DNA from: Ruminococcus sp.
GTDB lineage: Bacteria; Bacillota; Clostridia; Oscillospirales; Ruminococcaceae
Direction of reading: 5' to 3'
NCBI GenBank assembly: GCA_014799735.1
Contig: JAAVHL010000144.1
Span: forward strand, 1 to 32,870
DNA: 32,870 nucleotides
In this document: piece by piece, positions 1 through 32,870 of the stretch
Position numbering within the stretch: the stretch's first letter is position 1
How the letters are laid out: every line of letters begins with the position of its first letter
Translations under genes and position numbers: made by a program
Notes under the pieces: generated by a model
Told to the model about the DNA's origin: nothing
The model's input: only the letters and a program-made list of their open reading frames with translations
Databases searched by the model: none

Positions 1-25
1 GGAAACCCAAACAAAGTATTGTTCG

Positions 26-279
26 TTGAAAACAGTCCACAGGACTGTTTTCAAGGTTTACTATGCCGCGCAATGCAACAAGGGGGAGCGGTCATGTCCG
101 CTCCCCCTCGAAATGACTGTCGTCATTTCTCACCCCTTTCTCCGTTTTGAACGATATGCGCCTGCGGGCGCGGGGAAGGGAATTTCGCCGCCTGCGGGCG
201 GCGACCAAAGGGCTCTGCCCTCTGGACTTCTGCCACCTTTGAAAAGGTGGACGAAACTTTTCCATGCGGCTTCGCCGCA
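26..279. repeat. Cluster of GC-rich hairpins in intergenic DNA
   Basis: No credible gene lies in positions 1-307. The stretch holds a series of inverted repeats: a 13-bp perfect stem at 26-38/42-54, a 10-bp stem at 82-91/98-107, a 7-bp stem at 111-117/122-128, a 6-bp GC stem at 186-191/198-203, an 8-bp stem at 233-240/243-250 and a 6-bp stem at 265-270/274-279. None is followed by a clean T-run, so most are not ordinary terminators. Spacing and composition resemble the palindromic intergenic repeats seen in clostridial genomes; that assignment is inference. They lie just downstream of the glgP terminator. Confidence 0.6.
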
Positions 280-307
280 CGGGGACTTTTAGCTTGTCTT
301 GCAAAAT

Positions 308-351
308 AAAATCCCGCAGTATTCTTTTTTGTGAATACTGCGGGATTTTTT
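308..351 (-). terminator. Rho-independent terminator of glgP
   Basis: A 14-bp perfect stem (311-324 with 333-346, loop 325-332) is flanked by A residues on the left and T residues on the right. It sits 13 nt past the glgP stop and could terminate in both directions. Confidence 0.9.
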
Positions 352-363
352 ATATTTGATTGA

Positions 364-2760
364 TTATTTAAGCTTCCAGATGTCGCTTGCGTAGTCCTCG
401 ATCGCTCTGTCGGCGGAGAAAATTCCCGCGCCCGCGATATTATGCAGGGACATCTTGTTCCACTTGGACGCGTCCTTGTAGCACTCGGAAACATACTGCT
501 GTGCGCACTGATATGCGTCGAAATCCGCAAGAACCATGTAGGGGTCTTTGAATTTCAGGGAGTTCGCAACCTCCTCAAAGGTGCAGCCGTTTATGCCGTG
601 GTACATCTTGTTTATCGCCTTGTCGATAACGTCGTTGTTATTACAGTACTCCTCGGGACGGTATCCCTGAGCCTGCTTTGCAAGAACCTCGTCGGCGGTC
701 ATGCCGAAGATAAAGATATTGTCGATACCAACCTGATCCTTGATCTCAATGTTCGCGCCGTCAAGAGTACCCAGCGTAAGCGCACCGTTGAGCATGAGCT
801 TCATGTTGCCTGTACCCGAAGCCTCCTTGCCCGCGAGGGAGATCTGCTCCGAAACCTCGGCGGCAGGCATGAGCAGCTCGGAAAGGGATACGCGGTAGTC
901 CTCTAAGAAGAACACCTGAAGCTGCTTGCTGATCTTGGGATTTTTCTTGATCTCCTCGCCCAGCGCCCATATCATCTTGATGATCTGCTTTGCAAGGTAG
1001 TATCCGGGAGCAGCCTTTGCCGCGAAGATATAGGTCTTGGGAACGAAATCCGCGTCGGGATTTTCCAGCAGGTAGTTGTACTCGGCAATAATGTTGAGCA
1101 CATTAAGGTGCTGTCTCTTGTACTCGTGGAGACGCTTTACCTGAACGTCGAAGATACCGTCGGTGTTGAGGACTGTGCCGAAGTTTGTCTTTACATACTT
1201 GGCGAAGCGTTCCTTGTTTTCCTTTTTGATCTCGGCAAGACGCTTGATAACGTTTGCGTCGTTTTCAAATTTGGTGAAGTTGTAAAGGTCTGCGCCGTTT
1301 GACTTGAAGCCGTCGCCGATAGTGCTTTCAAGCAGTGAGGTAAGTCCGGGATTGGACTGGAGCAGCCATCTTCTGTAAGCGATACCGTTGGTAACGTTCT
1401 TGAACTTGTGAGGTGTGTCGGCATACTCGTTCTTGAAAACGTCCTTCTTGATGATATCGGAGTGAAGCTTTGAAACGCCGTTTACGCTGTGAGAAGCGCA
1501 TACGCAGAGCAGAGCCATGTGTATCTGGTTGTTCTGGATAATGGACATTCTCGTGACCTTTGCGCTGTCGTCAAGACGCTCCATAAGGTCTGCACAGTAG
1601 CGGTTGTTGATCTCAACGATGATAGAGAAAATACGGGGAATGACCTGCTTAACAAGGTTTACGTCCCACTTCTCCAGAGCCTCGGCAAGAACGGTATGGT
1701 TTGTGTAAGCAAATGTATTTGTAACGATATGCCAAGCCTTAGCCCAGCTATAGCCGCAGTCGTCAAGCAGAATTCTCATCAGCTCGGGGATAGCAAGTGT
1801 GGGGTGAGTGTCGTTGATGTGGATAGCAACCTTTTCGTGGAGGTTGTCGAGAGTGCCGTAAACGCGCATATGTCTGTCAACGATATCTCCCACGGAAGCA
1901 GCGCACATAAAGTACTGCTGACGGAGACGGAGGCTCTTGCCCTCAAGGTGGTTGTCATTGGGGTACAGAACCTTAGAGATAGCCTGAGCAACGGTGTTCT
2001 GGCTGAGAGCCTTTGCATAGTCGCCCTGATTGAACATAGCCATATCAAAGGAGGGAGCCTTAGCCTGCCACAGTCTGAGGACGGAAACCGCCTCGTTACC
2101 GTAGCCGGGAACGTACATATCGTAAGGTATAGCCTGAACGGTGTTGTAGTTTGTGTAGGAAATGTGGTGGTACTTGTCGTCCCAGTACTCGGTCAGATCG
2201 CCCTCGAAGTGAACGTCGATAACGCGGTCGGACTTCTGAACAATCCAGCTTTCGCCGCCGGGAAGCCAGTTGTCGGGAAGCTCTGTCTGCCAGCCGTCCT
2301 CGATCTTCTGCTTGAAGATACCGTACTCATAGCAGATTGAGTAGCCCATAGCAGGGTATCCGTCGGTAGCAAGACCGTCCAGATAACAGGCGGCAAGTCT
2401 GCCCAGACCGCCGTTGCCCAGACCCGCGTCAGGCTCGTACTCGTAAATTCTGTCAAGATTGATGTCCCATTCCTTGAAGATATCCGCAACCATTTCGTTG
2501 ATATTAAGGTTGAACAGGCTGGTTTTCAGGGAACGTCCCATAAGGAATTCCATGGAAAGGTAGTAGATCTCCTTGTTGCCCGCCGAATGGGTTTTCGCGC
2601 GGAACTTGCGGCGTCTTTCACGAAGTATCTCAACGACAACCTTGGAAAGAGCCTTATAGATCTGCATATCGGAAGCGTCCACAGGAGTAACGCTGTACTC
2701 CGTCTGAAGTACCTTTCGCAGCCTCTCTTCAAATTCATCCTTAGCAATAACAGGAACCAT
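364..2760 (-). CDS. glgP: Glycogen/maltodextrin phosphorylase
   Basis: This cytosolic enzyme phosphorolyses alpha-1,4-glucan ends to glucose-1-phosphate. The 798-aa length is normal for GT35 phosphorylases. Visible family features are the glycine-rich DAGLGNGGLGRLAACYLD segment near residues 111-128, HINDTHP near 313, and the pyridoxal-phosphate segment EASGTGNMKLMLNGALTLG near 646-664, where K654 should carry the cofactor. The C-terminal part is complete, ending after an SADRAIEDYA-type segment. The ATG at 2760 is preceded by a GGAGAAG ribosome binding site. A promoter at 2986-3014 gives a leader of about 220 nt rich in hairpins. The family 2 glycosidase upstream on the same strand has no visible terminator, so some read-through is possible. 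Assignment is very secure; preference for glycogen or maltodextrin cannot be read from sequence. Confidence 0.97.
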   Translation of the reverse strand: MVPVIAKDEFEERLRKVLQTEYSVTPVDASDMQIYKALSKVVVEILRERRRKFRAKTHSAGNKEIYYLSMEFLMGRSLKTSLFNLNINEMVADIFKEWDINLDRIYEYEPDAGLGNGGLGRLAACYLDGLATDGYPAMGYSICYEYGIFKQKIEDGWQTELPDNWLPGGESWIVQKSDRVIDVHFEGDLTEYWDDKYHHISYTNYNTVQAIPYDMYVPGYGNEAVSVLRLWQAKAPSFDMAMFNQGDYAKALSQNTVAQAISKVLYPNDNHLEGKSLRLRQQYFMCAASVGDIVDRHMRVYGTLDNLHEKVAIHINDTHPTLAIPELMRILLDDCGYSWAKAWHIVTNTFAYTNHTVLAEALEKWDVNLVKQVIPRIFSIIVEINNRYCADLMERLDDSAKVTRMSIIQNNQIHMALLCVCASHSVNGVSKLHSDIIKKDVFKNEYADTPHKFKNVTNGIAYRRWLLQSNPGLTSLLESTIGDGFKSNGADLYNFTKFENDANVIKRLAEIKKENKERFAKYVKTNFGTVLNTDGIFDVQVKRLHEYKRQHLNVLNIIAEYNYLLENPDADFVPKTYIFAAKAAPGYYLAKQIIKMIWALGEEIKKNPKISKQLQVFFLEDYRVSLSELLMPAAEVSEQISLAGKEASGTGNMKLMLNGALTLGTLDGANIEIKDQVGIDNIFIFGMTADEVLAKQAQGYRPEEYCNNNDVIDKAINKMYHGINGCTFEEVANSLKFKDPYMVLADFDAYQCAQQYVSECYKDASKWNKMSLHNIAGAGIFSADRAIEDYASDIWKLK

Positions 2761-2985
2761 ATAAAATCTTCTCCAATCTTTAGGGGATTAAGCGAGGCTT
2801 GCATTTCTGCAAGCATACGCATACAATACAGGCATTCAATAAGGGGCAGCGCCCCGTTATTTAACAAGCGGCTTAGGGGCGTCAGCCCCTTAGGGATTTC
2901 AGCGGGGGATCTATCCCACGCTGAAAGACCGTTTGCTCCTCCGCCCAAAGGGCGGAGGACATTAAGCCACGGTTATATAAACATT
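2761..2985 (-). other. Structured 5' leader of glgP
   Basis: This gap has no credible gene. Downstream of the inferred start site the glgP transcript would contain a 10-bp stem at 2937-2946/2950-2959, an 8-bp stem with a nested GGGAT/ATCCC at 2897-2904/2919-2926, a GGGGC/GCCCC hairpin around 2876-2889, and a GGGGC/GCCCC hairpin around 2843-2855. I do not recognise a riboswitch class. The hairpins may be intergenic repeats carried in the leader or a regulatory structure. Confidence 0.5.
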
Positions 2986-3014
2986 ATTATACTACATTTT
3001 GCCATATAAATCAA
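2986..3014 (-). promoter_or_regulatory. Sigma-A promoter of glgP
   Basis: On the minus strand TTGATT (3014-3009), a 17-nt spacer and TATAAT (2991-2986) form a near-consensus promoter. It lies in the otherwise AT-rich, gene-free DNA between the glycosidase stop at 3108 and glgP. Confidence 0.8.
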
Positions 3015-3107
3015 CCGTAATATTAAACAAATTTATCCTTTTTTGTCATAAACCGCTATTATTCTATTACAATTTTTTTGCAGTAATTTTGTGCAGTTTT
3101 CCGAAAT

Positions 3108-5840
3108 TTATTCAAATATCCTGTCAAGCTCCGAAATATCGACCGTCTTTGCGGGGTTGAAAGCTTCGGAGGCGGCATAGTCCGCAAGACTTTTCAGCAG
3201 CTGAGCGCAGGGTCTGCTGTCCTTGCTGCCGTTTAAGTCGGCGGAGCATACAAGCAGCTTTCCGCCGCCCGTCTTGACCTCGAAAACCGTTCCCAGACTG
3301 TGATTGCGTTCGCAGTTGTCGATGGTGCGGACGATAGGGTCTATATCCAAACCGTCCAGAACCACCGTCCTTGAAGAGCTTACAATATCGTACCACTGAG
3401 CGGTTGAGTAGCTTTCCGAGGGGAACTCCGCAAGAGCGGGGTGACTCTTGTCTATGAGCAGTCCCAAAGTACCCACGGGCACGGGCTTTTTCATGGACTC
3501 GGATATGGAACGGAACATTGGGTAATTCCAGAAGTCTGTGCAGTATGTACCCTCTACCGAGTTGGTATCGTCAAGTCCCGCCGGCAGGAACAGCACCCGT
3601 CCGCCCTCGGCAAGAGCGGCCTTTGCGGCTTTCCAGTTGCTTGTTGTCAGCACATTTTCGTGAGCGGACACCTCAGCGTTCGGGTACACCCAAAGAATGT
3701 ACTTGTTGGATATATCCCTGATATTTATAGTGAGCGTGACCTTTTGCGGCTTGTCGCACTCAGGCAGCCCTATTTCTGCCGTGCCAAGGTCGAAAAGTCC
3801 GCACCTGAAGCTGCCCTTTGCGGATACCGAGTATTCCGAAACTATATCGCCGCCGCAGGAGAGACGTATCTCCGCGGTGGGGTCGGTGTCGGCTTTTGCC
3901 GCGTACTGATAAAGCTTTACTGGCATGGAGACCTTTTCTCCCGCCGCAAAAACAAATTTCGGCAGGCAGCCTAAAATTACCCTGTCGGAACAAAAGCTTC
4001 TCCACTCCACGGAGGTGATAACGCCCTTGCTTTCCATAAAGGCGTTGAGAACTCCCACAAGAGCAGTACCCTGTCCCGAAAAGTCCTGAATGTCTAAAAG
4101 CTGGAAGCCCGAAAGCTCCTTTGAGCGCAGAGCGGTCTCTATCTCGTTTTTGTAGCACTCCGCGGCAAAGCGTCCCGAAGCGCGGAAATATTTGTCCGCA
4201 AGCTTTCCCAGACCCGCGTTTTCAAGACGTTCGCGGAATATCTCTAAATTGTAGGGTTTTAGCACGCCTGTGTACTTCCGTATCTCGCCGTAGTCGGGGT
4301 ACATAAAGTACTGTCCGACTTCGTGGCTTACCACGGGAACAACAGGCAGAAACTCTCCGCTGTCGCCCACCGAAACGGTCTTGACGCCCGTGCCGTACTG
4401 TATCTCGATAGTACCGCCGCTTCCCTGCTCGGAGTTTACCGAGGCGGGACGGATATGCTCGTCGTATGTATAGTCGGAGTTTGGCGCATCGGTCTGAATA
4501 TGTCCCAAGGGCGCGTCGCACATTGCGTAAGAGCCGCGGAAAAGTCTATCCCTTGAAAAGCGCACTCCAACAAAAAAATCATCGTTGTCCAGAACGCAGG
4601 GCCAGAACTGGAAGTTGTTCGATCCCTGTGTGTAAAGCGGACGAGGGTCGTGCTTCTTGTAGCCGCCTAAGATCGCGTCCAGACGCTCCTTGCTGCCCCA
4701 AAGCTCGTTGCCCAGCGACATTGCAAAGAAAGAGGGGTGATTTGCAAATTCGTCAAGGATACGGAAGCCCTCGTCGATAAGGTACTGCTGACCCTCGGTG
4801 ATCTCGTCCTCGACAGTGCCCCAGAAAGGAAGCTCGGGTTCCATGTAGATGCCCAGACGGTCTGCCGCCCTGAAAGCCGCGTCGGGCGGACAGCAGGTAT
4901 GGAAGCGGTAGTGGTTTATGCCGTGCTCCTTGGCGGTTTTCATAACGGTGAGCCAGCCCTCCGTATCGGTGGGAGCCGCTCCCGTCATGGGGAATATCAT
5001 GCCGTCGTGCTTGCCGCGCAGGTGTATCCTTTCGCCGTTGAGCAGGAAGTCCGTGCCGCGTGTCTCAAAATTCCGCATACCGAAAGGAATTTTCACAGTG
5101 TCGCCGTCGGCAGTAAGGGTCATTGTATATGGGACGGGATTGTGTTCGCTCCACTGCTCCGCCTTTGGCATTTCGTACACAAAGGAGGGGTTTTCCGCCG
5201 TAACCGTAACGGTTTTCGGTTTGAAGCCCGTTACCTCCGCGGTAAGAGAAATGCTGTCCCCGCCGATAATAGTTCCGCTTACTGTAACGGTCTCGGACTT
5301 TACATCGGGGACGATCCTTACATTCTCAAAGCGCAGGGGATTTCTGAACTCGATAAAGATATCACCCGTAATGCCAAGCCAGTTGGTCTGAGTGTCCTGA
5401 GAGGTCATGTGTCCTCCGGGGACGGGGCAGGAAACGTTGTCTATTACTATTATAATGTTGTTTTCGCCGCTTTGGACGAGCTTTGTAATGTCATAGCGGT
5501 GAGCGGTGCAGAGGCTGTTTTTAGTTCCCGCGCTTTTGCCGTTTACCCATACGTGGGAGGTTCGGGTGCGTTCCAGAACGAGAAAAACGTCGCTGTCAGG
5601 CTTTTTGGGGGAGACGTTCACCGTCCTGCCGTAGACCGCGTAGCCCTCGAAGCGGTAGGGGTCGGTAAGAAAGCCGTCGCTTCTCTCGTCGGTGACGGGA
5701 GGCTTTTTCTCCTGCTGAACGGTTGAGGGCAGCACCGCCGTATCTTCAAAGCCAAGACCCGCGATATTCGGCATACCCTCCTCCTTGGTGCGGAGCGCAA
5801 AGCTCCATGAAGTGCCCGAAAGGTTGATTTTTTCTATCAT
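3108..5840 (-). CDS. Glycoside hydrolase family 2 protein
   Basis: A 910-aa enzyme of the beta-galactosidase/beta-glucuronidase superfamily. The N-terminal jelly-roll sugar-binding domain covers roughly residues 1-170, followed by an Ig-like domain and a TIM barrel from about 270 that begins with the typical LLNGERIHLRGKHDG segment. The general acid/base is likely E379 in SLGNELWG; the nucleophile is likely E507 in VVSHEVGQY. There is no signal peptide, so it probably acts in the cytosol on imported oligosaccharides. The ATG at 5840 is chosen because AAAGGA stands about 10 nt upstream; an in-frame ATG 60 nt earlier overlaps the -10 box and has no ribosome binding site. The substrate cannot be told from sequence. 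Proximity to glgP suggests carbohydrate breakdown, which is inference. Confidence 0.88.
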   Translation of the reverse strand: MIEKINLSGTSWSFALRTKEEGMPNIAGLGFEDTAVLPSTVQQEKKPPVTDERSDGFLTDPYRFEGYAVYGRTVNVSPKKPDSDVFLVLERTRTSHVWVNGKSAGTKNSLCTAHRYDITKLVQSGENNIIIVIDNVSCPVPGGHMTSQDTQTNWLGITGDIFIEFRNPLRFENVRIVPDVKSETVTVSGTIIGGDSISLTAEVTGFKPKTVTVTAENPSFVYEMPKAEQWSEHNPVPYTMTLTADGDTVKIPFGMRNFETRGTDFLLNGERIHLRGKHDGMIFPMTGAAPTDTEGWLTVMKTAKEHGINHYRFHTCCPPDAAFRAADRLGIYMEPELPFWGTVEDEITEGQQYLIDEGFRILDEFANHPSFFAMSLGNELWGSKERLDAILGGYKKHDPRPLYTQGSNNFQFWPCVLDNDDFFVGVRFSRDRLFRGSYAMCDAPLGHIQTDAPNSDYTYDEHIRPASVNSEQGSGGTIEIQYGTGVKTVSVGDSGEFLPVVPVVSHEVGQYFMYPDYGEIRKYTGVLKPYNLEIFRERLENAGLGKLADKYFRASGRFAAECYKNEIETALRSKELSGFQLLDIQDFSGQGTALVGVLNAFMESKGVITSVEWRSFCSDRVILGCLPKFVFAAGEKVSMPVKLYQYAAKADTDPTAEIRLSCGGDIVSEYSVSAKGSFRCGLFDLGTAEIGLPECDKPQKVTLTINIRDISNKYILWVYPNAEVSAHENVLTTSNWKAAKAALAEGGRVLFLPAGLDDTNSVEGTYCTDFWNYPMFRSISESMKKPVPVGTLGLLIDKSHPALAEFPSESYSTAQWYDIVSSSRTVVLDGLDIDPIVRTIDNCERNHSLGTVFEVKTGGGKLLVCSADLNGSKDSRPCAQLLKSLADYAASEAFNPAKTVDISELDRIFE

Positions 5841-5898
5841 TTGTATACGATCCTTTCCGAGAATAAATGCATAATAGGTGCAAATACTATCATGAAAC

Positions 5899-5927
5899 AT
5901 TATAGCACAACTTTTATGAAATTACAA
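5899..5927 (-). promoter_or_regulatory. Sigma-A promoter of the GH2 gene
   Basis: On the minus strand TTGTAA (5927-5922), a 17-nt spacer and TATAAT (5904-5899). The same two hexamers and spacing occur before the YfhO-type gene at 26849-26877. It fixes the GH2 start at 5840 rather than 5900. Confidence 0.8.
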
Positions 5928-6136
5928 CCAAATTTCCCAAATTTTAAAAATCAATATTGTGTAAATTTTCACAAACGCCCTCAGCAGGCGGGTACAGAGG
6001 TGAAGCCGAAAATGAATAATTTATTTTATGAAAAATCATTACACCGTAATCACACATTGTTTACAAAGAATTTTAAATATGTGGAAACCTACCAAACAAA
6101 GGTCGATTTTTCTGTAAATTATGTCATGTTTCCCCA
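5928..6136. other. AT-rich divergent intergenic region
   Basis: Between the GH2 promoter and the binding-protein promoter there is no credible gene. A weak CGCC/GGCG hairpin lies near 5976-5990. A GTGGAAAC at about 6080 and GTTTCCCCAT at about 6128-6137 are roughly complementary and flank the binding-protein -35 box; they could be operator half-sites, with little support. Confidence 0.35.
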
Positions 6137-6168
6137 TTGACATTTTTTAAAATAAAAAGTATTATAAT
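6137..6168 (+). promoter_or_regulatory. Sigma-A promoter of the binding-protein gene
   Basis: TTGACA at 6137-6142 is followed after 17 nt by TATTAT (6160-6165), which overlaps a TATAAT at 6163-6168. GGAGG then precedes the ATG at 6208 by 8 nt. Confidence 0.78.
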
Positions 6169-6207
6169 CTATGTAAAACACAAAAATAATTTTTGGAGGT
6201 CAACAAA

Positions 6208-7395
6208 ATGAAAGTATCAAAGAAAATTCTTGCATTGGCTCTCGCGGGCTTTATGACAGTGCCTTTCTTTGCTGGCTGTTCTTCCGACGGCGGCGACGCT
6301 CAGGACGGCGGCAACAGCGGCAACAGCAGCGCAGACGGCGGAGAGGCTTCTTCCGCAGGCGGCACATTCAAGATCGGCGGTATCGGCCCTCTTACAGGCG
6401 ACGCTGCTTCCTACGGAATTTCCGTTAAGCAGGGCGCGCAGGTTGCCGTTGACGAGATCAACGCTGCGGGCGGCGTAAACGGAATGACGCTCGAGCTTCT
6501 CTTCGAGGACGACGAGTGCAACGAGGAAAAATCCGTTTCCGCTTACAACAAGCTTATGGACTCTAAGGTAAACGCTATTCTCGGCGCCGTAACAAGCGGA
6601 TGCAGCATCGCGGTATCCGAGGAATCCGTTAACGACGGCATTCTCCAGATCACTCCCTCAGGCTCGGCTATGGACTGCACAAAGAACCCCAACAGCTTCC
6701 GTATCTGCTTCACAGACCCGCTTCAGGGCAAGCTGATGGCACAGTATATTTCCGAGCAGGGTCTCAAGAGCCCCGCTATCATTTACGACGTAGCTTCCGA
6801 CTACAGCAAGGGTATCCACGACGCGTTCGTTGAGCAGGCAAGCACTCTCGGTCTGACAATTGCGGCCGACGAAAGCTTCACAGGCGGCGACGTTGACTTC
6901 AAGACCCAGCTTACAAAGATCAAATCCTCCGGCGCTGACTGCCTGTTCCTGCCCATCTACTACACAGAGGTAGGCTACATCTCCGAGCAGGCTGCAACTG
7001 TAGGCGTTGAGCTTCCTTACTTCGGCTGCGACGGCTGGGACGGCGTTATCAACCAGCTGGGCGGCAATACCGCAAACATCGAGGGCGCAATATTCCTTAC
7101 GCCTTTCGTTGCAAACAGCTCCAACCCCAAGGTAACAGCTTTTGTTGATGCCTATAACAAGGCTTACAACGCAACTCCCGACCAGTTTGCTGCCGACGCT
7201 TACGACGGAGTATACGTTATCAAGGCTCTGCTTGAAACAACAGGCGGCGACGTTTCCAACGAGGCTCTCATCGACGCTATGACAAAGATCTCCGTTGACG
7301 GCGCAACAGGCTCCATGAGCTTTACTGTAGACGGCGAGCCCAACAAGTCCGCTATGGTTGCCGTTATCGAAAACGGCGAATATGTAGGCAAATAA
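6208..7395 (+). CDS. Branched-chain amino acid-type ABC substrate-binding lipoprotein
   Basis: A 395-aa periplasmic-binding-protein type I fold of the LivJ/LivK family. The signal peptide ends in a lipobox FAGC with Cys24, so the protein should be lipid-anchored on the outer face of the membrane. A Gly/Ser/Asp-rich linker of about 28 residues follows, then the domain starting FKIGGIGPLTGDAASYGI, the usual ligand-fold entry, with QGAQVAVDEINAAGGVNG after it. The ATG at 6208 is chosen over an upstream TTG because GGAGG is 8 nt before it. No LivH, LivM, LivG or LivF genes lie in the window. The next gene is a chemoreceptor with its own promoter. The true ligand may be an amino acid, amide, urea or other small molecule. 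Codon use is strongly biased to C-ending codons, suggesting high expression. Confidence 0.9.
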   Translation: MKVSKKILALALAGFMTVPFFAGCSSDGGDAQDGGNSGNSSADGGEASSAGGTFKIGGIGPLTGDAASYGISVKQGAQVAVDEINAAGGVNGMTLELLFEDDECNEEKSVSAYNKLMDSKVNAILGAVTSGCSIAVSEESVNDGILQITPSGSAMDCTKNPNSFRICFTDPLQGKLMAQYISEQGLKSPAIIYDVASDYSKGIHDAFVEQASTLGLTIAADESFTGGDVDFKTQLTKIKSSGADCLFLPIYYTEVGYISEQAATVGVELPYFGCDGWDGVINQLGGNTANIEGAIFLTPFVANSSNPKVTAFVDAYNKAYNATPDQFAADAYDGVYVIKALLETTGGDVSNEALIDAMTKISVDGATGSMSFTVDGEPNKSAMVAVIENGEYVGK

Positions 7396-7425
7396 GCATA
7401 CCGTCATTAATTATCAATGCATTTT

Positions 7426-7461
7426 TCGGGAACGTTCCGCGTGGACGTTCCCGATATTTTT
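7426..7461 (+). terminator. Terminator after the binding-protein gene
   Basis: A stem of about 12 bp with one bulged T (7426-7438 with 7443-7454) is followed by TATTTTTA. It stands about 30 nt after the stop at 7395. Confidence 0.85.
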
Positions 7462-7500
7462 ACCCCTGCCGCAGAATTCGGAACAAAAATATTTCCATAC

Positions 7501-7523
7501 TGCACAGAATTTGTGCATTTTTT
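7501..7523 (+). terminator. Second tandem terminator-like hairpin
   Basis: TGCACA (7501-7506), loop GAATT, TGTGCA (7512-7517), then TTTTTTAT. The short stem with T-run would back up the terminator at 7426 and isolate the chemoreceptor promoter. Confidence 0.6.
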
Positions 7524-7579
7524 ATAAATCACCGCCGCAAAATTTGTCTTTGACTGTGGGATTATCTGTAAAGTTTTTA

Positions 7580-7608
7580 TTGACAAAAAAGCTAAAAAAA
7601 TGTATAAT
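7580..7608 (+). promoter_or_regulatory. Consensus sigma-A promoter of the MCP gene
   Basis: TTGACA (7580-7585), an exact 17-nt spacer and TATAAT (7603-7608): both hexamers are perfect. The leader of about 60 nt carries a small CCGC/GCGG hairpin near 7643-7653 and no riboswitch that I recognise. Confidence 0.9.
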
Positions 7609-7678
7609 AGTATACGGGTAACCAAACGGCGATGTGCAGAAACCGCATTGCGGATTTTTATGAAAGGAACATTATTTT

Positions 7679-9598
7679 ATGTCCAGAATCGGTAAATCAA
7701 CACTTGCTGCTGTATTTTTTATACTTATTCTTGCTATGACAACTGTTATAGTTTTGCTGTGCGCTGTATTCTCAAAGGCTCAAATAGAAAATCTGAAGGA
7801 ATCGGCACAGATTTCAACTAATATACTGAGCTATACGGTCGCTTCAAAAAACTCCGAGGCGGAAATGATCGCCAATCTGCTCGTTCAGGAGGATAGCTTT
7901 GTAAACGCTGTGGAAAGCGGTGACACTGCTGCAGTACAGAATACATGGAACAATATCAGTAAATCCAACGGTATTTTTGCTCTTTTCCTTAACAGCGACG
8001 GTATTATAACAATGAAAACGGATAACTGCCAGCTCTCCTCCGAGGGCGTGTTCAATGCAATCGGCTCGGCGAAAAACGGTCTTTCCACCGACAGCGAGAT
8101 ATCGCTTTATTACCGCGCTGTCGCCAAGAATAATGGCATTACCGCTATTGTGGGATATTCCTACAGTGATCCCGCCGCGGTAGACGAGCTGCATGAACAG
8201 ACCGAAAGCCAGGCTACGATCTTCAGCGACAACCTCCGTATATCCACCACTTTCATCGGCGAGGACGGTCAGAGAGCTGTCGGAACGACTATGAACGACA
8301 ATATATACCAAAAGGTCGTTGTCAACGGCGAGACCTATCAGCAGCAAACCAAGCTCTTCGGTGATACTTATATGACTACCTATGCCCCTATCATTGACGA
8401 ATACGGGGTCATAAAGGGCGCGTTCTTTACGGGTTATCCTATGGACAGCGTTATTAAAAGCAGAAACAGCGCCGTCTTTCTCGGAATTGTTGTCGGTCTT
8501 ATAATGATGGGTATTGCTGTAGCAGGCGTTACTGTCTTTGTAAACAAGCAGATCGTTACTCCCGTAAACACCATTAAAGAAATGGCACGCCAGCTGGAGC
8601 AGGGAAATCTCAGCAACAACAGCGGTATTACCAAGCAGCTTAGGGACAACGAGATCGGCGACGTTGCTCAGTCGATTTCTACGGCTGTTTCCATACTTAA
8701 TGTTTACGTTACCGATATCGCAATGATGATGAAGGAAATGTCGAAGGGTAACTTCAGCTACTACTCGGATATAGAGTATAAGGGCGACTTTGCGGGAATT
8801 GCCGAATCGAACAAGATACTGAAAAAGCAGATGCACAACGTTGTGGAGGGCATCAATGCCTCCGCGGACGAGGTCTACAGCGGCTCAACTATGATCGCAA
8901 ACGGCTCCGCCAGCCTTGCGGACGGTACTACCCGTCAGGCGTCGTCATCGGAAGAGCTGTCCGTATCCGTTGCGGAGATCACCCAGAATATTCAGCTTAA
9001 CGCTCAGAACGCCGAGAAAGCAAAGGCTCTTTCCAACAACTCGATCGACATGGTAAACAGTCAGAACGAGCAGATAGAGCATATGCTTTCGGCTATGACA
9101 AATATCGAAAACAGCGCCGCCGAGATCAGCAAGATCATCAAAGCTATCGAGGATATTGCTTTCCAGACCAACATTCTTGCGCTTAATGCCGCCGTTGAGG
9201 CTGCACGTGCGGGCGCGGCGGGCAAGGGCTTTGCCGTTGTTGCGGACGAGGTGCGCAATCTTGCAAACAAGTCTGCGGAGGCTGCAAGCAATACGTCCGT
9301 ACTTATCGGAAGCTGTATCGAGGCTGTAAACAACGGCTCCGAGATTGCTCACAGCACTGCCGACGCTATGGCGCAGGTTATCGAGATCACCAACGAGACC
9401 AACAACCTTATCGAAAGCATTGCAAATCAGACGACCAAGCAGGCGGAGTCCGTACAGCTTATCAAGTCGGAGATCGACAGTATTTCAGAGGTTATTTCCA
9501 TGAACAGCGCTACCGCTCAGGAAAGCGCCGCAAGCTGCGAGGAGCTGAACGCTCAGGCTACGACTCTCCGCGACAGGATCGCGATTTTCCAAGTGTAA
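7679..9598 (+). CDS. Methyl-accepting chemotaxis protein with Cache-type sensor
   Basis: A 639-aa transmembrane chemoreceptor. TM1 is at about 8-31 and TM2 at about 264-288. The extracellular part between them ends in [22 protein letters not shown], typical of the Cache3/Cache2-fusion sensor class. A HAMP domain begins at about 289 ([14 protein letters not shown]), with a possible second HAMP-like segment to about 395. The signalling hairpin tip is [20 protein letters not shown] near 493-512, continuing into [14 protein letters not shown], which contacts CheA and CheW. There is no C-terminal NWETF-type CheR tether. AAAGGA is 10 nt before the ATG. No che or flagellar genes lie in the window. 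The preceding binding lipoprotein could present ligand to it, but the two have separate promoters and the link is inferred. Confidence 0.95.
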
Positions 9599-9629
9599 AG
9601 CTTTTGTACTTTCAGTTTAGGATCTTTTT

Positions 9630-9668
9630 AAGTCCGCAGAACTTCAATGGAGCGCTGCGGACTTTTGC
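9630..9668 (+). terminator. Terminator of the MCP gene
   Basis: A 10-bp perfect stem, AAGTCCGCAG (9630-9639) with CTGCGGACTT (9655-9664), followed by TTGCTTT. It lies about 30 nt after the stop. Confidence 0.85.
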
Positions 9669-9705
9669 TTTAGAAAAAATTAACATTTAATATTTACAAT
9701 ATGCC

Positions 9706-9734
9706 TTTACAAATCGGGCAAAATAATGTATAAT
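9706..9734 (+). promoter_or_regulatory. Sigma-A promoter of rsmD-coaD operon
   Basis: TTTACA (9706-9711), 17-nt spacer, TATAAT (9729-9734). The rsmD ATG follows about 38 nt later behind AGGAAGGA. Confidence 0.8.
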
Positions 9735-9772
9735 AAATATTTACAGGAAGTTTTTTAGGAAGGATTTTTGCC

Positions 9773-10330
9773 ATGCGTGTTATAACCGGCTCTGCAAGAG
9801 GCAGACGGCTTTCCGCCCCGGCGGGACTGGACGTGCGTCCTACTGCCGATAAAGTCAAGGAGGCCGTTTTTTCTGTTGTACAGTTCGATCTTGCAGGCTC
9901 GGCTGTGCTCGATCTGTTCGCAGGTTCGGGTCAGCTGGGAATAGAGGCGCTTTCACGCGGAGCTAAATCCTGCGTTTTTGTGGACAGTTCCCGCGTTTCG
10001 GTTGAGACCGCTAAGGAAAATATCGCCGCTGCGGGCTTCAAGAACGAATCAACAGTTATGAACTCCGACGCGGAACAGTACCTCAGAATGTGCAGACAAG
10101 CTTTCGATATTGCTTTTATTGACCCGCCATACAAAAAGGGGCTCATTGAAAAGGTAATGCCGCTGCTGTGCGGTCATATGTCTGACAGGGGCATTGCAGT
10201 GTGTGAGCACGAAAAGGGACTGGAGCTTCCCGAAAGCTTCGGAGAGCTCGTGAAAAGCAAAACCTACAGATACGGCAAGACGGAAGTCACGCTATACAGA
10301 CAGCGCGGAAATGAGGAAGAATTGGAATGA
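9773..10330 (+). CDS. rsmD: 16S rRNA (guanine966-N2)-methyltransferase
   Basis: A 185-aa cytosolic enzyme that methylates G966 of 16S rRNA from SAM during small-subunit assembly. It starts with the family-typical MRVITGSARGRRL and RPTADKVKEAVFSV segment. The SAM-binding motif DLFAGSG is at 47-53 and the base-methylation motif DPPY at 117-120. Length is normal. AGGAAGGA stands about 9 nt before the ATG. The stop overlaps the coaD start by 4 nt (ATGA), so the two are translationally coupled. The rsmD-coaD order is widely conserved in Firmicutes (ylbH-coaD in Bacillus). Confidence 0.96.
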   Translation: MRVITGSARGRRLSAPAGLDVRPTADKVKEAVFSVVQFDLAGSAVLDLFAGSGQLGIEALSRGAKSCVFVDSSRVSVETAKENIAAAGFKNESTVMNSDAEQYLRMCRQAFDIAFIDPPYKKGLIEKVMPLLCGHMSDRGIAVCEHEKGLELPESFGELVKSKTYRYGKTEVTLYRQRGNEEELE

Positions 10331-10833
10331 GCAACAGAAGAGTAGCGGTTTGTCCGGGAAGCTTTGACCCGGTCACATTCGGACACAGGGACATCATTAA
10401 GCGCGCCTCTCAGCTTTTCGACAAGGTTATTGTGCTGGTATCGGTAAATGCGGTCAAGAACCCAAGCTTTACCGCCGTTGAGCGTGTTAAAATGATTGAA
10501 AAGGTCACGGCAAACATCGACAATGTGGTCATAGACATCTGGGACGGACTGCTTGCTGATTACGTCAAAAGCGTGAACGCCTGCGCGATCATAAAGGGTC
10601 TCAGGGCGGTCTCCGACTTTGAATATGAGTTCCAGATGGCTTTGGCTAACAAGATGCTCTATGACGGCGCGGAAACGGTCTTTCTCACCACAAGCGCGGA
10701 AAATATGTACCTGTCTTCAAGCGTTGTAAAGCAGATAGCCGCTTTCGGCGGAGATATCAGCCACTTTGTACCCCAGTGCATTCTTGAGGACATTAAAGCC
10801 CGTCTCTGGAAAAAACCGGACGAAATGAAGTAG
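10327..10833 (+). CDS. coaD: Phosphopantetheine adenylyltransferase
   Basis: A 168-aa cytosolic enzyme that transfers AMP from ATP to 4'-phosphopantetheine, the penultimate step of coenzyme A synthesis. It carries the nucleotidyltransferase signature CPGSFDPVTFGH at 9-20, with H20 of the TxGH motif. Further family hallmarks are IIKGLRAVSDFEYEFQMA in the middle and YLSSSVVKQIAAFGGDISHFVP near the end, the ISSSxVR-like segment. The usual Asn of TNGH is Phe here, a common variation. The ATG overlaps the rsmD stop by 4 nt. Length matches the family. Confidence 0.97.
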   Translation: MSNRRVAVCPGSFDPVTFGHRDIIKRASQLFDKVIVLVSVNAVKNPSFTAVERVKMIEKVTANIDNVVIDIWDGLLADYVKSVNACAIIKGLRAVSDFEYEFQMALANKMLYDGAETVFLTTSAENMYLSSSVVKQIAAFGGDISHFVPQCILEDIKARLWKKPDEMK

Positions 10834-10859
10834 CCCTTTTACTGAAAGGATGGTAAAAT

Positions 10860-11369
10860 ATGATTATTGACGATATTCTTGATATGATGGACGACCTGCT
10901 CGACAGCGCTGCGTCAGTTCCGTTTTCGGTAAAAAAATCCATTATCGACTGCGACCAGATGCGGGATTACATAAACGAGATCAGGCTCAATCTTCCGCAG
11001 GAAATAAAGCAGGCAAAGCTTATCGTGCGTGACCGCCAGTCCATTATGAGCGATGCCACAAAAGAAGCCGACGCCATTATACGCCGCGCCGAGGACAGGG
11101 CAAAGGTTATTGTGTCCAACGACGAGATAACCAAGGCGGCCAAGGCAAGGGCAGCCGATATTCTCAATCAGGCGCAGGGCAAGGCAAAGGAAATTAAAAA
11201 TGTTGCCAATAAATATATTGACGACGTTCTCGTACGCTCTGAGGAATGCTTGCAGGCAAATCTTGCGGACATAAGAAAGACCCGTCAGGCTATCAAGACG
11301 CTTCCCGCACAGAACATTCCCCCTCAGCAGACTATCCAGAACGGCGGAACGGCTTTCCCCAAAAAGTAA
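10860..11369 (+). CDS. Coiled-coil protein downstream of coaD
   Basis: A 169-aa, highly charged, mostly helical protein with no signal peptide or membrane segment. Residues about 30-140 look like one long amphipathic helix with Ala/Lys/Glu repeats (DATKEADAIIRRAEDRAKVI, ARAADILNQAQGKAKEIK). This resembles V-type ATPase subunit H/E or F-type subunit b stalks, and such proteins after coaD in clostridia are often labelled ATPase for that reason; no nucleotide-binding motif is present. The tail is Pro/Gln-rich. AAAGGA stands about 9 nt before the ATG, 26 nt after coaD, so it belongs to the same operon. Function is unknown; a scaffold or DivIVA-like role is possible. Confidence 0.75.
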   Translation: MIIDDILDMMDDLLDSAASVPFSVKKSIIDCDQMRDYINEIRLNLPQEIKQAKLIVRDRQSIMSDATKEADAIIRRAEDRAKVIVSNDEITKAAKARAADILNQAQGKAKEIKNVANKYIDDVLVRSEECLQANLADIRKTRQAIKTLPAQNIPPQQTIQNGGTAFPKK

Positions 11370-11375
11370 AAAAAC

Positions 11376-11412
11376 AGCAGCGGTCGGAAAAGGTTTCCCG
11401 ACCGCTGCTTTA
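11376..11412. terminator. Bidirectional terminator between convergent genes
   Basis: A 12-bp stem AGCAGCGGTCGG (11376-11387) with CCGACCGCTGCT (11398-11409). On the minus strand it is followed by a long T-run (complement of the A-tract at 11361-11374), making it a strong terminator for the Big2-repeat gene. On the plus strand the tail TTACTGTTT is weaker but should end the rsmD operon. Confidence 0.85.
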
Positions 11413-11439
11413 CTGTTTCTGGTCTGATTTATACGAAAT

Positions 11440-11471
11440 TATCCCCGCTGTACTAAGGCACAGCGGGGATA
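11440..11471. terminator. Second hairpin between convergent genes
   Basis: TATCCCCGCTGT (11440-11451) pairs over 12 bp with ACAGCGGGGATA (11460-11471). It is flanked by AT-rich sequence but no uninterrupted T-run, and lies 24 nt past the stop of the Big2-repeat gene. Confidence 0.65.
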
Positions 11472-11495
11472 AGCTTTTAAGCGAGGGCCATAGGA

Positions 11496-13241
11496 TCAGT
11501 TTCCTGTCGGTGCAGCAGTGCTGATATTTGCCCAAGCCAGCTGGTGCTGGGTAGAACTGCGATCGTAAGTGCAGAGAACATAGATCCACTTGCTTCCGTA
11601 CTGCGAAGTCAGAACATATTCGCCCTTTGCAGAATCGGCTGTAGGAGAAGTCTCATACATTACATACGGCTCATAAACGCCTGTATCGTTCTTGATCGCT
11701 TCATTTCTCTTAAGAATGTCAGCGCCTGTCTTGGGAACGACCATGTATCTCCATGAACCGTTCTTGGTGTATGCAACAACGTTGTCGGTCTGAGTGTTTA
11801 TATTGGGATATGTGCTGTAGATACTATAGTAGGTGTAAACGCTGCCTGAGCCCATGTCATCGCTGATGATCTTGTCAGCTCTGTCCTGATCGTAGTTGTA
11901 GGGAACAAGCATATATCTTGTTACCGACTTGCCTGTGGAGGAATCAATAACAGTCCATGTCTTTACATCGTCCCATGCACTCTGGCTGGTGGAAGGTCTC
12001 TCGTTATAAACGGTGTAGTACTCATATATGTTATTGTACTTAGCAATAGCAGTATTGAGCTTTACCTTGTCATAATTTGCGGGAAGCAGTACATATCTCT
12101 TTCCGTAATTATAAGAGTAGTTCGAGTGAGTAAACTCATTATAGGTATCGTTAGACGCGATCCTTGAAGGAAGTGTCGTGTAGATCTCGTAATATGTGAA
12201 CTTGTTGAGCTTCTGAGCTGCAGCAGTGTTGGCATAAGCGGGATCGTAGTTTGCGGGAACAAGCATATAATAAGTTGTGTAGCTGCTTGTTGTGAAGTTA
12301 AGGATCTTATCCGTCGAAGCCAGCAGAGATGTAGGTCTTGTGGGGTACAGCTCATAATACGCAAGATTGTTGGCAACGGTAATAGGCACGTCAACATACT
12401 TCTTGGTATTGTTCTTGTCGTAGAATCTTACAGTAGTTGTACCTGCGGAAACGCCCTTAACAGTGAAATTCTTGTAATTTCCGGAAGTTGTGCCCGCAGT
12501 TACGGTAGCGATCTTGGAATTGTTTACAGAGAAGTTCAGGTTCTTAATGTCGGCACTGTAAACCTGAAGAGTAGCGGTAGCGTTTGCATTTACGCTTACG
12601 CTCTGAGAAAGGGGAACAATGCCTGAATTGGTTGTGCTTGTGTCGGGATCGTCCTCCTCGTAAAGGCTGTCGCCAACATTTACGTCAATGTACTTGTAGC
12701 AGGTTGAGGGATACTTTTTAAGGTAAACCTTGATTCTTGCGGTACCCTTGCCCTTTGCGGTGATCTTGACCTTGATCTTGTTGCCGTCCCATTCAACGGG
12801 CTTTACCCATGAAGCGGAAGCAACGTTCTTGTTGGTGCTGCCCACGGTAAGTCCGCTGTGGGAGCCCTTTACGGTCAGCGTAACGATCTGCGAATCGCCC
12901 GCTGCGTCAAGGTCTACCTCAGAGGTGTTGGCGGTGATCTTAGCCGCAACAACTGTTACCTTGCACTTGAGAGTAGTGCTGCCTGTCTTGGCATACACAT
13001 ATGTAGTGCCGGGAGCCTTGCCGACTACCTTGCCATTTGACACAGTAGCGATGGACTTGTCGCCTGTGGACCATGTTACGCTTGAAGCGCCTGAAACCGT
13101 AAGAGTAGTCTGATAACCCTTTGTAACGGTAACGGACGTTTTGCTGAGCTTTGCCGCCGCGCTTGACGGAACAGCCATGAGTGATACGACCATAAATACT
13201 GCTAAGAAAATGCTGAGCAGTGATTTAAAGGTTTTTTTCAT
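11496..13241 (-). CDS. Secreted Big2-domain protein with five Tyr-rich C-terminal repeats
   Basis: A 581-aa exported protein. The signal peptide covers residues 1-30 (MKKTFKSLLSIFLAVFMVVS, AVPSSAAA cleavage area). A Big2-type immunoglobulin-like domain spans about 31-99 (KIATVSNGKVVGKAPGTT-like core). A related Ig-like domain follows at 100-190, then an acidic linker and a third at about 207-291. From 295 five tandem units begin with a YYxxYxxxP pattern at 295, 350, 408, 471 and 525. I see no LPXTG, SLH, dockerin or transmembrane anchor, so it is probably released or bound non-covalently. GGAGG stands 7-8 nt before the ATG. It has its own consensus promoter with phased direct repeats upstream. 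A surface adhesin or glycan-binding role is only a guess; I do not recognise the repeat family. Confidence 0.88.
   Translation of the reverse strand: MKKTFKSLLSIFLAVFMVVSLMAVPSSAAAKLSKTSVTVTKGYQTTLTVSGASSVTWSTGDKSIATVSNGKVVGKAPGTTYVYAKTGSTTLKCKVTVVAAKITANTSEVDLDAAGDSQIVTLTVKGSHSGLTVGSTNKNVASASWVKPVEWDGNKIKVKITAKGKGTARIKVYLKKYPSTCYKYIDVNVGDSLYEEDDPDTSTTNSGIVPLSQSVSVNANATATLQVYSADIKNLNFSVNNSKIATVTAGTTSGNYKNFTVKGVSAGTTTVRFYDKNNTKKYVDVPITVANNLAYYELYPTRPTSLLASTDKILNFTTSSYTTYYMLVPANYDPAYANTAAAQKLNKFTYYEIYTTLPSRIASNDTYNEFTHSNYSYNYGKRYVLLPANYDKVKLNTAIAKYNNIYEYYTVYNERPSTSQSAWDDVKTWTVIDSSTGKSVTRYMLVPYNYDQDRADKIISDDMGSGSVYTYYSIYSTYPNINTQTDNVVAYTKNGSWRYMVVPKTGADILKRNEAIKNDTGVYEPYVMYETSPTADSAKGEYVLTSQYGSKWIYVLCTYDRSSTQHQLAWANISTAAPTGN
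11499..12359 (-). repeat. Five tandem ~57-residue coding repeats
   Basis: In the Big2 protein, units start at residues 295, 350, 408, 471 and 525, giving spacings of 55, 58, 63 and 54. Shared features in order are YYxxYxxxPs, a variable polar stretch rich in Asn/Thr/Ser, an aromatic-YMLVPxNYD core (YMLVPANYD, YVLLPANYD, YMLVPYNYD, YMVVPKTG, IYVLCTYD) and a helical-looking segment with a conserved Asn or Ala. The last two units have diverged from the NYD core. Confidence 0.85.
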
Positions 13242-13288
13242 ATTGAATTCCTCCGTTTCTTTCAGAATTTATTTTATGTTGTAAACTT

Positions 13289-13317
13289 ATTCTAACACTA
13301 AATTTAAATAATGTCAA
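13289..13317 (-). promoter_or_regulatory. Sigma-A promoter of the Big2-repeat gene
   Basis: Minus strand TTGACA (13317-13312), 17-nt spacer, TAGAAT (13294-13289). The leader of about 40 nt ends in GGAGG before the ATG at 13241. Confidence 0.88.
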
Positions 13318-13338
13318 GAAAATATCGAGAACAATACG

Positions 13339-13366
13339 GTGACAAATAGTGACAATCCAGTAACAA
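13339..13366 (-). promoter_or_regulatory. Helically phased direct repeats upstream of a promoter
   Basis: Three 7-mers read GTGACAA at 13339-13345, GTGACAA at 13349-13355 and GTAACAA at 13360-13366 on the plus strand, with start-to-start spacing of 10 and 11 bp. On the minus strand they read TTGTTAC, TTGTCAC, TTGTCAC and end about 22 bp upstream of the -35 box. Seven-bp direct repeats near one helical turn apart are typical operators of OmpR/PhoB-family response regulators; the pho box CTGTCAT is similar. Confidence 0.45.
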
Positions 13367-13371
13367 ATTGT

Positions 13372-13914
13372 CTATAGCCTGTAACAATTCACATCTGCGC
13401 CGTCAAGGGTGCGGATAGTGAACACGCCGTTTTCGTACACCATATAGGTCTTGGGGTTGCCCTCCTTGGGAAGAGACACCGAACCCGGGTTCATGTAGAT
13501 ATAGTCCCTGCTGTCGTCAAAGGTCTGAATGTGGGTGTGTCCGTGGAGAAGGATATCTCCGCGGGAAAGTGCGGGCGGATTTTCGGTGTTGTACAGGTGT
13601 CCGTGGGTGAGAAAGACCGTCCTGCCGTCCAGCCAGAGCATGGCGTAGTCCGCCATAATGGGGAACGTCAGCACCATCTGGTCAACCTCGGTGTCGCAGT
13701 TGCCGCGGACGCAGAGCAGGCTTTCACGACGTTCGTTCAGCATTTCGATGACCTTTTTCGGCGCGTAGCCGTTCGGCAGGTCGTTCCTCGGACCGTGGTA
13801 CAAAATATCCCCCAGCAGGAAAAGCTTGTCCGCTTTTTCCTCATCGAAGCGTTTCAGCATTTGTTCGCAGCAGTCCGCATCTCCGTGGATATCGGACGCA
13901 AACATCAGTTTCAT
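13372..13914 (-). CDS. yfcE: YfcE-type metallophosphodiesterase
   Basis: A 180-aa cytosolic calcineurin-like phosphoesterase of the YfcE/MJ0936 class. Metal-binding motifs in order are SDIHGD near residues 7-12, LLGDILYHGPRN near 34-45, RGNCD near 78-82, THGHLY near 102 and HGHTHIQ near 123, followed by MNPGSVSLPKEG. Length matches E. coli YfcE. The ATG at 13914 is preceded by AAGGAGGG; an in-frame ATG 51 nt earlier lacks a ribosome binding site and family homology. It lies 34 nt after the DUF4177 gene, as the last gene of the long minus-strand run. The physiological phosphodiester substrate is unknown for most members. Confidence 0.92.
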   Translation of the reverse strand: MKLMFASDIHGDADCCEQMLKRFDEEKADKLFLLGDILYHGPRNDLPNGYAPKKVIEMLNERRESLLCVRGNCDTEVDQMVLTFPIMADYAMLWLDGRTVFLTHGHLYNTENPPALSRGDILLHGHTHIQTFDDSRDYIYMNPGSVSLPKEGNPKTYMVYENGVFTIRTLDGADVNCYRL

Positions 13915-13948
13915 AAGTACCCTCCTTGTGCGTTTGGTGTAAAGGATA

Positions 13949-14134
13949 TCATTTGTCTTTCTCAAAGATCAGATCCATTTCCTTTATCTTTCCGTAATCT
14001 GTAATATCGGTTGGGATATAGCCCGCATAGCGGTAACCCTTTTCGGCATATTCGTCAATAATCTGCCGATGCTCCTTGGACCCTGCTCCAACAAATTTCC
14101 CTATGTGCAGCTTAACATATTCGTATTTTTTCAT
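13949..14134 (-). CDS. DUF4177-type small protein
   Basis: A 61-aa soluble protein without signal peptide. It starts MKKYEYVKLHIGKF and continues with HRQIIDEYAEKGYRYAGYIPT, then DLIFEKD at the end. This pattern of KYEYV, a central helix ending in GYRYxGYIPT and a terminal IFE strand fits the DUF4177 family, whose role is unknown. AAAGGAG is 8 nt before the ATG at 14134. It lies 23 nt after the epimerase stop and 34 nt before yfcE, so is co-transcribed with them. Confidence 0.75.
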   Translation of the reverse strand: MKKYEYVKLHIGKFVGAGSKEHRQIIDEYAEKGYRYAGYIPTDITDYGKIKEMDLIFEKDK

Positions 14135-14157
14135 AGGCAGTCTCCTTTCGGGCAGGG

Positions 14158-15171
14158 TCAAGCCTTAGTAAAGAACCTCTGGGAAACCGTGTAATTCTCA
14201 TTGGGAGCGATCTCAGCATAGCCGCTTTCCTCTCTTGGAATATCAAGGTTGGGAGCGTTTACCTGCGCTGTCATAGGCTCGGGACAGAAATAATTCTTGA
14301 AGCCCTTGTCGTTCCATACTATCCAGAACTTATAGAGATCGTCAGCCTCATAGCAAAGTCTTTTGCCGCTTTCGGTATCGGTCATAACACAGCCGTGGAA
14401 ATCCTCGCCGTCAAGCTTGAGCGTTCCGCCGAAGTACATATCGTTGCAGATATTTTTCAGTACGGGGACTTTGCCCTTTATGTACTCCTTGTCGTACTTG
14501 CCAAGCTCCGACACTGTGCCGTCGGGAAGCCATCTGCGCTTGTTGAAATTGATCTTCTTTACCGCGGGGACTTGCAGACGGATATTTTCCAATTTGCCGC
14601 CGTCAACAAAAGGAGCGTTGATTGTGGTGTGCGTTGCGATAGAAATAGGCATCATCTTGTCGGAATTATTCGTCAGGGAGATAGTGTGCTTCATGCCTTT
14701 TTCGGAAAGCTCGATAGTAATTTCCGCGGTAAATTTTATGGGGAAACAGGTGAAGAAAAAGTCGTTTTCGTCGTAAACATATTCTGTTGTAACATAAGCC
14801 TTTCCGTCCTCGGCGGCAAGAGCCTTTATTTTGTGTGCGCGCTTCTGCAAAAAGCCGTGGAGGTGGTTGCCGAACTTGCCCTCGTTCACGGGGAGATGAT
14901 ACTCGGCGTCGGAGGTTTTCAGCAAGCCGCCGTCAAAACGGTTTGGCAGGTACAGTGTGGGAAGTCCCCACACCTCGGTGGAGTTCATAATTTCCGCAAT
15001 GCTCACGTCGTCGCTGTAGCGGAAAACCTCCATGCCCAGTTCGTTGTTCCGCAGTCTCAGGACATTGCTGCCGATCTGCGGAGCGACTACAGCATAATAG
15101 CCTCCCGCGGCAAGCTCCACCGCTTCGATACCCTTGTGGTCTGCTTTTCTTGCGTAAAATTCATTTGCCAT
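14158..15171 (-). CDS. Aldose 1-epimerase family protein
   Basis: A 337-aa cytosolic galactose-mutarotase superfamily enzyme, which interconverts alpha and beta anomers of aldoses. Expected features are LYLPNRFDGG near residues 73-82, GNHLHGFLQK near 101-110 with a catalytic-type His, THTTINAPF near 180 with the second His, and FCPEPMTAQVNAPN near 294-307 containing the catalytic-type Glu. Length is usual. AAAGGAG is 9 nt before the ATG. It follows the HEPN gene by 27 nt on the same strand. The sugar substrate is not certain; this divergent subgroup also contains glucose-6-phosphate epimerase-like members. Confidence 0.85.
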   Translation of the reverse strand: MANEFYARKADHKGIEAVELAAGGYYAVVAPQIGSNVLRLRNNELGMEVFRYSDDVSIAEIMNSTEVWGLPTLYLPNRFDGGLLKTSDAEYHLPVNEGKFGNHLHGFLQKRAHKIKALAAEDGKAYVTTEYVYDENDFFFTCFPIKFTAEITIELSEKGMKHTISLTNNSDKMMPISIATHTTINAPFVDGGKLENIRLQVPAVKKINFNKRRWLPDGTVSELGKYDKEYIKGKVPVLKNICNDMYFGGTLKLDGEDFHGCVMTDTESGKRLCYEADDLYKFWIVWNDKGFKNYFCPEPMTAQVNAPNLDIPREESGYAEIAPNENYTVSQRFFTKA

Positions 15172-15198
15172 TTTTGAGTTCTCCTTTATAATAAATTT

Positions 15199-15594
15199 TT
15201 ATGAGTTCAGCCAATTTTCATCTATGCTTTTCTTTAACTCCTCAAAAGCGGGAATATATTCCGACAGTATTTTTTTGATCACAGCAAGTGCCAGTTCCTC
15301 GTCATAGATGTGTGCAAGGGTGTTTCTCGCTTCGAGAATATCCAGCCAGCAGCTTTCGTTATCTATCATTCCGCACTGATAAGCGGATTTTATTATCAAT
15401 CGGGGAGAGCCCGTTTTCTGCGTAAAATATCCGTGATATTCGAGTATTTCTTTCATGAGCTTCCACGACTGCTCAAAGCATATTGCAAACAGTCCCGTAA
15501 TGCCTGTTTGCTCCGCAATGGAATAGGGCTGTGAAATTTCCAGACAGCTTTTCAGGTTGACAAAAGCCTTGCAGAAATTTTCATACTTTTTCAT
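15199..15594 (-). CDS. HEPN protein, HI0074-type nucleotidyltransferase partner
   Basis: A 131-aa all-helical protein of the nucleotidyltransferase substrate-binding (HI0074) family, a branch of HEPN. It keeps the HEPN motif Rx4HxY in EARNTLAHIYDEE near residues 93-105, which in toxic HEPN proteins forms the RNase active site. It also carries the FEQSWKLMKEILEYHG helix typical of this family. The ATG at 15594 lies inside the 3' end of the MNT gene (14-nt overlap), so it depends on translational coupling; there is no good ribosome binding site of its own. An upstream TTG at 15618 is less likely. With the MNT gene it forms an HI0073/HI0074-like pair, known either as a toxin-antitoxin module or a two-subunit nucleotidyltransferase. 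Confidence 0.88.
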   Translation of the reverse strand: MKKYENFCKAFVNLKSCLEISQPYSIAEQTGITGLFAICFEQSWKLMKEILEYHGYFTQKTGSPRLIIKSAYQCGMIDNESCWLDILEARNTLAHIYDEELALAVIKKILSEYIPAFEELKKSIDENWLNS

Positions 15595-15877
15595 ACAGTA
15601 CAACACCGTCTCTTTCAATTTCGGATATAAGCTCGTCTGATTTGCAGGAAGCTAAGTCCACAACGTCAAACATAAGCAGAGTGTTTACCTGCTCGTCCAT
15701 TGCAAAACAAAAATCTCCGAAGTTCCCGCCGGATACGGCAAGGTCGATATCGCTGCGTTCGCCGTTTGTTCCTCTTGCCCGTGAGCCGAAAAGAATTACC
15801 TTTTCAACGCAGCATTTTTCGGCATGAGCGGCAATTTCTTTCTTCACATTTTCGGGAATATCAAAATTATTTTTCAT
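15581..15877 (-). CDS. Minimal nucleotidyltransferase (MNT, MntA/HI0073-like)
   Basis: A 98-aa single-domain nucleotidyltransferase. The active-site motif GSx10DxD is complete: GSRARGTNGERSDID near residues 31-45, and a third acidic site is likely in LMFDVVDL near 70. In HEPN/MNT modules this protein is the antitoxin, which AMPylates the HEPN toxin at its motif tyrosine. The ATG at 15877 is preceded by AGGTGAT, 7 nt after the Nudix stop; longer in-frame extension upstream runs antisense to nothing useful and overlaps the Nudix gene. The stop lies within the HEPN gene. Order MNT then HEPN is usual for this pair. Confidence 0.9.
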   Translation of the reverse strand: MKNNFDIPENVKKEIAAHAEKCCVEKVILFGSRARGTNGERSDIDLAVSGGNFGDFCFAMDEQVNTLLMFDVVDLASCKSDELISEIERDGVVLYEKV

Positions 15878-15884
15878 GATCAAA

Positions 15885-16343
15885 TCACCTGTACACATTT
15901 TTCTTTCCGTCAATAAAATCCGCCAAAATATCCCTGTGCTGGTCGATAAAAAGTTCGGGAGCTTTATCGGGCGAAAAATACTGCAAATCAACAGTCTCGC
16001 TGTTCTGCTTTGTTTCCTCTCCGCCCTCGGCGTGAGCAAGAAACATTGTCAGAATTGTCTGCACCTTGTCGCCGTTCGGATATTCATTGAAATATTTTGA
16101 ATACACCCCGAAAAGCGAGTCCACCTTAACTCTCAATCCCGATTCCTCAAAGGCTTCACGGACGGCGACTTCTTCAAGAGATTCTCCCAGTTCCACAACG
16201 CCGCCGAGGAAACCCCACTCGTCGCAGTCACGCCGCTTTTGCAGAAGAATTTCCCCCGCTTCGTTCAGGACGATACACCCCGCATAATTAAGTATTATCT
16301 CGGAATGTCCAACCTTTTCCCTGATGTATTTTACATAGTCCAT
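15885..16343 (-). CDS. Nudix hydrolase
   Basis: A 152-aa cytosolic Nudix enzyme. The Nudix box GX5EX7REUXEEXGU is intact: GGVVELGESLEEVAVREAFEESGL begins near residue 47 (given here as positions 47-70; key Glu in REAFEE). It is preceded by LNYAGCIVLNEAGEILLQKRRD, usual for the MutT/NTP-pyrophosphatase-like group, and the C-terminus has QYFSPDKAPELF, as in proteins acting on nucleotide derivatives. AAAGGAG lies 8 nt before the ATG. It sits 12 nt after the unknown gene at 16356 and 7 nt before the MNT gene. The substrate cannot be told. Confidence 0.92.
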   Translation of the reverse strand: MDYVKYIREKVGHSEIILNYAGCIVLNEAGEILLQKRRDCDEWGFLGGVVELGESLEEVAVREAFEESGLRVKVDSLFGVYSKYFNEYPNGDKVQTILTMFLAHAEGGEETKQNSETVDLQYFSPDKAPELFIDQHRDILADFIDGKKNVYR

Positions 16344-16355
16344 AGGCGTACTCCT

Positions 16356-16823
16356 TTATAAGTATTCATAAACTGCCATTTCAAAAATTTCGTCAAGCTC
16401 GTCCTGTACGTTTTCCATAGTATAATATGAACCATGTTCGGCAGATTCAAAGATATAATAAATATTTCCCATTTGGCATATCGGATCATAAAATAAAGAA
16501 AGTTTATTTAATTTATAAGCGGTCGTTTTCATGTCCGCTTTTCCATTTTTGTATTCTGCCGCAATTCTTCCAACAAGAATACGTTCAATCAAACATTCGT
16601 TATCCGTCTGCTGCGTATAACCGCATTCAAAAAAATAGTCGCCTATACGCTTCGTAACTTCATTAACGCCTTTAGAAACAGCGTCGAGAACATCAATATA
16701 ACAGTAAGGCACATTGTCAAGCCTTTCTATTTCATTATATATAAAATCTTCAAGCTCGTCAACAGATATAATTCCAACCTCTATACCTGTTTTGTACAAA
16801 TCCAAATATTCATTTATAGTCAT
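16356..16823 (-). CDS. Unrecognised 155-aa acidic protein
   Basis: I do not recognise this protein. It is soluble, acidic and probably mostly helical: MTINEYLDLYKTGIEVGIIS at the start, then DELEDFIYNEIERLD, a central KTTAYKLNKLSLF, and an acidic tail ENVQDELDEIFEMAVYEYL. There is no signal peptide, membrane segment or metal-binding cluster. Size, charge and isolated occurrence recall small immunity-type proteins, but nothing specific supports that. The ATG at 16823 is only 6 nt after the radical SAM stop and has a weak ribosome binding site, so coupling is likely. The region is AT-richer than asnS or the glycan genes. Confidence 0.7.
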   Translation of the reverse strand: MTINEYLDLYKTGIEVGIISVDELEDFIYNEIERLDNVPYCYIDVLDAVSKGVNEVTKRIGDYFFECGYTQQTDNECLIERILVGRIAAEYKNGKADMKTTAYKLNKLSLFYDPICQMGNIYYIFESAEHGSYYTMENVQDELDEIFEMAVYEYL

Positions 16824-16829
16824 AATATT

Positions 16830-17429
16830 TCACTCGTCATATTTGCGTACCCGAAGCTCTATCCCCAGCGACATAGCAAGAGCCTTGCAGCGGCTTATAT
16901 CCTCCATGGGAATAACGTCCACCACCGTAAACATTACCTTGGGGACGTACTTTTTGCAGTCCGCCGCAAAGGAAATCATAGCGTCGAAAGCGTCCTCCCA
17001 CTTGGGACGTGTAACCTCGTTGTATTTTTCGGCAGAGCATTGGTTAAGGGAAACCGAAACAATATCCACCGCGTCCTCCAGAACCTTTGCAGTAGGTTCG
17101 CCCCAAATTTTGTCTCCCAGACCGTTGGTGTTGAGACGGACGGGAATTTTAAAATTGTCCTTGATGTAACGTCCGATATAGCCCACGTCCTCGGCGCGCT
17201 CCATAGGCTCGCCGTAGCCGCAGAAAACAACTTCCTTGAACTGTGACATATCGTACTTTTCAAGCTCGTCAAGAACCTCGTCCACCGTAGGCTCCCGGTC
17301 GAGCCAAAGGCTGTCCGAACCGTATGCGCCCTCGCCGTTCTGTCTGATACAGAACGTGCAGTTGCAGGGACACTTATTGGTCAGATTGATATAAAGCTTG
17401 TCGCCTACCGTATAGAGAATCGTCATCAT
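16830..17429 (-). CDS. TatD-linked-type radical SAM protein
   Basis: A 199-aa short radical SAM enzyme. The 4Fe-4S motif CxxxCxxC appears as CPCNCTFC near residues 20-27, within LYINLTNKCPCNCTFCIRQN. SAM-binding follows in VVFCGYGEPMERAEDV and RLNTNGLGD. The opening and CGYGEPMER pattern match the family called TatD-associated radical SAM. It lacks a C-terminal extra cluster domain. The ATG at 17429 (or the adjacent one at 17426) has CAGGGTG upstream; the in-frame extension to 17471 overlaps the preceding reading frame and has no homology. No tatD lies in the window, so the usual partner is missing here. Reaction unknown. Confidence 0.88.
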   Translation of the reverse strand: MMTILYTVGDKLYINLTNKCPCNCTFCIRQNGEGAYGSDSLWLDREPTVDEVLDELEKYDMSQFKEVVFCGYGEPMERAEDVGYIGRYIKDNFKIPVRLNTNGLGDKIWGEPTAKVLEDAVDIVSVSLNQCSAEKYNEVTRPKWEDAFDAMISFAADCKKYVPKVMFTVVDVIPMEDISRCKALAMSLGIELRVRKYDE

Positions 17430-17455
17430 ATATATCACCCTGTTCTGCGGCGGTA

Positions 17456-18173
17456 CTAAAGCATTGAGCATACCGCCGAATGTATTTTTTCAAAAACGCC
17501 TTTGTGTTTTTCCGAAATATCCTTATCAAATTTTTCTTTATCGTAAAAATATTCGGCAAGAAATTTTTTGTCATTGTCGCAGGCTTCAAGCAGTTCCTTT
17601 TTCGACAATGGAAAAATATCTTTTTTTGCAGTATAGCTCAAGCCTTAGCGCAAACATAAGCGGCTTTAAAATGTACGTCTTTATTTTTCCGTGAGTAAGC
17701 TTTTCTTTCGGCTCGTCAACAGAGATATAGTGACGGATACTCATTATGATTTCCGCAATATATTTTTTATATATCGCCTCAATATCGCTTTTGTCAGGTT
17801 CGCCGCATAAGTCCCCGCCGTAAAGCAAAACGCTGTCAAGGGCGCGGACGGAACGTTCCGACCATGCGTTGAATTCATCGCTTTTAAATTCCGCTAAAGA
17901 CATACATTGAGAATTTATTTCAACGCTTTCATATGATACCGAATTATTCCTTGCGCAGAAGCCTACGTCCGAAAGAACGCCTGCGTTTATTTCGCCGAAA
18001 ATACAGAATACATCCAAATCGGAATTTTTCCCGCCGTCGCCTCTTGCATAGCTTCCCGAAAGGTAAACGAACAGCAGATTTCCGCCCTGTTTTTCTTTCA
18101 GCATATCAATGAATTCACCGAGGATTTTTTCATAGTCGAAGCCTGAATTATTTTTGGGTATTTCGGTTCTCAT
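17456..18173 (-). pseudogene. Nucleotidyltransferase gene frameshifted at an A7 tract
   Basis: The N-terminal part is a nucleotidyltransferase domain with GSx10DxD (GSYARGDGGKNSDLD near residues 40-54), followed by a helical C-terminal part as in kanamycin/streptomycin-nucleotidyltransferase-like proteins. In the starting frame the protein stops at 17586 after LELYCKKRYFSIVEKGTA. Skipping one base in the A7 tract (17627-17621, minus strand) continues in another frame as KKDIFPLSKKELLEACDN and on to a stop at 17456, giving a 238-aa product of natural length. The tail is charged and helical and looks coding. Causes could be a real mutation, phase variation in the homopolymer, programmed slippage, or a sequencing indel. 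The ATG at 18173 overlaps the preceding stop by 4 nt, with GGGAGAC upstream. Confidence 0.8.
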
Positions 18174-18373
18174 CGGCAGTCTCCCGAATTTTCGTCAATA
18201 TAACCCGTGATAACTTTACCAACAAGCCAGCCCATTGTCAAGCTTAAAGCATGGAGAAAAACGCTGCCGTCCTCCCTTTTGCTTAGCTTCTTAATGAACG
18301 CGCTGATAGCAAGAGTAATTCCGAAATAGATAAGCAGGTCTCTGACTTTTACGGTTTCGTTGAGTTCGTTCAT
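18170..18373 (-). CDS. Small membrane protein
   Basis: A 67-codon gene for a protein with two hydrophobic segments: IYFGITLAISAFI near residues 15-27 and a weaker HALSLTMGWLVGKVI near 42-56, separated by a basic loop KKLSKRED. I do not recognise a family. The ATG at 18373 has AAGGA 9 nt upstream; an ATG 18 nt earlier has none. The stop overlaps the nucleotidyltransferase start (ATGA), and asnS ends 29 nt before this start, so it is read in the same transcript. Confidence 0.65.
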   Translation of the reverse strand: MNELNETVKVRDLLIYFGITLAISAFIKKLSKREDGSVFLHALSLTMGWLVGKVITGYIDENSGDCR

Positions 18374-18402
18374 AATAACAAGTCCTTTCATAAAGCTTTG
18401 AT

Positions 18403-19791
18403 TTAGTAAATGCTTCCTGCCGTACGCGGGAACGGTATAACGTCGCGGATATTTGAAACGCCCGTAACGTACATTATCAGCCGCTCAAAGCCGAGGCCGA
18501 AGCCCGCGTGCTTTGCTCCGCCGTAACGCCGCAGGTCAAGATACCAGCTGTAATCCTCCGCAGACAAGCCAAGCTCGGACATTCTTTCGGTCAGCATATC
18601 AAGACGTTCCTCACGCTGACTTCCGCCGATAAGCTCACCCACTCCGGGGACAAGCAGGTCAACCGCCGCAACGGTCTTTCCGTCATCATTAAGACGCATA
18701 TAGAACGCCTTTATCTCCTTTGGATAATCAGTGACAAAAACAGGCTTTCCGAATACCTTTTCGGTGAGATAACGTTCATGCTCCGTCTGCAAATCGCAGC
18801 CCCAGAATACAGGGTATTCAAACTCGTCCTTGTGCTTTTCGAGAATTTTGATTGCCTCCGTGTAGGGACATCTTGCAAAGTCAGCAGACGCCACTGCCCT
18901 TAGTCTTTCCAGCAGTCCCTTGTCGTAAAAATTATTGCAGAATTCCAGCTCCGCGGGACACTCTTTCAGAAGCGCATTCAAAACATATTTCAGCATATTT
19001 TCCGCAAGCTCCATGTCGTCCTCAAGGTCGGCAAAAGCGATCTCGGGCTCTATCATCCAGAACTCGGCGGCGTGTCTGGGAGTGTAGGATTTCTCCGCGC
19101 GGAATGTTGGCCCGAACGTGTAAATTTTTCCGAACGCCATTGCCATGCACTCGCCCTCAAGCTGACCCGAAACCGTCAGGGACGCGGGCTGTCCGAAAAA
19201 GTCCTCGGCATAGTCCACACGACCCTCGTCATTTTTGGGGACGTCGTCAGGGTCGATCGTAGTAACGCGGAACATCTCTCCCGCGCCCTCGCAGTCGTTT
19301 GCGGTAATTATCGGCGTGTGAGCGTACACAAAGCCGTTTTCCGCAAAAAATCTGTGGAGAGCCTGCGCCGCCGCTGAGCGTATTTTGAACACCGCCTGAA
19401 AGGTGTTTGTACGCATACGCAGATGAGAAATTGTGCGGAGATATTCAAGTCCGTGAGCTTTTTTCTGCAAGGGATAATCGGGAGAGGAAATTCCCTCTGT
19501 CTCAATTTTATCGGCGTTTATTTCAAACTTCTGCTTGGCGTTTGGAGTGGCTATAACACGTCCCGAAACGCTTATCGCCGCGCCCGTGTTGAGCTTGGAA
19601 ATTTCCTCAAAATTATCAAGCTTGTCTGCTTCGGCTACAATCTGAACAGGGGTAAAGCAGCTTCCGTCGGAAATCGAAATAAAAGCTATCCCCTTGCCCG
19701 TGCGGAGGGATTTTATCCAGCCGCAGACTGTAACCGCTTCGGAAAAGCTTTCGGGATTTTCATGCAGTTTTTTAAGTTCGGTACGTTTCAT
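18403..19791 (-). CDS. asnS: Asparaginyl-tRNA synthetase
   Basis: A 462-aa class IIb aminoacyl-tRNA synthetase that charges tRNA-Asn. The N-terminal OB-fold anticodon-binding domain spans about 18-100 ([19 protein letters not shown]). The class II core follows, with motif 2 [21 protein letters not shown] near 230-250 and motif 3 GFGLGFERL near 430-438. The [11 protein letters not shown] segment near 388-398 and the ending [12 protein letters not shown] favour AsnRS over AspRS, and the length fits. The ATG at 19791 is preceded by AAAGGA. There is no T-box leader; the gene starts inside the stop of an upstream coding remnant (ATGA), so it is expressed as part of the longer minus-strand run. Confidence 0.97.
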
Positions 19792-20009
19792 TTTTGAAGT
19801 CCTTTCATTTTTAAAATTGTATCGTCAGCGGAAATACACTCCGCGTATCTGCCGTTCCAGATGAAATTATTGTAATAGTCACAGCATTTTTCGGCGGTCA
19901 TAAAGCCGTTGTCAAAGGTAGTATTTGCAAGCTGCGGGACAATTATTTTATAGCCCCGCTCAAAGCCGCATTTGACCGCATTTATAATCTTTTTATCAAA
20001 TATCCAAAA
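19788..20009 (-). pseudogene. Start-less coding remnant fused to the front of asnS
   Basis: Between the methyltransferase stop and asnS one minus-strand frame is open for 73 codons, from just after a TAA at 20010-20012 to a TGA at 19788-19790. It reads as plausible protein: KIINAVKCGFERGYKIIVPQ, then LANTTFDNGFMTAEKCCDYY, then NNFIWNGRYAEC and a final ILKMKGLQK. It has no usable start codon or ribosome binding site and overlaps the end of the methyltransferase gene. It therefore looks like the 3' end of a gene whose front was lost. Its last codons supply the asnS ribosome binding site, and its TGA overlaps the asnS ATG. I do not recognise the family. A 37-aa product from the internal ATG is possible. 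Confidence 0.6.
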
Positions 20010-20515
20010 TTATGTACTCCTGTGAAATTCTCAAAAACCTGAGGTTCTTGATTAGTAAATAACGATTTGCGGACAACAATCAGATCATATTTTTCACACA
20101 TTTTCATAATGCCATTTTCATTTACAGCAGGGTCTTCAAGGTAATCTATTATAATTAAATACTTATATTTCATTGTGATTACTTTTTCGAGCAGAGCTTC
20201 AAATGAGTTTCCAAACTTCGCGGCTTCGCCGAGAAGTAAATGCGCTATAATTATATCATATGCCTTGGCAACAGTATCCCCGCATATATCTTTTTCAACT
20301 ACGCTTATATTTTCGTTGTGTTCGGCGATCTCTTTGATAGAGCTTATTTTTCTTATATCGCCCGGATATACAACCGCGTCAACAGGAGTATTGGGAAATG
20401 AATTTACAATTATAGACAGACTTGTCCTTCCGCTCCCTGCGTCAAGTATACTTGTAATGTCCTCTCTTTTTATAAGCTCAAGAAAATCATTTAAAATTAT
20501 TCTATGCCCTTTCAC
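19982..20515 (-). CDS. Small class I SAM-dependent methyltransferase-like protein
   Basis: A 177-aa protein with a Rossmann methyltransferase motif I, ILDAGSGRTSLSI near residues 23-35, a second strand VDAVVYPGD and a motif IV-like AYDIIIAHLLLGEAA near 86-100. The end FGYLIKRL is common for this fold. The substrate is unknown. I take the GTG at 20515 as start, because GGGAGGAC stands 7 nt upstream and this places it 16 nt after the previous stop; extending further would run into that gene. It may be slightly shortened compared with usual methyltransferases. The 3' end overlaps a coding remnant in another frame. Confidence 0.7.
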   Translation of the reverse strand: MKGHRIILNDFLELIKREDITSILDAGSGRTSLSIIVNSFPNTPVDAVVYPGDIRKISSIKEIAEHNENISVVEKDICGDTVAKAYDIIIAHLLLGEAAKFGNSFEALLEKVITMKYKYLIIIDYLEDPAVNENGIMKMCEKYDLIVVRKSLFTNQEPQVFENFTGVHNFGYLIKRL

Positions 20516-20531
20516 CGGTAGTCCTCCCAGC

Positions 20532-21068
20532 TTATCTGTATTTCCCCACCGTCTCGTCGCTCCAGACGTGAACCTCGACATACCTTTCGGGACCGTGTTT
20601 CCCGTCGTCGTTCCAGTCCTGTGGCAAGCCGTATTTTTTAATAATTTTCAGTATCTCGTCATAGGTGTAAAGCTTTTGACGGTACTCCTTTCCGTCGTTT
20701 ACAGCCTTGCTGAATGTGGGCATTGAATCGCCGTATGTAAAGGAAAGGGTCGCTGTGTCAAATTCCTCAATGGGAATTTTCACAAAGCCGCAGTCCTCAT
20801 ACCAAGTACTGAGCCATGGGCTATGCTCAACCACCATATAGTGAGGCGGTGTGCGGAGAATTTTCCCGCCCTTTTTCAGAAATTCGGTACGCAGGATCTC
20901 CTCGCAGTTCCGTCTGTACTCAACATATTTGTCATGTCTTTCCGCGCCTTGGGAATTGGGCTTCTCGGCTTTTATTTTTTCAAGGACAGCTTTCGCTTCC
21001 GGGACAGGAAGCTCCGACAAATTTCGGAACGGTGTTCCCGATTTGTCGTAATAATGATACAAGTACAT
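20532..21068 (-). CDS. Conserved 178-aa protein of unknown function
   Basis: A soluble protein starting MYLYHYYDKSGTPFRNLSEL. The middle holds HYMVVEHSPWLSTWYEDCGF and IPIEEFDTATLSFTYGDS, and the end YGLPQDWNDDGKHGPERYVE with VHVWSDE. The unusual density of Trp, Tyr, His and Asp in these blocks suggests a constrained fold. I recall similar uncharacterised proteins in clostridia but know no function. There is no signal peptide. GGAGG is 6-7 nt before the ATG. It lies 21 nt after the gene at 21090 and 16 nt before the methyltransferase. Confidence 0.75.
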   Translation of the reverse strand: MYLYHYYDKSGTPFRNLSELPVPEAKAVLEKIKAEKPNSQGAERHDKYVEYRRNCEEILRTEFLKKGGKILRTPPHYMVVEHSPWLSTWYEDCGFVKIPIEEFDTATLSFTYGDSMPTFSKAVNDGKEYRQKLYTYDEILKIIKKYGLPQDWNDDGKHGPERYVEVHVWSDETVGKYR

Positions 21069-21089
21069 TCTGTACCTCCATTATAATTT

Positions 21090-21776
21090 TCAGACCAAAC
21101 GCCCGCTAAGAAAACCACAGAATTTATCATACGCTTCTAAATAAATTTTATAGTTTAATTCAGTCGCGAATTTATTGTAATAGTAACTATAGCCTTCTCC
21201 GTTTCCGTATAAAAGAATACACTGCCGGTCGTTATTTTCATCATATTTTATTCCATAGTATTTGTAATGACCGGTCGGGTATTCCGGATCATCATATCTG
21301 ACCCCGGAATCCCGCTTAACAGCTGTTCCGTTTATCTGCAATAATTCCTTATAGTATTCAATCAATTTATTTTCAGGTATTATGACTAAATCCTTTTCTG
21401 TAAACACATTTTCATACTTACTATACAGCTTGAAATCTATTTCGGAGCATACCGCTTCTTCAAGCCTGTCGTAAACATCGGGGACTTCATAGATCTCATC
21501 GGGAGCAATGTTCCTGAAATCGTACATCTTCATTTCACCCGTGTTTGTTATGTAGCAGCCGAGAATGTTTGTATCATCATAATTATGAGACATAACAAAC
21601 ACAATTTCGGGTATATTTTCTGCAAGTGCGTCAAGCTCTTCCTCGCTTAAAGTTACAGCTGTCGTTTCGGAAACCGTTGTTTCTTCCGGCACAGTTTCTC
21701 CCGCTTTTACATATCTGAAATGTATTGCGGCAACGACCGCTGCAAGCAGACATACAAATACTTTTACAGCATTCAT
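21090..21776 (-). CDS. Signal-anchored extracytoplasmic protein, unknown
   Basis: A 228-aa protein with an N-terminal hydrophobic segment at about 4-19 (VKVFVCLLAAVVAAI) that could be a membrane anchor or signal peptide. A Thr/Glu-rich linker follows (ETVPEETTVSETTAVTLSEE), then a Tyr- and acid-rich domain with DNNDRQCILLYGNGEGYSYY near the C-terminus. No lipobox is visible. I do not recognise the family. GGAGG is 7 nt before the ATG, 14 nt after the phosphorylase gene, within the same transcript. Confidence 0.7.
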   Translation of the reverse strand: MNAVKVFVCLLAAVVAAIHFRYVKAGETVPEETTVSETTAVTLSEEELDALAENIPEIVFVMSHNYDDTNILGCYITNTGEMKMYDFRNIAPDEIYEVPDVYDRLEEAVCSEIDFKLYSKYENVFTEKDLVIIPENKLIEYYKELLQINGTAVKRDSGVRYDDPEYPTGHYKYYGIKYDENNDRQCILLYGNGEGYSYYYNKFATELNYKIYLEAYDKFCGFLSGRLV

Positions 21777-21790
21777 AATTTCCTCCGTTA

Positions 21791-22555
21791 TTAACGTTCC
21801 GCAGCATAGACCGCAAGCTCAAGGGCAATATCAAAATGTCCCGCGTCGTGCTGAGTACCCTTTATCTCTCCGTCTTTATGTCTCTTGTCCCATTCGGGAG
21901 CGTCCAGCAGGTCTGCGCTTGTAAAAAACGTGTACAGCTCCAAGCCCCTGAAATCGCACATCGCCTGCAAGCCCGCGCACTCCATTTCGACCGAAATGCA
22001 GCCGTCAGCCTTGTGCTTTTCAAAATTATTTACGGTCTCTCTGTAAAACGAATCGATAGTCCATGTCTTTCCCTTAACATAGGGGATACCGTTTTCACGC
22101 ATAAAATCCGCAACGATATCGGAATTTTTTACGGTGACATAATCGGAAGCAGGCATATAGTGATAGGACGTGCCCTCGTCCCGATAAGCTTCGGTGGGTA
22201 CCATTACTTTCCCGTGGGCTATTTCCTTGTCCAGACAGCCCGCCCCGCCGAATACAACATATTTTTTCGTTTTTATTATCGACAGACTGTCCTCAACCGT
22301 TCCAACACAGGCGGGGGCTCCCACATAAGTTTTATAGAAAGCAATTTTCTTTCCCGCACAGTCGATCTGATAGACGGGGGTATCTCCCGTCGCAAAGCGG
22401 AATGTGCCGATTTGTTTGCAGTCATAATTCTCTGTCACAAATTTTTCTATTTTCTCGGAAAACGTCAGAATGCACGCGTCAACAGCGGGCGCATTTTCAT
22501 TTATCCGCGGCTCAATTATTGCTTTTGATTTATTATCAAATGTTTCGGTTATCAT
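21791..22555 (-). CDS. Nucleoside phosphorylase family protein
   Basis: A 254-aa protein of the purine/uridine phosphorylase (PNP/UDP) superfamily, which splits nucleosides with phosphate to base and ribose-1-phosphate. Features are YVGAPACVGTVEDSL near residues 77-91 (glycine-rich phosphate loop region), VVFGGAGCLDKEI, and the ribose/base motif CISVEMECAGLQAM near 187-200 with the Met-Glu pair typical of this fold. The ATG at 22555 is selected because AAAGGAG is 7 nt upstream and it follows the FkbM stop by 2 nt. Substrate preference cannot be fixed; uridine-type is a fair guess. Confidence 0.85.
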   Translation of the reverse strand: MITETFDNKSKAIIEPRINENAPAVDACILTFSEKIEKFVTENYDCKQIGTFRFATGDTPVYQIDCAGKKIAFYKTYVGAPACVGTVEDSLSIIKTKKYVVFGGAGCLDKEIAHGKVMVPTEAYRDEGTSYHYMPASDYVTVKNSDIVADFMRENGIPYVKGKTWTIDSFYRETVNNFEKHKADGCISVEMECAGLQAMCDFRGLELYTFFTSADLLDAPEWDKRHKDGEIKGTQHDAGHFDIALELAVYAAER

Positions 22556-22557
22556 AA

Positions 22558-23628
22558 TTATTCTCCTTTGCGTACTGCGTACAAATTCGTCTCCCACGCG
22601 GGAATATAAAGCTGGTGTCTGACGTAAAGCTTCAGCTCGGGATTAATGCTTTTTATCAGCAGCGGAAGCTCAAACATATCCTCGTTTCGGTGGTAAAGGG
22701 AACAGAGAATTTTCGCGCCGTTTTCAATGTGACGGCGTGCGCCCAATAACGCCTCACGCTCGCCGCCCTCAACGTCAAGCTTCAGTACTGTAACATTTTC
22801 GGGGACGGCTTCGTCTACCGCAAGGACGGGTATCTCCACCGTCTTTCCCGAGCCGTTTTCGCGGGACATTCTCCCCTCGTTTGCGGAGATTTTTACAGTG
22901 CCGTTTTCCCGTCCCGCCGCGGCGTTGAACAGGGTAATTTTTTCGCTTTCGGGGAGATTTTTTGTAAGCTTGCGGAAATTTTTAGGGTTAGGCTCAAAGG
23001 CGTAAATGTGACGGAATTTTTCTCCGCAGGCTTCAATAAATTCGGCGGCGGTGTCTCCGTTATAAGCACCCAAATCCGCAAAAATTTCTTCATTTCCGAG
23101 CGGGATAATTTCACCGTAAATCTCCTCTTTCGGGGACGTGCATTTGTTTAAGTATTCTATCTTGCCGCTTATTTTAAAATTAAGCACGTTCGCATAGGTC
23201 TGACGGGACTTTTCGTCCGCAAGCATATCATAGGCAGCCTGAATTTTCTCCGCGTTTTCCTGACAGTAGGCATAAGTAAACAAGCCCTCCCCCGCGACGG
23301 GAACGTCGGGAGCAAGGAGAATATGCCGCTTTGCGATTTCATTTATCCTGTCGTAAAGACTTTGATACCCCGCCGCAAATGCAAGGACGATAACAAAGTC
23401 GTCAATAAGAGCCTCAATTTGTGAAAGCGTATGGACTAAATGTCCCTGAAAGGTATGCCCGCGGACAAATTCGTCGCTTGCGAAAAAGCCCGCAAGGGGT
23501 ATGCGGTACTGCTCGAAAACACGCATTATCTTTAACGCCCCGTCCCCCATGCCATAAATGAACACAGGGAGATCGGTGCTTTTCAGATAGTCCCAGCAGT
23601 CGGTTTTTTCGGTGATAAAGTCGAGCAT
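22558..23628 (-). CDS. FkbM-family methyltransferase
   Basis: A 356-aa protein. The N-terminal half (about 15-130) resembles a nucleotide-sugar-type Rossmann segment (VFIYGMGDGALKIMRVFEQY), often found in front of FkbM domains. The methyltransferase domain from about 170 has IFADLGAYNGDTAAEF (motif I, near 182-197), IYAFEPNPKNFRKL (motif II) and VTVLKLDVEGGEREALLGAR (near 282-301), all typical of FkbM. Such enzymes O-methylate sugars, lipids or natural products. Its start overlaps the PH-domain stop region, with GAGGAC upstream. Neighbouring YfhO suggests cell-surface glycan or teichoic acid modification, which is inference. Confidence 0.9.
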   Translation of the reverse strand: MLDFITEKTDCWDYLKSTDLPVFIYGMGDGALKIMRVFEQYRIPLAGFFASDEFVRGHTFQGHLVHTLSQIEALIDDFVIVLAFAAGYQSLYDRINEIAKRHILLAPDVPVAGEGLFTYAYCQENAEKIQAAYDMLADEKSRQTYANVLNFKISGKIEYLNKCTSPKEEIYGEIIPLGNEEIFADLGAYNGDTAAEFIEACGEKFRHIYAFEPNPKNFRKLTKNLPESEKITLFNAAAGRENGTVKISANEGRMSRENGSGKTVEIPVLAVDEAVPENVTVLKLDVEGGEREALLGARRHIENGAKILCSLYHRNEDMFELPLLIKSINPELKLYVRHQLYIPAWETNLYAVRKGE

Positions 23629-23631
23629 GGA

Positions 23632-24036
23632 TCAGTCCTCGTCGTGGTCGCAGTCGATATGCATATCGGACGCTATCATGTCCCTGCCGCGGGTGCGGTA
23701 TTTATCCCGCTGGATATCGACCTGCTTTTCAAAGATGTTCATGAAGTCCCGCGGATTTTTGATTGAGGTCACCTCTTTCACGGGAGTATCCGTGTCGCGG
23801 CAGTTGATGATAACTGTTCCGCAGCCGAAGATACGCTGCCCGAAGGGCTGGCGCAGGCTTTTGTCCACAACGCGGTAAAGCTCTATCTCGTCCTCGGTAA
23901 TGGACAGAAAGCCCTTGCGGGTAATGAATTTTTTCTCGGTAAGAATATATCTTGTGAACGAAAGGGGAAGTCCGAAAAGAGTGCGCTTTTTATCAGTCCA
24001 GATCGTTTCGTAGCCGCTGTTTGAATTGTTTGCCAT
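23632..24036 (-). CDS. Bacterial PH-domain protein
   Basis: A 134-aa protein matching the bacterial pleckstrin-homology (YdbS/YdbT-like) domain: KRTLFGLPLSFTRYILTEKK near residues 17-36, then ITRKGFLSITEDEIELYRVVD, LRQPFGQRIFGCGTVII and a closing VTSIKNPRDFMNIFEKQV. Unlike YdbS there is no transmembrane segment. The C-terminus is charged and ends CDHDED. GAGAGGAA is about 9 nt before the ATG, which lies 35 nt after the YfhO-type gene. Its role is unknown, perhaps membrane-associated. Confidence 0.85.
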   Translation of the reverse strand: MANNSNSGYETIWTDKKRTLFGLPLSFTRYILTEKKFITRKGFLSITEDEIELYRVVDKSLRQPFGQRIFGCGTVIINCRDTDTPVKEVTSIKNPRDFMNIFEKQVDIQRDKYRTRGRDMIASDMHIDCDHDED

Positions 24037-24071
24037 AATATCAGTTCCTCTCTTTAAAGCTTTGTAAATTG

Positions 24072-26810
24072 TTATTCATAAATCCTGTTAAGCATGACTT
24101 TTCTGTTCTTGCGTTCATAAAGTCCTATCAGGACGACTGCAAGTATTCCGATAGGGGAAACTATAAGTCCAAGAGCAAGTCCCTTGGGGAAGAATTTCAT
24201 TTCCACGGTATGAGTTCCCGCGCTCATTGGAATGCCTACCAGCGCGTCGTTTGCGACCTTGACAGGCTCGGTCTTTACGCCGTCCACAAGAACAGTCCAG
24301 CCGGGCTCCCACGAAATTGTGGTGAACAGTATTCCGTCCTCTTCGGCTGTGACCGTACCCTTGAGATGATCCTCCTTGAAGCTTTCTATCTCAAGGGGCT
24401 GACGCTTAAGCTCGTCTATAGCTTCGCGGAACATTCCCTCGTCAAGATAGTAGAAATAATTCTCCTTGAAAAGAACCTCTTTCTTTTTCTCGGTAATGGT
24501 GGTGATAAAGGAAAGCTCGTCCCCCGCGTTAAATTTTCCAAGCGGCTGAATGCACATTCTTCCCGCCTCGTAGTAGTAGTCCACAAAATCCTTGTTGAGC
24601 CACAGGTTTACTTCCCGCTCGTACTGGGAGGGGAAATACATATAGATCATATCGTCCGTGGGAGCTTCAAAGATAAACTCAATATGGGAGTTCTCGCCGT
24701 CTATTCTCGGCACGTATTTTGTGTGAGTTCCGTAGGTTGAGGGCTTTGCGTTTTCGGGAACGATCTCGTAGTCCTCTATCCTTTTGAAGAACTCCCGGTA
24801 CTCGTCCGACAGCAGCGCGGACAGAAGCTTGTTCTGGTTTTCAAAGGGATTTTCCCATGAATCGAAGCTCAGGTCTGCTATAGACTCGTCCGCCATGAAT
24901 GCAACGGGCAGAGCGTAGGGGTTTTCGTAAACGTACATTATCTCCTTTTTGTCGCCGTTTGCAAGCACAAGCTTGTCGTAATGCTTTGACTTCTCAACGT
25001 CGGGAGGAGGCGTTATTCCGTTCTCGTCGGGCTGAGGGGCATTGCCCTTTTCCATAACGTATTTTATTCCGAATATCGCGTCGGTAACATAAGTGGCTCC
25101 CTTGTACTTGATGTAGTGTCCGCCGTAGGAAAAGCCTAAATTCCGCAGGAACTGTATGGGCGCGGCGTTAAGGGTGGAGCTTGAATGGGAAAGTCCGAAG
25201 GAGCCGAAAGCCATAGGGTCGTTTACGGTGCGGTGGAAATTCTTTTCTATCCTGTAGACGGGGCTGTCGTCCATTTCGTATATCTTCTCCACGGTGTTAC
25301 GTCCGAGGGTGATGTATCTGTTGTAGGAACTGTATTTGGAGTACACAACGTCCTTGTCGATCTTGTACATGGTATAGGAGGACGTTACCGTCATCTCCGC
25401 GATAACAAGTATCGCTATTGCAATCGGCACGGGCTTTACCTTGTAGTGCTTTTTCTGGAGGTACAGCATCAGCGCATAAAGTCCTGCCATAAGTATGGTA
25501 AACCATACCGTCGCAAGGATATTCATTTTTTCGATATCCTTGCCGTTTGCTGAGACGGTGGGGTTCTGCTTGTCAAGATATAAAACGTATGCCGCAAGCA
25601 GGAAGAACGTCCCGCCTATTTCCTTGAAGCTTATCCCCTCGATGCGTTCAAAAGCCTGCGCCGCCATGACAAGCATAAGGAAGCTGATGGTGAACGAGTA
25701 TCTGTAGGGCAGCCAGTTGGGCACCTGAAAGCCGTGCCATACGAGGTCAACAGTGGACATATACATTGACAGTATCACCGACAGAGTAAGAAGTCCGAAG
25801 CCTATCTTCTGACGGAGCTTGATGTTGCTGTTGAAGAAATAAAGCGGAATAAGCAGTATTGTTATTACCCCGCAGTAGACGACCGGCGAGCCCTCGGGAC
25901 GGCAGGTGTCGTAAACGTTGGGAAGGATATTCATGAAAAAGTCCGCAAAATCAAACTGGGTTTTCATTTCGTAGCTTGGTTCGGAGAACTCAAATTTGCC
26001 GAGGCTGAGGCTGTAGTAAAGGGGTATGAGCAGCCATGCCGCGCAGACCGCGGCTATAACTCCTCCGCAGGCGAATTTAACGCCCGACAGCAGCATATGC
26101 TTGAAATGGAACGGAAGAGTATCCTTTGCGATAAAAAAGTAGTACGCGATAAAGTACAGACAGCAGAAAATTGCGATCATCCAGCCGATGTAGAAATTCG
26201 CTATAAACATCAGCGCAAGGGGAATTATAAACAGCAGCCATTCTCCCTTTTCGATAAGGCGTTCTATTCCCAGACAGATTATAGGCAGGTAGATAAGACC
26301 GTCCAGCCACATGGGATCCATAAGCTGTACTATCATGTACGCCATAAGGCTGTACAGGATTGAAAAAATAAGCGCGGTATAGGGCGCGGTGTTTTTGGAC
26401 TTCCGCAGGTACATACAGAACGTTACCGAAGCCGAGCCGACCTTTAACATCTGCATGATAAGCAGGGAGGTGGTCATTATTGAGCGGGGCAGGAGCATTA
26501 TGATAATGGTGAACGGACTTGCCAGATAGTAGGCGAAGATACCCATTGTTTCTCCCGTAAGGTTGCGGCTCCAGCTGTTTACGAAGCTGCCGTTCCCCCA
26601 GAAAGCGTCCCGCAGATTTTCGTAGTAGTAAACGTACTGACCGCTCAGGTCAAGCACCAGCACGGACTCGTCCCCGAACGGATAGATGCCGAAAATAAAG
26701 TAGGACACCAGCAATACTATCATGGGGATAAAGAACGCGAAAAGGTATATCCCCTTGTTTATGAGAAGATTTCTGAAGCTGAATTTCAGCGATATCTGTG
26801 AATTTTTCAA
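24072..26810 (-). CDS. YfhO-type polytopic membrane protein
   Basis: A 912-aa integral membrane protein. The first about 470 residues hold a dozen or so hydrophobic helices, beginning with GIYLFAFFIPMIVLLVSYFI near 20-39; the loop PFGDESVLVLDLSGQYVYYY and LTGETMGIFAYYLASPF are YfhO hallmarks. The C-terminal half is a large extracytoplasmic domain, closed by a last helix near 885-905. YfhO proteins are GT-C-like and are linked to glycosylation of lipoteichoic acid or other cell-wall polymers in Gram-positives. The start is TTG at 26810 with GGAGG 7 nt upstream; no ATG fits. It is the first gene of the long minus-strand run and has a clear promoter. Confidence 0.93.
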   Translation of the reverse strand: MKNSQISLKFSFRNLLINKGIYLFAFFIPMIVLLVSYFIFGIYPFGDESVLVLDLSGQYVYYYENLRDAFWGNGSFVNSWSRNLTGETMGIFAYYLASPFTIIIMLLPRSIMTTSLLIMQMLKVGSASVTFCMYLRKSKNTAPYTALIFSILYSLMAYMIVQLMDPMWLDGLIYLPIICLGIERLIEKGEWLLFIIPLALMFIANFYIGWMIAIFCCLYFIAYYFFIAKDTLPFHFKHMLLSGVKFACGGVIAAVCAAWLLIPLYYSLSLGKFEFSEPSYEMKTQFDFADFFMNILPNVYDTCRPEGSPVVYCGVITILLIPLYFFNSNIKLRQKIGFGLLTLSVILSMYMSTVDLVWHGFQVPNWLPYRYSFTISFLMLVMAAQAFERIEGISFKEIGGTFFLLAAYVLYLDKQNPTVSANGKDIEKMNILATVWFTILMAGLYALMLYLQKKHYKVKPVPIAIAILVIAEMTVTSSYTMYKIDKDVVYSKYSSYNRYITLGRNTVEKIYEMDDSPVYRIEKNFHRTVNDPMAFGSFGLSHSSSTLNAAPIQFLRNLGFSYGGHYIKYKGATYVTDAIFGIKYVMEKGNAPQPDENGITPPPDVEKSKHYDKLVLANGDKKEIMYVYENPYALPVAFMADESIADLSFDSWENPFENQNKLLSALLSDEYREFFKRIEDYEIVPENAKPSTYGTHTKYVPRIDGENSHIEFIFEAPTDDMIYMYFPSQYEREVNLWLNKDFVDYYYEAGRMCIQPLGKFNAGDELSFITTITEKKKEVLFKENYFYYLDEGMFREAIDELKRQPLEIESFKEDHLKGTVTAEEDGILFTTISWEPGWTVLVDGVKTEPVKVANDALVGIPMSAGTHTVEMKFFPKGLALGLIVSPIGILAVVLIGLYERKNRKVMLNRIYE

Positions 26811-26848
26811 AGCGAACCTCCGTTGTTGATTTTTAGATATATACTTTT

Positions 26849-26877
26849 ATTATAAATGCTTTTCCGCTTCTTTACAA
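26849..26877 (-). promoter_or_regulatory. Sigma-A promoter of the long minus-strand gene run
   Basis: Minus strand TTGTAA (26877-26872), 17-nt spacer, TATAAT (26854-26849), about 40 nt upstream of the TTG start at 26810. Confidence 0.82.
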
Positions 26878-26927
26878 TAGATTTTGCAATTTTTGTGAAA
26901 AAATATAAAAAAATACCTCCCGACCCC

Positions 26928-26956
26928 TTGTTAAACGGAAAGCAATGTGTTATAAT
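26928..26956 (+). promoter_or_regulatory. Extended -10 promoter of the Nudix gene
   Basis: TTGTTA (26928-26933), 17-nt spacer ending in TGT, TATAAT (26951-26956). The TGn before the -10 box makes it an extended -10 promoter. Confidence 0.82.
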
Positions 26957-26964
26957 GTTAAAAA

Positions 26965-26980
26965 CAGAACATTTGTTGTG
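26965..26980 (+). promoter_or_regulatory. Operator-like palindrome at the start site
   Basis: CAGAACA (26965-26971), 2 nt, TGTTGTG (26974-26980): a 16-bp inverted repeat with 6 of 7 pairs matching, at or just after the inferred +1. The core GAACATTTGTTG is one base off the Gram-positive SOS box GAACNNNNGTTC. Confidence 0.35.
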
Positions 26981-27004
26981 CAATTTTTGACCGGAGGTTT
27001 TAAT

Positions 27005-27541
27005 ATGCATCTTTTTGAAAAAACAGTAAGCTCCGAGCTTATTTTCGACGGAAAAATCATCACCGTAAAAAAAGACCAAGCCGAGCTTGAAAACGGCGAG
27101 GTAGTCAGCCGCGAGCTGGTGGTACACCCGGGCGGAGTATGCGTCGTTCCCATTACCGACGAGGGCGAGATACTTATGGTACAGCAGTTCAGATATCCTT
27201 TTCAGGAGGTTCTTACCGAGCTTCCCGCAGGCAAGCTGGAGTTCGGAGAAGATCACCGGGAGGCGGGTCTGAGAGAGCTTCGTGAGGAGACGGGCATGGT
27301 ATGCGAAAAGTTTGAGTATCTGGGCGTGTGCTATCCCTCCGTTGCGTACCTCACCGAGAAAATCCATATGTACCTTGCAACGGGTCTGACCTATCAGTCC
27401 CAGTCCCTTGACGAGGACGAATTCCTTGACGTGATAAAGGTAAAGCTTGAGGACGCCGTTCAAATGGTCATGGACGGAAAGCTTCCCGACGCAAAAACTC
27501 AGTGCGCCGTACTCAAGGCGGCAAGGATACTTGGCAAATAA
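27005..27541 (+). CDS. Nudix ADP-sugar pyrophosphatase
   Basis: A 178-aa cytosolic Nudix enzyme of the ADP-ribose/ADP-sugar pyrophosphatase group (NudF-like). The Nudix box is intact: LPAGKLEFGEDHREAGLREL begins near residue 78, with the catalytic REETG after it. The preceding VVPITDEGEILMVQQFRYPF segment and the following FEYLGVCYPSVAYLTEKIHM segment are typical of the ADPRase branch, where the Pro/Ala pair after the box marks ADP-sugar specificity. The ATG at 27005 is preceded by CCGGAGG; an in-frame ATG 60 nt earlier overlaps the promoter. It is a single-gene unit, divergent from the YfhO gene. Confidence 0.93.
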   Translation: MHLFEKTVSSELIFDGKIITVKKDQAELENGEVVSRELVVHPGGVCVVPITDEGEILMVQQFRYPFQEVLTELPAGKLEFGEDHREAGLRELREETGMVCEKFEYLGVCYPSVAYLTEKIHMYLATGLTYQSQSLDEDEFLDVIKVKLEDAVQMVMDGKLPDAKTQCAVLKAARILGK

Positions 27542-27552
27542 GCAAATAAAAA

Positions 27553-27586
27553 ACTTTACCCGACCTTTGTACGGGTCGGGTAAAGT
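27553..27586 (-). terminator. Terminator of spoVG (also ends the Nudix gene)
   Basis: A 13-bp perfect stem (27553-27565 with 27574-27586). On the minus strand it is followed by TTTTTTATTTG, so it is oriented for spoVG; on the plus strand no T-run follows, though the convergent Nudix transcript must end near here. Confidence 0.88.
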
Positions 27587-27639
27587 CAAGTGCGGTATCG
27601 CTTTGAAGAAGCAAATATGCCGTGGGGACAATTATGTCA

Positions 27640-27654
27640 GCGGGGACTCCCCGC
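27640..27654 (-). terminator. GC hairpin just after the spoVG stop
   Basis: GCGGGG (27640-27645), ACT, CCCCGC (27649-27654), immediately next to the spoVG stop at 27656 and without T-run. It may stabilise the mRNA end ahead of the terminator at 27553. Confidence 0.4.
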
Positions 27655-27655
27655 C

Positions 27656-27952
27656 TTAAAAACCTGCTTCCTCTGCTTCTGCTTCTGCCTGCATCTGCTC
27701 TATATGGCGGGTGTAAGCTTCGAGGATCTCGTCCTCAACAAGCTTGCGGGCGTCGGGAGAGATCGGGTGAACGATATCCCTGAAAATTCCGCTTTCATCC
27801 TTCCTGCTGGGCATTGCAACGAACAGTCTTTCATCACCCTGAACGACCTTGATGTCGTGTACGGCGAGCATATTGTCGATGGTGATGGAAATAACTGCCC
27901 TGAGTCTGCCCTCGGGTATAATTTTCCTGATCTTAATGTCTGTGATGTTCAT
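27656..27952 (-). CDS. spoVG: SpoVG regulator
   Basis: A 98-aa DNA/RNA-binding protein conserved in Firmicutes. It shows the whole family pattern: MNITDIKIRKI, GRLRAVISITIDNMLAVHDI, then ERLFVAMPSRKDESGIFRDI and VHPISPDARKLVEDEILEAY. In bacilli it affects cell division and sporulation, in staphylococci virulence genes. The tail EAEAEEAGF is acidic. AAGGAGG stands 9 nt before the ATG. It is transcribed away from murC. Its presence does not prove the organism sporulates. Confidence 0.97.
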   Translation of the reverse strand: MNITDIKIRKIIPEGRLRAVISITIDNMLAVHDIKVVQGDERLFVAMPSRKDESGIFRDIVHPISPDARKLVEDEILEAYTRHIEQMQAEAEAEEAGF

Positions 27953-28072
27953 TAGAAACGTCCTCCTTAATAATTGACATTTGCGGTATACTTAACTACA
28001 AACATATTATTAAACATTTAATGGTAAAATATTCAGTATGAAAAATAAAAATTTGCCGATAATATGTATGCC

Positions 28073-28090
28073 GCTATCCTATAGTATAGC
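28073..28090. promoter_or_regulatory. 18-bp palindrome between spoVG and murC
   Basis: GCTATCCTATAGTATAGC is palindromic at 8 of 9 pairs. It lies mid-way in the 196-nt divergent spacer, about 60 nt before murC and 120 nt before spoVG. No convincing sigma-A promoter could be assigned to either gene here; TATACT on the minus strand within the palindrome lacks a -35 box. Confidence 0.4.
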
Positions 28091-28148
28091 AGATTATTTT
28101 TAAAATTTTTTAACTTTTTCTGAAACAAAAATATGCGGGGTGTAATTT

Positions 28149-29546
28149 TTGGATAAACAAATTATAAATAACAGCCGACATATCCACTTTATCGGCATAG
28201 GCGGAAGCGGAATGTATCCGCTGGCGCAGATACTCCACTCAAAGGGATATTTTCTGACAGGCTCGGACAACAACGAGACGGAGACCTTGCAGGCTGTCCG
28301 CAGTATGGGCATTCCCGTGTACCTTGGTCAGCGGGCGGAGAATATCGGGGACGCCGATCTTATCGTCCACACGGCGGCTATCCTGCCCGACAACCCCGAG
28401 CTTATCGCCGCCAAAAGCAGCGGAGCAACGGTGCTTGAAAGAAGCCAGCTTTTGGGTATCCTTACCGAGCAGTTCGGAAACACCATATGCGTAAGCGGCA
28501 CTCACGGCAAGACCACCGTTACCTCCATGATAACTCAGATACTGGTCATGCAGGGACTTGACATAAGCGCGGTGATAGGCGGAAAGCTTCCCCTTATCCA
28601 CGGCAGCGGCATTGCGGGAAAAAGCGATATCATGGTGTGCGAAGCCTGCGAGTTTCAGGATCATTTCCTAAATCTTAAAACCTCGGCGGCGGTGGTGCTG
28701 AACGTTGACGAGGATCATCTGGACTATTTTAAAAATCTTGACAATATAATCAGATCGTTCCGAACTTTCTGCGAGAACGCCGACAGCGCCGTTATCATCA
28801 ACGGGGACGACGAAAATTCCATGCGGGCTGTGGAGGGTCTTGACAAAAGCAGGATAATCACCTTCGGCAGGTCGGAAAGCAACAAATGGTATCCTGCCAA
28901 CATAAATCACATCGGCGGCATGGAGACCTCCTTTGACATTATGCGGGACGGAAAGCTGTTCTGCAAAACGGTACTGCACGTTCCCGGAGAGCATAACATT
29001 GTGAACGCTGTTGCTGCTGCCGCGGCTGCGGACTACGCTGGAGCTTCTCCCGAGGGAATAGCCAAGGGTCTGGAAAGTTTTAAGGGCGCGGGCAGACGGT
29101 TTGAAAAGTACGGCGAAGCGGGCGGCATTACCGTTGTGGACGATTACGGTCACCACCCTGCGGAGATCGCCGCAACGTTGGAATCGGCGGTAAAGCTGGG
29201 CTTCAAGCGGGTGTGGGCGGTACACCAGCCCTTTACATTTTCAAGGACGGAGCTTCTGCTTGACGACTTTGCAAAGGCGCTTTCCATTGCCGACAAGGTC
29301 GTTCTTACGTCCATAATGGGCGGCAGAGAGGTGAACACATCGGGAATAACCGCCTCCGCTTTGGCGGACAAAATAAACGGCGCGGTATGCTTCGACAGGG
29401 AGCATGACGAGAGCATAGAGCTTGTGTCGCAGTACGTCTGCGAAAACGCGGAGGAGGGCGACCTGATAGTTACCCTCGGCTGCGGAGACGTTAACAAGGC
29501 GGCAAGAAGAATACTGGAACTGCTGAACGAGAAATACTCCCGATAG
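28149..29546 (+). CDS. murC: UDP-N-acetylmuramate--L-alanine ligase
   Basis: A 465-aa cytosolic ATP-dependent ligase, adding L-Ala to UDP-MurNAc in peptidoglycan synthesis. The N-terminal UDP-binding domain opens with HFIGIGGSGMYPLAQILHSK near 13-32. The ATP-binding loop is GTHGKTT at 117-123, the central domain has VVLNVDEDHLDYF, and the C-terminal domain has VVDDYGHHPAEI near 330. HVPGEHNIVNAVAAAA is also a family segment. Length is normal. The start is TTG at 28149 with GGGGTG about 7 nt upstream; a later start would cut the UDP-binding motif. It stands alone rather than in a dcw cluster. The downstream gap contains a mobile-like element before lexA. Confidence 0.96.
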   Translation: MDKQIINNSRHIHFIGIGGSGMYPLAQILHSKGYFLTGSDNNETETLQAVRSMGIPVYLGQRAENIGDADLIVHTAAILPDNPELIAAKSSGATVLERSQLLGILTEQFGNTICVSGTHGKTTVTSMITQILVMQGLDISAVIGGKLPLIHGSGIAGKSDIMVCEACEFQDHFLNLKTSAAVVLNVDEDHLDYFKNLDNIIRSFRTFCENADSAVIINGDDENSMRAVEGLDKSRIITFGRSESNKWYPANINHIGGMETSFDIMRDGKLFCKTVLHVPGEHNIVNAVAAAAAADYAGASPEGIAKGLESFKGAGRRFEKYGEAGGITVVDDYGHHPAEIAATLESAVKLGFKRVWAVHQPFTFSRTELLLDDFAKALSIADKVVLTSIMGGREVNTSGITASALADKINGAVCFDREHDESIELVSQYVCENAEEGDLIVTLGCGDVNKAARRILELLNEKYSR

Positions 29547-29550
29547 GGAA

Positions 29551-29780
29551 TAAAGGCAACACCGCACAAAGAGCGGCTAACGCCTTTGCGCACGTCTTGC
29601 TTGCATATTTTTCGTCATAAAAATGCTAAAGCATTTCACCAAAATTTTTTGACATACGCCAGTATGCAAAAAGCTAAAGCTTTTGCGAATTTTTGGCACA
29701 ATCTGACGAAAAATCTGACGTTCAATCTTTGATTGAACAAGCGCAAATACGCACGCAATCTTTGTGCGGTATCGCCTAAA
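29551..29780. mobile_element. MITE-like element with inverted ends and nested hairpins
   Basis: The ends are imperfect terminal inverted repeats: AGGCAACACCGCACAAAGA (29554-29572) and the reverse complement of 29759-29777, which differs at 2 of 19 positions. Counting the element as 29555-29776 (222 bp), it is flanked by a TAAA direct repeat (29551-29554, 29777-29780), a possible target duplication. Nested inside are TTTGCGC/GCGCAAA (29585-29591, 29741-29747), an 11-bp pair 29607-29617/29704-29714, CCAAAA/TTTTGG, and local hairpins at 29621-29636, 29653-29666, 29669-29684 and 29720-29738. Two hairpins share the GCTAAAGC core. It has no coding capacity. It fills the whole space between murC and lexA, so lexA must be driven from within it or from murC. 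Confidence 0.75.
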
Positions 29781-29801
29781 TTCACAGAAAGGATGGTTTA
29801 A

Positions 29802-30380
29802 ATGAACGACAAGGAAAAACGGGTTTTTGAGTACGTCAAGGAGCGAATGGAGGACGGCTTTGCTCCGTCCATACGTGAGATATGCGCGGCTCTGGGCATA
29901 CGCTCCACCTCCACGGCGGCAAGGTATGTCAATAACCTTGTTTCGGAGGGATACCTTGAAAAGGTTGACGGCTGCAACCGCGCAATAAAGCTTGCGGGAA
30001 AGGGTGCTGTTAAGATACCCTTGGTGGGTACTATCACGGCAGGTCAGCCCATTACCGCGGTTGAGGACATTACGGACTACATCAATTTCCACGAGCAGAA
30101 AAACTACACGGGAGAGCTTTTCGCTCTTAAAGTCCGCGGCGAAAGCATGATAAACGCGGCTATTTTGGACGGTGACATTGTTGTTGTGGAAAAATGCTCC
30201 ACCGCCCGGAACGGCGAGATCGTCGCCGCTATGGTAAACGGAGAAGAGGCTACCGTCAAGACGTTCTACAAGGAGAACGGCCACTACCGCCTCCAGCCCG
30301 AAAACGATACTATGGATCCCATTATCGTGGACGAGTGCGAGATAATCGGAAAGATCGCAGCGGTAATACGCTACCTTTAA
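29802..30380 (+). CDS. lexA: LexA repressor
   Basis: A 192-aa SOS-response repressor. The N-terminal winged helix covers about 1-65, with recognition area FAPSIREICAALGIRSTSTA near 20-38. The self-cleavage site is Ala80-Gly81 in GTITAGQP, and the catalytic dyad is Ser115 (VRGESM) and Lys153 (EEATVKTFY). Length is close to other LexA proteins. AGAAAGGA is about 8 nt before the ATG. I found no GAACNNNNGTTC box directly upstream, where the MITE-like element lies, so autoregulation is not evident. It heads a plus-strand operon with the CPBP protease, a small gene and yfbR. Confidence 0.96.
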   Translation: MNDKEKRVFEYVKERMEDGFAPSIREICAALGIRSTSTAARYVNNLVSEGYLEKVDGCNRAIKLAGKGAVKIPLVGTITAGQPITAVEDITDYINFHEQKNYTGELFALKVRGESMINAAILDGDIVVVEKCSTARNGEIVAAMVNGEEATVKTFYKENGHYRLQPENDTMDPIIVDECEIIGKIAAVIRYL

Positions 30381-30403
30381 GCTTTAAAAATCGGAGAAAT
30401 AAT

Positions 30404-31477
30404 ATGAATTACTACGGACAGCCAAACGGTCTGAACAACGGACAGCTTCCTCCTCAGATGTACTATGACGACGAAGCCACCTCCGACGAGAAAAAAGAAA
30501 TACGCCGCACTTTCAACGCTGTGGGAGCGGCTCTGCTGGCGCTGTACATACTTATAATCGTTTTCTGCTATGCGGGCTACAGAGCTTTCAGCGGCGAAAC
30601 GGAGTACAACGAGTACGGTCAGGCGATCTACACGCTTGCGGACACGATCGTAGGCGGGTGCTTTCCCGCACTCACCGCAATGCTTGTTTTTGCCGGGTAC
30701 TGCGCTCTGTCCCGCTACAATCCCAAGGAGCTTTTCAGAACGGATAAGCTGAACGGCAAAGAGATCGCAAAATACGTGATGATAGTTCTTTTCCTTCAGC
30801 AGATATCGGTGATCTGCACCGTTATCATGTCCAGCGGACTTTATTCGGTGGGTCTGGAGGTCGCGGGAATGAACTACGTCTTTGAGCATAAGCCCTCGGT
30901 CTACGCGGCGGACGTGATCGCAACGATTATTCTTGCTCCCATAGGCGAAGAGCTTGTCTACAGAGGGATAGTGCTGCGCTGCACAGCCAAGATAAGCCAG
31001 AGGTTCGCTATATTTTTCTCGGCGTTTATTTTCGGCATTATGCACGGAAATCCCTATCAGTTCGTGCTGGGCTTCCTGCTGGGTATACCCATGGCGATAA
31101 TCACAATAAGGACGGGTTCGATCATTCCGTCGATAATATGTCATATGTCGGCAAACACCATAGCTTCGATACCGACTGTTGTGGAGTACTTTAACGAGGA
31201 CGCGTCCTTTGCGCTGACTGTGATAACTCTGCCTGTTTTTCTTATTGTGGGACTGGTGGTGTTCGTCTCGGAGGCAGTCTCGGGAGGACTGAAGCTGCCC
31301 GCCTATACTGCCTATCATAAAAAGCGCACCTTTCCAATTCTTATTACGTCATGGAGCATGATACTGGTAACGGTTCTTTATGTTGCAGACCTGATAAGGA
31401 GCATACAGCCTATTGCGGAGCTTCCCGAAATATCCGAAATGACAGAGCAGGCGGCAAGATTTATTTTAAGGAGTTAG
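30404..31477 (+). CDS. CPBP-family intramembrane metalloprotease
   Basis: A 357-aa multi-pass membrane protein of the CAAX protease/bacteriocin-processing (CPBP, Abi) family. A short Asn/Gln/Pro/Tyr-rich cytosolic start (MNYYGQPNGLNNGQLPPQMY) leads into 8 or so hydrophobic helices. Motif 1 is IGEELVYRGIVLR near residues 184-196 with the Glu-Glu and Arg, and motif 2 is FGIMHGNPYQF near 217-227 with His, as in Rce1-like proteases. An extra SIICHMSAN segment near 245 fits the third His region. The ATG at 30404 has CGGAGAA upstream, 23 nt after lexA. Its substrate is unknown. Confidence 0.9.
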   Translation: MNYYGQPNGLNNGQLPPQMYYDDEATSDEKKEIRRTFNAVGAALLALYILIIVFCYAGYRAFSGETEYNEYGQAIYTLADTIVGGCFPALTAMLVFAGYCALSRYNPKELFRTDKLNGKEIAKYVMIVLFLQQISVICTVIMSSGLYSVGLEVAGMNYVFEHKPSVYAADVIATIILAPIGEELVYRGIVLRCTAKISQRFAIFFSAFIFGIMHGNPYQFVLGFLLGIPMAIITIRTGSIIPSIICHMSANTIASIPTVVEYFNEDASFALTVITLPVFLIVGLVVFVSEAVSGGLKLPAYTAYHKKRTFPILITSWSMILVTVLYVADLIRSIQPIAELPEISEMTEQAARFILRS

Positions 31478-31480
31478 CTT

Positions 31481-31642
31481 ATGGAAGATAAGAGCAAGCA
31501 GAACGGGCAGGACACCCGCGTCCCCGAAAAAACAAACGGTGACAAGCACAATCTTATGCCCGACCAGACCTCATGGGCTGAGGAAGCCAAGGAGGAAATG
31601 GAGGACTATATCGAGTCACAGGGTATCCATATAAGGCAGTGA
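31481..31642 (+). CDS. Small acidic protein in the lexA operon
   Basis: A 53-aa gene, ATG at 31481 to TGA at 31640-31642, preceded by AAGGAG 7 nt upstream and 3 nt after the protease stop. The protein is very polar: MEDKSKQNGQDTRVPEKTNG at the start, then DQTSWAEEAKEEMEDYIESQ and a short IHIRQ end. It has no hydrophobic segment and is probably unstructured at the N-terminus with one helix after. Family unknown. Its stop overlaps the region just before yfbR, and the good ribosome binding site argues that it is real. Confidence 0.65.
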   Translation: MEDKSKQNGQDTRVPEKTNGDKHNLMPDQTSWAEEAKEEMEDYIESQGIHIRQ

Positions 31643-31671
31643 CCCGAAACAGCGAAAGGAGGCGGTCTTGC

Positions 31672-32283
31672 GTGTCCGAAAATGAGACGGGAAATGGCGC
31701 AGCAGGCAAAAAGTTTTTTGCCATAATTTCACGAATGAAGTATATAAACCGCTGGGGACTTATGCGAAACGCCGTTAACGAAAACATAAGCGAGCACAGT
31801 CTGGAGACGGCGTTTATCGCCCATGTTCTGGCGCTGTACAGGAACGTCCGCTTCGGCGGGAACGTCGATCCCGAACGGGCTGCGCTTCTGGCAATGTACC
31901 ACGACGTTACCGAAATAATCACTGGCGACCTGCCCACGCCCGTAAAGTACTACAACGAGGAGATAAAGCAGCAGTACGGCAGGGTGGAGGAAATCGCGGG
32001 AGAGAAGATACTGAGTTATCTTCCCGACGATCTGCGGGAATATTACCGTCCGCTGATGGGAAAAACCGAGGAGGAAAGCGAGCTTTGGCAGCTTGTAAAG
32101 GCTGCGGACAAGCTTTCCGCGCTTATAAAGTGCATTGAGGAGCGGAACATGGGAAATCTGGATTTTGCCAACGCGGAGCAGAGCACCCTTAAAGCCGTAC
32201 ACGACATGGAGCTTCCCGAAGCTGAGGAGTTCATTCGGGAATTTCTGCCGTCCTACGGACTTACCCTTGATGCGCAGATATGA
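31672..32283 (+). CDS. yfbR: YfbR-like 5'-deoxynucleotidase
   Basis: A 203-aa HD-domain phosphohydrolase that dephosphorylates deoxyribonucleoside 5'-monophosphates. It aligns along its length with E. coli YfbR: KKFFAIISRMKYINRWGLMR, ENISEHSLETAFIAH (first His), ALLAMYHDVTEIITGDLPTP (HD pair) and VKAADKLSALIKCIEE with the final Asp. It has an N-terminal extension of about 10 residues compared with YfbR. I choose the GTG at 31672, because AGGAGG lies 9 nt upstream; the frame extends 33 nt further but would overlap the small gene. It is the last gene of the lexA operon. Confidence 0.93.
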   Translation: MSENETGNGAAGKKFFAIISRMKYINRWGLMRNAVNENISEHSLETAFIAHVLALYRNVRFGGNVDPERAALLAMYHDVTEIITGDLPTPVKYYNEEIKQQYGRVEEIAGEKILSYLPDDLREYYRPLMGKTEEESELWQLVKAADKLSALIKCIEERNMGNLDFANAEQSTLKAVHDMELPEAEEFIREFLPSYGLTLDAQI

Positions 32284-32304
32284 CCGCGGCAAACAGCAAA
32301 AAAC

Positions 32305-32355
32305 AAAGGACATAACGCATACCGCAAAGCGGCGGCAGGCGTTATGTCCTTTTTG
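32305..32355. terminator. Bidirectional terminator between yfbR and the Hpt gene
   Basis: A 14-bp perfect stem AAAGGACATAACGC (32305-32318) with GCGTTATGTCCTTT (32339-32352); inside it lies a small CCGC/GCGG hairpin. T-runs follow on both strands (TTTTTG on plus, TTTGTTTTTTG on minus). Confidence 0.9.
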
Positions 32356-32379
32356 CACGGAAAGCCGCAAAACTTCCCG

Positions 32380-32748
32380 TTAAGTATTTTCACTGATAAT
32401 ACGGCAGATCTCTCTGTTCAGCTTTTCAATAAGCTTTATATCCTCATCTGCGCCCTCCGCGGAGCCGTTCTTGGCTTTAAGCTCAAGAGTGCGGGCGGCT
32501 TCGGAAAGGGCGGTCATTCCGAGGTTTGCGGAGACCCCCTTAAGCTTGTGTGCGGTCTGGGAAAGCTTTTCAAGATCGTTTTCGGAAACCGCGTCTTTGA
32601 TCGGCGTGATCCTGTCCTCGTCGGGGAAGCGCTTCAGAAACTTGGCATAAATCTCGGAGGAATCGTCCCCGAATCGCGAAAGCGTTTTGTCCACCTCAAT
32701 GCCTATCTCTTTAAGGGCGGCGAAAAGACCGCCGGTGCTTTTTTCCAT
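32380..32748 (-). CDS. Hpt-domain histidine phosphotransfer protein
   Basis: A 122-aa single-domain phosphotransfer protein, a shuttle in multistep His-Asp relays. The phosphorylated His lies in the motif AHKLKGVSANLG near residues 66-77, and the typical preceding helix FLKRFPDEDRITPI and following LSEAARTLELKAKNG are present. There is no kinase or receiver domain attached. AGAGGT is about 8 nt before the ATG. Partners are not in the window; a hybrid kinase or response regulator might lie just beyond the right edge, which is inference. Confidence 0.92.
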   Translation of the reverse strand: MEKSTGGLFAALKEIGIEVDKTLSRFGDDSSEIYAKFLKRFPDEDRITPIKDAVSENDLEKLSQTAHKLKGVSANLGMTALSEAARTLELKAKNGSAEGADEDIKLIEKLNREICRIISENT

Positions 32749-32870
32749 AATCGTTGTACCTCTTTTCTGAGCAGTGATAAAGACCGATAAAAATGCGGCG
32801 AAAAACGTCCGAAAGAGAAAATTTATGCCGCTGATAAAGAAAGTATCCGTACAAAACGGAAAACAGATAC
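32749..32870. other. Right edge, no assigned gene
   Basis: The last 122 nt hold the ribosome binding site of the Hpt gene. One minus-strand frame stays open from the window edge and into the Hpt start, but its residues (YLFSVLYGYFLYQ) are not convincing as coding, and the stretch is too short to judge. Confidence 0.3.

Follow-up and report, generated by a model that had tools for sequence, protein, structure and literature searches.

A tyrosine-rich tandem repeat of secreted proteins from gut Clostridia and its predicted WalR-type upstream site

Closest described systems and layout of the protein

The WalR (YycF) regulon of Firmicutes comprises genes such as yocH, pdaC and iseA, and wall hydrolases are present in WalR regulons wherever these have been examined (PMC7299342). 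For B. subtilis, the wall hydrolase gene yocH is a known direct target of WalR (PMC4478028), and the consensus TGTWAH-N5-TGTWAH has been used for WalR sites in C. difficile (PMC9210968). Sites of this form lie upstream of the gene described here, which encodes a protein with tyrosine-rich repeats (YY protein), and the motif also occurs at genes whose products are wall enzymes of the 3D-domain, deacetylase and M23 types. Unlike in the described regulons, however, the candidate regulator scores below the curated YycF cut-off, and the YY protein has no counterpart among the published WalR regulons that were compared. With surface proteins carrying Big_2 domains (PF02368) the YY protein shares its secretion and one confident Big_2 domain, but its C-terminal half consists of repeats that are not Ig-like and have a predicted fold of their own. 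SLH, choline/cell-wall-binding, LysM and dockerin modules are, like the YY repeats, short extracellular units that stand in tandem at one end of secreted proteins, and wall binding is also proposed here; yet searches of Pfam and NCBIfam with the YY repeats retrieved no match. PASTA modules (PF03793) resemble them in length (about 60 residues), in having one helix and three strands, in their tandem arrangement and in the tie to the WalR/PrkC wall system, although neither sequence nor fold matches.

The gene is located on a stretch of 32,870 nucleotides (contig JAAVHL010000144.1, positions 1 to 32,870, Ruminococcus sp.), which is called the window (Table 1).

Table 1. Positions in the window of the YY gene, the parts of its product and its upstream elements.
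Feature	Residues	Position	Strand	Basis
YY-repeat protein gene	1-581	11496..13241	minus	581 aa, stop included in coordinates; open reading frame found exactly there
Signal peptide (MKKTFKSLLSIFLAVFMVVSLMAVPSSAA)	1-29	13155..13241	minus	sequence; kept across 19 aligned orthologues
First Ig-like (Big2-type) domain	30-98	12948..13154	minus	Pfam Big_2, two stretches in the protein
Second N-terminal domain	99-192	12666..12947	minus	together with first domain, common to CAP-domain paralogues
Big_2 domain	207-290	12372..12623	minus	Pfam, 8.1e-8
YY repeat unit 1	294-348	12198..12362	minus	shuffle test, unit profile, AlphaFold
YY repeat unit 2	349-406	12024..12197	minus	shuffle test, unit profile, AlphaFold
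YY repeat unit 3	407-469	11835..12023	minus	shuffle test, unit profile, AlphaFold
YY repeat unit 4	470-523	11673..11834	minus	shuffle test, unit profile, AlphaFold
YY repeat unit 5, degenerate	524-581	11499..11672	minus	shuffle test, unit profile, AlphaFold
Ribosome-binding site GGAGG		13250..13254	minus	sequence
Sigma-A/70 promoter TTGACA-N17-TAGAAT		13289..13317	minus	sequence; conserved
Operator-like array TTGTTAC-N4-TTGTCAC-N3-TTGTCAC-N4-TTGT		13331..13366	minus	WalR-type direct repeats

The signal peptide ends in PSSAAA, and an acidic linker separates the second N-terminal domain from the Big_2 domain. The Pfam match to Big_2 (32.6 bits, E 8.1e-8, against a gathering score of 22.8 bits) covers two stretches, of which the best (residues 215-283) lies within the latter domain, so that the protein counts as a Big_2 protein; for two family members (L089, L091) the best stretch is the region of the first Ig-like domain. 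An earlier note on this DNA had described a secreted protein with a Tyr-rich tandem repeat behind a signal peptide and Big2-type domains, and the open reading frame, the Big_2 match and the shuffle tests given below all agree with this description. At 0.027, the share of rare codons in the gene is low, yet such a value is not unique within the window, and an unusually strong codon bias was therefore dismissed as a distinguishing feature.

The first 190 residues of the YY protein recur in paralogues which end in a CAP domain (PF00188, 1.6e-21) instead of the repeats. By this comparison, the N-terminal part of about 190 residues is a common export and spacer module that is combined with differing working ends. 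Such CAP (SCP/TAPS) paralogues were seen at L094:8205-9335, at L098:7207-8478 and on the minus strand of L011, and in two genomes of the genus (G001 and G008) a CAP paralogue adjoins the YY gene.

Neither the sequence of the YY protein nor its Pfam matches contain a known anchor (LPXTG, SLH, CW-binding, lipobox or transmembrane segment), and retention at the wall would consequently have to come from the repeats. A C-terminal array without any other anchor and with many conserved aromatic residues suggests binding to a glycan or wall polymer. The explanation which we favour, with a probability of roughly 50%, is that of a secreted envelope protein of gut Clostridia, activated through a WalR-type site, whose repeat array binds a polymer of the cell's own wall. 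The signal peptide would direct export, the N-terminal Ig-like domains would serve as spacer or stalk and the C-terminal array would be a multivalent module that holds the protein to peptidoglycan or a wall glycan. Transcription would be activated by a WalR-type regulator of the OmpR family binding to the TGTWAH-N5-TGTWAH repeats upstream of the strong promoter, and the protein would thus be made within a programme of cell-wall remodelling, alongside 3D/G5, M23 and deacetylase proteins. With a repeat that matches no entry of the databases searched and a control region resembling that of cell-wall maintenance genes, the YY protein probably represents a novel type of protein that binds the cell wall.

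Sequence and predicted fold of the YY repeat

The five C-terminal units comprise 54-63 residues each and have the consensus xYYxVYxxxP-x(n)-D-x(n)-RYxLVPxxYDxxxxNxxxAxxxxxY, of which positions Y2, P10, D17, Y30 and P34 are kept in 90% or more of the units. Units 1-4 are clear, with pairwise local scores of z = 4.1-13.1 against shuffles of the same composition, whereas unit 5 is worn and reached weaker values (z = 1.5-5.3). According to the earlier note all five units begin with YYxxYxxxP and contain a core similar to YMLVPxNYD. One detail departs from this: unit 5 starts with EPYVMYETSP, thereby lacking the leading YY, and has a degenerate core (IYVLCTYD); the core of unit 4 reads RYMVVPKTGAD. 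A profile built from the units, as had been proposed there, found 193 units above 20 bits in more than 30 proteins, with arrays of five units in the orthologues of the genus, while other genera have between 4 and 8 per array. Between species, units that occupy equivalent positions share 35-56% identity, against 25% for different units within one protein, which indicates that the array is old and its positions specialised, rather than recently duplicated. Within the genus (19 aligned orthologues) the number and the types of units are constant.

AlphaFold, which was run on six sequences, modelled each unit alike: YYxxY forms a short strand, which is followed by a beta-hairpin and a helix of 12-13 residues. 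The full array reached a pLDDT of 84.7 and a pTM of 0.56. The best two-unit model had a pLDDT of 82.8 (others 59-67) and a pTM of 0.68, and the packing between units is, going by these two-unit scores, uncertain. A search of the models with Foldseek against the PDB yielded best E values of 0.45 and 1.1 and none below 0.001, and no relative was found in BFVD, a collection of viral protein structures, either. At the sequence level, the repeat region (residues 294-581) matched no named repeat or binding module in Pfam, NCBIfam and PHROGs, and a search of PDB sequences with the repeats yielded no match. The earlier note had not recognised the unit as being of the SLH, cell-wall-binding, dockerin or leucine-rich type, and none of these profiles matched the repeats, those of proteins from other genera included. 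Both outcomes which the note had named as speaking against its reading, i.e., a match to a named family or a prediction without a repeated fold, failed to appear. As far as sequence comparison reaches, the YY repeats form a genuine family that lacks an earlier description and is new to the databases searched (Pfam, NCBIfam, PHROGs, PDB). It is thus the repeat family which is new, while the kind of protein is already known.

The helix and three strands, the V-P in front of the helix, the tandem arrangement, the extracellular location and the WalR context would also fit a distant, circularly permuted PASTA-like module, and the order of elements in the AlphaFold models is indeed the same as in PASTA when read from the helix. 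However, no Pfam PASTA match was obtained at E values up to 10, hhalign gave a probability of 0.2% against an approximate PASTA consensus, and Foldseek against the PDB retrieved no PASTA domain. This relationship therefore appears highly improbable.

Upstream box, motif-sharing genes and candidate regulator

The earlier note had pointed to a strong promoter and a possible response-regulator site in front of the gene. The promoter is present and conserved, and the putative site consists of conserved WalR-type direct repeats in fixed helical phase. The array begins 48 bp upstream of the -35 element in the window. TGTNAH-N5-TGTNAH precedes 18 of 19 orthologues in the genus (shuffle mean 0.15) and seven of ten YY genes in other genera (shuffle mean 0.07), and the strict form TGTWAH-N5-TGTWAH was found at 10/19 and 6/10 genes, respectively. 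The best half-site, TGTAAC, agrees with TGTWAH at all six positions; the second half-site of the window, TGTCAC, has one mismatch. No N5 box was found at the YY genes of the genus g22, nor at the gene of G111 (L092) from the genus g92. Distances between box and -35 element are 16, 27, 37/38, 48, 59 and 79 bp, i.e., steps of about 10.5 bp on one helix face, as would be expected for an activator bound to one face of the helix. The upstream box matches the WalR consensus form and is a predicted site, and regulation of the YY gene by a site of the WalR type is, by these comparisons, well supported. Of the regulated surface function that had been suggested, the regulated side is thus borne out by the conserved operator-like box, while the surface side consists of the signal peptide, without a known anchor.

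In nine genomes of the genus the exact motif TTGTNAC-N4-TTGTNAC occurs at 52 sites, versus eight for the reversed control; in the source genome its sole exact occurrence is that at the YY gene. Many sites in the relatives precede genes without a link to the wall, among them those for lipoproteins and ABC proteins. The motif is also found ahead of a gene for a LysM-G5-M23 peptidase and of a polysaccharide deacetylase gene, and in the leader of the YocH-like DUF348-G5-3D protein gene in 20/20 genomes, including the source genome, where it has a looser form. This leader element (GGTTAC...TGTWAH-N5-TGTAACC) is mostly located just downstream of the -10 element (G000:C40:4800-6500, L185; L141-L160), and is often a perfect palindrome (GGTTACAGCTGTAACC) followed by a further half-site 11 bp on. 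Given this location, it may serve in repression or form a hairpin in the RNA.

With the motif being common to the YY gene and to hydrolase genes, the YY protein could also regulate or inhibit wall hydrolases, as IseA does in B. subtilis, with repeats that bind hydrolases or their products instead of the wall; WalR is known to control hydrolase inhibitors as well (PMC4478028). Yet iseA is repressed by WalR, whereas the geometry of the YY site suggests activation, and neither Pfam nor NCBIfam links the protein to IseA or other inhibitors, which makes such a role quite improbable.

A cluster of a response regulator, a kinase and an HtrA protease adjoins groES/groEL in the source genome, which is 78.7% complete (contig C129; G000:C129:3000-14000, L194), and is a candidate for the walRK-htrA operon of the genus. 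The best NCBIfam match of the regulator is YycF/WalR with 254 bits (cut-off 340), followed by MtrA (248 bits) and PhoB (230 bits), and that of the kinase is WalK with 230 bits (curated cut-off 725). As both matches are below the curated cut-offs, the regulator is termed WalR-type and not WalR. The source genome contains at least five further OmpR-family regulators, and given the low scores and the closeness of MtrA and PhoB, another of these (PhoB/PhoP-like or MtrA-like) could own the motif, which would then belong to a phosphate or envelope-stress response instead of wall homeostasis. Sites of OmpR-family regulators do resemble one another. However, the full agreement of the best half-site with TGTWAH and the presence of wall hydrolases and a deacetylase among the motif-sharing genes render this assignment unlikely. 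It would concern the regulator alone and be compatible with wall binding by the repeats; that the regulator is WalR itself and acts as an activator is what we infer.

Distribution, possible function and genomic neighbourhood

Among the 21 genomes of the genus, G013 alone yielded no YY protein; of the other 20, G007 has its copy split over two contigs and G011 has a copy cut by a contig end. Within the family, 126 genera were sampled, and the repeat profile gave matches in seven, the match in G140 being weak. Convincing scores in the sampled order came from members of the family only, the sampled class yielded the genome of the window only, and the sampled phylum a single weak match. Two seemingly remote relatives were judged to be chance matches, as the partial match in G561 is a single truncated unit within a protein that is not repetitive, and that in G1342 was not confirmed by the unit profile.

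The genomes of the genus with a YY protein are MAGs from the gut, with Oscillospiraceae, Clostridia or Ruminococcus sp. in their titles. A gut origin would also fit an adhesin whose aromatic repeats bind a gut ligand (plant glycan, mucin or another bacterium) at the end of an Ig-like stalk, with the WalR-type control coupling its synthesis to growth. A stalk with terminal tandem repeats is a common layout of such proteins, and the repeat number differs between genera. The order of parts is, however, opposite to that of wall-anchored adhesins, as the repeats are C-terminal and no sortase, SLH or other anchor is present. Moreover, the fixed number and types of units within the genus and the near-constant presence of the gene are unlike quickly changing adhesins, so that this role is possible but doubtful.

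Binding of the array to the cell's own wall thus continues to be the preferred reading. A more far-reaching version can be put forward tentatively, according to which the YY repeat is an undescribed wall-polymer-binding fold of one family of gut Clostridia and belongs to a structural wall or scaffold protein under direct WalR control. If true, a structural YY protein would be a new class of WalR output besides hydrolases and their modifiers. Most gut Clostridia of this family have not been cultured, and little is known of how they retain proteins on the wall. The YY repeat, being lineage-specific, consistently predicted in its fold and defined by a consensus, offers together with a testable regulator a concrete handle on this, in the form of a single protein family, a single motif and those genes which appear to make up the wall regulon of these Clostridia.

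No conserved operon partner of the YY gene was identified, its neighbours being housekeeping genes that differ between genera. A mobile or viral origin was rejected, as neither a plasmid match nor an IMG/VR relative was found. The one strong match under a phage title, a GenBank record named 'Bacteriophage sp.' (MT837114.1, L162), encodes a YY-repeat protein of 677 aa with about seven units, but with its FeoB-like, PHP-type and DNA-polymerase-IV-like genes it looks like a bacterial contig. A gene judged by eye to be walJ/yycJ-like lies a few genes from the YY gene in L036:3551-4820 and L037:3653-4922, where it is followed by an rlmH-like gene, and another one is found near the YY gene in L091:6089-6880. 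In the genus g92, the gene directly behind the YY gene (L092:9458-11881) encodes a protein of 807 aa that consists almost only of Ig-like (Big2-like) repeats.
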